A stretch of 64,000 nucleotides of DNA from Egibacter rhizosphaerae. GTDB lineage: Bacteria; Actinomycetota; Nitriliruptoria; Euzebyales; Egibacteraceae. The DNA is taken from assembly GCF_004322855.1 (NCBI RefSeq), contig NZ_CP036402.1, positions 186,001 through 250,000 of the forward strand, in the 5' to 3' direction. Below, piece by piece: positions 1 to 64,000 of the stretch. Position numbers and translations under genes: made by a program. The notes under the pieces are model-generated. The model had not been told where the DNA came from. It ran no database searches and was given only the letters and a program-made list of their open reading frames with translations. Every line of letters starts with the position of its first letter. Position 1 is the stretch's first letter.

Positions 1-62
1 TGTTGTTGTTCGCCGCCGGCGGGGTCGTCGCCCTCGTCGCGATCCGGTTCCTGATGGGCTAG
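1..62 (+). CDS. C-terminal end of a membrane protein (partial)
   Basis: Only the last 19 codons are in the window, ending in a TAG stop at 60-62. The visible residues are almost entirely hydrophobic and end in RFLMG, which looks like a final transmembrane helix with a very short cytoplasmic or external tail. The stop overlaps the end of the convergent IclR gene. The family cannot be recognised from so little sequence. Confidence 0.6.
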   Translation, partial: LLFAAGGVVALVAIRFLMG

Positions 63-880
63 GTCTGGCGTGGCCGCACCGGGACGGCGGCGTTGCCCGT
101 GCCGCGCCCGTCGCCGGCACCATCACCGGCATGCTCGGTCCGCCGTGCCGCGCTCCCGGCGCGGCTCTCGCCGTCGGCGAGCCGTCTCGAGACCTCGTCG
201 GCCAGCGCACGCACGCTCGGACCGAGCGCGCCCGCATCGGGCAGACGGGTCGCGGGGGCGACGATCCCGACACTGGCCGCGACCGTCCCGTCGGCCTCGC
301 GGATGGGTGCGGCCACCCCGACGATCCCGCCCTCCAGATCGCCCTCGGCGACTGCGTACCCGTTGGGCAGCTCCGGGCTCGCGCTCTCGAACGCGGCCAA
401 CGCCGGATCCCCGTCCTCGAGGGAGCCCAGCACCGCCTTGCCGTGAGCGCCCCGATCGAGCGGGTGCCGCAAGCCGACGTGATAGCCGATGCGAGCGGAG
501 CGTCCGGGGGGCTCGACACGGTCGACCACCACGGCGTGGTCCCGGTCCCGCACCGCCAGGCACACGGCCTCCCGACACTGCTCCATGAGCGCGCGCATCC
601 CGGGCCGGGCGTGCCGGCGCACCGGCAGCCCACGGGCCGCACCCGCGCCCAACGCAACGAGCGCGACCCCGAGGCGGAACCGCAGGGAGTCGTTGTCGCG
701 TACCGCCAGCCCCTCTTCACAGAGCGTGGTCAACAAGCGGTACAGAACGGCCCGGTCGAGTCCCGTGCGGTCCGCGAGTTGCGCGACGGTCAGCCCTTCG
801 GGATCGGTTCCGAGCGCGCTCAGGACCGTGAGGCCCCGGGACAGCGTCCGGGATCCGCCTCCAGAGGATCCCGCGTCCAT
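59..880 (-). CDS. IclR-family transcriptional regulator
   Basis: This 273-aa protein has the IclR layout. An N-terminal winged helix-turn-helix (about residues 10-65, with LTVAQLADRTGLDRAVLYRLL) is followed by a C-terminal effector-binding domain containing GAHGKAVLG and the late VAAPIREADGTVAASVGI segment. IclR proteins are cytoplasmic regulators of catabolic or stress genes that respond to small carbon metabolites. The ATG at 880 has a G-rich Shine-Dalgarno stretch just upstream, and a GTG one codon earlier is an alternative. It is divergent from clpP. Its targets cannot be told from this window because no catabolic operon adjoins it. The tail after about residue 235 is low-complexity, rich in Gly, Arg and Ala. 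Confidence 0.9.
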   Translation of the reverse strand: MDAGSSGGGSRTLSRGLTVLSALGTDPEGLTVAQLADRTGLDRAVLYRLLTTLCEEGLAVRDNDSLRFRLGVALVALGAGAARGLPVRRHARPGMRALMEQCREAVCLAVRDRDHAVVVDRVEPPGRSARIGYHVGLRHPLDRGAHGKAVLGSLEDGDPALAAFESASPELPNGYAVAEGDLEGGIVGVAAPIREADGTVAASVGIVAPATRLPDAGALGPSVRALADEVSRRLADGESRAGSAARRTEHAGDGAGDGRGTGNAAVPVRPRQT

Positions 881-1043
881 CACATCCCCCTACTCGTCCC
901 CGTCACCCGGGCGTCCTCGACCTCGTGCAGTCTTTCCGCGTGAGCCCACGGGCGTCAAGCCGCCGGGGCCAATGGCCCTGCTAGGCTGTGGGGTCTGCCC
1001 CGCGCGACGAGGAGGGCCGTGTGCTGGAAAGGGACGCTTCACG

Positions 1044-1628
1044 ATGACGATGTACCGCGCCGCGGACGACGAGATCCCCTTCGAGAACCTTGCCAGCGCG
1101 AGCGTATTCCATCGGCTCTACGAGAACCGGATCCTCTACCTCAAGGGACCCATCGAGGACACGGTCGCCGACACTCTCGTGGCACAGCTCATGTCGCTCG
1201 ACGCCGAGTCCGACAAGGACATCACCCTCTACATCAACTCCCCCGGAGGGCTGGTCTCGGGGATGTTCGCCGTCTATGACGTGATGCACATCATGAACGC
1301 CAAGGTGAACACCGTCTGCGTGGGCGTCGCGGCGTCGGCGGCGGCGTTCCTGCTGGCTACGGGGACCGGGACGCGGGCGGCCACCCCGAACGCGCGGATC
1401 ATGTTCCACCAGCCGCTCGGCGGTGCCCGCGGCCAGAACATCGACATCCAGATCCAGGCGAAGCAGATCGTCTACCTGCGCGAGCGCCTCTACGAGATCC
1501 TCGCCGAGCGCACGGGTCAGTCGCTCGAGACGATCCGCAGGGACGCCGACCGCGATTTCTGGCTCTCGGCCGAGGAGGCCGTCGACTACGGCGCGATCGA
1601 CGAGGTCCGCACCCGCGGCGGCGTCTAG
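1044..1628 (+). CDS. clpP: ATP-dependent Clp protease proteolytic subunit
   Basis: This 194-aa serine peptidase forms the barrel of the cytoplasmic Clp protease. The catalytic triad is complete and falls at the canonical numbers: Ser98 in GVAASAAAF, His122 in MFHQPLGG and Asp171 in DADRDFW. YINSPGG and the YLRERLYEILAERTGQ handle helix are also present. The start at 1044 follows an AAAGGGA ribosome site. A second ATG two codons on is possible, while the long upstream extension of the reading frame runs antisense to the IclR gene and is not coding. No second clpP or clpX lies beside it, which is unusual because clpP genes are often paired with one. It may therefore be a stand-alone paralogue. 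Confidence 0.95.
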   Translation: MTMYRAADDEIPFENLASASVFHRLYENRILYLKGPIEDTVADTLVAQLMSLDAESDKDITLYINSPGGLVSGMFAVYDVMHIMNAKVNTVCVGVAASAAAFLLATGTGTRAATPNARIMFHQPLGGARGQNIDIQIQAKQIVYLRERLYEILAERTGQSLETIRRDADRDFWLSAEEAVDYGAIDEVRTRGGV

Positions 1629-1664
1629 CCTGCGTCACTCAGCACCGTCACGGAGGGTCCCGCA

Positions 1665-2027
1665 ATGATCCGCCTCACCCAAGGGCTCGGCGTGCTGCTT
1701 ATCGCGCTCGGCCTGGCCGGTTACACGCTCGGCGAGACCCAGCACTGGACCGCGCTGCTGCCCGCGGGCCTCGGCGCCGTCGTCCTCGTGCTGGGCATCG
1801 TGGCCGCGCTCGTCTCCGCTCACCAGCACTTCGTCCACGCCGCGCTCGTCCTCGCCCTGCTCGGCGCGCTCGGCTCGTTGCGCCAGGTGGGTGCCCTCGT
1901 CACCGGGGACACCGGCATCGCGCCGGTCGTGGGCACGCTCGCGGCCGTGGCCTGTGCCGTGTACGTGGGCCTCGGGATCCGGTCGTTCGTCGCGGCACGC
2001 AAGGCCCGGGAGCAATCCGGCGTCTGA
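1665..2027 (+). CDS. Small membrane protein, function unknown
   Basis: This 120-aa protein has four predicted transmembrane helices (about residues 5-22, 28-50, 56-75 and 85-108) separated by very short loops, and a basic C-terminal tail. It begins 36 bp after clpP on the same strand, with a GGAGGG ribosome site just upstream, so it may share the clpP transcript. I do not recognise the family. It ends 9 bp before the convergent fpg gene. Confidence 0.7.
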   Translation: MIRLTQGLGVLLIALGLAGYTLGETQHWTALLPAGLGAVVLVLGIVAALVSAHQHFVHAALVLALLGALGSLRQVGALVTGDTGIAPVVGTLAAVACAVYVGLGIRSFVAARKAREQSGV

Positions 2028-2036
2028 GCGGTCCCG

Positions 2037-2876
2037 CTAGCGGCGCTGGCAGCGGGGGCAGTAGGTCGTCCCGCGTCCACCGAGCGTGATCTTGCGGAGT
2101 GGATCGCCGCAGCGGGGACACGGCTTCCCCTCCTGGCCGTAGGCGACGAGGAAGTCGGCGTTGCGGCCCGACTCGCCGTTGACCATCCGGTAGTCGCGGA
2201 ACGTCGTGCCTTCCCGCTCGATCGCCTCGGTCAGGACCTCCCGCAGCGCCCGCCACAACCGCTGTGCCCGCGCCGGCCCGACTCGCCGGGCCCGCGGGTT
2301 GATCCGGGCTCGCCAGAGCGCCTCGTCGGCGTAGATGTTGCCGACGCCCGCGACGAGCCGCTGGTTCAGGAGCAGCGTCTTCACCGGCGCCCGCGAGCGG
2401 GCGAGCGCGCGAGCGAACACCTCGGCGTCGAAGTCGTCCGAGAGCGGCTCCGGGCCGAGCGCCGCGAGCGTGGCGATCCCGTCGTAGTGCCCGGCCGGAA
2501 CGACGGTGAGCCTGCCGAATCGGCGAACGTCGCGGAAGTCGAGCACCCCGTCGTCGAGGGTGAAGGTCGCGCGCACATAGGCATCGGGCGTCCACGCGGT
2601 GCCGCCGACCGGCGCGGGCTCGCCCCGGAACCGGAACGATCCCGTCATCCCGAGGTGCATCACGAGCTCACGATCGACCGTGCCCGTGGGAGCCCCCGAG
2701 AGGTGAGCGAGCAGGTACTTGCCGCGGCGCCGCACGTCGAGCACCCGCGTGCCGCCGACCCGCTCCAGCCCCTCGAAGCGGTCCTGTGACTCGTAGGTCA
2801 CGTCCAGCACCGACCGGCCGACCAGGCGCGGCGCGAGCTGGCGGCGGACGCTCTCGACCTCGGGAAGTTCGGGCAC
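2037..2876 (-). CDS. mutM: Formamidopyrimidine-DNA glycosylase (MutM)
   Basis: This base-excision-repair enzyme removes 8-oxoguanine and formamidopyrimidines and cuts the abasic site. The protein is 279 aa, the normal family length. The mature N-terminus must be Pro-Glu-Leu-Pro-Glu, because Pro2 is the Schiff-base nucleophile and Glu3 a catalytic acid. That fixes the start at the GTG at 2876 rather than at the ATG 45 bp upstream. Lys53 sits in RRGKYLLAHL. The C-terminal zinc finger is C-x2-C-x16-C-x2-C at about residues 253-276 and complete. A 25-bp tandem duplication lies 50 bp upstream of the start. Confidence 0.96.
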   Translation of the reverse strand: MPELPEVESVRRQLAPRLVGRSVLDVTYESQDRFEGLERVGGTRVLDVRRRGKYLLAHLSGAPTGTVDRELVMHLGMTGSFRFRGEPAPVGGTAWTPDAYVRATFTLDDGVLDFRDVRRFGRLTVVPAGHYDGIATLAALGPEPLSDDFDAEVFARALARSRAPVKTLLLNQRLVAGVGNIYADEALWRARINPRARRVGPARAQRLWRALREVLTEAIEREGTTFRDYRMVNGESGRNADFLVAYGQEGKPCPRCGDPLRKITLGGRGTTYCPRCQRR

Positions 2877-2925
2877 GTCCCCATAATCGCGCAGCGGCTG
2901 GCAGCGGGCCGGAAACGGCACGTGG

Positions 2926-2976
2926 GACTCCGGTGGGCCCAGCCGTCATCGACTCCGGTGGGGCCCAGCCGTCACC
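2926..2976. repeat. Two-copy 25-bp tandem duplication
   Basis: Copies at 2926-2950 and 2951-2976 begin GACTCCGGTGGG and differ by one inserted G and one substitution. They lie in the divergent spacer between mutM and the 164-aa protein gene, upstream of both. Confidence 0.85.
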
Positions 2977-3106
2977 CGTCCTCACCCCCCGACACGCCGC
3001 GACGGATGGTCGAACACCGGACGACAGGGACTAGACCGGGTAGCCCACCCGGGGGACCCGACCAAATGCCCCTCAGACTACGGAGCGTTATGCCGACACT
3101 CCGGAC

Positions 3107-3601
3107 ATGAGCGGTAGGACGGCTCCACGAGGGACCGGCAAGAAGACGACAGGACAGGAAATGATCGTGGTGGAGGTCGGGGGCGAGGTGTGGGGGACGG
3201 CGCAAGAACCGGTTCCGGCCGGCACAGCCATCACGGGGGTCCCTGCCGCCGCTCCCTCGGCCGCCGACGACATCGTCACGTTCCTGGAGGCCCGCCGGCA
3301 GGAGCTGGACGCCTGCCTGCAGGGCAGCGGCTGCGACCCACCCGTGCCGCCGCACCAGGGATGGCTGACGGTGACGCGAGCGGCTCGAGCCGTCGGGGGC
3401 GATGATCTCGCGAACGCCGTCGCGGAGCTCTACGCGCTGCACGGGCGATTGCGGGCCATCCTGGAACGGGGACCCGACGCGAACCTGCCCGCCGAGGTCG
3501 TCACGCGCCTCGAGGAGCTCCGTCGACGCGAGCTGCTGACGCACACCTCGCGGACGATCGCCGCGGTCCGGCGGCCGCGTTCCGAACCCGTCGCGGACTG
3601 A
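3107..3601 (+). CDS. Hypothetical protein, 164 aa
   Basis: This soluble protein has no family I recognise. The first 55 residues are low-complexity, rich in Gly, Ala and Thr. The remainder is predicted to be helical and charged, ending in a segment rich in Arg and Leu (RLEELRRRELLTHTSRT). The ATG at 3107 is used here. An in-frame ATG at 3161 has a better AGGA ribosome site and would remove the first 18 residues. It stands alone, divergent from mutM and about 100 bp ahead of the 535-aa gene. Confidence 0.55.
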   Translation: MSGRTAPRGTGKKTTGQEMIVVEVGGEVWGTAQEPVPAGTAITGVPAAAPSAADDIVTFLEARRQELDACLQGSGCDPPVPPHQGWLTVTRAARAVGGDDLANAVAELYALHGRLRAILERGPDANLPAEVVTRLEELRRRELLTHTSRTIAAVRRPRSEPVAD

Positions 3602-3705
3602 ACGCAACGCCCGGCGCGGCGGGCCGGCCGTCACGACCGGATCGACAACATCGCCCGGGTGGGAGAGCATCGGGGCCGCACGTTCGCCCAATCGCCGAGG
3701 TCACG

Positions 3706-5313
3706 GTGCCCGAGCCCGACGAAGCCCCCGCCTCCGCCTCCGCCGGCGCCCGTCCGGCCCGCGATGAGCAACACGAGCACCACGAGCAACCGGGCGCCGA
3801 GCAGGGTGTCGCGATCCCCCGCACCGATGGACGCCGCAGCACGCGCGGCGCGGGGCGGGCGGTGTTCGCGGCGGCGGCCTCGGCAGTCGACGCCGAGCTC
3901 GCCGAGTCCATCCGCGCCGAGCGCGACTGGCGCCGCCGCTATCACCGGCACGCCCGCCGGCTGGTCGCTCGGGAGACGCTGCGGGCCGACGATCTCGTCG
4001 CGGTCGCACGCGCCGGACTCGCCGAGGCCCACGAGCGGTTCGAGTTCCTGCCGCCGGAACAGCCGGACGGGCCGGACGGGAGCGTCCCCCTGGCGGAGGC
4101 CGCGTCGCTGCCCCCGCGCCGGCCGCTGCACGACGTCGAGGTGCACGGGCAGAGCGTTGGCACCTCCGAGGCGGTGGTGCCGTACCGGGGAGGCCGGCTG
4201 CGCGGCGACTCGCTGTTCGCGCAGCTCGGCCACTGGGTGGACGAGGGCACGGTGGAGCCGTCCCTGGCTGAAGCCGTGCGTACCGTCGTGCGCCAGCCCG
4301 ACTGGCGTGACCTGTCGGACGTGACCATCGTGGCCCTGGGCGCCGGTGCGGAGCTGAGCCCGGTGTGGTGGCTGTCGCAGTGGGGCGCCACCGTGCTCCC
4401 GATCGACCTCCCGGGGGCCGGTCGCTGGGAGGGGCTGCTCGCCACTCTGCACGAGGGGCGGGGGCGCGGCGTGGTCCCGACGCGCGGGCCTTCCGAGGGC
4501 GGCGCCGGCGACCACGCGCTCGCCGACCGGGCCGGAGCCGATCTCACCACCGACCTGCCCGAGCTGTGTGCGTGGGTCCGCGACCGACCCGGACCGCTCG
4601 TGGTGCTCAACACCGTGTACGCCGACGGGCCGGATCACATCCGGGCAGCACTCGCCGCGGACGCTCTGACCGCACACCTCACCGGGATCCGCGAGGACGT
4701 CGCGGTCGCGCACTTCGTGACCCCCACCGACGCGTTCGCGGCCCCCGAGGAGGCCGTGGCCCACGCCCGTCGCCGCTTCCGTGCCCGTGGGGCGCGAGGG
4801 CGCGCCCAGAACCTCGCGCGCGGCGTCTCGCGAGGTCGGACGTTCGCTCCCAACTACCCCGAGACGATGACCAGCAGCGAGGGCTGGGCGTTCGGGATCG
4901 CGGACACGATCATCCCTCAGCAGGGCGCGAGCTACCTGCTCGCCAAGCGCGTGCAGCGCTGGCGGGCGCTCACCGCCGCGGAGGACGGCCGCGTCGTGTC
5001 CGCGAACGTGGCCGCCCCGACGGCCACGCGCTCGGTGACCAAGAACCGCGCCCTCGCCACCGCGTACCGGGGCGCCCCGGCATTCGGGATCGAGATCTTC
5101 GAGCCGGCGACCACCACCGCGCTGCAGTCCCTGCTGCTCGTGCACGACCTGCGCCACGAGGCCGCCGCGGGCCAGCCCGAGCGCGTGCTCGCCCACCCCG
5201 CCGAACTCTTCACCGAGGCCGCGAACCACGCGGGCCTCTGGCGAAACCCGTTCGATCCACGATCGGTGCTCGGGTTCGCCCTGCTGCGGGGCCTGGTCAG
5301 CCGCGGGCGATAG
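3706..5313 (+). CDS. Unrecognised 535-aa protein with a Rossmann-like core
   Basis: I do not recognise this family. Visible parts, in order: a disordered His/Glu-rich N-terminus (about 15-50), a helical Arg-rich region (about 60-105), then a nucleotide-binding-like strand-loop-helix at about 204-225 ([16 protein letters not shown]). After that comes a second alpha/beta section with [12 protein letters not shown] at about 303-314, and a conserved-looking C-terminal part with [15 protein letters not shown] and [19 protein letters not shown]. There are no signal peptide or membrane segments. The GTG start at 3706 is provisional. The reading frame is closed downstream by the tandem repeat before the convergent SDR gene. 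SDR-like or methyltransferase-like folds are possible, but neither has its full signature. Confidence 0.7.
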
Positions 5314-5362
5314 CCACCGGCACGGCGTACCCGAGCCCGTTCGCCGGATCCTCGCCGGACCG

Positions 5363-5407
5363 GGGAGGTCACCTGCCCTGGGAGGTCACCTGCCCTGGGA
5401 GGTCACC
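5363..5407. repeat. 17-bp tandem repeat, 2.6 copies
   Basis: Unit GGGAGGTCACCTGCCCT occurs at 5363-5379 and 5380-5396, with a partial third copy at 5397-5407. The stop codon of the convergent SDR gene (5403-5405) lies inside the third copy, so the SDR C-terminus is set by the repeat. Confidence 0.9.
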
Positions 5408-6167
5408 GGGGAGCCATCCGCAGTGCCCCGTCGAGACGGACCGTCTCCCCGTTGAGCATCGGGTTCGTCGCGATGTGTTCGACCAGGGCGGCGTACTCCT
5501 CCGGTGCCCCGAGCCGCCGGGGATGCGGCACCTGCTCGCCGAGCGACGCCTGCGCGTCCTCGGGCAGCCCCGCGAGCAGCGGCGTGCGGAACAGTCCCGG
5601 CGCGATCGTGCACACGCGGATCAGCCGGCCCGCGAGGTCCCGGGCGGCCGGCAGCGTGAGCGACACGATGCCGCCCTTCGAGGCGGCGTAGGCGATCTGG
5701 CCGATCTGGCCCTCGTACGCGGCGACCGACGCGGTGTTGACGATGATGCCGCGCTCCGGCGTGTCCTCCCCGACCGGAGGGAGCGCGGCCATGGCCTCCG
5801 CCGCGAGTCGCAGCACGTTGAACGTGCCGACCAGGTTCACCCCCACCACCTGCTCGAACTGCTCCAGCGGGTGGACTCCCTCCTTGCCGAGCACGCGCGC
5901 CGGTGGGCCGATGCCCGCACAGTTGACCGCCAGTCGCAGCTCACCCTCACCGCGCGCGGTCGCGACGGCATCCCGGACCTGCTCCTCGTCGGTCACGTCG
6001 GCGCCGACGAAGACACCGTCGAGTTCCTGCGCCACCTCGGGACCGTCGCCGTCGGGGAGGTCGAGCACCACGACCCGGCAGCCACGCGCGGCCAGCCGTT
6101 CGGCCGTCGCGCGTCCGAGCCCCGACGCGCCTCCGGTCACGAGCGCGACCGTTCCCTCGATCTCCAT
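5403..6167 (-). CDS. Short-chain dehydrogenase (3-hydroxyacyl-CoA dehydrogenase type-2-like)
   Basis: This 254-aa NAD(P)-dependent oxidoreductase has the dinucleotide-binding motif TGGASGLG at residues 11-18, the NCAG strand motif, a catalytic Ser in NTASVAA and the YAASK catalytic Tyr-Lys. The sequence around [14 protein letters not shown] and the C-terminal [21 protein letters not shown] resembles HSD10-type 3-hydroxy-2-methylbutyryl-CoA dehydrogenases of fatty-acid and isoleucine breakdown. SDR substrates cannot be assigned firmly from sequence. The ATG at 6167 precedes [13 protein letters not shown]. The longer reading frame upstream is antisense to aroG. No beta-oxidation genes adjoin it. 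Confidence 0.9.
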
Positions 6168-6305
6168 CGCGAGTGCTCCCGTCGATCGGTCGGCCGAGTC
6201 GCGCACGCAGGCTACCGGTGCACAGCGAGGTTGCGCCCCGGGCGGCCACCGGAAGCATCGACCCGCGGAATTGCAGGCGGTCGCGCGGGTCGCCACCATG
6301 CTGGT

Positions 6306-7724
6306 ATGCATCCCACGATCGCTCCACTCCGCGACGAAGGTGCCGGCGGTGGTGTCGCCCCGCCGGTCGACGACCGGACCTGGACGCCCTCCTCCTGGCG
6401 CGCACGGCCCGCGTGGCAGCAGCCCACGTGGCCGGACGGCGACGCGCTCGCCGCGACGTCGGGCGAGTTGTCCGCGCTGCCGCCGCTGGTCTTCGCCGGC
6501 GAGGCCCGCGCGCTGCGGAGCCAACTGGCAGCCGTGGGACGGGGCGAGGCCTTCCTGCTGCAGGGCGGCGATTGTGCCGAGACGTTCGCGGCGTTCGGTG
6601 CCGACGCGATCCGCGACAAGCTGAAGGTCCTGCTGCAGATGGCCGTGGCACTCACGTACGGCGCACAGCTCCCCGTCGTGAAGGTCGGCCGCATCGCCGG
6701 CCAGTTCGCGAAGCCGCGCTCGGGGGACACCGAGACCCGCGACGGGGTGGAGCTGCCGGTCTACCGGGGCGACGCCGTGAACGCGCTCGAGTTCAGCGAG
6801 GAGGCCCGCACCCCGGACCCGCACCGCCTGGTGCAGGTGTACCACCAGGCCGCGGCGACGCTGAACCTGCTCCGCGCGTTCACACGCGGCGGGTTCGCGG
6901 ATCTCGAGCGCGTGCAGCAGTGGAACCAGCAGTTCGTCGCCGAGAGCCCTCAGGGCCGGCGGTACGAGCAGCTGGCCGAGGAGATCACGCGCGCGCTGGC
7001 CTTCCTGAAGGCCTGCGGTGTCGACGTCGAGAACGATCCCACGTTCCACACCGTGGACTTCTGGACCAGCCACGAGGCCCTGCTGCTCGAGTACGAGGAG
7101 GCACTCACCCGCCGCGACTCCCTCACCGGCCAGTGGTACGACTGCTCGGCGCACATGCTCTGGATCGGTGAGCGCACCCGCCAGCTCGACGGGGCGCACG
7201 TCGAGTTCCTGTCGGGCGTTGGCAACCCCATCGGCGTGAAGCTCGGTCCGAAGAGCACCGTCGACGAGGTCGAGGAGCTGGCCGCGCGGCTGAACCCCGA
7301 GGGCGAGTTGGGGCGCCTCACCCTGATCAGCCGCATGGGCGCGCAACACGCAGGCGATCGTCTGCCCGAGCTCGTGCGGGCGGTGCGCGACCGCGGCCTG
7401 CCGGTGGTCTGGTCCTGCGACCCCATGCACGGGAACACGTTCACCAGCGACAACGGCTTCAAGACCCGCCACTTCGAGGACGTGCTCACCGAGACCCGCA
7501 CGTTCTTCGCGGTCCACGCCGAGGAGGGGACGGTCCCGGGAGGCATCCACGTGGAGCTGACCGGCGAGGACGTGACCGAGTGCCTCGGTGGCGCGCAGGA
7601 GATCGTCGACGGTCAGCTGGGCACGCGGTACGAGAGCGCGTGTGACCCGCGACTCAACAACCGACAGGCGCTGGAAATGGCCTTCCAGGTCGCCGAGCTC
7701 CTGCGGACCGACGAGTCCGGCTAA
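6306..7724 (+). CDS. aroG: 3-deoxy-7-phosphoheptulonate synthase, class II
   Basis: This enzyme condenses phosphoenolpyruvate and erythrose-4-phosphate in the first step of the shikimate pathway. The 472-aa protein matches the plant/mycobacterial class II type: [43 protein letters not shown], and [18 protein letters not shown]. The metal and substrate ligands (Cys in GGDCAE, His in DPMHGNT, Glu in ELTGEDV) are present. The ATG at 6306 follows a short intergenic region divergent from the SDR gene. The stop codon is part of a 13-bp tandem repeat shared with the end of the convergent protease gene. It stands alone, not in an aro operon. Confidence 0.97.
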
Positions 7725-7749
7725 CGAGCCCGGCTAACGAGCCCGGCTA
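7711..7749. repeat. 13-bp tandem repeat, 3 copies, spanning two stop codons
   Basis: Unit ACGAGCCCGGCTA (first copy with T for C) occurs at 7711-7723, 7724-7736 and 7737-7749. The first copy supplies the aroG stop (7722-7724) and the last supplies the stop of the convergent protease gene (7747-7749). Confidence 0.9.
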
Positions 7750-8982
7750 ACGACCGACGGGCAGCGGTGCCGGGGCGCCCTGCACCGGCGAGCTCTCGGC
7801 GACTCGGCAGTCCCCGGTGCTGACCCCGTCCGGACGGTCGACCGCCCGGGCGACCGCGTCGCGGACGCTCTCGGCCGAGAGCGCGTAGCCGTGGCCCTCC
7901 TGCGCCGTGGAGGCCGCGAAGACCACCCCGCCGACCCTGCCCTCGCGGGTGACGAACGGGCCGCCCGAGTCGCCACGTTCGACACCGGCGGTGACGGTCA
8001 GGACCTCGCGGGTCGCCGGATCGTCACCGTAGATGTCGCGTCCGATCATGCTCTGCCGTGTCGAGACCGTCGCCGAGCGGGTGATGAGGTCTCGGGACCC
8101 GCCGGCGAACCCGAGCGTCGCCCCCGTCGTCTCGCGCTCCGCGGGCTCCTCCACCCACGGGACCCCGGGGGCGTCGAGGTCGGGGACGCGCAGCACGGCG
8201 AGATCGGTGGCAGGGTCGAACGCCACCGCCGTCGCCTCGTGGGTGCCTCCGACTCCGGCCACGCTCACGTCGTCGCCGCCGGCGATCACGTGGGCGTTCG
8301 TGACGACGTGGCCGGCCACCGTCACGAAGCCCGACCCTTGGCTCGTCCTCCCGCAACCCTGCGACTCGACGCGCACGACGCTGTCCGCGGCGGCGTCGAC
8401 CGCGGCCCGCACGTCGCCGTCCTCGGGGTCGTCGACGGGCGGCCCCACCGGTGCACCGATCCCGGTGCTGACCTGGGGAAAGCCCCGCGAGTCGAGGAAG
8501 GTACCCGCGCGGTTGACGACGTCGGGTGGATCCGGCAGGGCGTCGTCGAGCCGCGTGAGCACCTCCGAGCCCTGGATCTGTGCGGCGATCGACTGGCTCG
8601 GTCCCTGCGTGAGCGCGCTGGCCAGCAACCACGCCGCGATCAACACCCCGGCCACGGCGACGCCGAGCCCGAGCAGCGAGTCGACCGGGCCGATCCCGAT
8701 GCGCGCCGCCCCGCGACGAAGGCGGGCGCCGAGCATCGCTCCCACGGTCTGTCCGAGGAGGAAGGCCAGCAGCACCCCGACCAGCGTCAGGGCCGCCAGC
8801 CCGACCCCCGGCTCCACCGCGAACCGGCTGGCCAGCGACGGCGCGTAGGCCGCCCCGAGCACCACGCCACCGACGGCACCGACGAACGTCGCGATCTGCG
8901 CGAGGGCGCCGCGCCGCCAACCCGAGAACGCGGCGAACAGGACCACGAGGGCCAGGATCAGGTCGAGGATGTTCGGGTCCAC
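7747..8982 (-). CDS. MarP-like membrane-anchored serine protease
   Basis: This 411-aa protein has an N-terminal CvpA-like domain with four transmembrane helices (about 5-130), a linker, and a trypsin-like protease domain (about 190-390). The triad is complete: His231 in VTNAHV, Asp260 in ATDLAVL and Ser339 in RGDSGGP. Mycobacterial MarP (Rv3671c), with the same architecture, is needed for acid and oxidative stress resistance through processing of cell-wall enzymes. A similar role is inferred here. Two Cys (CGRTSQGSGF and the C-terminal DCRVAE) may form the disulfide known in MarP. The start is GTG. A stress or envelope role fits, but no partner gene is adjacent. Confidence 0.9.
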   Translation of the reverse strand: MDPNILDLILALVVLFAAFSGWRRGALAQIATFVGAVGGVVLGAAYAPSLASRFAVEPGVGLAALTLVGVLLAFLLGQTVGAMLGARLRRGAARIGIGPVDSLLGLGVAVAGVLIAAWLLASALTQGPSQSIAAQIQGSEVLTRLDDALPDPPDVVNRAGTFLDSRGFPQVSTGIGAPVGPPVDDPEDGDVRAAVDAAADSVVRVESQGCGRTSQGSGFVTVAGHVVTNAHVIAGGDDVSVAGVGGTHEATAVAFDPATDLAVLRVPDLDAPGVPWVEEPAERETTGATLGFAGGSRDLITRSATVSTRQSMIGRDIYGDDPATREVLTVTAGVERGDSGGPFVTREGRVGGVVFAASTAQEGHGYALSAESVRDAVARAVDRPDGVSTGDCRVAESSPVQGAPAPLPVGR

Positions 8983-9059
8983 GCTGCCAGCTTGCCAGCC
9001 TCTCCGGCCCCTTCCGCGTCACAATCCGCCCGACCGGTCACCGACCGTTGTGGGATCGT

Positions 9060-9602
9060 CTAGATCAGGCGGCGAATCTCCCCGTCGCTGGCGCGCAGCA
9101 CGGCCCGCGCGGCCTCGTGCAGCGCGGAATGGTGGCGGCGGAACGCCTCGATCCGGTCCCCCGCGGCCCCGGCCTCCGCCGGCTCGCCCTCGCCCTCGCC
9201 CCCCTCGCCGTCGTGGCCGCCCGCCGGGTCGATGGGGTCCTCGTCGAGCTCGGCGAGCGCGGCGTCCCAGTCCGTCTCCGCGGCGGCGTTGCGCAGGTGC
9301 ATCGAGGGGGCCTGGAGCAGCGCCCGCTCGAGGTCCTGGATCACCGTGAGGACGACGTCGGTGGTCGTCACGACGCCGGGGGTGGTCAGCAGGTGCAGCG
9401 CCTGCAGCTTGCGCATCGCCATGGCCATGACGTACTGCGGATCGCTGAGCTCGCTCACCGCGGAGTCCACCGCCCGGAGGTCGATCGTGACCTCGTCGGG
9501 CACGTCGAACCAGTCCCGCAACGTATCGAACAGCTCCTCGGCGGCGACACGCGCCGCGAGCAGCTCTCGGGGCTTGGGCAACTCCTCGGCCTCGTCCGTC
9601 AT
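9060..9602 (-). CDS. Hypothetical protein, 180 aa
   Basis: This soluble acidic protein has no family I recognise. The first 115 residues look folded and helical (ELLAARVAAEELFDTLRDWFDVPDEVTIDLRAVDSAVSEL). A Gly/Glu-rich linker follows at about 130-150, then a short amphipathic C-terminal helix. The ATG at 9602 is 8 nt downstream of a TAGCCT -10 box, so the message is probably leaderless. It is divergent from serB, sharing a 91-bp spacer. The upstream extension of the frame crosses serB and is rejected. Confidence 0.65.
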   Translation of the reverse strand: MTDEAEELPKPRELLAARVAAEELFDTLRDWFDVPDEVTIDLRAVDSAVSELSDPQYVMAMAMRKLQALHLLTTPGVVTTTDVVLTVIQDLERALLQAPSMHLRNAAAETDWDAALAELDEDPIDPAGGHDGEGGEGEGEPAEAGAAGDRIEAFRRHHSALHEAARAVLRASDGEIRRLI

Positions 9603-9610
9603 GGCCACAA

Positions 9611-9616
9611 AGGCTA
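9611..9616 (-). promoter_or_regulatory. -10 box (TAGCCT) for the 180-aa protein gene, leaderless
   Basis: TAGCCT on the minus strand ends 8 nt before the ATG at 9602, which places transcription start at or next to the start codon. There is no Shine-Dalgarno sequence. Confidence 0.5.
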
Positions 9617-9679
9617 GCCGGTGCACCGGCCGCTCCGCCGGGCACCCCCGCGTGGATCTGTGGGCACGCCGGAAGCCGC

Positions 9680-9685
9680 TAGGGT
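9680..9685 (+). promoter_or_regulatory. -10 box (TAGGGT) for serB, leaderless
   Basis: TAGGGT ends 8 nt before the serB ATG at 9694 and no ribosome site intervenes, so the transcript probably begins at the start codon. No clear -35 element is visible. Confidence 0.5.
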
Positions 9686-9693
9686 TGCGCGCC

Positions 9694-10932
9694 ATGGACG
9701 ACACCAATGCTTTGCTCATCACCGTGACCGGACAGGACCGCCCCGGCATCGCCGCACGGCTGTGCGCGACCCTCGCGGACCGGGGTGCCCGCATCCTCGA
9801 CATCGAGCAAACCGCGATCCACGGGCGCTTGCTGCTTGGACTGCTCGTCTCGTGCGGCCAGGACGAGACCGCCACACGGGTCGCCCTCACCGAGACGGCG
9901 GACGAGCTCGGAGTCGGCCTCGAGTTCGAGACGGTGCCGGGACGGCCCCGTGACGAGTCCGAGCGGCACCACGTCGTCGTGCTGGGTCAACCGCTGCCGT
10001 CGGGCTCGTTGGCGGCGGTGTCGGCCTCACTGGCCCAGTGCGGCGCGAACATCGATCGGATCGTGCGCCTGTCGCGCTACCCGATCATGAGTGTGGAGCT
10101 GCAGGTCGCCGGGGGCGACGGCGCCCAGCTGCGGGACGCGCTCGCGGCCACCGCGGCCGGAGAGCGGATCGACGTCGCGGTTCAGGAGGCCTCGCTGTAC
10201 CGGCGGGCCAAGCGGCTGATCGTGATGGACGTCGACTCGACCCTCGTGCAGGGCGAGGTGATCGAGGAGTTGGCGGCGCTGGTGGACCAACGCGAGGCGG
10301 TCGCCCGCGTGACCGAGCGCGCCATGACGGGCGAGCTCGACTTCGAGGCCTCGTTGCGCGAGCGGGTCGCGCTCCTCGAGGGGGTGGACGCGTCGGCCCT
10401 CGAGACGGTCCGCGACCAGCTGCGCCTCACGCCGGGCGCTCGGACCGTCACGCGCACGCTCAAGCGCCTCGGCTTCGAGCTCGCGATCGTGTCCGGTGGG
10501 TTCACCCAGGTGACCGACCAGCTCGTCACCGAGCTCGGGCTGGACTACTCGCGCGCGAACACGCTGGAGATCGTTGACGGCCGCCTCACGGGGCGGCTCG
10601 TCGGGCCGATCATCGATCGCGCCGCCAAGGCACGAGCCCTCGAGGACTTCGCGTCCAGCGCCGGCGTCCCGATCAGCCAGACCGTCGCCGTCGGCGACGG
10701 GGCCAACGACCTCGGCATGCTCGGCCGCGCTGGGCTGGGCATCGCCTTCAACGCGAAGCCGGTCGTCGCAGCCGCGGCGGACACCCGTGTCAGCGTGCCC
10801 TATCTGGACGCGATCCTGTCGATCCTGGGCATCGCACGGGACGAGGTCGAGGCCGCCGACGCCCAGGACGGTCCCGGGAGCCATGGAGGACCGACGCTCG
10901 CGACGGCCACGGCCGCCACGGCGACACGATAG
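9694..10932 (+). CDS. serB: Phosphoserine phosphatase with N-terminal ACT domains
   Basis: This enzyme performs the last step of serine biosynthesis, hydrolysing O-phosphoserine. The 412-aa protein has two ACT-type regulatory domains (about 5-75 and 90-160) followed by a HAD phosphatase domain. The catalytic DVDST is at 179-183, with Asp179 the nucleophile and Asp181 the acid. SGGFTQV, a Lys in DRAAKARAL and the VGDGANDLGML metal-binding motif follow. The double-ACT arrangement is that of mycobacterial SerB2, where serine binding inhibits the enzyme. The last 30 residues are low-complexity Ala/Thr. The start is supported by a -10 box 8 nt upstream. Confidence 0.96.
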   Translation: MDDTNALLITVTGQDRPGIAARLCATLADRGARILDIEQTAIHGRLLLGLLVSCGQDETATRVALTETADELGVGLEFETVPGRPRDESERHHVVVLGQPLPSGSLAAVSASLAQCGANIDRIVRLSRYPIMSVELQVAGGDGAQLRDALAATAAGERIDVAVQEASLYRRAKRLIVMDVDSTLVQGEVIEELAALVDQREAVARVTERAMTGELDFEASLRERVALLEGVDASALETVRDQLRLTPGARTVTRTLKRLGFELAIVSGGFTQVTDQLVTELGLDYSRANTLEIVDGRLTGRLVGPIIDRAAKARALEDFASSAGVPISQTVAVGDGANDLGMLGRAGLGIAFNAKPVVAAAADTRVSVPYLDAILSILGIARDEVEAADAQDGPGSHGGPTLATATAATATR

Positions 10933-10969
10933 GTGCGCACGTGCCGTGGCCGTGCCCCGTCCGAAACGA

Positions 10970-11455
10970 CTAGCCGCGGCCGTCGTCGAGGTGGGCCCGC
11001 ACGAACCACTGCTGCATCTCGAGCTTCTCTGCCTGACCGATGAGCATGTCCTGGCTCACCAGATCGAGGTCCTCCAACTCGTGGATGGCGGCCCGGTGGT
11101 CGCCGATCACGCCGGAGTAGACGCTGTCAAGTTCGGCGAGGTGCCGCGAGGCGTCGGCGCGGTTCAGGGAGTACTCCTCCCACGTTCGGTGGTGCGCGAC
11201 GAAGCCCGGGGTGCCGACCGGCTCGGCCCCCAGGGTCGCGATACGTTCGGCGAGGGCGTCGGACATCTGTCGCGTCGCGTCGACCCACGGATCCAACATC
11301 TCGTGCACGCTGGCGAAGTTGGGGCCCACGACGTTCCAGTGGACGTGCTTGAGGGTGAGCTGCAGATCGATCGTGGCCGTGAGGCGCCCCTGGAGCAGTT
11401 GCGCAACCTTCGCCCCGGTGTCCGCGTCCAGGCCCGGCACGGTATAGCGACCCAT
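10970..11455 (-). CDS. dps: Dps-family ferritin-like DNA-protection protein
   Basis: This 161-aa cytoplasmic protein is expected to form a 12-subunit shell that oxidises and stores iron and protects DNA. The Dps signature is clear: LKHVHWNVVGPNFASVHEMLDPWVD holds the inter-subunit ferroxidase His, Asp and Glu ligands at about residues 37-60. The C-terminal helices contain QDMLIGQAEKLEMQQWFVRAHL. The ATG at 11455 has an AAGGAG ribosome site 8 nt upstream. It is convergent with serB and divergent from the aminotransferase, with a 237-bp upstream region. The N-terminus is short, so a DNA-binding tail is weak or absent. Confidence 0.95.
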   Translation of the reverse strand: MGRYTVPGLDADTGAKVAQLLQGRLTATIDLQLTLKHVHWNVVGPNFASVHEMLDPWVDATRQMSDALAERIATLGAEPVGTPGFVAHHRTWEEYSLNRADASRHLAELDSVYSGVIGDHRAAIHELEDLDLVSQDMLIGQAEKLEMQQWFVRAHLDDGRG

Positions 11456-11692
11456 CGTGATGCACTCCTTCTCGTCGAGATCCGGCGGTGTCGGGTGTTC
11501 GCGGTCGAGTCGGGACGAACGCAGCGAGCAGATCCCGGACGGGACCGCGATTCGCGATGTCGCGGCGTGTACCTTCCCGTTCGAGCGGAGGGCGACACGA
11601 CGGCGGTCCGGGGATCCCTGGCCACTCGTGCGCCCCCCGCTTGACGGTGGCCGGTGGCGGCCCGAGCATGACCGAGCACAGGACGCAGACTC

Positions 11693-12961
11693 ATGACAAG
11701 CACATCCCGAACGACCCAGGGCACCGCGGGGACGGCGGCAGGAGGCGGGGGTGACGCCGCGCGTACCCCTGCGCTGAGTTCGCGTGTGGCGGGCCTGACC
11801 GAGTCCGCGACGCTGGCCATCACCGCGAAGGCCAAGGCGCTGCGTGCCGACGGCGCCGACGTGATCGGCTTCGGCGCCGGGGAGCCCGATGCCCACACCC
11901 CCACCCACATCGTCGAGGCGGCGCAGGCGGCGGCAGCCGACCCCGCGACCCACCGGTACTCGGCGGCGGGTGGGCTGCCGGAGCTGAAGGCGGCCATCGC
12001 CGCCGACACCGAGCGCCACGGGGGGAGGCCGACGCAGCCCGCGGAGGTGCTCGTCACCAACGGGGGTAAGCACGCGCTGTACGCGGTCTTCCAGACGCTC
12101 CTCGACCCCGGTGACGAGGCCCTCCTGCCCGCTCCCTACTGGGTGAGCTACCCCGAACAGATCCGCCTCGCGGGGGCGACCCCCGTGGAACTTCCGGCGA
12201 GTGCCGACGCGGGCTACCGCGTGACCGTCGAACAGCTCGACGCCGCCGTGACCGACCGCACCAAGCTGCTGATCTTCAATTCCCCGGCAAACCCGACCGG
12301 CGCGGTCTACCCGCCGGACGAGGTGTCCGCGATCGGACGCTGGGCACTCGATCGGGGCATCTGGGTCGTCTGCGACGAGATCTACGAGCATCTCGTCTAT
12401 GGAGACGCGCAACACGCCTCGATGGTCACCCAGGTGCCCGAACTGTCCGACCAGTGCATCCTCGCCAACGGGGTCGCGAAGACGTACGCGATGACCGGGT
12501 GGCGCGTGGGCTGGGCCATCGCGCCCCAGCCGGTCAGCGCGGCGATGGGCCGCCTGCAGAGCCACACGACCTCCAACGTCGCGAACATCGCGCAACACGC
12601 CGCCATCGCCGCGCTGAACGGCCCCCGCGACGAGGTGGAGCGCATGCGTGCGACCTTCGACCGGCGGCGCCGCCTCGCCTACGAGCGGTTGCGCGACCTG
12701 CCGGGGTTGACCTGCCCGCTGCCCGAGGGCGCCTTCTACGTCTTCCCCTCGGTCGAGGGCCTGCTCGGCACCGAGGTCGCGGGCCGGCGTGTCGACACCT
12801 CGCTCGACCTCTGCGAGGTCCTGCTCGACACGGCACGGGTGGCGCTCGTCCCCGGCGAGGGCTTCGGGGCGCCCGGACACGTTCGCCTGTCCTACGCCCT
12901 CGGCGACGACGACCTCGAGCGAGGCCTCGACCGGATCCGCGACCTGTTGACCCGAGCCTAG
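11693..12961 (+). CDS. Pyridoxal-phosphate aminotransferase (aspartate aminotransferase-like)
   Basis: This 422-aa fold-type I enzyme resembles class Ib aspartate aminotransferases: GAGEPDAHTP, SPANPTGAVY, CDEIYEHLVY, the PLP-binding Lys263 in NGVAKTYAMTGWRVGW, and a C-terminal Arg in GHVRLSYAL. It would interconvert aspartate and oxaloacetate with glutamate/2-oxoglutarate, though related family members also accept prephenate or aromatic amino acids. The first 30 residues are a low-complexity Thr/Gly/Ala stretch before the fold begins, so a later start is possible, although none is clearly better. It is divergent from dps. Confidence 0.92.
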   Translation: MTSTSRTTQGTAGTAAGGGGDAARTPALSSRVAGLTESATLAITAKAKALRADGADVIGFGAGEPDAHTPTHIVEAAQAAAADPATHRYSAAGGLPELKAAIAADTERHGGRPTQPAEVLVTNGGKHALYAVFQTLLDPGDEALLPAPYWVSYPEQIRLAGATPVELPASADAGYRVTVEQLDAAVTDRTKLLIFNSPANPTGAVYPPDEVSAIGRWALDRGIWVVCDEIYEHLVYGDAQHASMVTQVPELSDQCILANGVAKTYAMTGWRVGWAIAPQPVSAAMGRLQSHTTSNVANIAQHAAIAALNGPRDEVERMRATFDRRRRLAYERLRDLPGLTCPLPEGAFYVFPSVEGLLGTEVAGRRVDTSLDLCEVLLDTARVALVPGEGFGAPGHVRLSYALGDDDLERGLDRIRDLLTRA

Positions 12962-13037
12962 GGAACCGACCCAGCCCGTACCCCGTGCCCACGTCCGATC
13001 GCTCCCCGGCCGACCCAACCAGGAGGACCGCACCCCT

Positions 13038-13514
13038 ATGGCCGCCTTCCGGCTCACGAGCCCGGCCTTCGACGACGCCGGCCCCATCCCCGACGCCCAC
13101 ACGGGCTGGGGCGAGGACCGCAGCCCGCCCCTGCAGTGGGAGGGAGTGCCCGAGGGGACGCAGGAGCTCGTGCTCGTGTGCGAGGATCCCGATGCGGACG
13201 AGGGGGTGCTGACCCACTGGCTCGCCTACGGCATCCCCCCCGACGTCGACGGCCTCCCGGAGGGCCTGCCACGCAGCGCGGTCATCCAGGAGCCCGTGGA
13301 GGTCGTGCAGGGCCTCAACGAGTTCGGTGAAGTCGGGTACGTGGGTCCCCAGCGCGAGGAGGCCGAGGATCGCGGGCCGCACCGGTACTTCTTCCGGCTG
13401 CACGCCCTCGACGTGGAACTGCTCGACGTGCCGCCGGGCGTGACCCGCGAGGAGCTGCGGGCCTCGGCGAAGGGTCACGTGATCGAGTCCACCGAGTTCG
13501 TGGGCATCGCCTGA
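13038..13514 (+). CDS. YbhB/YbcL-type PEBP (Raf kinase inhibitor-like) protein
   Basis: This 158-aa protein belongs to the phosphatidylethanolamine-binding protein family. The signature anion-pocket elements are present: LVLVCEDPDAD, THWLAYGIPP, and PHRYFFRLHALD near the C-terminal half. There is no signal peptide, so it is probably cytoplasmic. The bacterial function is not established. It has an AGGAGG ribosome site (13020-13025) and ends by sharing one base (TGATG) with the S9 peptidase start, so the two are co-translated. Confidence 0.9.
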   Translation: MAAFRLTSPAFDDAGPIPDAHTGWGEDRSPPLQWEGVPEGTQELVLVCEDPDADEGVLTHWLAYGIPPDVDGLPEGLPRSAVIQEPVEVVQGLNEFGEVGYVGPQREEAEDRGPHRYFFRLHALDVELLDVPPGVTREELRASAKGHVIESTEFVGIA

Positions 13515-15346
13515 TGGCCGCTCCGCAACCGGTGCCCGGCGCCGCCGGTGCCGACGAGCCAGCGTGGATGCGACGCTTCCGCGCCGCCCGCGTGAGCCTC
13601 CCCCGGTGGGCACGGAACGCCCCCCATCGCCTCGTGTACGCGTCGAACGCCGAGGGCGTCTGGCAGCTCTCGTCCTGGGACGCCACGACCGACACCCACC
13701 GCCGTCTGACCGACAAGGTCACGGGTGTGCGCGCCGGGGCGGTGCTGCCCGACGGCTCGGGCGTGGTGTGGTTCGACGACCACGACGGCGACGAGGTGGG
13801 CCGGTGGGTGGTGACCCCGTTCGATGGGGGACCCCACGCCCCGCTCGCGCCCGACGTGCCCGAGGGATGGTCCACCGGACTCGCCCTCGAACCGGACGGG
13901 GGCGTCGTCGGGGTCGCGACCCGAGCGGGGTACGAGGTGTGGCGCCTGCATGGGGCGCGGACCGGGACCTCGGCGGACCGGCTGCTCGTGTCCGAGCAAC
14001 CGCTCGGGGTCGACGGGGTCTCCGCGGACGGGACCCTCGTAGCCCTGAGCCACACCGACCACGGCGACTCGCTGCACCCCACCGCGCGCGTGGTCGACCG
14101 CGCCACGGGCGAGACCGTCGCCGACCCGGGCGGCGGGGACGGCGTGACCGAGGTGCCGGGCCCGTTCACGCGCGAGATGGGCGACGAGCGGCTCGTGCTG
14201 CACAGCGACCGCTCGGGACGGATGCGCCCGGAGATCTGGCAGCCGCGCGTCGGGCGCCGCGAGCCACTGCGCCTCGACCTGCCGGGGGAGGTCTCCGCCA
14301 GCGGGTGGTGGCCGGGGGGACGTGCGCTGCTGCTCACCCACGATCACGAGGGCCGCAGCGAACTGTGGCGCTACGACCTTGACGCGGGCTCCGCGACGCG
14401 GTTGCCGACCCGCGGTGGGACCGTGACCGGTGCGCGCGTGCGGGACGACGGTCCGGTCTGGTACGTCGGTTCGTCCGGGGACCGGCAGAGCGAGGTCCGC
14501 AGCCTCGAGGACGACACCGATCACGTGCTGCTCGCGCCACCCGGGGAGCGCGCACCCGACGGCATGCCCTACACCGCGGTGCGGTACCCGAACGACGAGG
14601 GGGGCGAGGTCCACGCGTTCCTCGCGCTGCCCGCCGGTGAGGCCCCGTTCCCCTTGGTCGTGGAGGTGCACGGAGGCCCCATGGCCCAGGTCGACGACGC
14701 CTTCGACCCCCAGGTGCAGGCCTGGGTCGACCACGGCTTCGCGGTGCTGCAGCCGAACTATCGCGGCTCGACCGGGTTCGGCAAGGCCTGGGAGGACGCG
14801 CTCGAGGGCAACCCGGGACGGCCCGAGGTCGCCGACAGCCGGGCCGGACGGGACCACCTCGTCGCCGACGGCATCGCGGACCCCGGGCAGGTGGTGCTGA
14901 CCGGTGGCTCGTGGGGTGGCTACGTGACGCTGCTCGGCCTCGGCATCGCCCCCGAGGCGTGGGATGCCGGGGTGGCCGTGGTGCCGGTGGCCGACTACCT
15001 GACGGCCTACGAGGACGAGTCGCCCGACCTGCAGGCGCTGGATCGCTCGCTGTTCGGCGGAGGGCCCGAGGAGCGGCCCGAGCTGTGGCGGGACCGCTCC
15101 CCTCTCACGCACGTCGACGCGGTCCGCGCTCCCGTGCTGATCATCACGGGCGAGAACGACACCCGCTGCCCGCGCCGTCAGGTCGATCGGTACGTCGACG
15201 CGCTGGCGGCACGAGGCGTTCCCCACGAGTACGACGTGTTCGACGCGGGTCACGGCTCGCTCGCGGTCGACGAGCAGATCCGCCAGACCGCCCTGGCGAT
15301 CGACTTCGTCGCGCGCCACCTCGGGACGTCGGCGGCGGAGCGATGA
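13514..15346 (+). CDS. S9-family prolyl oligopeptidase-like serine peptidase
   Basis: This 610-aa peptidase has an N-terminal beta-propeller (about 20-340) that gates access to a C-terminal alpha/beta-hydrolase domain (about 350-610). Ser466 in GGSWGGY, Asp549 in ENDTRCP and His580 in DAGHGSL form the triad. NYRGSTGFGKAWE is typical of acylaminoacyl-peptidase/dipeptidyl-peptidase relatives. There is no signal peptide, so it likely acts on peptides in the cytoplasm. The ATG overlaps the stop of the PEBP gene by one base, indicating an operon. It is convergent with the DUF368 gene. Confidence 0.93.
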   Translation: MAAPQPVPGAAGADEPAWMRRFRAARVSLPRWARNAPHRLVYASNAEGVWQLSSWDATTDTHRRLTDKVTGVRAGAVLPDGSGVVWFDDHDGDEVGRWVVTPFDGGPHAPLAPDVPEGWSTGLALEPDGGVVGVATRAGYEVWRLHGARTGTSADRLLVSEQPLGVDGVSADGTLVALSHTDHGDSLHPTARVVDRATGETVADPGGGDGVTEVPGPFTREMGDERLVLHSDRSGRMRPEIWQPRVGRREPLRLDLPGEVSASGWWPGGRALLLTHDHEGRSELWRYDLDAGSATRLPTRGGTVTGARVRDDGPVWYVGSSGDRQSEVRSLEDDTDHVLLAPPGERAPDGMPYTAVRYPNDEGGEVHAFLALPAGEAPFPLVVEVHGGPMAQVDDAFDPQVQAWVDHGFAVLQPNYRGSTGFGKAWEDALEGNPGRPEVADSRAGRDHLVADGIADPGQVVLTGGSWGGYVTLLGLGIAPEAWDAGVAVVPVADYLTAYEDESPDLQALDRSLFGGGPEERPELWRDRSPLTHVDAVRAPVLIITGENDTRCPRRQVDRYVDALAARGVPHEYDVFDAGHGSLAVDEQIRQTALAIDFVARHLGTSAAER

Positions 15347-15361
15347 GCGGCTCGCCGGTGA

Positions 15362-15377
15362 CCCGCTAGCGAGCGGG
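15362..15377. terminator. Hairpin between convergent S9 peptidase and DUF368 genes
   Basis: CCCGCT and AGCGGG (6 bp) flank a 4-nt loop, 15 bp after the peptidase stop and spanning the stop of the DUF368 gene. It could terminate both transcripts. There is no T-run. Confidence 0.4.
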
Positions 15378-16262
15378 CGGCGACGAGCCCGCCGCCGCCC
15401 GGGTCCCGAGCCGGACCACGAGTCGCAGCAGCACGAACGCGGCGACCGCCACGCCGACCGTCGTCAGCGTCTGCGCTTCGAGCGGCACGGCCAGCAGCTC
15501 GCGGTCCTCGGTCTGCCACGGCCACAGGGCCCGTAACGCCCCCGCCATGAGCCCGACCAGGGCCGCCATCGTCACGTCGTGGCGGTGGGTGAGCAAATGA
15601 TCCAGCAGGCGGCTGAACAACCCGAGGCCGAGAACCCCACCCGCGGCGAAGGTCGCGACGTACACGACGTCCCCCGAGCGCAGGGCGGTCAGGCTGGCCC
15701 CGTACACCCCGAGGATCAGCAGGAGGTAGGCACCGGACAGCCCCGGCAGGATCATCGCGCAGAGCGCGACCATCGCCGAGAGGAAGACGATCGGCAGTGC
15801 CGGGTCCACGATCTCGCGCGGCGGCAGGCCCGCCAGGACGAAGGCCGTCACGGCGGCGACGCCGACCACGGCGGCGAGGCGACGGGTCGGCCGCTCGATC
15901 CGGCCCCAGGGCAGCGGGAGCGAGGCGGCGATCAGCCCGAAGAACGCCGCGCTCGTCTCGGCCGGATAGCCGTCGAGCAGCGGGGGGATCACGAGGGAGC
16001 CCAGTCCGAGAGCGGCGACGACGCCGAGCGCGAGCGGGATCAGCAGACGCAGGTCGACATCGCGGACGTGCTCCCGCGCGGCGCGGAACCGGAGGGCGAG
16101 CAACGCCGCTCCCGTTCGTGCCAAGGCCCCCACCGACCTGACGAGGCGGTCGTAGATCCCCACGATCAACGCGACCGTGCCGCCCGACACGCCCGGCACG
16201 ATGTCCGCCGCGCCCATGAGGACGCCACGAGCGGCGTGGACGAGCGGCTCGGGCGGGCGCAT
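15366..16262 (-). CDS. DUF368 membrane protein, PopT-like polyprenyl-phosphate transporter
   Basis: This 298-aa polytopic membrane protein has about 8-9 helices. The DUF368 hallmarks are the two pseudo-repeated segments GAADIVPGVSGGTVALIVGIYDRL near the N-terminus and MILPGLSGAYLLLILGVY in the middle. DUF368 proteins (PopT) have been proposed to return undecaprenyl phosphate across the membrane for cell-wall synthesis, alongside DedA proteins. The ATG at 16262 lies 7 nt after a TAGCCT box. The C-terminal tail is short and basic. It is a single gene, not in a wall-synthesis cluster. Confidence 0.92.
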   Translation of the reverse strand: MRPPEPLVHAARGVLMGAADIVPGVSGGTVALIVGIYDRLVRSVGALARTGAALLALRFRAAREHVRDVDLRLLIPLALGVVAALGLGSLVIPPLLDGYPAETSAAFFGLIAASLPLPWGRIERPTRRLAAVVGVAAVTAFVLAGLPPREIVDPALPIVFLSAMVALCAMILPGLSGAYLLLILGVYGASLTALRSGDVVYVATFAAGGVLGLGLFSRLLDHLLTHRHDVTMAALVGLMAGALRALWPWQTEDRELLAVPLEAQTLTTVGVAVAAFVLLRLVVRLGTRAAAGSSPPAR

Positions 16263-16269
16263 GGATCCC

Positions 16270-16275
16270 AGGCTA
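16270..16275 (-). promoter_or_regulatory. -10 box (TAGCCT) for the DUF368 gene, leaderless
   Basis: TAGCCT on the minus strand ends 7 nt before the ATG at 16262, with no ribosome site between them. Transcription probably starts at the start codon. Confidence 0.5.
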
Positions 16276-16327
16276 CGCGGCGTCCGAGAGCCGGCCCATC
16301 GCCTCGTTCGCGTCCCTCGGGTGCGGC

Positions 16328-18001
16328 CTACCGCTCGACGCTCACGTCCTCGAACCGCACCGATCCCTCGCCGCGGATCTCGTAGCCGGTGACGTCGGCC
16401 CGCCAACCCTGGATCTCGAGCGGATGGTAGAGGTACGTGAGGGCGTGCTGCTCTCGGATCCGGTCCACGGCGCGCTCGTACGCCTCGGCCCGCTCCTGAG
16501 GGTCGAGTATCTGCCGCGCCTCCTCGAGGATCGCGTCGACCTCCTCGTCGACGAAGCCGTGGACGTTGTGCGCCCCCTCGGAGTGGAGCGGGGCCTCGTA
16601 GGTGTCGGCGGGGTCGCGGTGGTCCTCCAAGCGGACCAGGGTCGCATCGAACGCGCCGTCGCGGAGTGCGCTCTCGTAGCGTTCCGGTGCGGCCACACGG
16701 GTCCGGGCGTCGAGGCCGATGCCGCGCCACTGCGCGGCGAGGGCGCTACCGACCCGTCGAGCCTCGTCATCGTCGGGTACCAGCAGATCCAGCTCGAGAC
16801 CCTCGAGCGCGTCCTCCTCCAGGCCGGCCGCCCCCAGGGGATCCGCCGTGGCCCCGCCCGCCCCGAGACCGGGCGGCCCGGGAATGTGGTACCGCGTGCC
16901 CGGAGGCAGCGCGGTCCGGCCGGGCTGGGCCGCGCCGCGCCGCGCCGCCTCGGCGATCGTCCCGCGCCGCACTGCGGCGGCCAGCGCCTCCCGCACCGGT
17001 GCCTCGGCCCAGGGTTGCCGGTCGTGGTTGAGCGCGTAGGCGACCGTCGCGGGGCGCGGCCGAGTGCCGATGATCACGTCGTCCCACTCGGGCTCCCCGT
17101 CCGCGTCCCGTGCGCGCACCTCGGCGGTCACCCGGTGCGCCCAATCCACCTCCCCGGCGGCCAGCGCGTCCATCCGCGCCGTGTCGTCCCGGACCGTGCG
17201 GTAGGTGATCCCGTCGAGCTCGGGAGCACCGCCCCAGTGGTCGCTGAACGCCTCCAGCTCCAGCTCGGTCGCTCCGGTGGCGTCGGCCACCGCGAACGGG
17301 CCCGTGCCGACCGGGTCGTCACGGAGCACCTCGCCCGACCCCTCCGGCACGATCGCCACGCCCCGCCCGCGTCCGAGATCGGCCGGCAGGTTGGCCCGCG
17401 GCTCCTCCAGGACGACCTCCACGGTGTGCTCGTCCGGCACCTCGACCGACGAGACATCGCCCAGCCGGTCCGGCTGCTGGGCCGACTTCGCCCGCTCGAT
17501 CGAGTACCGCACGTCGTGCCCGTCGAGCTCGGCACCGTCGTGCCAGCGCACCCCCTCGCGCAGCTCGAAGACCCACCGCTGGCCCCCGTCGACCGGTTCC
17601 CAACGTTCCGCGAGAGCGGGTTCCACGCCGTCGACCCCGTTCGGCTCGACCAACCGGTCGTAGACGTTCTCGAGCACGGCCAGCCGCGTGAGTCCGGTCG
17701 CCTCGTGGGGATCGAGGGTGTCAGGGGCGTCACCGATCGCGGCGAACAACACCCCTTCGGGCAGGTCGGCCGAGGGATCTCCCGGCGCCCCTGCGGTGTC
17801 CTCCTGGGACTCCGTGGGATCGTCGTCAGCGGTGCCGCCGCCAGCCTCGCTGCCCGCCTCGCCCGTTCCCGTTCCGGCGTCCGTGGCCTCGTCGGGCGGG
17901 TCCGGTGCGTCCGACTCGAGCGCCGCGTCGTCGCAGCCCCAGACCAGCAGCGCGAGCACGACCACGGCCCGCATGCTCCAGCGACGCCCGGCTCGATGCA
18001 C
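16328..18001 (-). CDS. Family 5 (peptide/nickel type) ABC solute-binding lipoprotein
   Basis: This 557-aa exported lipoprotein has a signal peptide with lipobox LVWGC (Cys at about residue 23). A long acidic Gly/Thr/Asp linker (about 25-80) precedes the SBP_bac_5 fold (about 85-550): PDTLDPHEATG, ERWEPVDGGQRWVFELREGVRWHDG, VGTGPF, and a C-terminal region typical of oligopeptide-binding proteins. It would deliver peptides or similar solutes to an ABC permease, but no permease or ATPase genes are adjacent, so it is an orphan. The start at 18001 is GTG. An ATG 9 codons in (MRAVVVLALL) would also give a good signal peptide. Confidence 0.9.
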   Translation of the reverse strand: MHRAGRRWSMRAVVVLALLVWGCDDAALESDAPDPPDEATDAGTGTGEAGSEAGGGTADDDPTESQEDTAGAPGDPSADLPEGVLFAAIGDAPDTLDPHEATGLTRLAVLENVYDRLVEPNGVDGVEPALAERWEPVDGGQRWVFELREGVRWHDGAELDGHDVRYSIERAKSAQQPDRLGDVSSVEVPDEHTVEVVLEEPRANLPADLGRGRGVAIVPEGSGEVLRDDPVGTGPFAVADATGATELELEAFSDHWGGAPELDGITYRTVRDDTARMDALAAGEVDWAHRVTAEVRARDADGEPEWDDVIIGTRPRPATVAYALNHDRQPWAEAPVREALAAAVRRGTIAEAARRGAAQPGRTALPPGTRYHIPGPPGLGAGGATADPLGAAGLEEDALEGLELDLLVPDDDEARRVGSALAAQWRGIGLDARTRVAAPERYESALRDGAFDATLVRLEDHRDPADTYEAPLHSEGAHNVHGFVDEEVDAILEEARQILDPQERAEAYERAVDRIREQHALTYLYHPLEIQGWRADVTGYEIRGEGSVRFEDVSVER

Positions 18002-18128
18002 TCGCGGGACCTCTCGGGTCGACGACGTGTTCCGGCGCCGATGCTACGCGAGGCCGCAGCCGTGATCCCGCGGACGGCACCCGTCCCCAGGTCGACCGTC
18101 CCTGCCGCGCGTGGTCACACCCGGTCAG

Positions 18129-18134
18129 TACCCT
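18129..18134 (+). promoter_or_regulatory. -10 box (TACCCT) for the Fe-S nuclease gene, leaderless
   Basis: TACCCT ends 7 nt before the ATG at 18142 with no ribosome site between, consistent with a leaderless message. Confidence 0.5.
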
Positions 18135-18141
18135 GCCCCAC

Positions 18142-19173
18142 ATGGAACGTCCCTCCGAGCCATCCCACGTCGAGGCACCGACGGCCGCAACGCCGACCGG
18201 CGCAGCGGCCGGACCCGCATCCGGCACGACGCTGCTGGGCGAGCCGGTCACGGACGAGCCGCTGCGCCTGTCGTTCTCGCGGGTGGACACGTACCGCCGG
18301 TGCCCGCGCCAGTACCGCTACGCGTACATCGACAAGCTGCCCCAGCCCCCGAGCCCGCACCTGTCGTTCGGGTCGTCGGTGCACGGGGCCCTGGAGCGCT
18401 GGTGGGACCGGAAGCTGCCCGATCCCCCACCGCTCGAGGAGCTCTTGCAAGCCCTCTACGACGCGTGGGACACGACGGGGTTCGCCGGGATGGAACGCGA
18501 GGAACAGCTGCGCTGGTACACCCACGCCCGTGACGTCCTCGCCCGCCACCACGCCCGCTTCGCCGAGCACTACGTCCCCCCGGTCGCCGTCGAGCAGTGG
18601 TTCGAGGTGCCGCTGCCCGACGACATCGTGGTTGTCGGCTCAATCGACCTGGTGGTGCCCACCGGCGCGGGCACCGACGCCTCGAGTGGCGCGGCCTCGA
18701 ACGGGCTCGGGATCATCGACTGGAAGACCAATCGCCGCGCGAAGACCCGTGAGCAGGTCGCCGGCGACCTGCAGCTGGCGATCTACGCGCTCGCGGCACG
18801 CCATCTGTGGGGACACGATCCCGACTGGGTCGCCCTCGACTTCGTCGTGCCCGGGATGCGCGTGACGGTGCCGCGCGAAGAGATCGACGTCGACGCCGCC
18901 GTCGCGAAGGTACGCGAGACCGCCGCCCGGATCCGCTCCGAGGCCTTCGAGCCGCAGCCGTCGCGCCTCTGCGCTTGGTGCGACTTCCGCACCGAGTGCC
19001 CGGCGGGGGGCGACGAAGGACCCGACCTGCCGGGCGTCGCGGTCGGCGAGCTGCGCCGCCTCAAGCGCCGGCAGGCGCGCGACGCCCGACGCATCGACGA
19101 GCTGAAGCAACTCGTCGCGGACCGCCTCGGACCGGACGCGCTCGTCGAGCTCGACCCGGACGAGTCCTCCTAA
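18142..19173 (+). CDS. PD-(D/E)XK nuclease, RecB/Cas4-like, with Fe-S cysteines
   Basis: This 343-aa nuclease-fold protein has LSFSRVDTYRRCPRQYRY near residue 50, a metal-binding core (GSIDLVVP then GIIDWKTN, giving the D...D-x-K pattern) and a QLAIYALA helix. Near residue 275 it has CAWCDFRTECP. The Cys in RRCPRQY plus the C-x2-C-x5-C cluster match the four-cysteine Fe-S signature of AddB and Cas4 nucleases. The family takes part in DNA end processing. There are no helicase, CRISPR or AddA genes nearby, so its partner is unknown. The start is supported by the -10 box. Its stop overlaps the stop of the convergent HAD gene. Confidence 0.88.
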   Translation: MERPSEPSHVEAPTAATPTGAAAGPASGTTLLGEPVTDEPLRLSFSRVDTYRRCPRQYRYAYIDKLPQPPSPHLSFGSSVHGALERWWDRKLPDPPPLEELLQALYDAWDTTGFAGMEREEQLRWYTHARDVLARHHARFAEHYVPPVAVEQWFEVPLPDDIVVVGSIDLVVPTGAGTDASSGAASNGLGIIDWKTNRRAKTREQVAGDLQLAIYALAARHLWGHDPDWVALDFVVPGMRVTVPREEIDVDAAVAKVRETAARIRSEAFEPQPSRLCAWCDFRTECPAGGDEGPDLPGVAVGELRRLKRRQARDARRIDELKQLVADRLGPDALVELDPDESS

Positions 19174-19964
19174 GGGCCCCTCGGCAGTCCCTCGAGCACC
19201 AGCGCGACACCGTCCTCGTCGTTGCTCGCCGTCATCGTGTCGGCCCGAGCCCGCACGAGCGGGTGCGCGTTGGCGACCGCGACCGACCAGCCCGCCCAGT
19301 CGAGCAGCGCCAGATCGTTCGGCATGTCCCCGAACGCGATCGTGTGTTCGGGGGCGAAGCCGCGCTCCGCGACGAACTGCGCCACCGCGGTGCCCTTGTC
19401 CACACCCGCCGCTGAGACCTCCACCAGGGTGGCGGTCGAGTGCGTGACGGTCGCGAGCCCGTCGACCTGCGCGGCCAGCCCATCGAACATCGAGGACATG
19501 TCTCCGGCGGGATGGCGAGCGAGCAGCTTGACCACTCCGTCGTGCGTGTCGCGCACGCTCTCGTCGAGAACGGCCCCGTCGGGAACGGGCCACTCGGCGA
19601 GCGCGGCGAAGCCCGGTTCGCAGCGGAACTCGCGGGTGGTCTCCCAGGCAAAGGCCAGGTCGGGCTCCTGTGCCCGCAGGGCCGCGATCACCTCGCGGGT
19701 CGTCGTGGGGCGAAGGGCCCGTTCCTCGACGACCCGGTCCCGTGCCGCGTCGTACACGACGGCGCCGTTGGCACAGATCACGGGTCCCTGTCCCCCCAGG
19801 TCGGCCGCGAGGCGATGGACGAAGCGGATGGGCCGTCCCGTTGCCAGCACGACCCACCGGCCCTCGCGCTGCACGGCGTGCAGCGCGGCGCGCGTGCGGG
19901 CGGAGACGGCACCGTCGCTGCGCAACAGCGTGCCGTCCAGATCGGTCGCGACGACTTGCACCAC
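19170..19964 (-). CDS. Cof-type HAD phosphatase
   Basis: This HAD hydrolase of the Cof/YbjI group is about 264 aa. It has the nucleophile motif TDLDGTLL near the N-terminus, LATGRP (motif II), a Lys in GVDKGTAVAQF (motif III) and AFGDMPNDLALL (motif IV), plus the C2B cap. Such enzymes dephosphorylate sugar phosphates and flavin or PLP-type nucleotides with broad specificity. The reading frame extends 189 bp further upstream to 20153, but that part overlaps the RNase P RNA. The start is therefore placed at the GTG at 19964 (or 19961), directly before VVATDLDG. No good ribosome site is visible. Confidence 0.85.
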   Translation of the reverse strand: MVQVVATDLDGTLLRSDGAVSARTRAALHAVQREGRWVVLATGRPIRFVHRLAADLGGQGPVICANGAVVYDAARDRVVEERALRPTTTREVIAALRAQEPDLAFAWETTREFRCEPGFAALAEWPVPDGAVLDESVRDTHDGVVKLLARHPAGDMSSMFDGLAAQVDGLATVTHSTATLVEVSAAGVDKGTAVAQFVAERGFAPEHTIAFGDMPNDLALLDWAGWSVAVANAHPLVRARADTMTASNDEDGVALVLEGLPRGP

Positions 19965-20028
19965 GGGGACTCTCGAGCCGTCGAACGTTCGGCTGATCGT
20001 GCGGAGTTGGTGGACCAAGACTGCAGGT

Positions 20029-20420
<392 letters not shown>

Positions 20421-20425
20421 GGACA

Positions 20426-20431
20426 AGGGTA
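20426..20431 (-). promoter_or_regulatory. -10 box (TACCCT) for rnpB
   Basis: TACCCT on the minus strand lies about 6 nt before the first base of the P1 helix, the right distance for a transcription start at about 20420. Confidence 0.5.
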
Positions 20432-20646
20432 TCGGGCTGCTCCGACGGGCACAGCGACGGGGCGGGAGCGCTTCCGGTCCGCCGCGCGCCGAGAGCACGT
20501 AGGATTGGCGCGAACCGGGGACTCGCTGTCCTGGCCGGGCAGACGAGAGGAGCATCCCGCACGTCCGGAACCTTTCGGACTCCTCACGCGTCGTTCATTC
20601 GGACGTCGGAGGGCGGGCACGCAAGACGAGCTACATGGGAGAACGC

Positions 20647-22110
20647 ATGGGTCGCAAACGACGCCGAGTACTGATCGGCGTGAGTGTCGCCGTCGGCGTC
20701 TTCGTGCTGGGCGCCTCCGCGGCCGCCGCAGCGCTCGTGTGGCGCTTCGACCAAGGGATCGAGCGCCGGGACGTCGACTTCTCCGAACAGGCGTCGCAGG
20801 GCGAGGAGGCTGCCGAGGAGGACCCCGGGGAGCCGGACGATCGGGACAGCGACGAGGACCGGGACGGGACGCAGGACACGGCCGAGGACGACGTCGAGCT
20901 CCCTGACCCGGTCGACGAGGTCGTGACCGTGCTCGTCGCCGCATCCGACGACCGGAGCGTCCTCACCGAGGAGGAGCAGGCCGAGCTCGGCACCGGTGGC
21001 GACCGCAACAGCGAGCGCACCGAGACGAACATGCTCGTGCGGCTCGACCCTGACGGCCCGCGAGCGGACATCCTGAGCTTGCCGCGCGACTCCTACGTCG
21101 AGCTCTGCGACGGGAGCCTCGGACGGCTGAACACCGCGTACGGCATCGGCGAGCGCAGCGATGTCGGTGGACCAACGTGCCTGGTCCAGACGATCTCCAA
21201 CTGGACGGGCATCACCCCCGACCACTACGCCAAGATCGACTTCCGCGGCTTCGTCGACCTGGTCGACGCGGTCGGCGGGGTCGAGATGTGGATGGAGGCA
21301 CCGATCCAGGACGAGGACGCCAACCTCGACGTCGAGGCGGGCTGCCAGGTCTTCAACGGCGGTGAGGCCCTCGCCTTCTCCCGTGCACGGTCGATCGACA
21401 ACGATTTCGGGCGAATCGCCCGCCAGCAGCGGCTCCTCGTCGAGCTGCGCGACGAAGTGGTCTCGGGACAGACCGCCGTCAGCCCCCGGCGGCTGCTCGA
21501 CCTGACCGATGCCGCTGCCAGCTCACTCGAGGTCGACGAGGACCTCACCCTGAACCGTATGCGCCAGCTGGCCGTGGCGGGGCTCGACGTGCCGAGCGAG
21601 GACATCCACACCGCCACCATGCCGGGCGAGATCGCCGACGAGCCGCCGTATGTCACCCACGTGGACCCCGTCGACGTCGCCGAGCTGTCCGCGGCCTTCG
21701 TGGACGGCGCGCTCGGCGACGTGGCCGAGGACACCACCGACGCGGACGAGGACGACAGCGACTCGCACCCAGGCCCGTCCTCGTCGGGGGGAGACGGTAC
21801 GGCCGAGGAGGCTGGGGGCACGGACACGGGGCCCGCAGGCGACGACACGGGGCCTGCAGGCGACGACACGGGGCCCGCAGGCGACGACACGGGGCCGGCG
21901 GGCGACGACGACGGCGTGACCGATGACGACCGGCAGGCCGTCGAGGAGGATCCCGGGGCGACCGAGGGTTCGCAAGGCATCGGGGGCGAGGACGGGTCGC
22001 ACGAGGACACCGGGACCATGGAGGATCCGGTCGACGATCCGGATGTCGACGGGCCGCTGGGGGGCGCCGACGGCAACTACATCGGCGCCGACCGCGGACC
22101 GGGCTGCTAG
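20647..22110 (+). CDS. LytR-CpsA-Psr (LCP) family cell-wall ligase
   Basis: This 487-aa protein has a cytoplasmic basic start (MGRKRRR), one transmembrane helix (about 8-30), an acidic linker (about 35-90), the extracytoplasmic LCP domain (about 95-300), and a long acidic disordered tail. LCP motifs seen are RTETNMLVRLD, ILSLPRDSYVEL with the catalytic-type Arg, KIDFRGFVDLVDAVGGVEM, and RARSIDNDFGRIARQQRLL. LCP enzymes attach polymers such as teichoic acid or arabinogalactan to peptidoglycan. The tail holds four exact heptads (DTGPAGD). The ATG at 20647 is preferred because GGGAG lies just upstream; an ATG at 20635 is in frame without one. Confidence 0.93.
   Translation: MGRKRRRVLIGVSVAVGVFVLGASAAAAALVWRFDQGIERRDVDFSEQASQGEEAAEEDPGEPDDRDSDEDRDGTQDTAEDDVELPDPVDEVVTVLVAASDDRSVLTEEEQAELGTGGDRNSERTETNMLVRLDPDGPRADILSLPRDSYVELCDGSLGRLNTAYGIGERSDVGGPTCLVQTISNWTGITPDHYAKIDFRGFVDLVDAVGGVEMWMEAPIQDEDANLDVEAGCQVFNGGEALAFSRARSIDNDFGRIARQQRLLVELRDEVVSGQTAVSPRRLLDLTDAAASSLEVDEDLTLNRMRQLAVAGLDVPSEDIHTATMPGEIADEPPYVTHVDPVDVAELSAAFVDGALGDVAEDTTDADEDDSDSHPGPSSSGGDGTAEEAGGTDTGPAGDDTGPAGDDTGPAGDDTGPAGDDDGVTDDDRQAVEEDPGATEGSQGIGGEDGSHEDTGTMEDPVDDPDVDGPLGGADGNYIGADRGPGC
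21825..21908 (+). repeat. In-gene 21-bp tandem repeat, about 4 copies
   Basis: A 21-bp unit with only synonymous or third-position changes encodes four successive DTGPAGD heptads in the C-terminal tail of the LCP protein. Being a multiple of three, copy-number change would alter tail length without a frameshift. Confidence 0.85.
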
Positions 22111-22224
22111 CACCACCCCACCCCGGTGCTCAAGCCGTTCCCGCCGGGCGGGGCTGGTGAGCGTGGGGCACGACGCGGCGCAGCTTACCGCGTACCCTGC
22201 ACGCTCCCGGGGAGGAGCGCACCG

Positions 22225-22947
22225 ATGCACCGCCTGCTGGTGGTCGCGAACCGCACGCTGGACAGCCAGGAGCTGCGCGCCCACATCGCCGCGACGGTCG
22301 CCCGCGGGCCGTGCGAGATCCGGGTCCTCGCCCCCTCGCCCACCGACGAGGTCGACACCGCGAGCCAGCGCTTGGCTCGGGCGGTGCAGTCGCTCTCGTC
22401 GCTGGGTGTGCGCGTCGAAGGGTCGGTGACCGACCCCGATCCGGTCGCGGCGGTGGAGGAGGCGCTGCGCGACGATGCGCCGAACGAGATCGTCGTGTCG
22501 ACCCGGCCGGCGGGGATCTCCCGCTGGCTCGGGGAGGAGCTGCCCGCCCGGCTGCGGGCCGTCACCAACCTCCCGTTCACCCACCTCATCGTCCCGAGCG
22601 GGCGCAGCGATCGCCTGCCGGCCACCGCGGTGCGCCTCACCGTCCTTCTCGGGGAGTCCGACACACACGACGGCCGCCCGGTGGGCAGCGAGCTCGTCCG
22701 CCGCGCCCGCGAGCACGGCCTGGCCGGAGCGACGCTGCTCCGCGGGATCGAGGGCTTCGGCGCCTCGAACGTGGTGCACCGGGCCGCGCTGCTGAGCCTG
22801 TCCGACGACCTGCCGCTGGTGCTCATGGTCGTCGACGCCCCCGAGCGCGTCGAGCGGTTCCTCGGGGACGTCGAGGAGCTCGTGGAGGGTGGACTGGTAC
22901 TGCGGGAGCGGGTCGAGGTCGTGAAGTACGAGGGCCGCGTGGACTAG
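22225..22947 (+). CDS. Protein with USP-like N-terminus and DUF190 domain
   Basis: This 240-aa soluble protein appears to be a two-part fusion. Residues 1-125 (MHRLLVVANRTLDSQELRAHI, then NEIVVSTRPAGISRWLGEELPAR) resemble a universal-stress or nucleotide-binding-like alpha/beta domain. Residues 135-240 (RLTVLLGESDTHDGRPVGSELVRRA, LLRGIEGFG) are a clear DUF190 domain, a PII-like fold often linked to ion-transport regulation. The ATG at 22225 has a GGGGAGGAG ribosome site. No fluoride or other ion channel gene (the usual DUF190 partner) lies nearby. It is convergent with the methyltransferase. Confidence 0.8.
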   Translation: MHRLLVVANRTLDSQELRAHIAATVARGPCEIRVLAPSPTDEVDTASQRLARAVQSLSSLGVRVEGSVTDPDPVAAVEEALRDDAPNEIVVSTRPAGISRWLGEELPARLRAVTNLPFTHLIVPSGRSDRLPATAVRLTVLLGESDTHDGRPVGSELVRRAREHGLAGATLLRGIEGFGASNVVHRAALLSLSDDLPLVLMVVDAPERVERFLGDVEELVEGGLVLRERVEVVKYEGRVD

Positions 22948-22953
22948 GCCGGC

Positions 22954-23604
22954 TCAGGTCGGTAGGGATACACGACCGATCAAGTGCCGGCGCAGGACCC
23001 CCGGTGCGCGATCCAGTGGCGCCTCCATCAGCGCATCGACGACGAAGCCCGCGGACACGACCTCGCCGAGCGCGTCGCGGTCCAGATGACAGCCCCGGGC
23101 GAGGCGCCGCCACGCGGGGGTGAGCCGCGCCTGGCGCGCAGCCACCCGGGGATCCCGATCGCGGACGTGCTCGTAGAAGAGCAGCTGCCCGTCGGGGGCC
23201 AGCACACGACGAGCCTCGGCCAGTGCCTCCGCGGGCGAGCCCACCGTGCAGAGGACGAGGCTCGCGACGACCGTGTCGACCGACTGGTCGGGCAGCGGCA
23301 ACGCCTCGGCCCGGGCGACGAGCAGCTCCGTCTCGATCCCGGCGTGCAGGGCACGGCGCCGGGCCCGGGCCAGGGTCGCCGGGCTCGGGTCCACGCCGAC
23401 GACCTTCGCCACCCCCCCGTACCAGGAGAGGTTGCGCCCCGTGCCGACTCCGAGTTCACAGACGACGCCACTGGCTGTGGCGACGAGCGCCCGTCGGTGG
23501 GCTGCCCCCTCCCCCCGATCGGCGTGCCCACAGACGAGGTCGTAACCGGCCGCCCACGCCGCGTCGGACACGCTACGCACCGCCCGGGCGATGCCGCCGC
23601 TCAC
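22954..23604 (-). CDS. Class I SAM-dependent methyltransferase
   Basis: This 216-aa protein has a Rossmann methyltransferase core: motif I VCELGVGTGRNLSWY, VVGVDPSPATLARARRRA (motif II acidic end), ALPLPDQSVDTVVASLVLCTV, and ARRVLAPDGQLLFYEHV. It is closest in style to the UbiE/METTL7-like small-molecule methyltransferases; the substrate cannot be assigned. The start codon (GTG, 23604) overlaps the last 4 bases of the upstream zinc-ribbon gene, making a three-gene operon with that gene and the Nif3-like gene. Confidence 0.88.
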   Translation of the reverse strand: MSGGIARAVRSVSDAAWAAGYDLVCGHADRGEGAAHRRALVATASGVVCELGVGTGRNLSWYGGVAKVVGVDPSPATLARARRRALHAGIETELLVARAEALPLPDQSVDTVVASLVLCTVGSPAEALAEARRVLAPDGQLLFYEHVRDRDPRVAARQARLTPAWRRLARGCHLDRDALGEVVSAGFVVDALMEAPLDRAPGVLRRHLIGRVSLPT

Positions 23605-24332
23605 GTTGGCACGAGGATGCGCTCGCAGTGCTCACAGGTGGCGAGCCCCGTCTTGGCATCCGCGCGCACCTGCTCGAGCTCGATGGCGGTCAGCTCGAGG
23701 CGGCATCCCGAGCACGTGCCGTGCTCGAGCGCCGCCACACCGACCCCCTGCCGGCGCTCGCGCACACGGTCGTACGTGGCGAGCAGCTCATCGGGGAGGG
23801 CGCCCGCCTGGCCTGCGCGCCGCTGTCCTTGCTCGGCCAGCTCGGCGTCGAGGCCGCTCGCGGCCTCGTCCCGCGCAGCCGTGAGACGCTCGACCTCCGC
23901 CTGCAACTCCTCCTGTCGCGAGGACAGCTCGGCGATGAGGCTGTCGAGTTCCTCGCGACGCTCCATCACCTCGAGCAGCTCGTCCTCGAGGTCGCTCTTG
24001 CGGTGTTTCAGCGACGAGAGCTCCGCGCGCATCGCCTCGACCTCCTTCTCCGAGGAGATCTGACCCGAGTACATGCGCGCCTCCTCCGACTTGCGGCGCG
24101 ACTCGACCGCGGCGATGTCGTCCTCGAGGCGCTTGTTCCGGCGCTCCGCGTCCGCGAGCTCGTCGCGGGCGTTCGCGAGCTCGCGCGTCACCTTGGCCAG
24201 CGTCTCGTCCGCCTCGTCGAGCTGCTGCTGCTCGGGCAGGTGGGCGCGGCGGTGCTCGAGTCGGCGGATCGCGGTGTCCGTGCCTTGCAGCGCCAGCAGT
24301 TCGCGCTGCTGATCGGGAGTGGCCGCGATCAT
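23601..24332 (-). CDS. Coiled-coil C4 zinc-ribbon protein (COG1579 type)
   Basis: This 243-aa protein is two long coiled-coil helices (about 5-180, heptads rich in Glu, Leu and Arg) followed by a C4 zinc ribbon (about 205-240: CSGCRLE ... CEHC). Bacterial members of this family are predicted nucleic-acid or ribosome-associated proteins and are often encoded beside Nif3-like genes, as here. It overlaps the Nif3-like gene by 4 bp upstream and the methyltransferase by 4 bp downstream, so translation of all three is coupled. Confidence 0.92.
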   Translation of the reverse strand: MIAATPDQQRELLALQGTDTAIRRLEHRRAHLPEQQQLDEADETLAKVTRELANARDELADAERRNKRLEDDIAAVESRRKSEEARMYSGQISSEKEVEAMRAELSSLKHRKSDLEDELLEVMERREELDSLIAELSSRQEELQAEVERLTAARDEAASGLDAELAEQGQRRAGQAGALPDELLATYDRVRERRQGVGVAALEHGTCSGCRLELTAIELEQVRADAKTGLATCEHCERILVPT

Positions 24333-25522
24333 GTGGGCTCCTCGCGCGTCGCCGGGTTAGGGGCGAGCCCGCCGGCCGGTCCGGCCGGGGGACGGTAGGA
24401 CGCCCAGGGCTCGGTGCGCACCTGCGACACCACCACACCGGACGACAGGCCCTGCCCGCGGGCGTCCTCGTCGAGGGCGGCGCGGACCTCGGGCAGTGCC
24501 GCCGCCTCGGTGGCGTAGTGGCCGGCGTCGACGAGCGCCAGTCCCTGGGTCAACGCGTCCAGCATGGGGTGGTGGCGCAGGTCGCCGGTCACGTAGACGT
24601 CCGCGCCCGCTCGGTGCGCGTCGTCGATCAGGGCATCCCCGGCGCCCCCGCACGCCGCGACGGTGCGCACCGTGCGTTCGAGATCGCCCGCGACGCGCAA
24701 GTGGGGCGCGGGTAGCGCGCTCGCGAGCGTATCGGCAACCGTGCGCAGCGAGCACGGTTCGGGCAACACCCCGATCCGGCCGAGCCCTTTCGGGCCGGGA
24801 TCACCGACCGGCACGAGCTGGTAGACGTCGAACGCGACCTCCTCGTACGGGTGCGCGCGCTCGAGGGCCGCCACCGCGGCCTCGAGGTCCGCTCGGGCGA
24901 CCTCGACTTCGAGCCGCTCCTCCTCCACCCGATTGAGGGTCTCGCGCTCCCCCAGAGCCGGTGCCGACTGTGCGCTCGGCTTGAACGTGCCGGTACCGGT
25001 GACCCGGAACGTGCACTGCTCGTACTCCCCGATCACTCCGGCACCGACCTCGGACAGCGCGGCAGCGACCGCGTCGGTGGCGTCGGTGGGCACGAAGGTG
25101 GTGAGCTTGCAGATCTCGGCGTCCGGGTCGCGTTGCGGTCGCAGCGGCACGACCTCGCGAAGCCCGAGCGCCTCGACGGTCGGCTCGGTCGTGCCGCGCG
25201 CCGCGACGTCATGGTTGGTGTGAGCCGCCAGCACCGCCACCCCCTGACGGGCGGCCCGCAGCGCCAGCCGACCGGGCGCGGTGTCGGGCGTCAACCGCTC
25301 GACCCCCCGCAGGAGCAGCGGGTGATGCGCGAGCACGAGGTCGGCGCCGACCTCCGCGGCCTCGTCGAGGACCTGCTCGGTCACGTCGAGCGTGACGAGC
25401 ACGCGCGTGACGGGATCGTCGGGCGCACCCACCTGCAGTCCGACCCGATCCCAGGACTGCGCGTCGGCCGGCGGATAACGTCGAGCGACGAGTCCGGCCC
25501 AGTCCGCCACACGGTCAGCCAT
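24329..25522 (-). CDS. Nif3-like dinuclear metal-centre protein
   Basis: This 397-aa Nif3/YqfO-type protein forms hexameric rings with a two-metal site. Metal-ligand motifs are visible: VLAHHPLLLRG at about residue 65, AAHTNHDVA at about 98, TGDLRHH and DAGHYATE near the C-terminus. The central insertion (about 135-250) with EVGAGVIGEYEQCTFRVTGTGTF is the PII/CutA-like domain of the long YqfO form. The molecular function is unproven; GTP cyclohydrolase I type 2 is an old annotation. The ATG at 25522 is 8 nt after a TACGAT box. It is the first gene of the three-gene operon. Confidence 0.94.
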   Translation of the reverse strand: MADRVADWAGLVARRYPPADAQSWDRVGLQVGAPDDPVTRVLVTLDVTEQVLDEAAEVGADLVLAHHPLLLRGVERLTPDTAPGRLALRAARQGVAVLAAHTNHDVAARGTTEPTVEALGLREVVPLRPQRDPDAEICKLTTFVPTDATDAVAAALSEVGAGVIGEYEQCTFRVTGTGTFKPSAQSAPALGERETLNRVEEERLEVEVARADLEAAVAALERAHPYEEVAFDVYQLVPVGDPGPKGLGRIGVLPEPCSLRTVADTLASALPAPHLRVAGDLERTVRTVAACGGAGDALIDDAHRAGADVYVTGDLRHHPMLDALTQGLALVDAGHYATEAAALPEVRAALDEDARGQGLSSGVVVSQVRTEPWASYRPPAGPAGGLAPNPATREEPT

Positions 25523-25530
25523 CGGGGCGA

Positions 25531-25536
25531 ATCGTA
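25531..25536 (-). promoter_or_regulatory. -10 box (TACGAT) for the Nif3 operon, leaderless
   Basis: TACGAT on the minus strand ends 8 nt before the ATG at 25522 without an intervening ribosome site. Confidence 0.45.
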
Positions 25537-25624
25537 CGGGGTGCGAGGGATCGCCGCACCGCGCCCGGACAACCGCCCAGGGAAAGGCTGCCCAGGCAGG
25601 CGGCGCCCGGAGAACGGCCAGTCG

Positions 25625-25678
25625 GAAGGGGATGGCCGGTCAGACGGGGACGGCCGGTCAGACGGGGATGGCCGGTCA
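25625..25678. repeat. 18-bp tandem repeat, 3 copies
   Basis: Unit GACGGGGAYGGCCGGTCA occurs at 25625-25642 (first two positions diverged), 25643-25660 and 25661-25678. It lies between the Nif3 gene start and the end of the Dabb-domain gene, 13 bp from the latter's stop. Confidence 0.9.
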
Positions 25679-25690
25679 GCAGGTCGCTGA

Positions 25691-25990
25691 TCAGGGGGTC
25701 GCCAACTGCATCGACGCGCGCTCGGCGACGACCGGCCCGATCAGGTCGTCGACCACCCGGCGATGGCTCGGATGATCGCGGTACGCCACGAACGCATCGA
25801 CGTCGGTGACGTCGGCCACCACGCCGTAGTCCCACGCGCCGCCGCTCACCCCCAGGTCACGCCCGAAGACGTAGGAGCGCAGCTCGAGGATCTCCTCGGG
25901 CAACTGCGCGAGCGCCTCGTCGATGCGACGCACGTGCTCGTCACTGGTGCCCTCGACGAACCGGAACAACGCGACGTGGCGCACCCCCAT
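25691..25990 (-). CDS. Dabb (stress-responsive A/B barrel) domain protein
   Basis: This 99-aa protein consists of one dimeric alpha/beta-barrel domain: MGVRHVALFRFVEGTSDEHV at the start, SYVFGRDLGVS, and the closing VAYRDHPSHRRVVDDLIGPVV. Dabb proteins form dimers and some are small-molecule enzymes or stress proteins; this one has no assignable substrate. The ATG at 25990 has an AGGAG ribosome site 5 nt upstream. It may be transcribed on its own ahead of the Nif3 operon, from which the repeat block separates it. Confidence 0.9.
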   Translation of the reverse strand: MGVRHVALFRFVEGTSDEHVRRIDEALAQLPEEILELRSYVFGRDLGVSGGAWDYGVVADVTDVDAFVAYRDHPSHRRVVDDLIGPVVAERASMQLATP

Positions 25991-26290
25991 GTCCGCTCCT
26001 TTCGCTCGCGAGATCGGTACCCGTCGCTGTCGCGGGTACCGCCGGGCGGACCCTCGCAGCCTAGCGGACCGCAGCCCATGACCGGGAACGATCCCAGCCC
26101 GGGGGACCGGACGCCACGTAATCGTGGAGGTCTGAGAATCGTGGCGTGTTCCGCCCAACCCAATAGCATGGGATCAGTCGTGCTCACAAGCGACGCGTTG
26201 GAGTGCGGCCGATCTGACCGTTGAGGGGGGCCGATGGCCTCCGCGTTGCCTGTTCGTCGCGGAGGGGCCATCGGCGAGATGGGAGAGTTG
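25991..26290. other. 300-bp divergent intergenic region
   Basis: No convincing gene lies between the Dabb gene and the acidic lipoprotein gene. The region holds a short direct repeat (AATCGTGG twice near 26120-26145), a possible -10 box TAGCAT at about 26164-26169 for the rightward gene, and a strong hairpin at 26231-26274. Confidence 0.5.
26231..26274 (+). promoter_or_regulatory. Leader hairpin upstream of the acidic lipoprotein gene
   Basis: CCGATGGCC (26231-26239) plus TCCGCG (26240-26245) pairs with CGCGGA (26258-26263) and GGCCATCGG (26266-26274). That is a 15-bp stem with a 2-nt bulge and a 12-nt loop, ending 16 bp before the ATG at 26291. It would also sequester an alternative ATG at 26234 and its G-rich ribosome site. 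Confidence 0.45.
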
Positions 26291-26866
26291 ATGCGGCGAC
26301 TCATCGCAGTGCTCGTCCTCGGACTCCTGGCCCTCGCCGCGTGCGAGGTCGAAGAGGACCCGGACGAGGAGCCCGAGGACGACCAGGACGAAGAGGTCGA
26401 GGCGCCCGAGGACGAGGACGACGAAGCGGACGAGGACGACGAAGCGGACGAGGACGACGAGGCAGACGAGGCAGACGAGGCAGACGAGGACGAAGAGTAC
26501 GACCTCGGCGCTCAGCCGGACGATGCGGAGGTGACGTTTCTTTCGCCGGAGGACGGGGACACCGTCGAATCGCCGGTCGAGATGGAGTTCGAGGTCGAGA
26601 ACGTGGAGCTCGCGGAGGTCAACGGGGTCGATGTGGGTGAGGGGCACCTGCACCTGCTGGTCGACATCGGCTGCGTCGAGGACGGTGGGGTGGTTCCGGG
26701 CCCCAGTGACGACGCCGAGGACGACGGGTACTACCACCTCAGCGATGGCAGCGACGAGTTCGAGCTCGACCTCGAGCCGGGGGACTACGAGCTGTGCGTG
26801 CAGATCGGTGATGGTGCGCACCAGACGTACGGGGGAACCGACACGGTCGAGGTGACCGTCGAATAA
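26291..26866 (+). CDS. Acidic lipoprotein with DUF4399 domain
   Basis: This 191-aa exported lipoprotein has signal peptide MRRLIAVLVLGLLALAAC with lipobox LAAC, cleaved before Cys18. It is followed by about 60 residues made almost wholly of Asp, Glu and Ala (repeated DEAD and ADEDD units). The C-terminal domain (about 80-191) has the DUF4399 pattern: HLHLLVDIGC, YYHLSDGSDEFELDLEPGDYELCVQIGDGAHQTY. The acidic spacer would hold the domain away from the membrane and suits a salty or alkaline medium. The start at 26291 follows GGGAG. An ATG at 26234 would add 19 residues before the signal peptide. Confidence 0.85.
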   Translation: MRRLIAVLVLGLLALAACEVEEDPDEEPEDDQDEEVEAPEDEDDEADEDDEADEDDEADEADEADEDEEYDLGAQPDDAEVTFLSPEDGDTVESPVEMEFEVENVELAEVNGVDVGEGHLHLLVDIGCVEDGGVVPGPSDDAEDDGYYHLSDGSDEFELDLEPGDYELCVQIGDGAHQTYGGTDTVEVTVE

Positions 26867-26887
26867 GGCCTGCGGGGTCGCAGGACG

Positions 26888-26918
26888 CGGGCCGCGGCGC
26901 CATGCGCGCCGCGGCCCG
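26888..26918 (+). terminator. Strong terminator hairpin after the acidic lipoprotein gene
   Basis: A perfect 13-bp stem (CGGGCCGCGGCGC and its complement) closes a 5-nt loop CATGC, 21 bp after the stop codon. No U-run follows, as usual in high-GC actinobacteria. Confidence 0.75.
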
Positions 26919-27141
26919 TCTGCGCCCGTGGAGCCGGTCGGCCGGGCGAGCCCGATGACACGTCCGCCCTCGTGCTGCAGGCGCGGAACCGTCGGAACCA
27001 CCCCGCGGTACCGCGGCCACACTCGCGGCCCCACGGCTCCGCGACGTCGCCACGAGCCGATATCCCCTTGCCTCCCGTCCCGCACCGAGCGCATCATGTG
27101 ATTCGCTGCCAAGTCCATTCGGGAGCGGGAGGGCCACCGCC

Positions 27142-27591
27142 ATGCGAACCCGTACCGCGCGACTGCGGTTGTTCAAGGTCCACGGCGGCGTGTTGTTCGT
27201 CGTCGGCGTGATGCTGCTCGTCGCCCCCGTGGTGGTCGCCGAGAGCTTTCACGTCAGCGTGGGTGCCCCCAGTGACGACGCGGCGAACGTGCCCGAGCTC
27301 TACGCCGGGCTCGCGCTTCTACGCATGATCGGCGTCTTCGCGGTCACGCTCAGCGCCGTCCTGCTCGTCGGCGCCAGGGCGCTGGCGGACGCCGGGTCGA
27401 GCGTCCTCGGTGCGCTCTTCACCGCGAGCGCGGTGGGCACGCTCTGGGCGTTCATGCAGCAGACCGCGATCTGGGGGAGCGCGACCGGCTGGGTCGTCGT
27501 GGCCGCCCTCGCCGCGTTGACACTCGCCTACGGGGTCTCGTGGTGGCGGCTGGCCTCCCGCGATCCGTCGTTGGAGCCCAGCGAGCAGTGA
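27142..27591 (+). CDS. Four-helix membrane protein, function unknown
   Basis: This 149-aa protein has transmembrane segments at about 15-35, 55-78, 84-106 and 112-133. A polar loop of about 20 residues (SFHVSVGAPSDDAANVPEL) follows the first helix and the C-terminal tail is short and acidic. The family is not recognised. The ATG at 27142 has a GGGAGGG stretch about 10 nt upstream. The 275 bp before it hold the lipoprotein terminator and nothing else I can identify. It ends 69 bp before the HAD gene on the same strand. Confidence 0.65.
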   Translation: MRTRTARLRLFKVHGGVLFVVGVMLLVAPVVVAESFHVSVGAPSDDAANVPELYAGLALLRMIGVFAVTLSAVLLVGARALADAGSSVLGALFTASAVGTLWAFMQQTAIWGSATGWVVVAALAALTLAYGVSWWRLASRDPSLEPSEQ

Positions 27592-27647
27592 CGCCGGACG
27601 AGCCGGCGAGACCGTGGGCCACGGCCGCCGGCGGCGTCGACCCCATC

Positions 27648-27653
27648 TAGGCT
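27648..27653 (+). promoter_or_regulatory. -10 box (TAGGCT) for the HAD hydrolase gene, leaderless
   Basis: TAGGCT ends 7 nt before the GTG at 27661 with no ribosome site between, so the message likely begins at the GTG. Confidence 0.55.
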
Positions 27654-27660
27654 GTGCCGG

Positions 27661-28350
27661 GTGAACCTCATCCTGTGGGACATCGACGGCACTCTGCTGC
27701 GAGCGGGGCCGCTGGCCAGGGAGGTCTTCGACCGAGCGATCGAGGATGTCACCGGCCGTCACCCGAACAATCACGGCGTGGCGATGAGCGGCAAGACCGA
27801 TCCGCAGATCACCGTCGAGATCCTCGCGTCCATGGAGGAGCCCGCAACGCGAGCAGCCGACCGGGTCCCCGAGATCCTCGATCGCCTCGTGGCTCGGCTG
27901 GCCGAGGAGGACGATCGGCTGCGCCGCGAGGCGCGGGCCCTGCCCGGTGTGCCGGAGCTGTTGGCCGCGCTCGACGCGCGACCCGGGGTCGTGCAGGCCA
28001 TCCTCTCGGGCAACGTCGCGCCGAACGCGCGCGCGAAGACCGCGGCCGTGGGCGTCGATGCCTGGCTCGACTGGCGGCTCGGTGCCTACGGTAGCGACCA
28101 CCCCGACCGCGCCGAGCTCGTCCCGGTCGCTCGACAGCGAGCCGCGATGACCCTCGGGCGGGACCCGGACCGGATCTGGGTCATCGGCGACACGCCGAAC
28201 GACGTGGCCTGTGCCCGGGCGGGAGCGGCCAACTGCCTGCTGGTCGCCACGGGACGCTTCGAGCGCGATGAACTGGAGGGCCTCGGCGCCGACGCCGTGG
28301 TCGCGGACCTGACCGAGACCGATCGGATCCTCGGCCTCGTCGACGAGTGA
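27661..28350 (+). CDS. HAD-family phosphatase (phosphoglycolate phosphatase-like)
   Basis: This 229-aa HAD hydrolase has a helical C1 cap. Motif I is LWDIDGTLL at residues 5-13 (nucleophile Asp7), motif II is in ILSGN, the general Lys lies in ARAKTAA, and motif IV is WVIGDTPNDVACARA. The sequence is like Gph/PpaX-type phosphatases acting on phosphoglycolate or similar small phosphates; the substrate is not fixed. The start is GTG with a -10 box 7 nt upstream. It is followed after 34 bp by acnA on the same strand. Confidence 0.9.
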   Translation: MNLILWDIDGTLLRAGPLAREVFDRAIEDVTGRHPNNHGVAMSGKTDPQITVEILASMEEPATRAADRVPEILDRLVARLAEEDDRLRREARALPGVPELLAALDARPGVVQAILSGNVAPNARAKTAAVGVDAWLDWRLGAYGSDHPDRAELVPVARQRAAMTLGRDPDRIWVIGDTPNDVACARAGAANCLLVATGRFERDELEGLGADAVVADLTETDRILGLVDE

Positions 28351-28384
28351 GACCGGGGCCGCACCAGCACCGAGAGGACGTCAC

Positions 28385-31159
<2,775 letters not shown>

Positions 31160-31265
31160 CCGGTGCGGCGACGGGCGGCTCCTCCACCGTCCGCGGAGTG
31201 CCGGCACATGGTTGATTCCTCGGCGAGGGGGAATCGGTGCGGTCCGACCCGAGAGGAGGCGACCC

Positions 31266-31811
31266 ATGTCCGAACCCGTCCCCGGCGGCGCGTCGGTCCG
31301 CGAGAGCAACGACGTCGTCGAGCTGATCCTCGCCGATCATCGCGAGTTCGAGCGCCTGTTCCGACGGCTGCGCGACCGCGAGGAGGACCGCCCCACGCGG
31401 CTGCGGGAGCTGGCCGACCTGCTCGTGGCGCACGCCGAGGCCGAGGAACGCGAGGTCTACCCGAGCCTGCGCCACCGCGCACCCGAGGAGGACGAGGAGA
31501 TCGCGCACAGCGCCGAGGAGCACGCGGAGGGCCACCAGGAGCTGCTGGCGCTCCTCGAGGTCGAGAACCCGCAGTCGGACGCGTTCGAGGCGCAGCTCGA
31601 GGAGCTCGTGGAGACGGTGACCCATCATCTCGACGAGGAGGAGCGCGACGTCCTGAACGCCGCGCGCGAGAACGTGCCCGATGACGTTCGCGCCGACCTG
31701 GGCGAACGCTTCCTGCGCGTGCGTCGGGAGTGGCTCGACGCGAGCCCGGGCAGCCGCGAGGAGGTGCGCCAGCTGGTGGAACGCGTGCGCGAGCGCGGCG
31801 ACCTCGAGTAG
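31266..31811 (+). CDS. Hemerythrin HHE-domain protein
   Basis: This 181-aa soluble protein has a four-helix hemerythrin-like fold. Candidate di-iron ligands are His in LADHREFERLF, His/Glu in VAHAEAEEREVYP, His in AEEHAEGHQELL and His/Glu in THHLDEEERDVL. Such proteins sense or store oxygen, nitric oxide or iron; the specific role is unknown. The ATG at 31266 has GAGAGGAGG upstream. It lies 106 bp after acnA, whose Fe-S cluster is oxygen- and NO-sensitive, so a protective link is conceivable but only inferred. Confidence 0.9.
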   Translation: MSEPVPGGASVRESNDVVELILADHREFERLFRRLRDREEDRPTRLRELADLLVAHAEAEEREVYPSLRHRAPEEDEEIAHSAEEHAEGHQELLALLEVENPQSDAFEAQLEELVETVTHHLDEEERDVLNAARENVPDDVRADLGERFLRVRREWLDASPGSREEVRQLVERVRERGDLE

Positions 31812-31813
31812 CG

Positions 31814-31829
31814 CGGCCGGCGCCGGCCG
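31814..31829. terminator. GC palindrome between convergent genes
   Basis: A 16-bp perfect palindrome (CGGCCGGCGCCGGCCG) lies 3 bp after the hemerythrin stop and 12 bp before the end of the convergent hypothetical gene. It could form a terminator hairpin on either strand. Confidence 0.4.
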
Positions 31830-31840
31830 TCGGCAAGCCC

Positions 31841-32251
31841 TCAGCGGCCCTTCCAGTAGTCGGGGGGCTCGTCGCGGCGGTGACACACGTTGCCGTCGAA
31901 GTCGTAACGCCACCGGGCGTTGGTCCCGCCGTGCATCCGCACGTAGGAGCCCGCCTCGAGGTAGGGGGCGAGGGCGTCGAAGACGTCCTCGATCTCGGGG
32001 ACCAGCTTGTCCTCGAACGCGAGGCCGACGATGTCGCCGCCATCGCGCTCGGTGGCGAATCCGAGCAGCCGGAGGAACCCGTCCACGTCGCGGAGCTGGA
32101 GGTCCGAGAGATCGTAGTGGAACGTCTCCCGCGCCAGTCGCAGCAGCCGTTCGAGGGCCGGGCGGTGATGCTCCTCGCGCAGCACGAAGCGCGCGTCCTC
32201 GACTCTCGCCTCGGTCCAGCCCACCCCCACTCCTGTCGCCGCTCGGGCCAT
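31841..32251 (-). CDS. Hypothetical protein, 136 aa
   Basis: This soluble protein has no family I recognise. Visible features are a central acidic helical region (EIEDVFDALAPYLEAGSYVRM) and a C-terminal aromatic/basic segment with WRYDFDG and one Cys-His pair (NVCHRRDEPPDYW). The ATG at 32251 gives a clean N-terminus (MARAATGVGVGW). A GTG 8 codons earlier is the alternative. It is divergent from the 335-aa membrane protein, with 38 bp between starts, and convergent with the hemerythrin gene. Confidence 0.6.
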   Translation of the reverse strand: MARAATGVGVGWTEARVEDARFVLREEHHRPALERLLRLARETFHYDLSDLQLRDVDGFLRLLGFATERDGGDIVGLAFEDKLVPEIEDVFDALAPYLEAGSYVRMHGGTNARWRYDFDGNVCHRRDEPPDYWKGR

Positions 32252-32289
32252 CGCGCAACCTACCGCCGCAGCCACCCGCCGGAGTGACC

Positions 32290-33297
32290 ATGCCTGCCGT
32301 CATCCGCCTGATCGCCCTGGCCATCTCGAAGACGTTCAGCAAGCTCTTCGGGCTCGCGACGATCACGTTCTTCGGTCGCATGCCGTCCCGCGACGACACC
32401 AAGATCGCGGCGGTCGGGCTGCTGTCGCTCGCGTGGATCGTCCTGCCGGTCGCCGTGCTGTTCCCCGAGGTCGGCGAACTCGTCCTGCCGTTCCTCGGCG
32501 GCGACGAGCAATTGGTGCGGACCGTGGCGGCCGTGCTGCTCGTCCTCGTGCCCGCGGTGGTCGGTGGACTCACGGCGTTCACGGTCAACCATCGGGTCGC
32601 GGGCCGCTCCACCGTGGGACAGATCCTCAAGGGGTACGTCTACGCACCGATCATCGCCGTGCTCGTCGTCGCCGTGTTGCTGGTCGTACCGATCGTGAAG
32701 CTGCGCCAGGTCGCCCGCCTGCGCGACGTCCGACACCAGACGATCATGGTGCGCGACGACGACCTCGCCGAGTGCCGCGACCGGGTCGAGGCCATCCTCC
32801 AGCGTGTGGGATTGTCGACGAGGCGTACCGAGGCCGAACTCCCGATCCGCGCGCTCTTCAGGGGCCTCGCGTGGGTCCTCTCCGACATCTTCGACCGGAA
32901 GCTGGACGGAGGGATGCTCCAACTGACCGTGGGGGTCGACGAGCGCGAGGTGGAGCTCACCGTCCACGGGACCGACCTGACCGCCGTGGGTCCACGGCGC
33001 GAGGTCGCGTACGTGATGGCGCTGCTCAACGAGGGGATCAGCGAAGCGCCCCTGTACCTGACCTGGGATGCTCCCGGCCAGGATCTCGAGGATCGCATGC
33101 TGGCGTTGCGCGAGGCGCTCGAGCGAGGCGAGCCCGTCGACGAACGGGCGTTGGGCCGGATCGCCGAGGAGCTGCGATGGCTCGCCCTCGGCACGGAGGC
33201 GTGGGACGCGGTGCGCCGAAGGCTGTTCGTGCTGGAGCGCGATGCCGCTCGCCACCGTGCCGGCGAGACCGTCCGCCCCGATTCACGGGCCGTCTAG
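32290..33297 (+). CDS. Membrane protein with cytoplasmic C-terminal domain, unknown
   Basis: This 335-aa protein has three predicted helices in the first half (about 42-60, 74-96 and 118-141) and a soluble C-terminal half (about 145-335). The soluble half contains a beta-rich stretch (LQLTVGVDEREVELTVHGTD) and a charged helical end. I do not recognise the family. The N-terminal 35 residues are amphipathic and basic (MPAVIRLIALAISKTFSKLFG). The ATG at 32290 has GGAGTGACC just before it. No operon partner is evident. Confidence 0.65.
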   Translation: MPAVIRLIALAISKTFSKLFGLATITFFGRMPSRDDTKIAAVGLLSLAWIVLPVAVLFPEVGELVLPFLGGDEQLVRTVAAVLLVLVPAVVGGLTAFTVNHRVAGRSTVGQILKGYVYAPIIAVLVVAVLLVVPIVKLRQVARLRDVRHQTIMVRDDDLAECRDRVEAILQRVGLSTRRTEAELPIRALFRGLAWVLSDIFDRKLDGGMLQLTVGVDEREVELTVHGTDLTAVGPRREVAYVMALLNEGISEAPLYLTWDAPGQDLEDRMLALREALERGEPVDERALGRIAEELRWLALGTEAWDAVRRRLFVLERDAARHRAGETVRPDSRAV

Positions 33298-33441
33298 GCC
33301 GCGGGAAGGTACCCGACGCCTCGCTCCGCCCGCGGGGTGAGCGGACGCGACGGCTCTCCCACGGTTCGATCTCCGCAATACGGGTATCGGGGGGCGACCG
33401 AGCCGGACGGCTCGCCCTGCCATCAACCGAAGGAGAACCTC

Positions 33442-33600
33442 GTGGGACTGGCCATTGCGCTGATTCTCATTGCGCTGATCATCGGGGGCGTCGGACTCGC
33501 CGTCGAGGCGCTGTGGTGGATGCTCATCATCGCCGGGGCGCTGGTGATCGCCAGCATCGTCAGCGGGTTCCTGGGCCGCGGCCGCGCGTCCCGCCCGTAG
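33442..33600 (+). CDS. Small hydrophobic membrane protein, 52 aa
   Basis: This is essentially two hydrophobic segments (about 2-22 and 24-42) and a short basic tail (GRGRASRP). Start GTG at 33442 with an AAGGAGAA ribosome site 7 nt upstream clearly marks translation initiation, and rules out the longer frame beginning at 33337. Similar tiny hydrophobic proteins are common in actinobacteria and often stress-induced; the function is unknown. Confidence 0.75.
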   Translation: MGLAIALILIALIIGGVGLAVEALWWMLIIAGALVIASIVSGFLGRGRASRP

Positions 33601-33606
33601 AACGGG

Positions 33607-33933
33607 TCACCCCCCGGCGATCGCCCCGATCAGCCGCACCGGCTCCCGGCCTTGGATGACCGAGGCGGGCAATTCGGCCTCGGTCCAGGCATCGGAGTAG
33701 TCCTCGCCGTCGGCGTACACGCGGATCATCGCCCGCCGGCGGCCGGTGGCACGATCCCGGACGGTGCCAGCCAGCGACGGGTGGGCGGCCTCGAGCGCGT
33801 CAACGACGGCCTCCACCGTGGCCGGCCGCGCGACCTCGACGGTGACCTCCCCGCTCACGCGCGCGAGGGTGCGGAGCTGGTGGGGCACCACCAACCGGAT
33901 GCGGGCAGCCTCGGTGCGCGCACGCTCGCTCAT
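33607..33933 (-). CDS. MoaD/ThiS-like ubiquitin-fold protein with C-terminal Gly-Gly
   Basis: This 108-aa protein has the beta-grasp pattern of MoaD/ThiS sulfur carriers: [40 protein letters not shown], and a C-terminus ending exactly in Gly-Gly before the stop. In MoaD, ThiS and their relatives that end is adenylated and thiocarboxylated by an E1-like enzyme. The segment [16 protein letters not shown] is as in stand-alone MoaD family members. The start overlaps the stop of the upstream BNR-propeller gene by 4 bp, so they are translationally coupled. No moaA-E, thi or E1-like genes are in the window. Confidence 0.82.
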
Positions 33934-35045
33934 GGCAGCGTCTGCACCTCGACCGAGAGGACGCGCGGCAGGTCCCGCACGATCGGCTGCCAGTGGTCCC
34001 CCTCGTCGGCGGAGACGTAGACCTGCCCTCCGGTGGTGCCCAGGTACACGCCGCACGGATCGAACGAGTCCACCGCGAGCGCGTCACGCAACACGTTGAC
34101 GTAGCAGTTGGCCTGGGGCAACCCCTCGCCCAGCGGCTCCCACTCCCCTCCCCCGGTGCGGGACCGGTACACGCGCAGCCGCCCGTCCGGTGGGTAGTGC
34201 TGTTCGTCGCTGGTGATCGGCGCCACGTAGACGGTGTCCGGTTCGTGCGCGTGCACGTCGATCGCGAACCCGAAGTCGGTCGGGAGGTTCCCGCTCACCT
34301 CACGCCAGGAGCGGCCCCGGTCGTCCGACCGCATCACGTCCCAGTGCTTCTGCATGAACACCACATCCGGTCGCGCCGGATGCTGGGCGAGCTTGTGGAC
34401 GCAGTGGCCGACGTCCGCCTCGGGGTCGGGCATGAACTCCGAACTGAGCCCCGCGTTGGAGGGATGCCACGTCGTTCCGGCGTCGTCGGTGGCGAGCACT
34501 CCGGCTGCCGAGATCGCCACCAGCATCCTGTCCGGGTCATCGGGCAGGGGAAGGATCGTGTGCAAGCACAGCCCTCCTGCCCCCGGAGCCCACGAGGAGG
34601 CTGACGCGTGGGTGCGCAGGCCGGGCAACTCGGTCCACGAGACGCCACCGTCCTGGCTGCGGAACAGGGCTGCGTCCTCGACCCCGGCAAGAAGCTCGTC
34701 CGGATCCTCCGCGGAGGGCAGCAGGTGCCACACGCGGGTGAATCTCCACGGCATCGACGAGCCGTCGTAGAACAGGTGCGTGCCCGGCTCGCCCTCGTAT
34801 GCGAAGTCGTTACCGACCGGCGCCCAACTCGCTCCGCCGTCGTCGGATCGTTGCACGACCTGGCCGAACCACCCGTTCGACTGCGACGCGTACAGCCGGT
34901 CCGGATCGGCCGGCGAACCGGCGACGTGGTAGATCTCCCAGCCGCCGAAGAGCGGTCCCTCGACCGTCCAGTCCTGCCGGCGACCGTCGGACGTCAGCAG
35001 GAACGCCCCCTTGCTCGTCCCGACCAGCACTCGCACACCAGTCAT
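33930..35045 (-). CDS. BNR/sialidase-like beta-propeller protein
   Basis: This 371-aa protein is built of repeating propeller blades carrying Asp-box motifs: [12 protein letters not shown] (about 70), [12 protein letters not shown] (about 140), [11 protein letters not shown] (about 185), [12 protein letters not shown] (about 245), [11 protein letters not shown] (about 350). There is no signal peptide, so it should be cytoplasmic, unlike true sialidases. The catalytic Arg triad and Tyr of sialidases cannot be identified. The ATG at 35045 has AAGGAG 6 nt upstream. It is the first gene of a two-gene operon with the MoaD-like protein, the likely functional partner. The role is unknown. Confidence 0.85.
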
Positions 35046-35304
35046 CCCACGCTCCTTCGATCGTCCGTTCTCGGCCGGGCCGACGACCCCCGAGCGACAC
35101 GCAGCAGGACGGCCCCAGCAAATAGACCCCCGCGGCCGCGAGAACTCATCGCCCGCCGGGGACCCCCGGCGCGGTGACATGTCCGGTGGCACGGGTCGGC
35201 GCCGGGATACCGGCCGGTGAACCGACTCGCTCGCGTCAAGGTGGGTGCCGCACGAAGGCATCGTACGCCGATGCCCGTGATGCGGGCTCAGGGAGGCGTG
35301 ACGC

Positions 35305-37368
35305 GTGACGAGCTCGGCCGAGGGCAGGCCTCATCCCGGTGCCGGTCGCCGGCTGCGCGCGACACCGGCCGCGGGAGCGACGGCCATCGTGCTGGTCCTG
35401 GCTGTGGCGGTGTTCGGCCCGGCCCCACCCGCAACCGCTGAGGAGCCCGGCGACGAGCCGTCGAGCGAGATCGTGCGCGTGGCCGGTGCGGACCGGGTCG
35501 AGACCTCGGTCGAGGCGGCCCGAGCCGCGCTGGCCGAGCGCGAGGCCCCGGGCGCGCTCGACACCGCGGTCGTGGCCCGCGCCGACGACTACCCCGACGC
35601 CCTCGCGGGAGTGCCGCTGGCCCACGGGGTCGACGCGCCGCTGCTGCTCACCCACGGGGACCGGCTCGCCGAGCCCGTCGCGGGGTTCCTCGACGAGCAT
35701 CTCGCCGACCAGGCCACGGTGGTGCTGCTCGGGGGGAGCGCGGCGCTGGACCCCACCGTCGCCGAGGCGCTGGAGTCCGAGGGCCGGGAGGTCCTGCGAC
35801 TGGCGGGCGACGACCGGCACGGCACGGCAGCCGAGATCGCCCGCGCCGCCTCTGATCCCTCGACGATCAGCGACCGGTTCGACGACCAGGCCCGGGGTGG
35901 GGAGCCCGAGACCATCACCCTGGCCTCCGGTGAGACGTTCCCCGACGCCCTCGCCCTGTCGGTCCCGGCGGCCGCGAACGGCTGGCCCCTGGTGCTCACC
36001 CGCGAGGACGAGTTGCCCGCTCCGACCCGCGAGCTGCTCGACGAATGGGACGTCGACCGCGTCGAGCTCGCGGGTGGCGAGCGCGCCGTCGGCGAGGAGG
36101 TGGTCGATGCACTCGAGGACCTCGGCCTCGAGGTCACGCGCACCGCGGGGGCGGAACGCTACGAGACCAGCGCGGCGCTCGCGGAGCGGTTCCATGACCA
36201 TCAGACCGGCGACGACACGGATCCGCTGGTGGTGGCGACGGGCGAGGACTTCCCCGATGCGTTGACAGGGGGTTCCCTCGCGGCCGCCGGTGGGGGCATG
36301 CTCGCCCTCTCCCCCGCCGACTACCCTCCGCGCGCGCTGGGTGCGGTGCTCCTGGAGCGCACGCCCGAGTCGACGACCGTGCTGGGCGGCACCACGGTGC
36401 TCTCGGACCGCGCCGTGGACGGCCTCGCCCGCCTCGTCGGCGGCGTCGGCCGTCACGTCGCGGAACCGGAACTGGATCCCGCCTCCGGCGCCACGGTCGA
36501 TCTCAGCGAGCGCGAGGCCGGCCGTCTGAGCCTGGAGATCACCGACGCGCACGGCACCCCGACCGAGGACAGCACCGTCAAGCTCCACGCCGGTGAGCAG
36601 GCGCTCGATCTCGACGTGCAGCTCGACGACGAGCGCCTGACCGTCGAGCTCACCGAGCTCCCGGAAGCGCTCGACACCCGTGGCGAGGTGGAGGTGCGGC
36701 TGTCGGGCACGTTGCACACACGGGAACCCGGCGAGGCCCACGGTCGTGAGGAGGACGTGGCCGGGCGGGCTCCGCTGTCGGGCACCTTCACGCTCACCGC
36801 CCCACCGCGCACGCGCACCACCCCGGAGGGCTTCGAGGCCGTCACCGGGGTCGGCGAGATCGTCGGTGAGAACGGGGAACTCCTCACCTACTCACTGGAG
36901 TACGAGCCCCAGGCCGGCGTCGACCCGGCCGGGTTCGTCCCCGCGGCCGCGGCGATCCTCACCGACGACGAGCGGGGTTGGGCCTCCCAGGACGCGTACC
37001 GCCTCCAGCGCGTCGAACCCGACGACGCCGACATCCGCGTGGCGCTGACCTCACCCGACACCACCGACGAACTGTGCGCACGGGCCGGCCTGCACACGGC
37101 CGGCCGCTACAGCTGCTGGAACGGTGAGTTCGCCGCGCTGAACGCGATGCGCTGGCGCGAGGGTGCCGAGCCGTTCGACGGCCGGCCGATCGAGCAGTAC
37201 CGCGCCTACCTCGTCAACCACGAGGTGGGCCACGGCCTCGGCTACGGCCACCACGCATGCCCCAGTCAGGGCGCCCCCGCGCCGGTGATGAAGCAGCAGA
37301 CGATCAGCACCGGGGCGTGCGTGCCGAACGGCTGGCCGTACCCGCAGGGACCCGCTGGCGACCCCTGA
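35305..37368 (+). CDS. Cell-wall-binding repeat (CWB2) protein with DUF3152 metalloprotease-like domain
   Basis: This 687-aa secreted protein has a signal peptide (about 15-46, hydrophobic core [17 protein letters not shown], cleavage near ATAEE). Three CWB2-type repeats (about 50-390) follow, each with [11 protein letters not shown]- or RYETS-like openings and a [14 protein letters not shown]- or DFPDALTGG-like core. A beta-rich spacer (about 390-500) precedes the DUF3152 domain (about 500-687). DUF3152 carries [16 protein letters not shown], a zinc-type HExxH-like motif written HEVGHxxGxxH, and paired cysteines. The repeats anchor to wall polymers, so the enzyme domain would be displayed on the surface. 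The start is GTG with GGGAGG upstream. Confidence 0.92.
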
Positions 37369-37381
37369 TCGCGGTGGCTCG

Positions 37382-37846
37382 CTACGAGCTGCGCTCGCGC
37401 GCCACGATCGTGCAGCCGTAGACGCCCGCCGGCGTCTGCACGGTGACCCGGTCACCGGGGCGGTGGCCGAGCACCGCCTGCGCGAGCGGGGAAGCGCTGG
37501 ACGTACGGTGCGCGTCCATGGCCGCCTCGGCGGGGTGGACGATCAACAGCGTCTCGCGCGTCCGGTCGGGCAGCTCGACCACGACCTCGTCGCCGACCTC
37601 GACCAATGTCGGGTCGTCGCGCAGCTCGCCGGGGGCCACCGCGCGGGCGAGGAGAGCGTCCCAGTCGTGCATCTGGGCCTGCAGCTGACGTCGCTCCTCG
37701 AACAGTCCCTCGGAACGGTCGAGGGTCAGCTCCTCCTCGACCTGGGCGAGGCGTGCGGCGGCACGGTCGCGACGTCCCTGCAGCCACGCTCGACCGTCGC
37801 TGGTCAGGACCGGCGGAGCTGCTGGTGCCTGCGTCTCGGTGGTCAT
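37382..37846 (-). CDS. GreA/GreB-family transcription elongation factor-like protein
   Basis: This 154-aa protein has an N-terminal coiled-coil region (about 15-65, WLQGRRDRAAARLAQVEEELTL) and a C-terminal FKBP-like domain (about 75-150). The latter contains VEVGDEVVVELPDRTRETLLIVHPAEA, ASPLAQAVLGHRPGDRVTVQTPAGVY. True GreA rescues backtracked RNA polymerase through two acidic residues at the coiled-coil tip. The coiled coil here is shorter and that tip is not clear, so it may instead be a Gre-like regulator that blocks the secondary channel. The ATG at 37846 follows GGAAG. Its upstream region has a TATCAT box and a palindrome. Confidence 0.85.
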   Translation of the reverse strand: MTTETQAPAAPPVLTSDGRAWLQGRRDRAAARLAQVEEELTLDRSEGLFEERRQLQAQMHDWDALLARAVAPGELRDDPTLVEVGDEVVVELPDRTRETLLIVHPAEAAMDAHRTSSASPLAQAVLGHRPGDRVTVQTPAGVYGCTIVARERSS

Positions 37847-37884
37847 GGGGCTCACTTCCCGGCGCGTCGATAAGGGGCGGTTCG

Positions 37885-37901
37885 ATGAAGCTTTGCTTCA
37901 T
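37885..37901. promoter_or_regulatory. Palindrome ATGAAGC-TTT-GCTTCAT upstream of the Gre-like gene
   Basis: A perfect 7-bp inverted repeat around TTT lies 39 bp before the ATG. It is AT-rich in a GC-rich background. The minus strand reads TATCAT next to it, so the palindrome overlaps a probable -10 box and could be an operator. Confidence 0.5.
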
Positions 37902-37951
37902 GATACCCCCTTCGAGTAAACACGCTAGGCCCGGCGGTCACTCCACCGGGG

Positions 37952-38332
37952 TCAGCCGCCGTCCCCGGTGATGTGCTCGTGGACGTGGCGCATTTCCGCG
38001 AGCGGCCCTACCTCGAAGAACACGGTGCGCTGCTCGGTCCAGGCCAGGTGACCGGCGGGCCAGAAGTACGCCTGGCCGGCGTGGGCCACGTCGCGTCGAC
38101 CGTCGGCATGCTCGAGGTGAACGGCGCCTTCGAGGATCATGCCCCAGTGCGGACTGACACATCGATCGTCCGGCAGCCCCTTGAGCACCGGTGCGAGGTC
38201 GGTGCCGGCCGGCAGGTCCAGGTGACGAACGGCGAGATCACCCCATTCGGCATAGCGGGTCACGAGGTCTCCGTCGGCGACCTCCACCGGCATCTCCTCG
38301 ATCGGCACGTTGATGGGTTCCGTTCGCGGCAT
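37952..38332 (-). CDS. Cupin-domain protein
   Basis: This small single-cupin protein (126 aa) is all beta, with the two cupin motifs degenerate but visible: VSPHWGMILEGAVHLEHADGRR (motif 1) and GQAYFWPAGHLAW plus a late HVHEH (motif 2). It is predicted to be cytoplasmic, and metal binding is plausible through the His residues. The substrate is unknown. The ATG at 38332 has AGGAGG 4-5 nt upstream, an ideal ribosome site. It is transcribed toward the Gre-like gene but separated from it by 105 bp with its own promoter. Confidence 0.8.
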   Translation of the reverse strand: MPRTEPINVPIEEMPVEVADGDLVTRYAEWGDLAVRHLDLPAGTDLAPVLKGLPDDRCVSPHWGMILEGAVHLEHADGRRDVAHAGQAYFWPAGHLAWTEQRTVFFEVGPLAEMRHVHEHITGDGG

Positions 38333-38434
38333 GAGCCCTCCTATCCATCGCGGGCGTGCTGGTGCCGTGCCACGGCTGATCCCGGTCAACGACGCCGTGG
38401 GACGACGGCAGGGACGCTACGGCCGAAAGCACGC

Positions 38435-38451
38435 GGTCCGCGTCGCGGACC
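38435..38451 (-). terminator. Hairpin after the hydrolase-LuxR gene
   Basis: GGTCCGCG and CGCGGACC (8-bp inverted repeat around one T) lie in the 197-bp gap downstream of the fusion gene and upstream of the cupin gene. It is a likely terminator or processing hairpin for the former. Confidence 0.4.
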
Positions 38452-38529
38452 CCCCGCAGGGTCAACTCATGGAAACCCCGTAGGTCCGATGGCCGCGTTC
38501 ATCGCGCGGCCCCGCGGAACCCCCGGCAC

Positions 38530-39585
38530 CTACCTCGTCGGGGAGACCAGCCCCATGTCGACCGCGGCCAGCACGGCATCCGCCCGCCCGTTGGCATCCA
38601 GCTTGCGGTAGAGGTTGGTGACGTGACGCTCCACCGTCGCCAGGGTCACCCCCAGCGTCGTGGCGATCCGCTTGTTGGCCGCTCCGCGCGCGATCAGCAC
38701 TAGCACCTCCCGCTCCCGCGGGGTCAGCACGACCCCGGGGGGTGGCGGGGCGGCTTCGGCCGGCTGGGGCCGTCCATCGACGAAGGCGAGGATCGACTCG
38801 ACGACCGATCCGGAATCCCGGATGAACGGGTCGTGCTCGTTGCCGTCGAGCACGCGCAGCTCCGCGCCGGGAACCAGGGCGGCGATCTCCTGCCCAGCCG
38901 AGAGGGGCACCGCGCGGTCGTCGCGGTTGTGCAGCACCAGCGTCGGCGCGCGGATGGCGGGCAGCGCCTCGCGCACGTCCATCGTCCACTGGTGATCCAG
39001 GAGCCGGCAGGCCGTCTCCGCCGACGCCGCGGTGCGCTGGAAGCGGTCGAACCATGCCAGGTCCCTGGAGCTGGCGTTGGGCACCAGCCTGCTGGCCAGC
39101 GCGCGCGACCCCAGCCCCCAGTCAAGGCGGATCAGGTGCTTCAGCGCCTCGGACCCCTCGGCGGTACTGATGGCGGTGCCGCGGGCGAAGGCCGAGTAGC
39201 ACACCAGCCGGTCGACACGTTCGGGATAGCGAGCGGCGAACACCGCCGCGGGCGGCGCCCCGAAGGAGTAGCCAATCAGATCGGCCCGGTCGATGCCGGC
39301 TGCGTCCAACACCGCCACCAGCTGGTCGACGTCGTTGTCCAGCGACGGCTCGAACCCCTCACGGTCCGACAACCCGCAGCCGAGCCGGTCGTACCACACG
39401 AACCGGCGCGCCCCCGCGAACTTGGCACGCGCACTCGCCGCCGCCGGATGCGCCCAGCTCTCCTCGAGATGGCACAGCCACCCGGGCAGCATCACCAGTG
39501 CCGGACCGTGACCAACGGTCGCGTACGCCACGCGCGACCCGTCGGCGAGCCGACAGAACTCAACGGTGGCGACGCTCGACCCCAT
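38530..39585 (-). CDS. Alpha/beta-hydrolase fused to a LuxR-type DNA-binding domain
   Basis: This 351-aa fusion has an alpha/beta-hydrolase domain (about 10-270) and a C-terminal LuxR helix-turn-helix (about 285-350). The hydrolase has nucleophile Ser in IGYSFGAPP, Asp in HNRDDRAVP and His in NEHDPFI. The LuxR part has LTPREREVLVLIARGAANKRIA and TVERHVTNLYRKL. Such proteins are thought to sense a hydrolase-type ligand and regulate transcription. Whether the hydrolase is catalytic or only a sensor cannot be told, although the triad looks intact. The ATG at 39585 has AAGGGG upstream. It is distinct from classical AHL-binding LuxR. Confidence 0.9.
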   Translation of the reverse strand: MGSSVATVEFCRLADGSRVAYATVGHGPALVMLPGWLCHLEESWAHPAAASARAKFAGARRFVWYDRLGCGLSDREGFEPSLDNDVDQLVAVLDAAGIDRADLIGYSFGAPPAAVFAARYPERVDRLVCYSAFARGTAISTAEGSEALKHLIRLDWGLGSRALASRLVPNASSRDLAWFDRFQRTAASAETACRLLDHQWTMDVREALPAIRAPTLVLHNRDDRAVPLSAGQEIAALVPGAELRVLDGNEHDPFIRDSGSVVESILAFVDGRPQPAEAAPPPPGVVLTPREREVLVLIARGAANKRIATTLGVTLATVERHVTNLYRKLDANGRADAVLAAVDMGLVSPTR

Positions 39586-39627
39586 GTCGCGCCCCTTCGA
39601 ACCTGCTTCCGCGGCCCTCCACCCCGC

Positions 39628-39649
39628 GCTGGGCCACTGCCGGCCCAGC
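39628..39649 (-). terminator. 8-bp hairpin between tRNA-Val and the hydrolase-LuxR gene
   Basis: GCTGGGCC and GGCCCAGC are separated by 6 nt. It lies 103 bp downstream of tRNA-Val on the minus strand, so it may be a backup terminator before the fusion gene. Confidence 0.35.
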
Positions 39650-39717
39650 ACACTCGGCGACGACGAGTCGGTGCGGCCAGCACGTGACGTCTACCGGGTT
39701 TTCCGGGTCTGCCGCGT

Positions 39718-39741
39718 GGAGGTCGGGCACGCGCCACCTCC
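39718..39741 (-). terminator. Hairpin directly downstream of tRNA-Val
   Basis: GGAGGT and ACCTCC form a 6-bp stem with an inner GGC/GCC, 10 bp after the tRNA 3' end. It is a candidate terminator. Confidence 0.45.
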
Positions 39742-39751
39742 GACAGTGCAG

Positions 39752-39825
39752 TGGGCGCTGCTGGACTCGAACCAGCGACCTCGTGCTTGTAAGGCACGCG
39801 CTCTCGCCATCTGAGCTAAGCGCCC
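39752..39825 (-). tRNA. tRNA-Val (anticodon UAC)
   Basis: The full cloverleaf is present on the minus strand: acceptor GGGCGCT/AGCGCCC with discriminator A, D arm GCTCAGATGGCGAGAGC, anticodon loop CTTACAA (UAC, reading GUA), and T arm GCTGGTTCGAGTCCAGC. CCA is not encoded. The tRNA is 74 nt and stands alone. Confidence 0.95.
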
Positions 39826-39881
39826 GCGACAGGGGTCGAGTCTACCGGTCATCGCCACCGACGCCTCGACGGCCCGGGACC

Positions 39882-39887
39882 TAGGAT
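39882..39887 (+). promoter_or_regulatory. -10 box (TAGGAT) for the DUF3467 gene
   Basis: TAGGAT lies 33 bp before the ATG at 39921, leaving room for a short leader with the AGGAG ribosome site at about 39910. Confidence 0.4.
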
Positions 39888-39920
39888 CCCCTGCAGCCAA
39901 CCCACCAACAGGAGCGCGCG

Positions 39921-40232
39921 ATGAGCGACGATCCCACCCCACCCGAGCCGACCCCGCCCGAGAGCGGGGGTGGACGCCAAGTCAGCGTCCACGTCGATGA
40001 CGAGATGAAGCACGGGGTCTACGCGAACTTCCTGGTGATCAGCCACTCGCCACACGAGTTCACGCTGGACTTCTGCCAGGTGCTGCCCGGCGGCGAGGGC
40101 GGCAAGGCGCGAGCGGAGGTCGTCTCACGAGTGAAGATCGCCCCGACCATGGTCGGCAAGGTCATGAACGCGCTGAACACGAACATGACCACGTACGAGG
40201 ACAAGTACGGGATGGTCCGCGACGTGGGATGA
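39921..40232 (+). CDS. DUF3467-domain protein
   Basis: This 103-aa small protein matches DUF3467: VYANFLVISHSPHEFTLDFCQVLPGG, then RVKIAPTMVGKVMNALNTNMTTYEDKYG. The N-terminal 20 residues are a Pro/Glu-rich disordered tail. The function is not known for any member that I can name. The ATG at 39921 has AGGAG 8 nt upstream, and the last 4 bases overlap the start of the lipoate-ligase-like gene, so the two are co-translated. Confidence 0.88.
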   Translation: MSDDPTPPEPTPPESGGGRQVSVHVDDEMKHGVYANFLVISHSPHEFTLDFCQVLPGGEGGKARAEVVSRVKIAPTMVGKVMNALNTNMTTYEDKYGMVRDVG

Positions 40233-40951
40233 GCCGATCGTGGGTCATCGATCCGCTGGAGGTCGGCGAGCCGACGTCGCTGCTCGCGCGGAGCGAGGCG
40301 CTCCTCGACCGGCTCGCCGACGACCCGGTACCGCGATTGCGCTGGTACCGCGCGAGCCGGACCGCGATCGTGCGGGGCCGAGGGCAACGACACCTGACCC
40401 TGCGCCGCACCGTCGGCATCGAGGAGGTGACCCGCGGCTCCGGCGGTGGTGCGGTGCTGCTCGATCCGGGGATGCTCTCACTCGACGTGCTCCTGCCCGC
40501 GGATGATGAGTGGCTCGGTCCGCGTGGCACGCACGAGCTGAGCGGGGTCTTCCTCACCGTCGGGGAGGCCTGGCGCACCGCGCTCGCCGACCTCGGCGTG
40601 CCCGATCTCACGGTCCATCCCGACGCCGCTCCCCCGCCGGGCACCGACCCCCGCGCGCAGCTCCTGGCGGCCGTCTGCTACGCGGTCCCCGGACGCGGGG
40701 AGGTCCTGGTTGGCGGCCGCAAGCTCGTCGGCCTCGCCCAACGTCGACGCCGTCACGGCGCGCTGGTGCAGTGCGGACTCCTGCGCCGGTGGTGCCCCGA
40801 GCGCCTCCTGGCCGCGCTGGGAGCCGATCCGTCCGATCCCGAGATCCACGACGCGGCCGTCGGGCTCGACGACGTCCTGGATCCACCCCCTGACGACACG
40901 ACGATCGTGCGCACGGTGGAACGGGCGTTCACCGACCGTGTGGATGGGTAG
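40229..40951 (+). CDS. Lipoate-protein ligase A-family protein
   Basis: This 240-aa BPL/LPL-fold protein has the RGSGGGAVLLDPG loop that replaces RRxGGGAV, and GEVLVGGRKLVGLAQRRRRHGALVQCGLLR with the catalytic-type Lys (as in KKISGSAQ). The family attaches lipoate or octanoate to E2 and GcvH proteins, or transfers octanoyl. The C-terminal accessory domain is short or missing, as in LplA-like amidotransferases, and the specific role is unclear. It is translationally coupled to the DUF3467 gene by a 4-bp overlap and lies 11 bp before otsA. Confidence 0.85.
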   Translation: MSRSWVIDPLEVGEPTSLLARSEALLDRLADDPVPRLRWYRASRTAIVRGRGQRHLTLRRTVGIEEVTRGSGGGAVLLDPGMLSLDVLLPADDEWLGPRGTHELSGVFLTVGEAWRTALADLGVPDLTVHPDAAPPPGTDPRAQLLAAVCYAVPGRGEVLVGGRKLVGLAQRRRRHGALVQCGLLRRWCPERLLAALGADPSDPEIHDAAVGLDDVLDPPPDDTTIVRTVERAFTDRVDG

Positions 40952-40962
40952 GAGGCCACACC

Positions 40963-42402
40963 ATGCAGACCGATCAGCTTCTCATCGCCAGCAACCGCGG
41001 TCCGGTGCGCTTCGCGTACGACGAGAACGGCGACCTCGAGAGTCGGCGGGGGTTCGGCGGCCTGGTGACCGCGCTCGGGGGCGCGTTGCAGGACGAGCCG
41101 GGCACCTGGGTGTCGGTCGCTCTGTCGGACACCGATCGCCGGGTGGCCGCCGAGCATCCGGGCACCTTCGAGGTCGACGCGGACGGCAGCCGCTTCCGCC
41201 TGTCGCTCGTCGATCCCGGGTACGAGCGCTTCGAGGCGTACTACAACCGCATCGCCAACGAGCTGCTGTGGTTCACCGTGCACGGCATGTGGAACGCGCC
41301 GTACGAACCCCACCGCCCGTGGTCGTCGGACTGGCGCGACGGCTACCTGCCGGTCAACCGGCAGGTCGCCGAGGCCGTCCTGGAGGCCGGCGGCGACCGG
41401 CCCGAGGTCCACTTGCACGACTACCACCTGCTCACCGCCGGCAGGACGATCCGCGCCCACTGGCCCGAGGCGCCGATCCTCAGCTACATCCACACCCCGT
41501 GGGCGCGGCCCCGTGAGCTCGCGATGCTGCCCGACGAGGTGGCCCGCGACGCCCTCGAGGGCCTGTTGCAGGCCGACGTCGTCGTGACCAGCGCACCCGA
41601 ATGGTCCTCGGCCCTGCGGCGATGCACCCACGAGACCCTCGGCGCGCGCCTCTCCGGCGAGACCGTGGAGCACGAATGGGGCCGCACGCGTGTGACCGAC
41701 GTCGTGCTCGGCGTCGACGAGACCGCCCTGGTGAGCGCGGCCGACGCGCCCGCGACCCGGGAGGCCGGGGAGCGACTCGACGCCTCCCGTGACGGACGTC
41801 GGCTGATCGTGCGCGTCGACCGGACCGACCTGTCGAAGAACATCGCGCGTGGCCTGCAGGCGTTCGAGCTCCTCCTGGAACGCCATCCCGAGCACCGCGA
41901 GCGCGTTCAGCACCTCGCGATCTGCAATCCCTCGCGCCAGTCCGTACCGGCCTACCGGGCCTACGTCGAGCACTGCGAGCAGCTCGCCGCACGGATCGCC
42001 GAGCGCTTCGGCGAGCAGACGATCGACCTGCGCGTCGTGGACGACTACCCGGCGGCGATCGCGGCGCTGCAGCGCTACGACGTGCTGCTCGCGAACCCCG
42101 TCCGCGACGGGACCAACCTGGTGGCCAAGGAGGGCCCGGCACTCAACCACGCGGACGGGGTTCTGGTGCTCTCACGAGAGGCGGGCGCGGTGACGACGCT
42201 GTCCGGCGGCGCGATCACCGTGAACCCGTTCGACGTGGAGGATCAAGCAGCCGCGCTACACCTGGCGCTCACGATGGACGCTGGCGAACGCGCCGAGCGG
42301 GCCAATCGCCTGCGAGGTGCCGTGACCATCGGCGCGCCCGAGGAGTGGCTGGGCGAACAGCGGCGTCTGCTGCGCGAGGCGGTCGAGGCCCGCCGAGGGT
42401 GA
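40963..42402 (+). CDS. otsA: Trehalose-6-phosphate synthase (GT20)
   Basis: This 479-aa retaining glycosyltransferase forms trehalose-6-phosphate from nucleotide-glucose and glucose-6-phosphate. GT20 features include SNRGPV and RRGFGGLVTALGGAL at the N-terminus, HDYHLLTAG at about 146-154, VDRTDLSKNIARGLQAFE at about 285 with the Lys that contacts donor phosphate, and NPVRDGTNLVAKEG near 385. The usual FLHIPFP is YIHTPWARP, so glucosylglycerol-phosphate synthase activity is an alternative. It lies 11 bp after the lipoate-ligase-like gene and is convergent with otsB, 14 bp away. Confidence 0.9.
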   Translation: MQTDQLLIASNRGPVRFAYDENGDLESRRGFGGLVTALGGALQDEPGTWVSVALSDTDRRVAAEHPGTFEVDADGSRFRLSLVDPGYERFEAYYNRIANELLWFTVHGMWNAPYEPHRPWSSDWRDGYLPVNRQVAEAVLEAGGDRPEVHLHDYHLLTAGRTIRAHWPEAPILSYIHTPWARPRELAMLPDEVARDALEGLLQADVVVTSAPEWSSALRRCTHETLGARLSGETVEHEWGRTRVTDVVLGVDETALVSAADAPATREAGERLDASRDGRRLIVRVDRTDLSKNIARGLQAFELLLERHPEHRERVQHLAICNPSRQSVPAYRAYVEHCEQLAARIAERFGEQTIDLRVVDDYPAAIAALQRYDVLLANPVRDGTNLVAKEGPALNHADGVLVLSREAGAVTTLSGGAITVNPFDVEDQAAALHLALTMDAGERAERANRLRGAVTIGAPEEWLGEQRRLLREAVEARRG

Positions 42403-42416
42403 GCCATCCGGCGAGG

Positions 42417-43196
42417 TCAGGGAGCGAGACGGGCCGCGAGGCCATCGAGCCAGGTCCCGAACGCGGCCACCCCGTCGAGGAGCACGTCGCAGGCGGCCCG
42501 GACCTCGTCCGCCGTCTCGACGCCGTGGTCGACGCCGATCGCGATGCCTCCCCGCCGACGAGCCGCCGCGAACGCGGGGATGTCGCCACGGTCGTCCCCC
42601 GCGTAGGCGACCACCGCCGCGTCGGCAGCCACGCGGGCGACCACGTCGCCCTTGTCGACCGGAACGGGCGGACGCAGCTCCGCGACGAGCTTGCCCGGCT
42701 CGGCCGTCAGCCCGGTGGCCTCGGCGATCGTGTCGACGGTGACCCCGACGATCAGCTCGGCCCGCGCGTGATCGAGGGCGTGACGCCAGTGCACCGCGAC
42801 CGAGCGCCCCTTGTCCTCGATCACGATGCCGGGATGACCGTCCAGTTCGGTGGCGAGCCACGCCTTCGCCTCACCGACGGCGTCCTCCCACGGAGCGACG
42901 TCGGGATGCGGCCTTACCGTCCCGTCGGCCTCGGCCTCCTCCAACCCATAGAGGCCGTAGAGTGCAATCCCCTCGATGGCAGCCCGCTCGAGGAGGAAGC
43001 CGGCCGGACGGCCCGATACGAGCGCGACGCGGCCCAGCCGTCGCGCGAGCAGCCACAGCGCCTCCCGGGTCCCCTCCGGCAGCGCGGAGTCCGCAGGGTC
43101 GTCGACGATCGGGGCGAGGGTCCCGTCGAAGTCACAGCACAACGCGGTGCGCCCGGGGTCGGCGGCGAGCCGCTGAGCGGCTTCCTCGGGGGTCAT
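42417..43196 (-). CDS. otsB: Trehalose-6-phosphate phosphatase
   Basis: This 259-aa HAD phosphatase completes trehalose synthesis. Motifs are CCDFDGTLAPIVDDP (nucleophile Asp near residue 22), LVSGRPAGFL, the OtsB-typical YGLYGLEE, VEDKG-like VIEDKGRSVAVHWR, the Lys in PVDKGDVV and YAGDDRGDIPAF. The ATG at 43196 overlaps the end of the cyclo-ligase gene by 4 bp, so it is co-translated with it, on the strand opposite otsA. The two trehalose genes thus meet tail to tail. Confidence 0.94.
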   Translation of the reverse strand: MTPEEAAQRLAADPGRTALCCDFDGTLAPIVDDPADSALPEGTREALWLLARRLGRVALVSGRPAGFLLERAAIEGIALYGLYGLEEAEADGTVRPHPDVAPWEDAVGEAKAWLATELDGHPGIVIEDKGRSVAVHWRHALDHARAELIVGVTVDTIAEATGLTAEPGKLVAELRPPVPVDKGDVVARVAADAAVVAYAGDDRGDIPAFAAARRRGGIAIGVDHGVETADEVRAACDVLLDGVAAFGTWLDGLAARLAP

Positions 43197-43954
43197 GCGC
43201 GCCCGACGAGCCGCCGGAGCAACGGGATCGCGGCGATCTTCTCGTCGGTCAGCGCGTCCCACGCGATCTCGGCCGGTCGGGGCCGCTCACGGGGGCAGCG
43301 GATCACCTCGGTGGGAGTGACGATCACGTCGACGGTGGTGTCGTGTTCGGCCAGCGGGATTCGGTCGGCTTCGACGACCTGCAGGGGATGGACCGTGGTC
43401 GCCACCACGGTGTCCTCGGTGACCACGCCGGCCTCGACGGCGAGCGCGAGCTCGAGGTCGGCGAACCCGCCACCCTTGCCGAGACGCGCGCCGCGCCGAT
43501 CCACGGCGACGCACCCGCTCACGACGAGGTCGACGGGCTCCATCTCGTCGACACCGACGAGCTCGCCGTGCGCCTCCCCTCCCTTGATGGAGGCCGCGTC
43601 CCGGGGTGCGACCTCGAGCCGGTCGGGATCCAGGCGCAGGAAGGGCTTCTCACCCGCCAGGCGTGGCACCGCGAGGTAGCACACCAACCCGTCCTCGAGC
43701 GCGCGGGCTCGCACCGGCCGCTGTGGGGCATCCGGGTTGGCCTTAACCGCGTCGGCCCGATCCCACTCCGGCAGCGCAGCCAGCCGCTGCGCCGCCTCCT
43801 CGGCGCCGGAGAAGTTCGGGATGCGGTTGCGCGCGCCCGGGAACCGCGCCGCACCGGCGTCGGACAGCGCCTGCCAGACCTCCTCACGCAGCGCCCGCTT
43901 GGCCCCGAGGACCGCGGGGTCGCCCCCGGCGTCGGCGTCGTGGTCACGGCTCAC
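43193..43954 (-). CDS. 5-formyltetrahydrofolate cyclo-ligase family protein
   Basis: This 253-aa protein of the MTHFS family is expected to convert 5-formyl-THF to 5,10-methenyl-THF with ATP. Seen are AKRALREEVWQAL at the start, DAVKANPDAPQRPVRARAL, and the signature RRGARLGKGGGFADLELAL, the equivalent of the LGKGGGYYD phosphate-binding motif. It is longer than Escherichia coli YgfA, resembling the archaeal/actinobacterial form. The GTG start at 43954 has AAGGGAG 8 nt upstream. It is translationally coupled to otsB by 4 bp overlap. Confidence 0.9.
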   Translation of the reverse strand: MSRDHDADAGGDPAVLGAKRALREEVWQALSDAGAARFPGARNRIPNFSGAEEAAQRLAALPEWDRADAVKANPDAPQRPVRARALEDGLVCYLAVPRLAGEKPFLRLDPDRLEVAPRDAASIKGGEAHGELVGVDEMEPVDLVVSGCVAVDRRGARLGKGGGFADLELALAVEAGVVTEDTVVATTVHPLQVVEADRIPLAEHDTTVDVIVTPTEVIRCPRERPRPAEIAWDALTDEKIAAIPLLRRLVGRA

Positions 43955-43991
43955 GCGCGCAGGCTCCCTTCGGCGCCGGGTCCGGGCGGGC

Positions 43992-44771
43992 TCACGTTGG
44001 CTGCGCCGACCAGTCGAGGCCGAGCCGACCCCCGTCGGCGCCGCGCTCGGCCGCGACGATCTCGGCGATGATCGACAGGGCGATCTCGGCGGGCGTCCGG
44101 CTGCCGATGTCGAGCCCAACGGGCGCGCGCAGCTTCGCGATGTGCGCCTCCGGCACTCCCTGTGCGCGTAGTGTCCGCACCGCGTCGGGCGCGTGGCGGC
44201 GGCTGCCGAGCATCCCCACGAAGTAGGCCTCGCTGGCGAGTGCGACGCGGAGGACCTCCTCGACCCAGGGGGCGTCGTGGTCGGTGACGAGCACGGCATC
44301 CGAGGACCCCGGCGGGGCGTTCAGCAGGTACCGCTCAGGGTCGTCGGCGCGCACCTCGACGCCGGCGGGAACCGTCGCGTCACCCCCCGGGCCGACGAGC
44401 GTGACCCGCCGCTCCAGCCGGCGCGCCAGCGCGGCCACCTCACGACCGACCGGGGTCGTGCCGAGGATCAGCACCGCGGGTTCGGGCTCGTGCACCTCCG
44501 CGAACAGCTCGAGGGCACGCTCGTGCCCGTGCTCGTCGAAGTCGAGGCGCCGGCGCAGTGGTTCGCCGCCCGCGAGAGCCTCGCCGGCGAGCCGCCGCCC
44601 GGCGTGGTCGAACTCACTGCACCCGAGGGTGCCGGCGACCGGGCCCTGGTCGGTCACGACGAGCTTGGCGCCCGGATGGCTCGGCGCGTCCCCGGCGACC
44701 TCGAGCACGGTGACGAGGACCGCTCGCTCCCCCCGGCCGCGAGCCTTGGCCAGCGCATCGTAGATCTCCAT
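43992..44771 (-). CDS. XdhC/CoxI-family protein
   Basis: This 259-aa protein is of the type that loads or sulfurates the molybdenum cofactor for xanthine dehydrogenase and CO dehydrogenase. The XdhC N-domain motif GTLGCSEFDHAGRRL is at about 48-62. The C-domain is a Rossmann fold with LILGTTPVGREVAALARRL, then ALASEAYFVGMLGSRRHA and LRAPVGLDIGSRTPAEIALSI. The Cys in GCSEFD is the expected cofactor site. No molybdenum hydroxylase or moaD/mob genes are adjacent. The ATG has GGAGG upstream, and a TAGGCT box overlaps the stop of the preceding gene. Confidence 0.92.
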   Translation of the reverse strand: MEIYDALAKARGRGERAVLVTVLEVAGDAPSHPGAKLVVTDQGPVAGTLGCSEFDHAGRRLAGEALAGGEPLRRRLDFDEHGHERALELFAEVHEPEPAVLILGTTPVGREVAALARRLERRVTLVGPGGDATVPAGVEVRADDPERYLLNAPPGSSDAVLVTDHDAPWVEEVLRVALASEAYFVGMLGSRRHAPDAVRTLRAQGVPEAHIAKLRAPVGLDIGSRTPAEIALSIIAEIVAAERGADGGRLGLDWSAQPT

Positions 44772-44786
44772 CGTGATCCTCCGAGC

Positions 44787-46268
44787 CTATCCCGACTCGT
44801 CGGGGCCGCCCTCGTCCTCGGGCCCGTCGGCGGCGCGCGGGCACGGTGGGTGCACCCCGTCGCGGGTGCGCGCCCCACAGGCCGCGACGAGATCCACGAC
44901 CGCGTCGTGCAGGTGGCCGGCGAGGTCCTCGACGTCGGGCACCGCGCGCCGGTCACCGAGCAGCCCGAAGCACAGCGAGCCCGCATACGAGCTCACCGCG
45001 ACCGACAGGCCCGCGTCGCCGGCCAGCGGGATGAACGGGTGGCTGGCCTCGAGCGGCACGCCAGCCAGCCACCGTGGTGACTGCGGGCCGGGCGCGTTCG
45101 ACAGCGCGAGGTTGTAGCGCTGCTCGCCGATCGCGAGGCGGGCGGCGATCGCGTGCAGGCCCGGCGGACCGAATCCGGCGACCTTCGCGAGCCGGTCCGC
45201 GGCAACCGCCTGACCGCTGTCGCGCAGGTGCGCGAGCTCCCCCATCACGCGGTACAGGCGCGCGACGGGGTCCATCTCCATGACCGGCAGGGGCGCGAGC
45301 ACCCCCACCGCCCCCTCCCGGAGCGTGTGCGCGCCGGGCAGCGGTTCGCCCGTGCCGGCCTCCTCCACACGCACCGGCACCATGACCCGCAGGTCGAGGT
45401 CCTTCGTATCGTAGCCACGATTGCGCAGCAGCCGCCCGACGGCGTCGCCCACGACCGCCACGACCGCGTCGTTGATCGTCCCCCCGTACGCGCTGCGTAC
45501 GTCGCGCAGCTGGGCGAGCTCCGCGTACGCGAACGCGAACCGTCGGTGGCGGGTGAGCGGCCGGTTCAGCGGGCTGGGCGGTGCGGTCCGCGCCGCGCGC
45601 GCCACGAGCCCGAGCGCGGACGTCGCGACCGCCGAAGCGGCTGCGCGTGCCTGCGCGGGCCGCCGTACCGCACCGCCGGCCCGCGCACCGAGTCGTACCG
45701 CCGCGACGGTGCGCTCCCGCACCGCATCGACGGTCAGCTCCAGCGGGGAAGGCGGCGGCTCGGGCTCCGAGTCGATCCTGGGGGCGGAGGCCTCCTCCGC
45801 GTCGGGCGCCTCGTCGAGCAGGGCGGCGAACGGATCCCCCTCCTGCTCCTGTTCCGCCGCCATGACGAGGTGGATCTTGCCGAACAGGGCGGTGCGGCCG
45901 CCCTCGAGCCCTTTGATGACGTACAGCTCCCACAGGGGGTAGGACCGGTCGAGTTGTCGCCCGATGAGGCGTGAGACGTAATCCCCGAGCTGCTCGAGTG
46001 TCCCGGGCGACGGTAGCGCCGCGTGCCGCAAGTGGTAGCTCAGGTCGAAGGCGGGTGCGTCGATCCACACGGGCTTGCCGCCCAGCGGCGTCGGACGCAG
46101 GAGCTGACGGGCTCGCGGGACCCGGGGGAGGCGCTCGCGCAGGCGATCGTGCACGCTCGTGGAGTCGAGCCCGGGCCCGAAGATGCTCACCCCTCCGGTG
46201 TGCAGGAGCGTCGATGGCGATTCGAGGGCGAGCAGCGACGCATCCAGCGCCCCGAGGCGGTCGTGCAT
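44787..46268 (-). CDS. WS/DGAT-like acyltransferase lacking the catalytic HHxxxDG
   Basis: This 493-aa protein has the wax ester synthase/diacylglycerol acyltransferase fold. The N-domain opens with LGALDASLLALESPSTLLHTGGVSIF and has the RPLWELYVI-like SYPLWELYVIKGLEGG. The C-domain has the NDAVVAVVGDAVGRLLRNRG-type ND motif, the LSNAPGPQSPRWLAG that matches the SNVPGP motif, and VAVSSYAGSLCFGLLGDR. The catalytic HHxxxDG at the expected place (about residue 160) reads IHLVMAAEQE: the first His is kept, but the catalytic second His, the Asp and the Gly are gone. It may be inactive or have another role. The start is ATG 46268. Confidence 0.85.
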   Translation of the reverse strand: MHDRLGALDASLLALESPSTLLHTGGVSIFGPGLDSTSVHDRLRERLPRVPRARQLLRPTPLGGKPVWIDAPAFDLSYHLRHAALPSPGTLEQLGDYVSRLIGRQLDRSYPLWELYVIKGLEGGRTALFGKIHLVMAAEQEQEGDPFAALLDEAPDAEEASAPRIDSEPEPPPSPLELTVDAVRERTVAAVRLGARAGGAVRRPAQARAAASAVATSALGLVARAARTAPPSPLNRPLTRHRRFAFAYAELAQLRDVRSAYGGTINDAVVAVVGDAVGRLLRNRGYDTKDLDLRVMVPVRVEEAGTGEPLPGAHTLREGAVGVLAPLPVMEMDPVARLYRVMGELAHLRDSGQAVAADRLAKVAGFGPPGLHAIAARLAIGEQRYNLALSNAPGPQSPRWLAGVPLEASHPFIPLAGDAGLSVAVSSYAGSLCFGLLGDRRAVPDVEDLAGHLHDAVVDLVAACGARTRDGVHPPCPRAADGPEDEGGPDESG

Positions 46269-46286
46269 GGGCCCCCCACGGCACGG

Positions 46287-46325
46287 AGACTGGCGATGTC
46301 CGCAGGCCGCGGACGTCGCCAGTCT
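46287..46325 (-). terminator. Long hairpin after the 137-aa protein gene
   Basis: A 17-bp stem (16 of 17 paired, 5-nt loop AGGCC) runs from 46287 to 46325, starting in the stop codon of the 137-aa gene and ending 18 bp before the WS/DGAT start. It is a likely terminator or attenuator between the two. Confidence 0.6.
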
Positions 46326-46737
46326 AGAGTCCGGTGACCCCCAGCCGTCGGTTGAGCGCATCGAGCGTGGCCCTGGCCGCCAGCAACGCGGGATCGTCCC
46401 CGTCGTCGACCACCGCCCCGGCATACCGCATCGGCACGCCCGCGACCTCCACGCGGGGCATCGCCACGACGAGGTCGGGCAGCTCGGCGGCGGTGTGCAC
46501 CACGGCCGCCCACTCGAGCGCGAACGTCACCGCGGACGGAGTCAGTTGATCGAGGGCCTGCAGCGTCGCGCCACCGGCCGCCACGACCCGTTCGTGCCGG
46601 CGGTCACCGGCGTCCCCGCTCGACGGACCCGGGGCCTCCCCCACGTACAGCTCGCGTTCCCACTCGAGGGCGACGCGCACGGGATCGTCCCCATCCACGG
46701 AGACGAGCAGCGGTCGGATGGCTCCGATGTCACCCAT
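46324..46737 (-). CDS. Hypothetical protein, 137 aa
   Basis: This soluble alpha/beta protein, family not recognised, opens with MGDIGAIRPLLVSVDGDD and ends in LLAARATLDALNRRLGV. There are no signal, membrane or metal motifs. The ATG at 46737 has GAGGAG 9 nt upstream. The longer frame upstream runs through the tRNA-Gly gene and is rejected. A strong hairpin overlaps its stop, suggesting it is transcribed separately from the WS/DGAT gene that follows. Confidence 0.65.
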   Translation of the reverse strand: MGDIGAIRPLLVSVDGDDPVRVALEWERELYVGEAPGPSSGDAGDRRHERVVAAGGATLQALDQLTPSAVTFALEWAAVVHTAAELPDLVVAMPRVEVAGVPMRYAGAVVDDGDDPALLAARATLDALNRRLGVTGL

Positions 46738-46827
46738 GGCTGCCGCTCCTCGCCCCCGGCATCCGGACGGCGTCGGGGCCCTACCCGCGGGACCGGCGCC
46801 GTCGTCCCTGGTCCGCCCGACACACGT

Positions 46828-46850
46828 CGACCCCGGCCACACCGGGGTCG
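46828..46850 (-). terminator. Terminator hairpin after tRNA-Gly
   Basis: CGACCCCGG and CCGGGGTCG form a perfect 9-bp stem with a 5-nt loop, 5 bp after the tRNA 3' end on the minus strand. Confidence 0.6.
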
Positions 46851-46855
46851 GACCG

Positions 46856-46929
46856 AGCGGACGACGGGATTCGAACCCGCGACCTTCTCGTTGGCAACGA
46901 GACGCTCTAACCAGCTGAGCTACGTCCGC
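46856..46929 (-). tRNA. tRNA-Gly (anticodon GCC)
   Basis: The full cloverleaf is present on the minus strand: acceptor GCGGACG/CGTCCGC with discriminator T, D arm GCTCAGCTGGTTAGAGC, anticodon loop TTGCCAA (GCC), and T arm GCGGGTTCGAATCCCGT. CCA is not encoded. It is 74 nt and isolated. Confidence 0.95.
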
Positions 46930-47007
46930 GTCGATGGACATGCTGCCGCAGCCGTCACGGGACCGCAACTCTCCGGCGGTCCCGGACGCCAGGGTCGTCA
47001 CCCCTGC

Positions 47008-48054
47008 TCACCGACCCGTCGACCCGAACCCGCCGGCGCCCCGCGCACCCCCCGGTGTCTGCTCGTGCGCATCCTCGAACTCGGGCAGTTCGTCCACCTC
47101 GACCGGTGCCACGTGCGCGACCGATTGCACCACGAGCTGCGCGATGCGGTCACCGCGGTGCAGCGTCACCGGCTCAGCGGGATCGAGGTTGACGAGCACG
47201 ACCTTCACCTCGCCGCGATAGCCAGCATCGATCGTGCCGGGCGCGTTGACGAGCGTGACGCCGTGCCGCGCCGCGAGGCCGGATCGAGGATGCACCAACC
47301 CGACGTGTCCCTCGGGGATCGCGACCGCGAGTCCGCTGCCCACCACTGCCCGTGCTCCCGGCGACAGGCGCACGTCCTCGGCCGCGTACAGGTCGAGGCC
47401 GGCATCACCCGGGTGCGCGTAATCCGGGAGGGGCAAGTCGAGATCGAGGCGTCGCACGGGCAGCGGCGCGGCTGTTTTCCCGGTGCCAGACGCTCGCGGG
47501 GCCTCACCGTCGACCAGCCGCGGGACCTCCCCGCTCGGCCGGGGGTCCGAGGCCGGCCGTGGCTTGGAGAGGTGCAGCTCGTCGACCTCGGCACCGATCG
47601 CATCCAGCAAGCGCCCGGGCAGGCGCGCGTCGAGCTGCCACCCGTGCGCGAGGTAGAAGGCCTCGCGACCGGTGCCGGCACGGACGGTCAGCGTGAGCCG
47701 GCTGAGCTCCCGCTCCCAGCCGGCCTGCTCGAGCTCCGCGAGCACTCGGGCCCCCAGCCCACCGCCCCGCACCTGCGGGTCGCGCTGCAACCGCTGGATC
47801 GTCCCGACGTGTCCGGACACCTCGCTGGCTCGCGTGGCGAGGAACCCGAGGGCCAGCACCTCGTCCCCGTCACGGGCCACGACGAGGTCGTCCCGCCCAG
47901 CGGTCACCGCGGAGAGCTGCTGCCGCGCAAGGGGGGCGACCGCCTCGTGGCTCGTCGGGTTGAGGAACCCGACCGCACCGCCGGCGTTGGTCACCCGCAC
48001 CCACAGGTCGACGATGCGCGCCTCGAGTCGATCGTCGACCGGTGGGTTGCGCAT
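47008..48054 (-). CDS. GNAT acetyltransferase-dUTPase fusion protein
   Basis: This 348-aa protein joins a GNAT N-acetyltransferase domain (about 1-185: [21 protein letters not shown], acetyl-CoA loop [14 protein letters not shown], then YLAHGWQ) to a complete trimeric dUTPase (about 205-348). All five dUTPase motifs are seen: [47 protein letters not shown], and the C-terminal GGFGSTGR arm. dUTPase turns dUTP into dUMP and keeps uracil out of DNA. The GNAT substrate is unknown. ATG at 48054 (MRNPPVDD) is chosen. In-frame starts at 48117 and 48156 would add 21 or 34 residues. Confidence 0.9.
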
Positions 48055-48345
48055 GAGTTGAACTCTGGATCCGGACACGACCCGGAACCTTAGCGCCCGC
48101 GGCGGATCACCCGACATCGCGCTCCCGATCAGGTTTGGGTCCCCAAGCTCCTCCATGCCACACTTGACGCCGTGACCATCGTCCGATCCGGCGACGCTCG
48201 CACCGACGTCTCATCCTGGTCCGCCTGGTCCGCCAGATGGCGGCGCTCCCGCCGCCCGGCGGTAGACTCTCCGCGGCCCGCGGGCGGGGTCCGCTCCCCG
48301 CGCGGGGGCGGCAGCTCGTCGTCACGACGTCCACCAGGAGGGTTC

Positions 48346-49521
48346 ATGAAGGCTCCGGCGACCCGCTCGGCCGCGAGGGGGCCGGTGACCGGTCCCACCC
48401 GGGGCAGGTGGCGCCGCGGCCTCCTTCGCGCCGCGGTGCTCGGGCTGCTCGTGTCGGTGCTGGCCGCCTGCGCACCGGACGCGCCGCAGGACACGTTCGA
48501 TACCGCCGGGCCCTTCGCGGAAGCGCCCGACCAGCTGTGGAACATCGTGTTCCCCATCGCGGTCGGGGTCTTCATCCTCGTCAACGGGATCCTGATCTTC
48601 GCGATCGTCCGCTTCCGCCGCCGGTCCGACGAGGACGACTCCGAGCTCCCGAGGCAGGTGGCCGGCAACACCCGCCTCGAGATCCTCTGGACGCTCGTGC
48701 CGGCCGTGATCCTCGCGGTGATCGCGGTCCCGACCATCCAGACGACCTTCGACCTCGCGGCGCAGCCCGACGATGCCCTCGAGGTTCGAGTCGTCGCGAA
48801 GCAGTACTGGTTCGAGTTCGAGTACCTCGGTGACGAGGGGCAGGACGTCGTCACGTCGACGCAGTTGCACATCCCGACCGAGCAGCCGGTCTACCTCCAC
48901 ATGGAAGCGCTGTCGGCCCAGCAGCCGGATCCCGGCGGCGTCGGACCCAAGGAGGGCGGTGCGGCCGAGGGCGTGCTCCACTCGTTCTGGGTCCCCCGCC
49001 TCGCCGGCAAGCAGGACATCGTGCCGGGCCAGGTGCGCAACATGTCGATCCAGGCCGACGAGGTGGGGCGCTACGAGGGCCAGTGCGCCCAGTTCTGCGG
49101 GCTCTCGCACAGCCGCATGCGGTTCCAGGTCATCGCCCAGGAGCCCGACGAGTTCCAGGCGTGGCTCGACGAGCAGTCCGAACCGGCCGAGCCGGCCGAC
49201 GAGGCCGACGAGGACCTGGTGGCCGAGGGCGAGCAGGCCTTCACCGAGGCGGCGTGCATCCAGTGTCACGCCATCGAGGGCTATGAGGGACCGGACGGGC
49301 AAGCCGCCGAGGTGCGGATCGGCCCCGACCTCACCCATTTCGCGACCCGCGACACGATGGCCGGCGGCTTCCGTGAGTCCAACCGCGAGAACCTGCGCGC
49401 GTGGCTGGAGGACCCACAGGAGTTCAAGCCCGGCGCGCAGATGCCCAACCTCATCGAGGACGAGCAGATGGACCCCGAGCAGGTCGAGCCGCTGGTCGAG
49501 TACCTCATGAGCCTCGAGTAG
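48346..49521 (+). CDS. ctaC: Cytochrome c oxidase subunit II with fused cytochrome c
   Basis: This 391-aa subunit has a lipoprotein signal (LLVSVLAAC), two transmembrane helices (about 65-88 and 105-128), and an external cupredoxin domain. The CuA ligands lie in QCAQFCGLSHSRMRF (Cys, Cys, His, Met), with VAKQYWFEFEY as the electron-entry Trp. A C-terminal cytochrome c domain (about 288-391) has haem motif CIQCH and a distal Met. It receives electrons for the aa3 oxidase and here carries its own cytochrome c, as in caa3 types. The ATG at 48346 has AGGAGGG upstream. It starts the cta operon. Confidence 0.96.
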   Translation: MKAPATRSAARGPVTGPTRGRWRRGLLRAAVLGLLVSVLAACAPDAPQDTFDTAGPFAEAPDQLWNIVFPIAVGVFILVNGILIFAIVRFRRRSDEDDSELPRQVAGNTRLEILWTLVPAVILAVIAVPTIQTTFDLAAQPDDALEVRVVAKQYWFEFEYLGDEGQDVVTSTQLHIPTEQPVYLHMEALSAQQPDPGGVGPKEGGAAEGVLHSFWVPRLAGKQDIVPGQVRNMSIQADEVGRYEGQCAQFCGLSHSRMRFQVIAQEPDEFQAWLDEQSEPAEPADEADEDLVAEGEQAFTEAACIQCHAIEGYEGPDGQAAEVRIGPDLTHFATRDTMAGGFRESNRENLRAWLEDPQEFKPGAQMPNLIEDEQMDPEQVEPLVEYLMSLE

Positions 49522-49609
49522 CGACGGTGCGGACCAACGCCCGAGCCCGCGAAGCCAAACCGACGATCCACCGATCCGACAGCGAGCAGGTCCGACAGGA
49601 GCCGAGCGC

Positions 49610-51538
49610 ATGAGCGCCATGACCGAAGCACCGGAGCCGAGCCGGCTGCTCCGGCGGCCCAGCAAGGAGACGGGCTTCTGGAGTTGGGTGACGACCGTCG
49701 ATCACAAGCGGATCGGCATCCTCTACTTCGTCACCGCCTTCACCTTCTTCGTCATCGCCGGCATCCAGGCGCTGTTGATCCGCGTCCAGCTGGCCGGCCC
49801 CGACGGGCAGGTCCTGAACGCGGACCAGTACAACCAGCTGTTCACGATGCACGGCCTGACGATGATCTTCCTCGCGCTCATGCCGTTGTCCGCGGGGTTC
49901 TTCAACTATGTGCTCCCGCTGCAGATCGGCGCGCGCGACGTCGCCTTCCCCCGCCTGAACGCCCTGTCGTACTGGGTGTTCCTGTTGGGCGGCATCTTCA
50001 TCTACTCGAGCATCTTCCTCGGGGGTATGCCCGACGGCGGCTGGTTCAACTACGCGCCGCTGTCGAGCGAGGTCGGGCCCGACCCCGGCAACACCGACGT
50101 GTACGCCGGCCACGCGTCACGGATGCTGTTCTACTCCGTGGGGCTGCAGATCGTCGGGCTCGCGTCCCTGATCCAGGCCGTGAACATGGTGACCACGATC
50201 CTCAACATGCGAGCGCCCGGCATGCGTCTCATGCGGATGCCGGTGTTCACCTGGATGTCGCTGGTCACGAACTTCCTGCTGCTGTTCGCGATCCCGATCA
50301 TCGCGGTCGCGCTCTGGCAATTGATGTTCGACGTCCGCTTCGACGGACGGTACTTCGACCCCACCCAGGGCGGCGACCCGATCCTGTGGCAGCACATGTT
50401 CTGGCTGTTCGGCCATCCCGAGGTCTACATCCTGATCCTGCCGGCCTTCGGGATCGTCTCCGAGGTGCTGCCGGTGTTCAGCCGCAAGCCGGTCTTCGGC
50501 TACTCCGCGCTAGTGTTCAGCGGGCTGGCGATCGCTTTCCTCGGGTTCGGCGTCTGGGCGCACCACATGTTCGCCTCGGGGCTCGGCCCGGTCGCCAACA
50601 GCGCCTTCGCGCTCACCACGATGTTCATCGCGGTCCCCACCGGGGTGAAGATCTTCAACTGGCTCGGCACGATATGGGGCGGTCGCATCCGCTTCACGAC
50701 GGCGCTGATGTTCGCTCTCGGGCTCGTCGCGATGTTCACCATCGGCGGGCTCTCGGGTGTGACCCACGCGATCGTCCCGCACAACTACCAGCACACCGAC
50801 ACCTACTACGTCGTTGCGCACTTCCACTACGTGCTCTTCGGCGGCACGATGTTCGGCATCTTCGCGGGGGTCTACTACTGGTTCCCGAAGATGACCGGCC
50901 GCATGCTGGGCGAGCGGATCGGCAAGTGGCACTTCTGGCTCACCTTCATCGGTTTCAACCTCACGTTCGCGCCGATGCACATCGTGGGGTTGCAGGGGAT
51001 GCCCCGACGCATCGACAGCTACCCCGCCGGCTACGGCTGGGAGTTCTGGAACCAGGTGGAGACCTGGGGCTCCTTCATCATCGCGTTCAGCGTGCTGCTG
51101 TTCCTCATCAACGTCGTGTGGAGCAAGCGCCACGGCGAGATCGCCGGTGACGACCCCTGGGACGCCCGCACGATCGAATGGATGACGACCTCGCCGCCAC
51201 CCCAGCACGACTGGGACGTCGTGCCCGAGGTGACCGCCCGCGACGAGCTCTGGCACCGCAAGTACGCGGTCGGACGTGGTCGCGGGGTCCGGGTGCCCGC
51301 CGGCGCGTCGCACGACCACGCGGGCCCCGAGGACGAGGGCGAGCACCACCCCGAGCACATCCACATGCCGGACCGATCCTTCTACCCGCTGATCGTCGCC
51401 CTGGGGATCTTCGTGATGGGCTACGGCCCGTTCACCGGCGGTGCGCTCATGTGGGGCATCATCGCGACCGGGATCGCGATCCTGCTGTTCGGAGCGTTCG
51501 GCTGGGCGTTCGAGCCCACCGCCGAGGAGGAGCACTGA
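49610..51538 (+). CDS. ctaD: Cytochrome c oxidase subunit I
   Basis: This 642-aa catalytic subunit has 12 or more transmembrane helices. Haem and CuB ligand motifs are visible: MHGLTMIF, HPEVYILILPAFG (CuB His and the His-Tyr region), HYQ-type HNYQHTDTYYVVAHFHYVLFGG with the haem a3 and a ligands. The C-terminal extension (about 560-640) carries a His/Glu-rich linker (HDHAGPEDEGEHHPEHIH) and two further hydrophobic segments, an added pair often seen in actinobacterial CtaD. It reduces oxygen and pumps protons. It follows ctaC by 88 bp. Its stop overlaps the ctaE start (TGATG). Confidence 0.97.
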   Translation: MSAMTEAPEPSRLLRRPSKETGFWSWVTTVDHKRIGILYFVTAFTFFVIAGIQALLIRVQLAGPDGQVLNADQYNQLFTMHGLTMIFLALMPLSAGFFNYVLPLQIGARDVAFPRLNALSYWVFLLGGIFIYSSIFLGGMPDGGWFNYAPLSSEVGPDPGNTDVYAGHASRMLFYSVGLQIVGLASLIQAVNMVTTILNMRAPGMRLMRMPVFTWMSLVTNFLLLFAIPIIAVALWQLMFDVRFDGRYFDPTQGGDPILWQHMFWLFGHPEVYILILPAFGIVSEVLPVFSRKPVFGYSALVFSGLAIAFLGFGVWAHHMFASGLGPVANSAFALTTMFIAVPTGVKIFNWLGTIWGGRIRFTTALMFALGLVAMFTIGGLSGVTHAIVPHNYQHTDTYYVVAHFHYVLFGGTMFGIFAGVYYWFPKMTGRMLGERIGKWHFWLTFIGFNLTFAPMHIVGLQGMPRRIDSYPAGYGWEFWNQVETWGSFIIAFSVLLFLINVVWSKRHGEIAGDDPWDARTIEWMTTSPPPQHDWDVVPEVTARDELWHRKYAVGRGRGVRVPAGASHDHAGPEDEGEHHPEHIHMPDRSFYPLIVALGIFVMGYGPFTGGALMWGIIATGIAILLFGAFGWAFEPTAEEEH

Positions 51539-52173
51539 TGGCCGAGGCCACGACGACGACCGACGGCGGGGGCGAGCCCGCGGGCGGAGGCGACCACCCC
51601 GCCCCGAGCCTCGGGGTGAGCAACGAGAAGCTCGGCATGTGGGTGTTCCTCGCCTCCGAATGCCTCTTCTTCGGGGCCTTCGTCGCCGCGTACCTGATCT
51701 ACATGACGTCGTACGGCGACTCGCCGGAGATCAACCCCGGGACGATCTACGACATCCCGTTCACCTCCGTCTCGACGTTCGTGCTGCTGATGAGCTCTCT
51801 CGGGATCGTGCTCGCCCTCACAGGAGCGCAACGGGGCGACGAGCGCATGATGCGGACGTGGCTGCTCGCGACCGCGCTCATGGGCGCGATCTTCCTGTCG
51901 GGGCAGATCTACGAGTTCACGGTCTTCATCGAGGAGGGCATGACCCTCTCGACGAGCCCCTTCACGACGAGCTTCTACGTGCTCACCGGCTTCCACGGCG
52001 TGCACGTGACCGTCGGGGTGCTCATGCTGCTGATCCTGTGGTCGCGGTCGCTGATGGGCAAGCTGAACCACCGCAGGAGTGAGATCGTCGAGAACGTGGG
52101 CCTCTACTGGCACTTCGTCGACATCGTGTGGATCGTGATCTTCACGCTCATCTACCTGGTCCCGGTCGAGTAG
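51538..52173 (+). CDS. ctaE: Cytochrome c oxidase subunit III
   Basis: This 211-aa membrane subunit has five predicted helices (about 35-58, 78-98, 108-130, 142-165 and 180-205). Family motifs are KLGMWVFLASECLFFGAFVAAYL, LTGFHGVHVTVGVLMLL with the conserved His pair, and a final YWHFVDIVWIVIFTLIYL. The N-terminal 25 residues are a Gly/Thr-rich tail, and Glu in ASECLF sits where subunit III controls proton uptake. It shares one base with the ctaD stop and is followed by ctaF after 11 bp. Confidence 0.97.
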   Translation: MAEATTTTDGGGEPAGGGDHPAPSLGVSNEKLGMWVFLASECLFFGAFVAAYLIYMTSYGDSPEINPGTIYDIPFTSVSTFVLLMSSLGIVLALTGAQRGDERMMRTWLLATALMGAIFLSGQIYEFTVFIEEGMTLSTSPFTTSFYVLTGFHGVHVTVGVLMLLILWSRSLMGKLNHRRSEIVENVGLYWHFVDIVWIVIFTLIYLVPVE

Positions 52174-52184
52174 CGAGGGCACGC

Positions 52185-52517
52185 ATGGCCAACCCCACCA
52201 CCGAGCAGTCGACGACCGAGGGCGAGGACCTCGAGCACGGCGACGACCACCACAACCACCCCGGCGTCAGGGAGTACATCGAGGTGGCGGCCATCCTCGC
52301 CGTCCTGACCGCGATGGAGGTGGCGATCCACTTCCTGCCGATCGCGAGCAGGGTCGCGGTTCCCGTGTTGATCGTGCTCACGATCATGAAGTTCCTGCTC
52401 GTCATCCTCTGGTTCATGCACCTGCGGTTCGACACGCCCCTCTTCCGTCGCTTGTTCGCGATCGGGTTGGCCTTCGCGTCCGTGCTGTTCCTGGTCACCG
52501 CCATCATGTCCCTGTAG
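52185..52517 (+). CDS. ctaF: Cytochrome c oxidase subunit IV
   Basis: This 110-aa subunit has three predicted helices (about 35-52, 58-76 and 85-108) after a His/Asp-rich N-terminal tail (EHGDDHHNHPG). It has the pattern of the actinobacterial/Bacillus COX4 family: YIEVAAILAVLTAMEV, LIVLTIMKFLLVILWFMHLRFDTPLF. It sits 11 bp after ctaE, 23 bp before ctaG. The subunit stabilises the oxidase complex. Confidence 0.93.
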   Translation: MANPTTEQSTTEGEDLEHGDDHHNHPGVREYIEVAAILAVLTAMEVAIHFLPIASRVAVPVLIVLTIMKFLLVILWFMHLRFDTPLFRRLFAIGLAFASVLFLVTAIMSL

Positions 52518-52540
52518 CCCTCAACACCTGAGGCCGTCCC

Positions 52541-53410
52541 GTGGGACCGTCCGCGTTCGGATGGGAGCCGCACCCCGAGGTCTGGCTGCTCGCCGGCGGC
52601 CTGTTGGTGGCCTATGCGGCCGTGCTGCGCTCGCGAACCCCGGGCGCTCCGGCCACGCGGGCCGTCTCCCGGTCGCAGCTGTGGGCCTTCGCGGCCGGCG
52701 TGCTCGTCCTCTGGCTGACCCTCGACTGGCCGCTGCACGCGCTGGCCAGCGAGATGCTGGCGGCCCACATGGTCCAGCACCTGCTGCTCGCGTTCGTCGC
52801 CGTCCCGCTGTTGCTCCTCGGACTCCCGGGCTGGCTGCTGCGCGGCATGCTCTCACCCGCACCGCTGCGCGCTGCCTGGCGGTGGCTCACCCGCCCCCTC
52901 ACCGCCCTGCTGCTCTTCAACAGCGCCCTGATCGCGTTGCACTGGCCGGCGCTCGTCAACACGGCCGCGACCCATCATCTGCTGCACACGGGCACGCACC
53001 TCGCGCTGGTCGCGGTCGCCTTCGTGCTGTGGTGGCCGGTGCTGTCCCCGCTGCCCGAGATGCCACCCCTCGAGTACCCGTGGGCGATCGCCTACCTGTT
53101 CGCCCAGTCGACGCTGCCCGCGGTCCCCGCCAGCGTCCTGACCTACGGCGGCGAGGCCTGGTTCGACGCCTACGCGCTAACCGCACCCCTGTGGGGGCTG
53201 GATCCCCTCCTCGACCAGCAGATCGCCGGACTCGTGTTCAAGATCGGGGGCGTCCTGCTGCTCTGGGGGGTCATCCTGGCGCTGTTCCTGCGCTGGCATT
53301 ATGAGGAGGAGAACGGGGCCCCGGACATACGGTACTGGCGCGACGTGGCGCCCGAGTTGCCGCAGGGCGCCCGTCATCCCCGACGGGCCGACCCGCCCCC
53401 GGAGCCCTAG
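52541..53410 (+). CDS. ctaG: Cytochrome c oxidase assembly factor CtaG (caa3 type)
   Basis: This 289-aa membrane protein of the caa3_CtaG family has about seven predicted helices. It has the characteristic His-rich core MLAAHMVQHLLLAFVAVPLLLLGL and later THHLLHTGTHLALV, plus W-x-P-type PVLSPLPEMPPLEYPWAIAYLF. It is proposed to insert copper into the CuB centre of subunit I. Start GTG at 52541 (GPSAFGWEPHPEVW). The last gene of the ctaC-D-E-F-G run, with the cupredoxin gene 79 bp further on. Confidence 0.94.
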   Translation: MGPSAFGWEPHPEVWLLAGGLLVAYAAVLRSRTPGAPATRAVSRSQLWAFAAGVLVLWLTLDWPLHALASEMLAAHMVQHLLLAFVAVPLLLLGLPGWLLRGMLSPAPLRAAWRWLTRPLTALLLFNSALIALHWPALVNTAATHHLLHTGTHLALVAVAFVLWWPVLSPLPEMPPLEYPWAIAYLFAQSTLPAVPASVLTYGGEAWFDAYALTAPLWGLDPLLDQQIAGLVFKIGGVLLLWGVILALFLRWHYEEENGAPDIRYWRDVAPELPQGARHPRRADPPPEP

Positions 53411-53489
53411 GCTGCACGCGTGAGACGCCATCACCCACGCGGACGACCGCCGCTGCCCATGCCGACCTGCGACGACGAGGCCACGCGAG

Positions 53490-54149
53490 ATGAACGAGAA
53501 CTTCCGCAAGCGCTACTTCACCCCGCTGCTGTTGCCGCTCGGCGTGCTGGGTGCGATCGCCCTCTTCGGCTATTCGATGTCCCGGATCTTCCTGGCCATC
53601 CCCGCGATCGGGGCGACGCTGGTCGCCCTACTGCTCGCCGGCTACGTCCTGTTCGTCGCGTCGCTCGTGGGCAGCCGCAAGCACGTGCCCGTCCGAACGC
53701 TGTCGGTGAGCATCGCCGTCGGCCTCGCCGCGGTGGTCGGCGCGGGCATCATCGCCAACGCGGTCGGTCCCCGCGAGATCACTCCCCCCACCGCGCACGG
53801 CGAGGAGGAGCCCGCGGACGAGGAGAACGGCGAGGAGAACGGTGAAGAGGACGCCGAGGACCTCGACGCCGACGAGACCGTCGAGCTCGTGGCGGGAGAC
53901 ATGTACTACGAGGACGTCCCCGACCAGGTCTCCGCAGGCGAGATCGGCTTCGTGATGGAGAACGAGGGCCAGACCGAACACGACATCCATGTCGAGGAGC
54001 TCGGCGACGAGGAGATCGTCCCGCTCACCAGCGGAGGAGAGACCGGGACCGGCACCGTCGAGCTCGAGCCCGGTACCTACACGCTCTACTGCTCGGTGCC
54101 CGGCCACCGGGAAGCAGGGATGGAGTTCACCCTCGAGGTGACCGACTAG
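53490..54149 (+). CDS. Membrane-anchored cupredoxin (plastocyanin-like)
   Basis: This 219-aa protein has three hydrophobic segments in the first 95 residues (about 12-30, 38-60 and 72-92), an acidic Glu/Asn/Gly linker, and a C-terminal cupredoxin domain (about 125-219). The type-1 copper ligands are His in TEHDIHV and Cys-His-Met in YCSVPGHREAGM. It could carry electrons to the oxidase encoded upstream. The stop is immediately followed by the GTG of gpgS with no gap. A TAGGCT box at 53410-53415 could give it its own promoter 70 bp upstream. Confidence 0.88.
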   Translation: MNENFRKRYFTPLLLPLGVLGAIALFGYSMSRIFLAIPAIGATLVALLLAGYVLFVASLVGSRKHVPVRTLSVSIAVGLAAVVGAGIIANAVGPREITPPTAHGEEEPADEENGEENGEEDAEDLDADETVELVAGDMYYEDVPDQVSAGEIGFVMENEGQTEHDIHVEELGDEEIVPLTSGGETGTGTVELEPGTYTLYCSVPGHREAGMEFTLEVTD

Positions 54150-55124
54150 GTGTCGCCCGCACGAGGCAGCGACGAGTGGTTCGCGCGTCGCACGTATCGT
54201 GCTCTGGACCACCATCCCTACGAGGTCGCTGCCCGCAAGATGGAGAGCGAGCTCACCGTCTCCGTGGTGATCCCGGCGCGCAACGAGGCGGCGACGATCG
54301 CGGACGTCGTCTCGATGGTCGCCTCCCTTCCCGAGCACGTTGTGGACGAACTCGTCGTCATGGACGGGGGCAGCGAGGACGCCACGGCCGAACGCGCCGC
54401 TGCGGCCGGCGCCCGCGTGCACCGGGACACGGCGATCCTCGCCGAGCATCAGCCCTCCCTGGGAAAGGGTGACGCGCTCTGGCGCTCCCTCGCGGTCACG
54501 AGCGGCCAGGTCGTCGTCTTCGTGGACGCCGATCTGCACAAGCCGGATCCAGCGCTGGTGTGGGGACTGCTCGTGCCCTTCCTGGCCGAGCCCGAGGTGC
54601 AACTCGTCAAGGCGTTCTACGAGCGATCCGTCGGGGACCGCGGGAGCGCCGAGGAAGGGGGCGGCCGGGTCACCGAGCTCCTCGCCCGGCCACTGCTGAA
54701 CCTGTTCTGGCCCGAGCTCGCCGCGGTCGTCCAGCCGCTCGCGGGTGAGTACGCGGGACGGCGGTCGCTGCTCGAGCAGCTCCCCTTCTTCACCGGCTAC
54801 GGGGTGGAGTTCGGGTTGCTCGTCGACACGTTCGCCCACGCGGGCCCCGAGGCGCTCGCTCAGGTCGACGTGGGCGAGCGCATCCATCACCACCAACCGC
54901 TGCCCGACCTCTCGCGGATGGCGGCCACCATCGCCCAGGTCGCGATGCACCGGCTCGCGGCCGAGGGCCGCATCGACCCCACGACCCTCTTTCGCGACGG
55001 CGAGATCCCGCGAAGTCTCACGCAGTTCGTGCGCGACTCCGACGACCGCGTCGAATCCGTGCACCACGACGTCGGGGTACGGGAACGCCCCCCGATCGCG
55101 CAGGTCCTCGATTCCCTGGCATAG
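54150..55124 (+). CDS. gpgS: Glucosyl-3-phosphoglycerate synthase
   Basis: This GT81 enzyme makes glucosyl-3-phosphoglycerate from NDP-glucose and 3-phosphoglycerate, the first step to glucosylglycerate. The protein is 324 aa, the same length as mycobacterial GpgS. It has VSVVIPARNEAATIADVV, VMDGGSEDAT, FVDADLHKPDP (metal-binding DxD-like motif), QPLAGEYAGRRSLLEQLPFFTGYGVEFGLL, and VGERIHHHQPL. GTG start at 54150 directly abuts the cupredoxin stop, so translation may be coupled. No dedicated GpgP phosphatase is recognisable nearby, but a GH13_18 glucosylglycerate-type phosphorylase is convergent. Confidence 0.92.
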   Translation: MSPARGSDEWFARRTYRALDHHPYEVAARKMESELTVSVVIPARNEAATIADVVSMVASLPEHVVDELVVMDGGSEDATAERAAAAGARVHRDTAILAEHQPSLGKGDALWRSLAVTSGQVVVFVDADLHKPDPALVWGLLVPFLAEPEVQLVKAFYERSVGDRGSAEEGGGRVTELLARPLLNLFWPELAAVVQPLAGEYAGRRSLLEQLPFFTGYGVEFGLLVDTFAHAGPEALAQVDVGERIHHHQPLPDLSRMAATIAQVAMHRLAAEGRIDPTTLFRDGEIPRSLTQFVRDSDDRVESVHHDVGVRERPPIAQVLDSLA

Positions 55125-55160
55125 ACGCCGGGGACGCGATCACGACGGAACGAGCCCGCC

Positions 55161-56945
55161 TCAAGCCTCGTCAGCCAGCCACGCGACGCCGAACGGGGGC
55201 AGCTCGACCTCCAACGTCCCGTCGCGATCGCCCCGGACGCAGCCCCCGTGCAGGATCTCGCGCCACCGTCCGGGGCGCTCCAGCCCCTCGTCCCGCCCGA
55301 GTCGGCACCGCTGCGGCACACCCGAGACGTTGGTGCATGCCAGGACGCGACGCGTGCGGTCGAGGCTCGTCCGCTCGATCGCGAGCACCGCGGGCGTCCC
55401 GTCGAGGATCCGCTGCGCCCCGGCCGGGTGGAACGCCGGCTCCTCACGGCGAACCCGGATCAGCCCCGCGAGCGCGTCGAGCACCATCCGCCGGAGCGAT
55501 GACGGATCGGCGAGCTCGGCCTCGAGCTCGCCGCGAGCGAGCTTCTCGCGGTTGATCGTACGCAGCCGACCGGTGCGTGTGACACCGTCGGTCCAGTTGC
55601 GGCTTCCCAGGAGGGCGTGGATGTACAGCAAGGGCACACCCTGCAGCGCGAGCAGGATCGAATGAGCCGCCCGAAACCGAGCGACCTGCCGCTCGGTGGA
55701 CTCCACGGTGTCCGCCGGATTCAGGGCGTCGAAGTACACGGTGTTGAGCTCGTAGGGGCTCTGGGAACCGTCCGGCCGAGCGCGGTACGAGACCCCTCCC
55801 CCATGGGCTTGCACGAGCTCGCCGAGGTGGCGGATCTCCCCGTCGGTGAGCAGGCCCTCGACCGGCCGGAGCCCGATCCCGTCGTGGGAGCCCAGGAAGT
55901 TGAGGAAGGAGGTCCGATCCGAGGGAGTCTCCAGCGTCTTGAGCCAGTCGCGGAGCGTCCGGACATCAGCCCAGTGAAAGGCTGCGAGGACCAACGGCGG
56001 GAGGGGGAACTGGTAGACGAGATGCGCCTCGTCGTCCCCGTTGCCGAAGTAGCTGATGTTCTCGTGGTGCGGGACGTTCGTCTCGGTGACGATCAGGGTT
56101 CCGGGCGCGGCGGCGTCGAGCATCGTGCGCCACAACTTCACGATCTCGTGCGTCTCCGGCAGGTGGATGCAGGCGGTGCCCAGGGCCTTCCAGAGGAAGG
56201 CGATGGCATCGAGCCGCAAGAGCCGGGCGCCGTGCTCGACGTAGAACAGCAGGACCTCACTGACCGCGAGCAGCACCTCGGGATTGGCGTAGTTGAGGTC
56301 GACCTGGTCGGGGCTGAACGTCGTCCACACCCAGCGGGGGCCGTCGGCGGTGTCCACGGGTGTGAGCAGCGGCGAGGTGCGCGGGCGCACGACCGAGCCG
56401 GTGTCGGCCTCCGGGTCGAGCTCGATGAAGAAGTCGCGGAAGGCCTCGTCGCCGCGCTGCCACTTGCGAAACCACACCGAACCCGCCGACGTGTGGTTCA
56501 CCACCGCGTCGAGCATCAGGTCGACGTCCTCGGCGAGCCGCACCACGTCGCGCCAAGTGCCGTAGCTCGGATCGACCGCCGTGTAGTCGGCGACCGCGAA
56601 CCCGTCGTCGGACGTCGAGGGGTAGTGCGGCAGTAGGTGGACGCCGCTCACGACGTCCTGCAGGTGGGCTCGAGTGAACCGGTGCAGCGTGTCGAGCGGG
56701 CGAGCGTCGGGCTCGCGGATCTGGTCCGCGTAGGTGATGAGGAGCACGTCGCGCTCGTCGAAGGGCGGATCGGCAGGCGCGGTGGGACGCCGATCGGCCA
56801 ACCGCGTCGCCGTGTCCTGCACGAGCCGCACCAGCCGCTCGTGGACACCGGCGGCTGCCCCCGGCCCGTAGATGCGGTCGAGGTGGTCGCGCAACCGGCG
56901 GACGTAGTCGTCAGCAACTTGCTTGCGGGGGTGAGGAGTGGTCAT
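55161..56945 (-). CDS. GH13_18 phosphorylase, probably glucosylglycerate phosphorylase
   Basis: This 594-aa alpha-amylase-clan enzyme resembles sucrose and glucosylglycerate phosphorylases. Landmarks are ITYADQIREPDARPLDTLHRF, VSGVHLLPHYPSTSDDGFAVADY, LMLDAVVNHTSA, catalytic Asp in RLLRLDAIAFLWK (about 305) and acid Glu in IVTETNVPHHENISYFG (about 338), then NFLGSHDGIGLRP. Its convergence with gpgS, 36 bp away, favours glucosylglycerate as substrate, releasing glucose-1-phosphate and glycerate. Sucrose phosphorylase is an alternative. The ATG at 56945 has no strong ribosome site. Confidence 0.85.
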   Translation of the reverse strand: MTTPHPRKQVADDYVRRLRDHLDRIYGPGAAAGVHERLVRLVQDTATRLADRRPTAPADPPFDERDVLLITYADQIREPDARPLDTLHRFTRAHLQDVVSGVHLLPHYPSTSDDGFAVADYTAVDPSYGTWRDVVRLAEDVDLMLDAVVNHTSAGSVWFRKWQRGDEAFRDFFIELDPEADTGSVVRPRTSPLLTPVDTADGPRWVWTTFSPDQVDLNYANPEVLLAVSEVLLFYVEHGARLLRLDAIAFLWKALGTACIHLPETHEIVKLWRTMLDAAAPGTLIVTETNVPHHENISYFGNGDDEAHLVYQFPLPPLVLAAFHWADVRTLRDWLKTLETPSDRTSFLNFLGSHDGIGLRPVEGLLTDGEIRHLGELVQAHGGGVSYRARPDGSQSPYELNTVYFDALNPADTVESTERQVARFRAAHSILLALQGVPLLYIHALLGSRNWTDGVTRTGRLRTINREKLARGELEAELADPSSLRRMVLDALAGLIRVRREEPAFHPAGAQRILDGTPAVLAIERTSLDRTRRVLACTNVSGVPQRCRLGRDEGLERPGRWREILHGGCVRGDRDGTLEVELPPFGVAWLADEA

Positions 56946-57075
56946 GGCGGCACAGGCTCGCAGAACGCAGGGTGGGCGGCTCGGCGGATCGATGGGTGCG
57001 CAGGTCCGTCGAGCGAGCGAAGCGATGACCGAGCAACAGGACCCCCGAAGGCCCATCGGTTTGGGATCGACAAGG

Positions 57076-57081
57076 TAGGCT
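57076..57081 (+). promoter_or_regulatory. -10 box (TAGGCT) for gltA
   Basis: TAGGCT lies 54 bp before the citrate synthase ATG, giving a leader of about 48 nt with a GAGAGG ribosome site. Confidence 0.4.
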
Positions 57082-57135
57082 ACGTCCGGTTGATGCCGCG
57101 CGTCGCGGTCCGGCATCCGGCGAGAGGAACGATCG

Positions 57136-58431
57136 ATGACTGATCACGCACGGATCGAGTTCGACGGGCATGCGTACGAGGGTCCGGTCTTCACCGGGAC
57201 CGAGAACGAGCAGGCGATCGACATCCGGAAGTTGCGGAGCGAGACCGGCCTGGTCACGTACGACCCGGGCTACGGCAACACCGGCTCGGTCAAGAGCGAG
57301 ATCACCTTTATCGACGGCGAGAACGGGATCCTCCGCTACCGCGGCTACCCGATCGAGCAGCTCTGCGAGCGCTCGGACTTCATCGAGACCTCGTACCTGT
57401 TGATCTACGGCGACCTGCCCACCCGCGAACAGCTCGACAGCTTCCGCGAGTCGATCACCTACCACACGCTGTTGCGCGAGGACATGAAGCCCTTCTTCGA
57501 CGCCTTCCCCCGCGACGCGCACCCCATGGCGATCCTCTCGGCGGGAACGAGCGCCATGTCAACCTTCTACCAGAACCAACAGGACCCCACGGAGCCGTGG
57601 GACGTGGAGGTCTCGACCTACCGGCTCATGGCCAAGCTGCCCACGGTGGCAGCGTTCGCCTACAAGCGGTCGATCGGGCAGCCCTACATCTACCCCCGAA
57701 ACGACCTCAAGTTCGCCGCGAACTTCCTGCACATGATGTTCGCCGTCCCCGCCGAGCCGTACGAGGTGGATCCGGACCTCGCCCGCGCCCTCACCGAACT
57801 TCTGATCCTGCACGCCGAGCACGAGCAGAACTGCTCGACGTCGACGGTGCGCCTGGTGGGCTCGAGTCAGGCGAACATGTTCGCGTCGGTCAGCGCCGGC
57901 ATCAACGCGCTCTGGGGGCCGCTGCACGGCGGGGCGAACCAGCGCGTGGTGGAGATGCTCAAGGGGATCCGCGACGCGGACGGCGACACCAGCGACTTCA
58001 TCCAGCGCGCGAAGGACCCCGACGATCCGTTCCGCCTCATGGGCTTCGGACACCGGGTCTACAAGAACTACGACCCGCGGGCGCGGATCATCAAGGACAC
58101 CGCCGACCGCGTCATCCGGAAGCTCGCCGGCAGCGACCCCCTGTTCGAGATCGCGCAGGAGCTCGAGGAGACCGCGCTCAACGACGACTACTTCGTCGAG
58201 CGTCGCCTCTACCCCAACGTCGACTTCTACTCGGGGCTCATCTACCGGGCGATGGGGCTGCCGATCGACATGTATCCCGTGCTGTTCGCCCTCGGGAGGC
58301 TGCCGGGGTGGATCGCGCAGTGGCGCGAGATGAACGCCGACCCCGACAACCGCATCGGCCGTCCACGGCAGATCTACACCGGCCACCCCGAGCGCGAGTA
58401 CCGGGGCATCGAGGAGCGCACGTCGGGCTGA
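57136..58431 (+). CDS. gltA: Citrate synthase
   Basis: This TCA-cycle entry enzyme joins oxaloacetate and acetyl-CoA. The 431-aa protein is of the hexameric type II layout: SEITFIDGENGILRYRGYPIEQL, GPLHGGANQRVVEML with the first active His, MGFGHRVYKNYDPRARIIK with the second His, and NVDFYSGLIYRAMG with the catalytic Asp. The ATG at 57136 has GAGAGG 7-8 nt upstream. The stop lies in a short direct repeat (period 19). It is divergent from the GH13_18 phosphorylase and convergent with the glutamate dehydrogenase gene. Confidence 0.97.
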   Translation: MTDHARIEFDGHAYEGPVFTGTENEQAIDIRKLRSETGLVTYDPGYGNTGSVKSEITFIDGENGILRYRGYPIEQLCERSDFIETSYLLIYGDLPTREQLDSFRESITYHTLLREDMKPFFDAFPRDAHPMAILSAGTSAMSTFYQNQQDPTEPWDVEVSTYRLMAKLPTVAAFAYKRSIGQPYIYPRNDLKFAANFLHMMFAVPAEPYEVDPDLARALTELLILHAEHEQNCSTSTVRLVGSSQANMFASVSAGINALWGPLHGGANQRVVEMLKGIRDADGDTSDFIQRAKDPDDPFRLMGFGHRVYKNYDPRARIIKDTADRVIRKLAGSDPLFEIAQELEETALNDDYFVERRLYPNVDFYSGLIYRAMGLPIDMYPVLFALGRLPGWIAQWREMNADPDNRIGRPRQIYTGHPEREYRGIEERTSG

Positions 58432-58453
58432 CCCCCGCGCGTCGGGCTGACCC
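58421..58453. repeat. 14-bp direct repeat (period 19) at the gltA stop
   Basis: CGTCGGGCTGACCC occurs at 58421-58434 and 58440-58453. The first copy holds the gltA TGA (58429-58431). Confidence 0.85.
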
Positions 58454-58465
58454 GCGCGGGCCGCG

Positions 58466-61400
58466 TCAACCGCTGCGGGCGACCCCCTCGCCGGTCGTCG
58501 CCAGGTCCCGGAGTGCGCGCACCGCCACTCCGATCGCGTCGAGACTCGGCGGGGCCTCGTCCGCGAGTGCGGCCACCATCTCGAGGGCGCGCTCGTGGAG
58601 GCTCTCCCGAGCCTCCAGGAGCGCCCGGACCGCGTCCTCGGGCGGGTCGGCCGGCGCGAGACGCACCGCGACCCGTGCGACCCTTCGCCGGGCGCGCCGA
58701 AGGTCGTCCGCGAGACCCGCCCGCTGGCGACGCACCCAGACGCCTTCACGTGGCGCGTCGGCCAGGTGGCTGCTCACGTCCTGGAACGGCAGGGCCGCCT
58801 CAGCCGCCGCGAAGGTGGCCGCGACGTGCACCGGGTCGACCCCGACATCACGGGTGACGGCGGCCACGTCGGGGACCAGTTCGCGCGCCCCAGCGGCGGC
58901 GAGCCGCTCCACGAGCGGGGCCGGGAGCTCCCGGGTCCAGGGCGCACCGACGCGGCGTCGGCCGGGAGCGGTGCTGAGCGCCCGATCGACGGCCTCGACC
59001 ACCGGGAGGTCCCCGGCCAGCGCTTCGTCCGCGGCTCGTCCGTCGGCGACGTAACTCCGGGCCGTCCGGTCGGTGACGTCGACGAGCCAACGTTCCGCCG
59101 CGCGCACCATGCCCGCATCGACGTCCGCGCCGAGCGCCCCGAGCTCGTCGGCGAGCGTGGCCGCGCCCAGCACGCCGCGCGCGATCCACCACGCCCGTGC
59201 GACCAGTGGGGGCGCAACGCCCAGCTCGTCGGCCACACGGTCGATCCAGGTGGGCCCCATCCGGTCGACGAGCTCGTTGGACAGGCGGGCGGCAACCAGT
59301 TCGCGAGCCAGGCGATGTCGCTCGAGGTCCTCGGACCCGACCCGGGCCCGGACGGTGGCGGGGAACGCATCGTCGCGCAGGCCGGACAGCGAAGGGTCAT
59401 CCGGCAGGTCGCTCGCGAGCACTGCGGCCCGCAGATCCTGCTTGCTCGCCGCGTGCAGCACCGCCAACTCGGGGCGCACCAGTCCGGCGCCCGCCCGCCG
59501 ACGCCGGGCCAGCTCATCGTCGTCGGGCAGCACGTCCGCGTCTCGGTCGAGGCGTCCGACGCCCTCCAGTCGCTCGGCCAGGCTCGCGTACGCATCCAGC
59601 TGACCCTCGCTCGCGTCGACCTCACGGGCGAGAGCCCGGACCTGCCGGTCGCAATCGGCGAGTACCCGTTCGGCCACCTCGGACTCCGCGCGAGCGAGCA
59701 GCGCGTCCCGCTCCTCGGGGTCGATCCGTCCGGTGGCGACCCCTTCGTCGAGGAGGATCTTCGTGTTGACCTCGACGTCGCTGGTCGCCACGCCGGCAAC
59801 GTTGTCGATCGCGTCGGTGTGGCAGCGGCCCCCGCGGCGGGAGTACTCCACGCGAGCACGTTGGGTGAGCGCGAGGTTCGCGCCCTCGCCGACCACCCGG
59901 GCCCGCAGGTGGCTCGCGTCGATCCGCACCCCGTCGTTCCCACGGTCGGCCACATCGGAGTGCCGCTCGTCCGACGCCTTGACGAACGTGCCGACGCCGC
60001 CCGCGAACAACAGGTCGACCGGCGCACCCAGAATCGCGCGCACCAGTTCGGGTGGGCTGGCGCTCCCAGCGTCGAACCCGAGCCACTCGCGTACCTCGTC
60101 CGAGAGCGGGATCGCCTTCGAGGCGCGCGACCAGACCCCGCCCCCCGAGCCGAGCGCGCGGCGGTCGAGGTCCTGCCAACTCGAGCGCTGCTGTCGGGCC
60201 AGCTCCGCGCGCGCCTCGTACCCCTCCGACGCGTCGGCGTGCGGGTCGAGGAAGATGTCGCGGTGGTCGAAGGCAGCCAGCAACCGCACCGCGCGGCTCT
60301 GCAAGAGGGCGTTGCCGAACACGTCGCCGGACATGTCGCCGATGCCGACGGCGGTGACGGGATCACGGTCGACGTCGATACCGAGTGCGGCCAGGTGTCG
60401 ACGTACAGCCACCCACGCACCACGCGCGGTGATGCCCATGCGCTTGTGGTCGAAGCCGGTGGATCCTCCGGAGGCGAACGCGTCCCCGAGCCAGAAGCCG
60501 CGTTCGAGGGCGATCGCGTTCGCGCTGTCGCTGAAGGTCGCGGTGCCTCGATCCGGAGCGATGACGAGGTACGGATCGTCCCCGTCCGAGGGGTGCACGT
60601 CCGCGGGCGGGGAGACCTCCCCCGCCTCCACGTTGTCGGTGACGTCCAGCAGGGCGTGCACGAACATGGAGTAGGCGTCGAGGGCCGGGGTGTCCCGCTT
60701 CGGAACGAAGCCTCCCTTCGCCCCCTCGGGGACGATCACCGCGTTCTTCTGCTGTTGGGCGCGTGCGAGGTCGGCGACCTCCGCGCGCACGTCCTCACGC
60801 CGGTCGCTGTGCCGCACCCCGCCCCGAGCGATCCGGCCGCCGCGCAGGTGCACGCCCTCGACCTCGGGCGCGTACACGAAGGTCTCGACGCGGGGCCCGG
60901 TGCGAGCAGGGGTCGCCCCGAGGGCCCGCACTGCCGCCGCGCTGTCGAGCTTCAGGGCCAATCGGACGTCGTCACGCGCTCGCCAGCGATTGGTGCGATT
61001 GGTGGCCTCGATGAGCCCCGCGTAGCCGCGCAGAATGCGGTCCTCGTCGAACCGCTCGACCTCCGAGAGCGCCCCGTCGAGGTTCTCACGGGCCGCCGTC
61101 ACGCGCTCCGCGCGGCTGGACGCTGGCTCCTCGGGGTGCAGACGCGCCGCGAGAAGGTCGAGCAGGCCGCGGGCCACGTCGGGATACCCGGTCAGGGCCG
61201 CGTTCTGGTACGCCTCGGTGAACCCGACGCCGAGTTGGCGGCGCAGCCTCCGGTACGCGCGGAGCACCGCGATGTCGTCCCAGCGAAGACCGCCGGTGAG
61301 GACCAGCCGGTCGAGCTCGTCCGGTTCGGTCCGGCCTCGGAGTGCCGCCACAACGGCGGCGTCCGCCTGGTCGGCGTGCGCCCGTACCTGCTCCGGGGCC

Positions 61401-63247
61401 GGTCCCCCGGTCGCAGGTCGCAGCCCCAGCCGGTGCAGGTGCCAGACCTGTCCCGCCCGCTCGACGCGGTGCGGGCGTTCGTCGGCCACGACGAATCCGA
61501 GGCACTCGACGACCGGGAGGAGGCGCGAGAGCTCGATCGGCTCCCCGCGGTGGTAGAGGCGCGCGGTGACGCGACCGTCGGGTTCGACGGCGAAACGGAC
61601 CCGGGCGGGGTGGGGCTGGGAGAGCAGGGACTCGAGCACCCGCACGTCCGCCAGGGCCTCGTCCGGGTCGGTCTCGGCTCGGTACCCCTCGGGCAGGAGC
61701 CGCGCCCAATCGGCGACACGTTGCTGCTCCCCCTCTCCCGCAGCAGCCACCACCCGGTCCGGCCAGGTCCGCGTGCCGTCACGGACGAGCTCCTGGAGCC
61801 GTGCGAGATCGGGCTCGGCGAGCGGCTCGCTACCCGCATGGACGGTGAAGTGCAGCAGGATCCCACCGGCATCGCCGACCGACGCGTCGCCGAACGAGAC
61901 GTGTGCCTCGGCGCCGACCCCGCCGAGCTCGGCCACCAGCGCGGCGACCAGCAGCTCACGCACCGCGGGCGAGTAGCGCTCGCGCGGGAGCGTGGCCAAC
62001 ACCCGAGCATCGCCGTCCTCGCCCACGCGTCCGCGCACGGCCACGCCACTACGCTCTCGCAACGCGAGGAGCGGGACGAGGTCGCGACGCAGCGCGCCGA
62101 CCTCCCGACCCAGTTGCTCGGGCAGGGGCAGCGAGGCGAACAGCCCCCGCAGGCCACGCTCGTCGTGGGATCCCTCGACGAGGTCCTCGGCCGCGATGAG
62201 CGCCGCGAGGCGTCGTCGTGCCACGGGAACGACGTCGACCGGGTCGGCGTGGGCCTCGCGCTCGAACAGGCCGACGAGCCGCACGCCCGCGGTCGCGATC
62301 TCCACGAGCCGTTCGCGACGCAGGACGCTGCTTACCTGCGGGCGGCGGCGAACGGTGAGAGCGTCCGGACCGCTGAGGTCGCCGGGGGGCGGGGGCAGGT
62401 CGATCCGCCGGCCGGCCAGCCCGTACCGGCGCCCCTCGGCGTCGACGAGGCCCAGCAGCGCGAAGCGCCCGGCGAGCAGCCAGTCCAGCAACGCCGAGAG
62501 CTCGTGGGACGCCTGCGGGGCTCCGTCGTCGCTCGCGGCGTCGGCGAGCTGTCGTGCCACCCCGGCCACCCGGTCGCGCATCTCCCCTTCGGCGGCGCCG
62601 ACGGCTCGCGCGTCCTCGAGGACCTCCTCGAGGTCGGTGGCGACCTCGGCGCGCTCGTGGACCTCGAGCCGGCGATCCAGCACGAGGTGCAGCCAGGCCT
62701 CGCGGGTCGTGGCCGACCGGGCGGGCCGAACCGTCCGCAGCTCCCCCTCGGGCCCACGCGCGACGCCGAGCACCGGGTGCAGCACCCATGCGGGAGCCAG
62801 GTCCCGGCGGCGCAACTCGGCGAGCGCGGTGGCCAGCAGGTAGGGCCCGTCCGGGCAGTTCACATCGATGGTGGTCGCGCCGTGACGGGAGCTGATCCGC
62901 TCCCCGCCCCCGGACACCCCGTGCTCGTCGATGGCGATGTGCAGCTGTCTCCCGCGCCGACCCTCGAGCACCGCCACCGCGTGGCGCACCGCCTCCGCGA
63001 TGGCGTCCGGATCACGTTCCCGTGGCGGGAGGCGGCGGGCCACCGCGAGGGCGAGCCCCTCGAGCACCGGGTCGGGCCCCGCGTCGGCGGCACGGGTGGC
63101 CGCGGCGGAGGCCGCCGCCGCGATCGAGTCATCGACGGGGGCCTCGCCATCCCCCGCCGAGGAGTCCGGCGCACCGGCCGCGACCCTCGCGTGCACGTCC
63201 GACTCGGAGGACCCACCGGGGTCCCGGGTGTTGGGGCCGTTGGACAT
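58466..63247 (-). CDS. gdh: NAD-dependent glutamate dehydrogenase, large (180-kDa) class
   Basis: This 1593-aa enzyme deaminates glutamate to 2-oxoglutarate. Only the long-form GDH family has this size and order: N-terminal ACT-like and regulatory regions (to about 700), then the catalytic Rossmann domains. Motifs seen include ARAQQQKNAVIVPEGAKGGFVPKRD with the catalytic Lys near 860, GVRHSDRREDVRAEV, GIGDMSGDVFGNALL, and SKAIPLSDEVREWL. The C-terminal helical domain is complete (to DAIGVAVRALRDLATTGEGVARSG). The ATG at 63247 lies 16 nt after the stop of the two-ACT gene, so they form an operon. Confidence 0.95.
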   Translation of the reverse strand: MSNGPNTRDPGGSSESDVHARVAAGAPDSSAGDGEAPVDDSIAAAASAAATRAADAGPDPVLEGLALAVARRLPPRERDPDAIAEAVRHAVAVLEGRRGRQLHIAIDEHGVSGGGERISSRHGATTIDVNCPDGPYLLATALAELRRRDLAPAWVLHPVLGVARGPEGELRTVRPARSATTREAWLHLVLDRRLEVHERAEVATDLEEVLEDARAVGAAEGEMRDRVAGVARQLADAASDDGAPQASHELSALLDWLLAGRFALLGLVDAEGRRYGLAGRRIDLPPPPGDLSGPDALTVRRRPQVSSVLRRERLVEIATAGVRLVGLFEREAHADPVDVVPVARRRLAALIAAEDLVEGSHDERGLRGLFASLPLPEQLGREVGALRRDLVPLLALRERSGVAVRGRVGEDGDARVLATLPRERYSPAVRELLVAALVAELGGVGAEAHVSFGDASVGDAGGILLHFTVHAGSEPLAEPDLARLQELVRDGTRTWPDRVVAAAGEGEQQRVADWARLLPEGYRAETDPDEALADVRVLESLLSQPHPARVRFAVEPDGRVTARLYHRGEPIELSRLLPVVECLGFVVADERPHRVERAGQVWHLHRLGLRPATGGPAPEQVRAHADQADAAVVAALRGRTEPDELDRLVLTGGLRWDDIAVLRAYRRLRRQLGVGFTEAYQNAALTGYPDVARGLLDLLAARLHPEEPASSRAERVTAARENLDGALSEVERFDEDRILRGYAGLIEATNRTNRWRARDDVRLALKLDSAAAVRALGATPARTGPRVETFVYAPEVEGVHLRGGRIARGGVRHSDRREDVRAEVADLARAQQQKNAVIVPEGAKGGFVPKRDTPALDAYSMFVHALLDVTDNVEAGEVSPPADVHPSDGDDPYLVIAPDRGTATFSDSANAIALERGFWLGDAFASGGSTGFDHKRMGITARGAWVAVRRHLAALGIDVDRDPVTAVGIGDMSGDVFGNALLQSRAVRLLAAFDHRDIFLDPHADASEGYEARAELARQQRSSWQDLDRRALGSGGGVWSRASKAIPLSDEVREWLGFDAGSASPPELVRAILGAPVDLLFAGGVGTFVKASDERHSDVADRGNDGVRIDASHLRARVVGEGANLALTQRARVEYSRRGGRCHTDAIDNVAGVATSDVEVNTKILLDEGVATGRIDPEERDALLARAESEVAERVLADCDRQVRALAREVDASEGQLDAYASLAERLEGVGRLDRDADVLPDDDELARRRRAGAGLVRPELAVLHAASKQDLRAAVLASDLPDDPSLSGLRDDAFPATVRARVGSEDLERHRLARELVAARLSNELVDRMGPTWIDRVADELGVAPPLVARAWWIARGVLGAATLADELGALGADVDAGMVRAAERWLVDVTDRTARSYVADGRAADEALAGDLPVVEAVDRALSTAPGRRRVGAPWTRELPAPLVERLAAAGARELVPDVAAVTRDVGVDPVHVAATFAAAEAALPFQDVSSHLADAPREGVWVRRQRAGLADDLRRARRRVARVAVRLAPADPPEDAVRALLEARESLHERALEMVAALADEAPPSLDAIGVAVRALRDLATTGEGVARSG

Positions 63248-63262
63248 CGCCGCGAAGACTCG

Positions 63263-63634
63263 TCAGCCGAGCACGTTGCGAGCGGTGTCCGGATCGTCCA
63301 CGGCGAGCACGAGCCGCGTCTGCGTCGCCAGGTAGGCCTGCTGGATGTTCACCCCCGCGTCGGCGAGTCGGCGGCAGATCTTGCCCAGCGCCCCCGGCTC
63401 GTCGGGGCAGTCCACGACCAGGACGTCCCGTGCGGCCCGAACGTCGAGTCCCGCAGCCCGCAGCGCCTCGAGCGCGTGCTCGGCGTCGGGAACGAGCACG
63501 TGGACCACGCCCTTGCCCTCGCCGGTGAACGCGGCGACGCCCTCGATGTTGATGTTGGCCTGCTCCGCCGCCTCCCCGAGGCGCGCGAGCATGCCGGGCC
63601 GGTCGTCGGGGATCAGCACGATGTCCTTGGCCAT
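63263..63634 (-). CDS. Two-ACT-domain regulatory protein
   Basis: This 123-aa protein consists of two ACT domains in tandem (about 1-60 and 65-123): MAKDIVLIPDDRPGMLARLGEAAEQANINIEGV and DCPDEPGALGKICRRLADAGVNIQ. ACT domains bind amino acids and regulate enzymes. It has GAGGGA upstream of ATG 63634 and ends 15 bp before the glutamate dehydrogenase gene, so it is likely to sense an amino acid and act on GDH. That link is inferred from the operon. Confidence 0.88.
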   Translation of the reverse strand: MAKDIVLIPDDRPGMLARLGEAAEQANINIEGVAAFTGEGKGVVHVLVPDAEHALEALRAAGLDVRAARDVLVVDCPDEPGALGKICRRLADAGVNIQQAYLATQTRLVLAVDDPDTARNVLG

Positions 63635-63832
63635 GGTCGCTCCCTCGCGTCGGCATCGCGTTCGCCCGCGGCGCAGTGAGCGTCCCCTCCCCGCGCGCTC
63701 CGGATGCCCCGACGAGCGCATCGGGGCAGCCCCGTGGGCGGTCCGGGACCCGGTCTCCTGTTGCCGCGCGATGCAGACTACGCTACCGAACCGACGGTCG
63801 CGCCGTGCGGGCGCCAAGAGAACGGAGCCAAT

Positions 63833-64000
63833 GTGCGCATCCTGGTCGGCTACCTGATCTCACCCGAGGGACAGGCGGCGCTGGAGGCGGCGGTCGCCGA
63901 GGCGCGGCTGCGCGATGCGAAGCTCGTCGTGCTGCACTCGATGCGGGGCGGGACGCGTGACGAAGCGGAGCAGGTCATCACCTACCGCGAGCAGCTCGAG
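63833..64000 (+). CDS. Universal stress protein (5' part, runs off the window)
   Basis: The window holds the first 56 codons: VRILVGYLISPEGQAALEAA, then RDAKLVVLHSM, which is the opening strand-helix-strand of a UspA-type nucleotide-binding domain. Start GTG at 63833 has ACGGAG upstream; the overlapping ATG two bases earlier reads out of frame and stops at once. The gene is divergent from the ACT/GDH operon. The rest of it lies beyond the window. Confidence 0.8.
   Translation, partial: MRILVGYLISPEGQAALEAAVAEARLRDAKLVVLHSMRGGTRDEAEQVITYREQLE

Follow-up and report, generated by a model that had tools for sequence, protein, structure and literature searches.

A Gly-Gly-ended beta-grasp protein encoded beside, or fused to, a cytoplasmic Asp-box propeller in many phyla

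The known bacterial beta-grasp carriers ending in Gly-Gly serve few types of partner, namely ThiG, MoaE, CysM, the tRNA thiolases and the units carrying E1 or JAB genes. In the CysO-CysM-Mec+ system a small Gly-Gly beta-grasp protein also has a dedicated partner, which is however a PLP cysteine synthase and not a propeller, and mycobacterial CysO is activated by an unlinked MoeZR, a single enzyme that loads several MoaD-type proteins besides CysO (PMC3227635). SAMP1, an archaeal small modifier, is the closest solved fold to the small protein described here and shares its Gly-Gly end; the survey of archaeal Ubls (PMC2948915) has no mention of propeller, BNR or sialidase. The ThiS/MoaD-type clusters of Iyer et al. 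2006 belong to the same beta-grasp class and form small conserved gene units, but those units include genes for E1, JAB or cofactors whereas the operon of the propeller pair is without E1 or JAB, and the words propeller, BNR and sialidase are absent from that text too (PMC1779556). On the propeller side, Ycf48 and sortilin are of the same Asp-box type and were solved with peptide ligands, but they have other partners and are related in sequence to our propeller at the level of the repeats only. Its full-length homologue is 3b7f (Reut_B4987 of Ralstonia eutropha JMP134, a putative glycosyl hydrolase with BNR repeats), solved alone and listed as seven-bladed with the function 'not known' (PMC2716378). 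A search of the literature, which was not exhaustive, found no description of a propeller/beta-grasp pair.

Such a pair is encoded on the minus strand of the window, as we call the whole 64-kb stretch of DNA analysed (Table 1). A sequence-only reading of this DNA had claimed two genes overlapping by 4 bp, an Asp-box propeller with neither signal peptide nor visible sialidase active site, a beta-grasp protein ending exactly in Gly-Gly, and no molybdopterin or thiamine genes nearby. These claims hold: the overlap is present, the propeller has five strict boxes and lacks both a leader and the RIP motif, the small protein ends in GAIAGG and takes a beta-grasp fold in AlphaFold2, and ThiF, MoaE, ThiG and any ThiS-family gene over the Pfam cut-off are absent from the 64-kb window. 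The surroundings comprise genes for an aconitase, a hemerythrin, a DUF3152/cell-wall-binding protein, a GreA/GreB-type protein and a small ORF without Pfam match; also near the pair, at window positions 31681-33297, lies an ORF called at 538 aa, which has membrane-type segments and is without a Pfam match. Elsewhere in this single-contig genome of 4.64 Mb, and all separate from the pair, ThiS adjoins ThiG at 61 kb, MoaE lies at 994 kb and a ThiF+rhodanese E1 at 4.10 Mb. In a further difference from the CysO system, this genome also has a CysO-like gene of its own, adjoining a JAMM gene at about 795 kb and likewise apart from the pair.

Table 1. Features of the propeller/beta-grasp locus, in window positions
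Feature	Position	Strand	Basis
Asp-box (BNR) propeller gene, 371 aa product	33930..35045	minus	ORF
Beta-grasp (SAMP/MoaD/CysO-like) gene, 108 aa product, C-terminus GAIAGG	33607..33933	minus	ORF
ATGA stop/start overlap, 4 bp, coupling the propeller and beta-grasp genes	33930..33933	minus	sequence
Shine-Dalgarno AAGGAG, 6 nt before the propeller ATG	35052..35057	minus	sequence
Terminal Gly-Gly codons of the beta-grasp gene	33610..33615	minus	GG conservation in homologues
Trp152 of propeller, invariant	34590..34592	minus	100% in 121 divergent propellers
His162 of propeller, inner strand, presumed binding/active site	34560..34562	minus	99% in 121 propellers
His217 of propeller, inner strand, invariant	34395..34397	minus	100% in 121 divergent propellers
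Gln232-x-His234 of propeller, invariant	34344..34352	minus	100% in 121 divergent propellers
Arg320 of propeller, invariant	34086..34088	minus	100% in 121 divergent propellers

The two proteins were modelled separately with AlphaFold2, each alone. The propeller (pTM 0.87) is a cytoplasmic, seven-bladed Asp-box (BNR) protein of the 3b7f type, matching this structure by phmmer (E 1.8e-71, residues 4-366) as well as by Foldseek (TM 0.88, E 1.9e-31, 36% identity). Its five strict boxes ([ST]xDxGxx[WF]) are joined by a sixth, degenerate one, while 2000 shuffles of the same propeller gave a mean of 0.036 strict boxes and a maximum of 2. A leader is absent from the model, since the first strand begins at residue 3. 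On its repeats the protein passes the Vps10/sortilin profile PF15902 (50.4 vs 33 bits); a ten-bladed Vps10p architecture was ruled out by the length of 371 aa and the end-to-end alignment with seven-bladed 3b7f. Other close structures include Ycf48 with the D1 peptide, sortilin with neurotensin and DAIP with thermolysin. Across 121 propellers, partnerless ones included, W152, H217, Q232, H234 and R320 are conserved at 100% and H162 at 99%, and H162 and H217 fall on strands of the model that read as inner blade strands. Judging from propeller topology, the six residues would form one putative site and, because they stay conserved in partnerless propellers, sequence conservation suggests that the protein may keep its core activity without a linked partner. 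Paired and solo propellers differ at minor positions only, and therefore no partner contact surface can be named.

Such propellers go under the database name 'exo-alpha-sialidase', and GH74 enzymes rank next after 3b7f among the fold matches, two observations that favour a catabolic glycosidase (sialidase or xyloglucanase) with the small protein as its chaperone. Nevertheless, the propeller has no leader and no RIP motif, and it stays under the cut-offs of the sialidase-type Pfam profiles (BNR_2, 16.0 vs 31.4 bits; BNR_3, 19.8 vs 27) and of the F510_1955 family glycosylhydrolase (NF045728, 74.2 bits vs 175). On these grounds a sialidase or glycosidase was rejected as the main reading, and we hold it to be very improbable; these propellers usually bear a wrong label, that of a sialidase.

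The model of the small protein (pLDDT 87.7) finds its best solved matches by Foldseek in SAMP1 (3po0/4hro, E 1.3e-5) and CysO (3dwg, 3.3e-4). With 22.2 bits it falls just short of the cut-off of Pfam ThiS (PF02597, 22.5 bits), which is passed by its counterpart in a second pair of the same genome (49.3 bits) and by the fused protein P0007 (47.1 bits). SAMP1 is also the closest NCBIfam profile (NF041918), matched far under its equivalog cut-off (29.1 vs 60 bits). The second pair lies at 2.08 Mb (L092:8746-10078; G000:C1:2080745-2082074), with a propeller 37% identical to that of the window and a partner ending in FVPAVSGG.

With nothing but the propeller as query, GTDB contigs yielded at least 584 relatives, of which the best 80 were examined. 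These are the closest relatives (70-85% identical) rather than a random sample, and the partner played no part in their choice. Going by record titles, they carry at least 11 phyla labels: Actinomycetota, Chloroflexota, Acidobacteriota, Rokubacteria/Methylomirabilota, Verrucomicrobiota (Opitutaceae), Bacteroidetes, Planctomycetota, Gemmatimonadaceae, Aminicenantes, WPS-2, Proteobacteria and others. The small beta-grasp gene follows the propeller in every one of the 80 loci, and such a recurrence means that the arrangement is not due to chance. The adjacency that the sequence-only reading had proposed to look for across actinobacteria is thus fully conserved among the closest relatives and reaches far beyond that group. 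The junction is a 4-bp ATGA or GTGA overlap in 74 loci, with spacings of +3 and +36 in one locus each and larger distances, with intervening DNA, in four. At one of these four, L063 (7152-7681), genes of a DUF433-like antitoxin and a PIN-like toxin type, named by eye, stand between propeller and partner; at L065 both proteins would share a single frame if the TGA were decoded as Trp.

When 907 neighbour ORFs were clustered, no recurrent third partner gene emerged within 6 kb of the 80 loci, the most frequent neighbour being an ABC-type ATPase (12/80), a common gene type. Sulfur genes do not recur next to the pair in these loci and, at variance with the CysO system, neither do CysM or JAMM within the same 6 kb. 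In nine of the 80 loci (L020, L021, L037, L045, L050, L055, L056, L064 and L082; L186 is a further case), genes for an ECF42-type sigma factor (DUF6596) and for YCII lie within 6 kb, often together with VOC, AHSA1 or beta-lactamase-like genes, and by annotation a Pseudomonas plasmid copy has a sigma factor and a YciI family protein near the pair. Five carrier genomes hold approximately one DUF6596 gene per Mb, so roughly one locus in 80 would be expected and, as a rough estimate, about nine times more are observed. The pair can therefore sit in accessory islands.

A wider survey gathered 111 loci with divergent propellers (about 30-42% identity) from two phylum scans and plasmid records. The family occurs in 76 of 297 genomes from the phylum of the window's genome (query, the propeller of the second pair) and in 28 of 399 from the phylum of Hyphomicrobium (query, a Burkholderia propeller). 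The partner is encoded downstream in 43 loci, upstream in 28 and fused in frame in 12, and is absent nearby in 28, part of which lie near contig ends; annotated records give the pair as 'MoaD/ThiS family protein' followed by 'exo-alpha-sialidase'. On a tree of 126 propellers, built by a quick method and with 40 of 122 inner branches weak, the arrangement changes 12 times vs 59 in shuffles. Partner-bearing members appear in every major clade, with the partnerless groups nested inside, and several alphaproteobacteria with a partnerless propeller have only one ThiS-family gene over the cut-off. Relatives of the propeller were absent from phage records, and this, together with the lack of a PADLOC match, led us to discard a role in anti-phage defence. 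The islands with DUF6596 and YCII would suit genes that travel together by chance or in an accessory island without joint function, but the partnership persists over deep divergence while the order shifts between downstream, upstream and fused, and no third gene comes near the frequency of the pair in the 80 loci; mere adjacency hardly deserves credence.

The 12 fusions of the phylum survey, of about 410-530 aa as called, run in a single frame from an N-terminal beta-grasp domain into a C-terminal propeller. Junctions were checked residue by residue in P0006 (ISGG-SDDTAELLVGT) and P0007 (ISGG-EDTTELLVGT): ThiS scores over the Pfam cut-off in both, and the propeller half passes a cut-off in P0006 only (Sortilin-Vps10), with a weak match in P0007. 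The fusion probably arose through stop loss, because neighbouring branches with the upstream arrangement show the same beta-grasp-first order. In all 12 the Gly-Gly is kept, now internally, while the beta-grasp domains average 52% identity.

Since the two proteins are encoded side by side or fused in many phyla, they very probably work together: we are highly confident that they make up a functional unit, and the genomic record indicates that this is very likely a dedicated two-protein module. As for the Gly-Gly, whose conservation the sequence-only reading had asked about, it is terminal in 78 of 79 complete partners from the 80 closest loci (subfamily A), the exception (L049) ending in GGCD, and over 92 divergent partners both Gly columns reach 96% conservation. 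Among the 69 separate partners of the wider survey, 55 end exactly in Gly-Gly, 13 run 1-5 residues past it and one (L189) lacks it. Tails of this sort look compatible with processing, because the genome's own CysO-like protein, with two residues after its Gly-Gly, adjoins a JAMM gene. In that instance (L094:6688-6969; G000, about 794.7 kb) the CysO-like beta-grasp protein ends in AGGHR, and the directly adjoining JAMM protease is likely the processing enzyme.

How the module works is a matter on which our preferred reading falls somewhat short of an even chance: the small protein would be a sulfur-carrier-type partner, activated by an E1 and acting at the propeller site. The propeller would bind a small substrate or peptide at the putative site of W152, H162, H217, Q232, H234 and R320, and its dedicated beta-grasp protein would dock on it; an unlinked E1 of the MoeZ type (ThiF plus rhodanese) would adenylate the Gly-Gly end and load a thiocarboxylate, as for MoaD and CysO, and the sulfur (or acyl group) so carried would be put to use at the propeller. 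Fused forms, as well as partners with residues after the Gly-Gly, would first require a JAMM-type cut. This scheme has genomic support in the pairing, coupling and fusion of the two genes, in the conserved Gly-Gly and the fold, and in the fact that the genomes encode E1 and JAMM; physical contact, activation, thiocarboxylate, transfer, substrate and reaction are what we infer. In its favour stand the complete adjacency in the 80 loci, the partner in 83 of the 111 further loci, the second pair and the in-frame fusions, together with a Gly-Gly kept across divergent partners, folds closest to SAMP1 and to CysM-bound CysO, and a ThiF+rhodanese gene that adjoins the pair, divergently oriented, at L012. 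Against it count the internal Gly-Gly of the fusions, the post-Gly-Gly tails, the partner of L189, the near universality of E1 and JAMM, the missing recurrent sulfur gene, and the 28 loci where a partnerless propeller nonetheless keeps the invariant residues.

The co-occurrence of an E1, which had been suggested as a check, turned out positive in name: among 74 propeller-carrier genomes, the only ones in which it was counted, 72 have a ThiF-type E1 and 72 a Prok-JAB over the cut-off. This presence is weak evidence and we did not rely on it, as nearly all carrier genomes have both and the E1 is unlinked to the pair. An unlinked E1 is to be expected and is no objection, since one MoeZR serves several carriers (PMC3227635). 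Within the 80 loci, ThiF-like genes lie near the pair only at L008 and L012.

The same internal Gly-Gly, tails, single Gly-Gly loss and partnerless propellers allow a purely structural role, where the beta-grasp protein would serve the propeller as a permanent subunit or regulator, its Gly-Gly tail being a small-residue docking element without E1 chemistry. This is a strong rival because the fusions bury the Gly-Gly and some lineages do without the partner, which is dispensable in several of them; moreover, Asp-box propellers of this fold do hold peptide tails, as in the structures of Ycf48, sortilin and DAIP. But an exact terminal Gly-Gly at the frequencies given above exceeds the usual demand of docking, and the fold of the small protein is closest to proteins that undergo activation; we regard a structural complex as a little less probable than the carrier. 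Ubiquitin-like conjugation, with the small protein joined to lysines like SAMP1/Urm1 and the propeller as adaptor or main target, would fit the closeness of fold and profile to SAMP1 and the E1-like and JAMM-type proteins of carrier genomes. The small protein nonetheless scores under the SAMP1 equivalog cut-off, no E2, E3 or linked JAMM/E1 was seen beside the pair, and one-to-one pairing and fusion better suit a dedicated partner than a general modifier; we consider conjugation improbable. Hence, what stands of the earlier proposal of a propeller with its small modifier is the module itself, through adjacency, coupling, conserved Gly-Gly and fusions, whereas its ubiquitin-like or sulfur-transfer role is conjectural.

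Pressed to its boldest form, the sulfur-carrier reading would give the cytoplasmic propeller a ubiquitin-like/sulfur-carrier protein of its own, for which it would be the dedicated acceptor or processing enzyme, the fused carrier being freed by a cut after the Gly-Gly in the style of ubiquitin precursors, within a widespread new pathway other than thiamine, Moco, cysteine or tRNA thiolation, a proposal we think unlikely as a whole. A propeller as dedicated partner across many phyla, sometimes fused, would add a new type of carrier partner, and would give a lead to the function of many 'exo-alpha-sialidase' proteins and of 3b7f, released in 2007. In this line, the fusions with internal Gly-Gly offer a clean test case for the need of a free Gly-Gly end.

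Two minor observations concern E1 genes of the carriers. At L008 (2153-4279) a separate beta-grasp protein is fused in one ORF to a longer C-terminal part that by eye is a possible cysteine synthase; this ORF, some 2 kb away from the propeller pair, adjoins the ThiF-like gene. In seven carrier-genome loci (L174-L177, L180, L181 and L183), MoeB/ThiF-type E1 genes have an in-frame UGA within LAPT-U-[GS]EAGVLG that probably encodes selenocysteine at the catalytic Cys, and MoeB selenoproteins were already known from the Sargasso Sea (PMC1088965).
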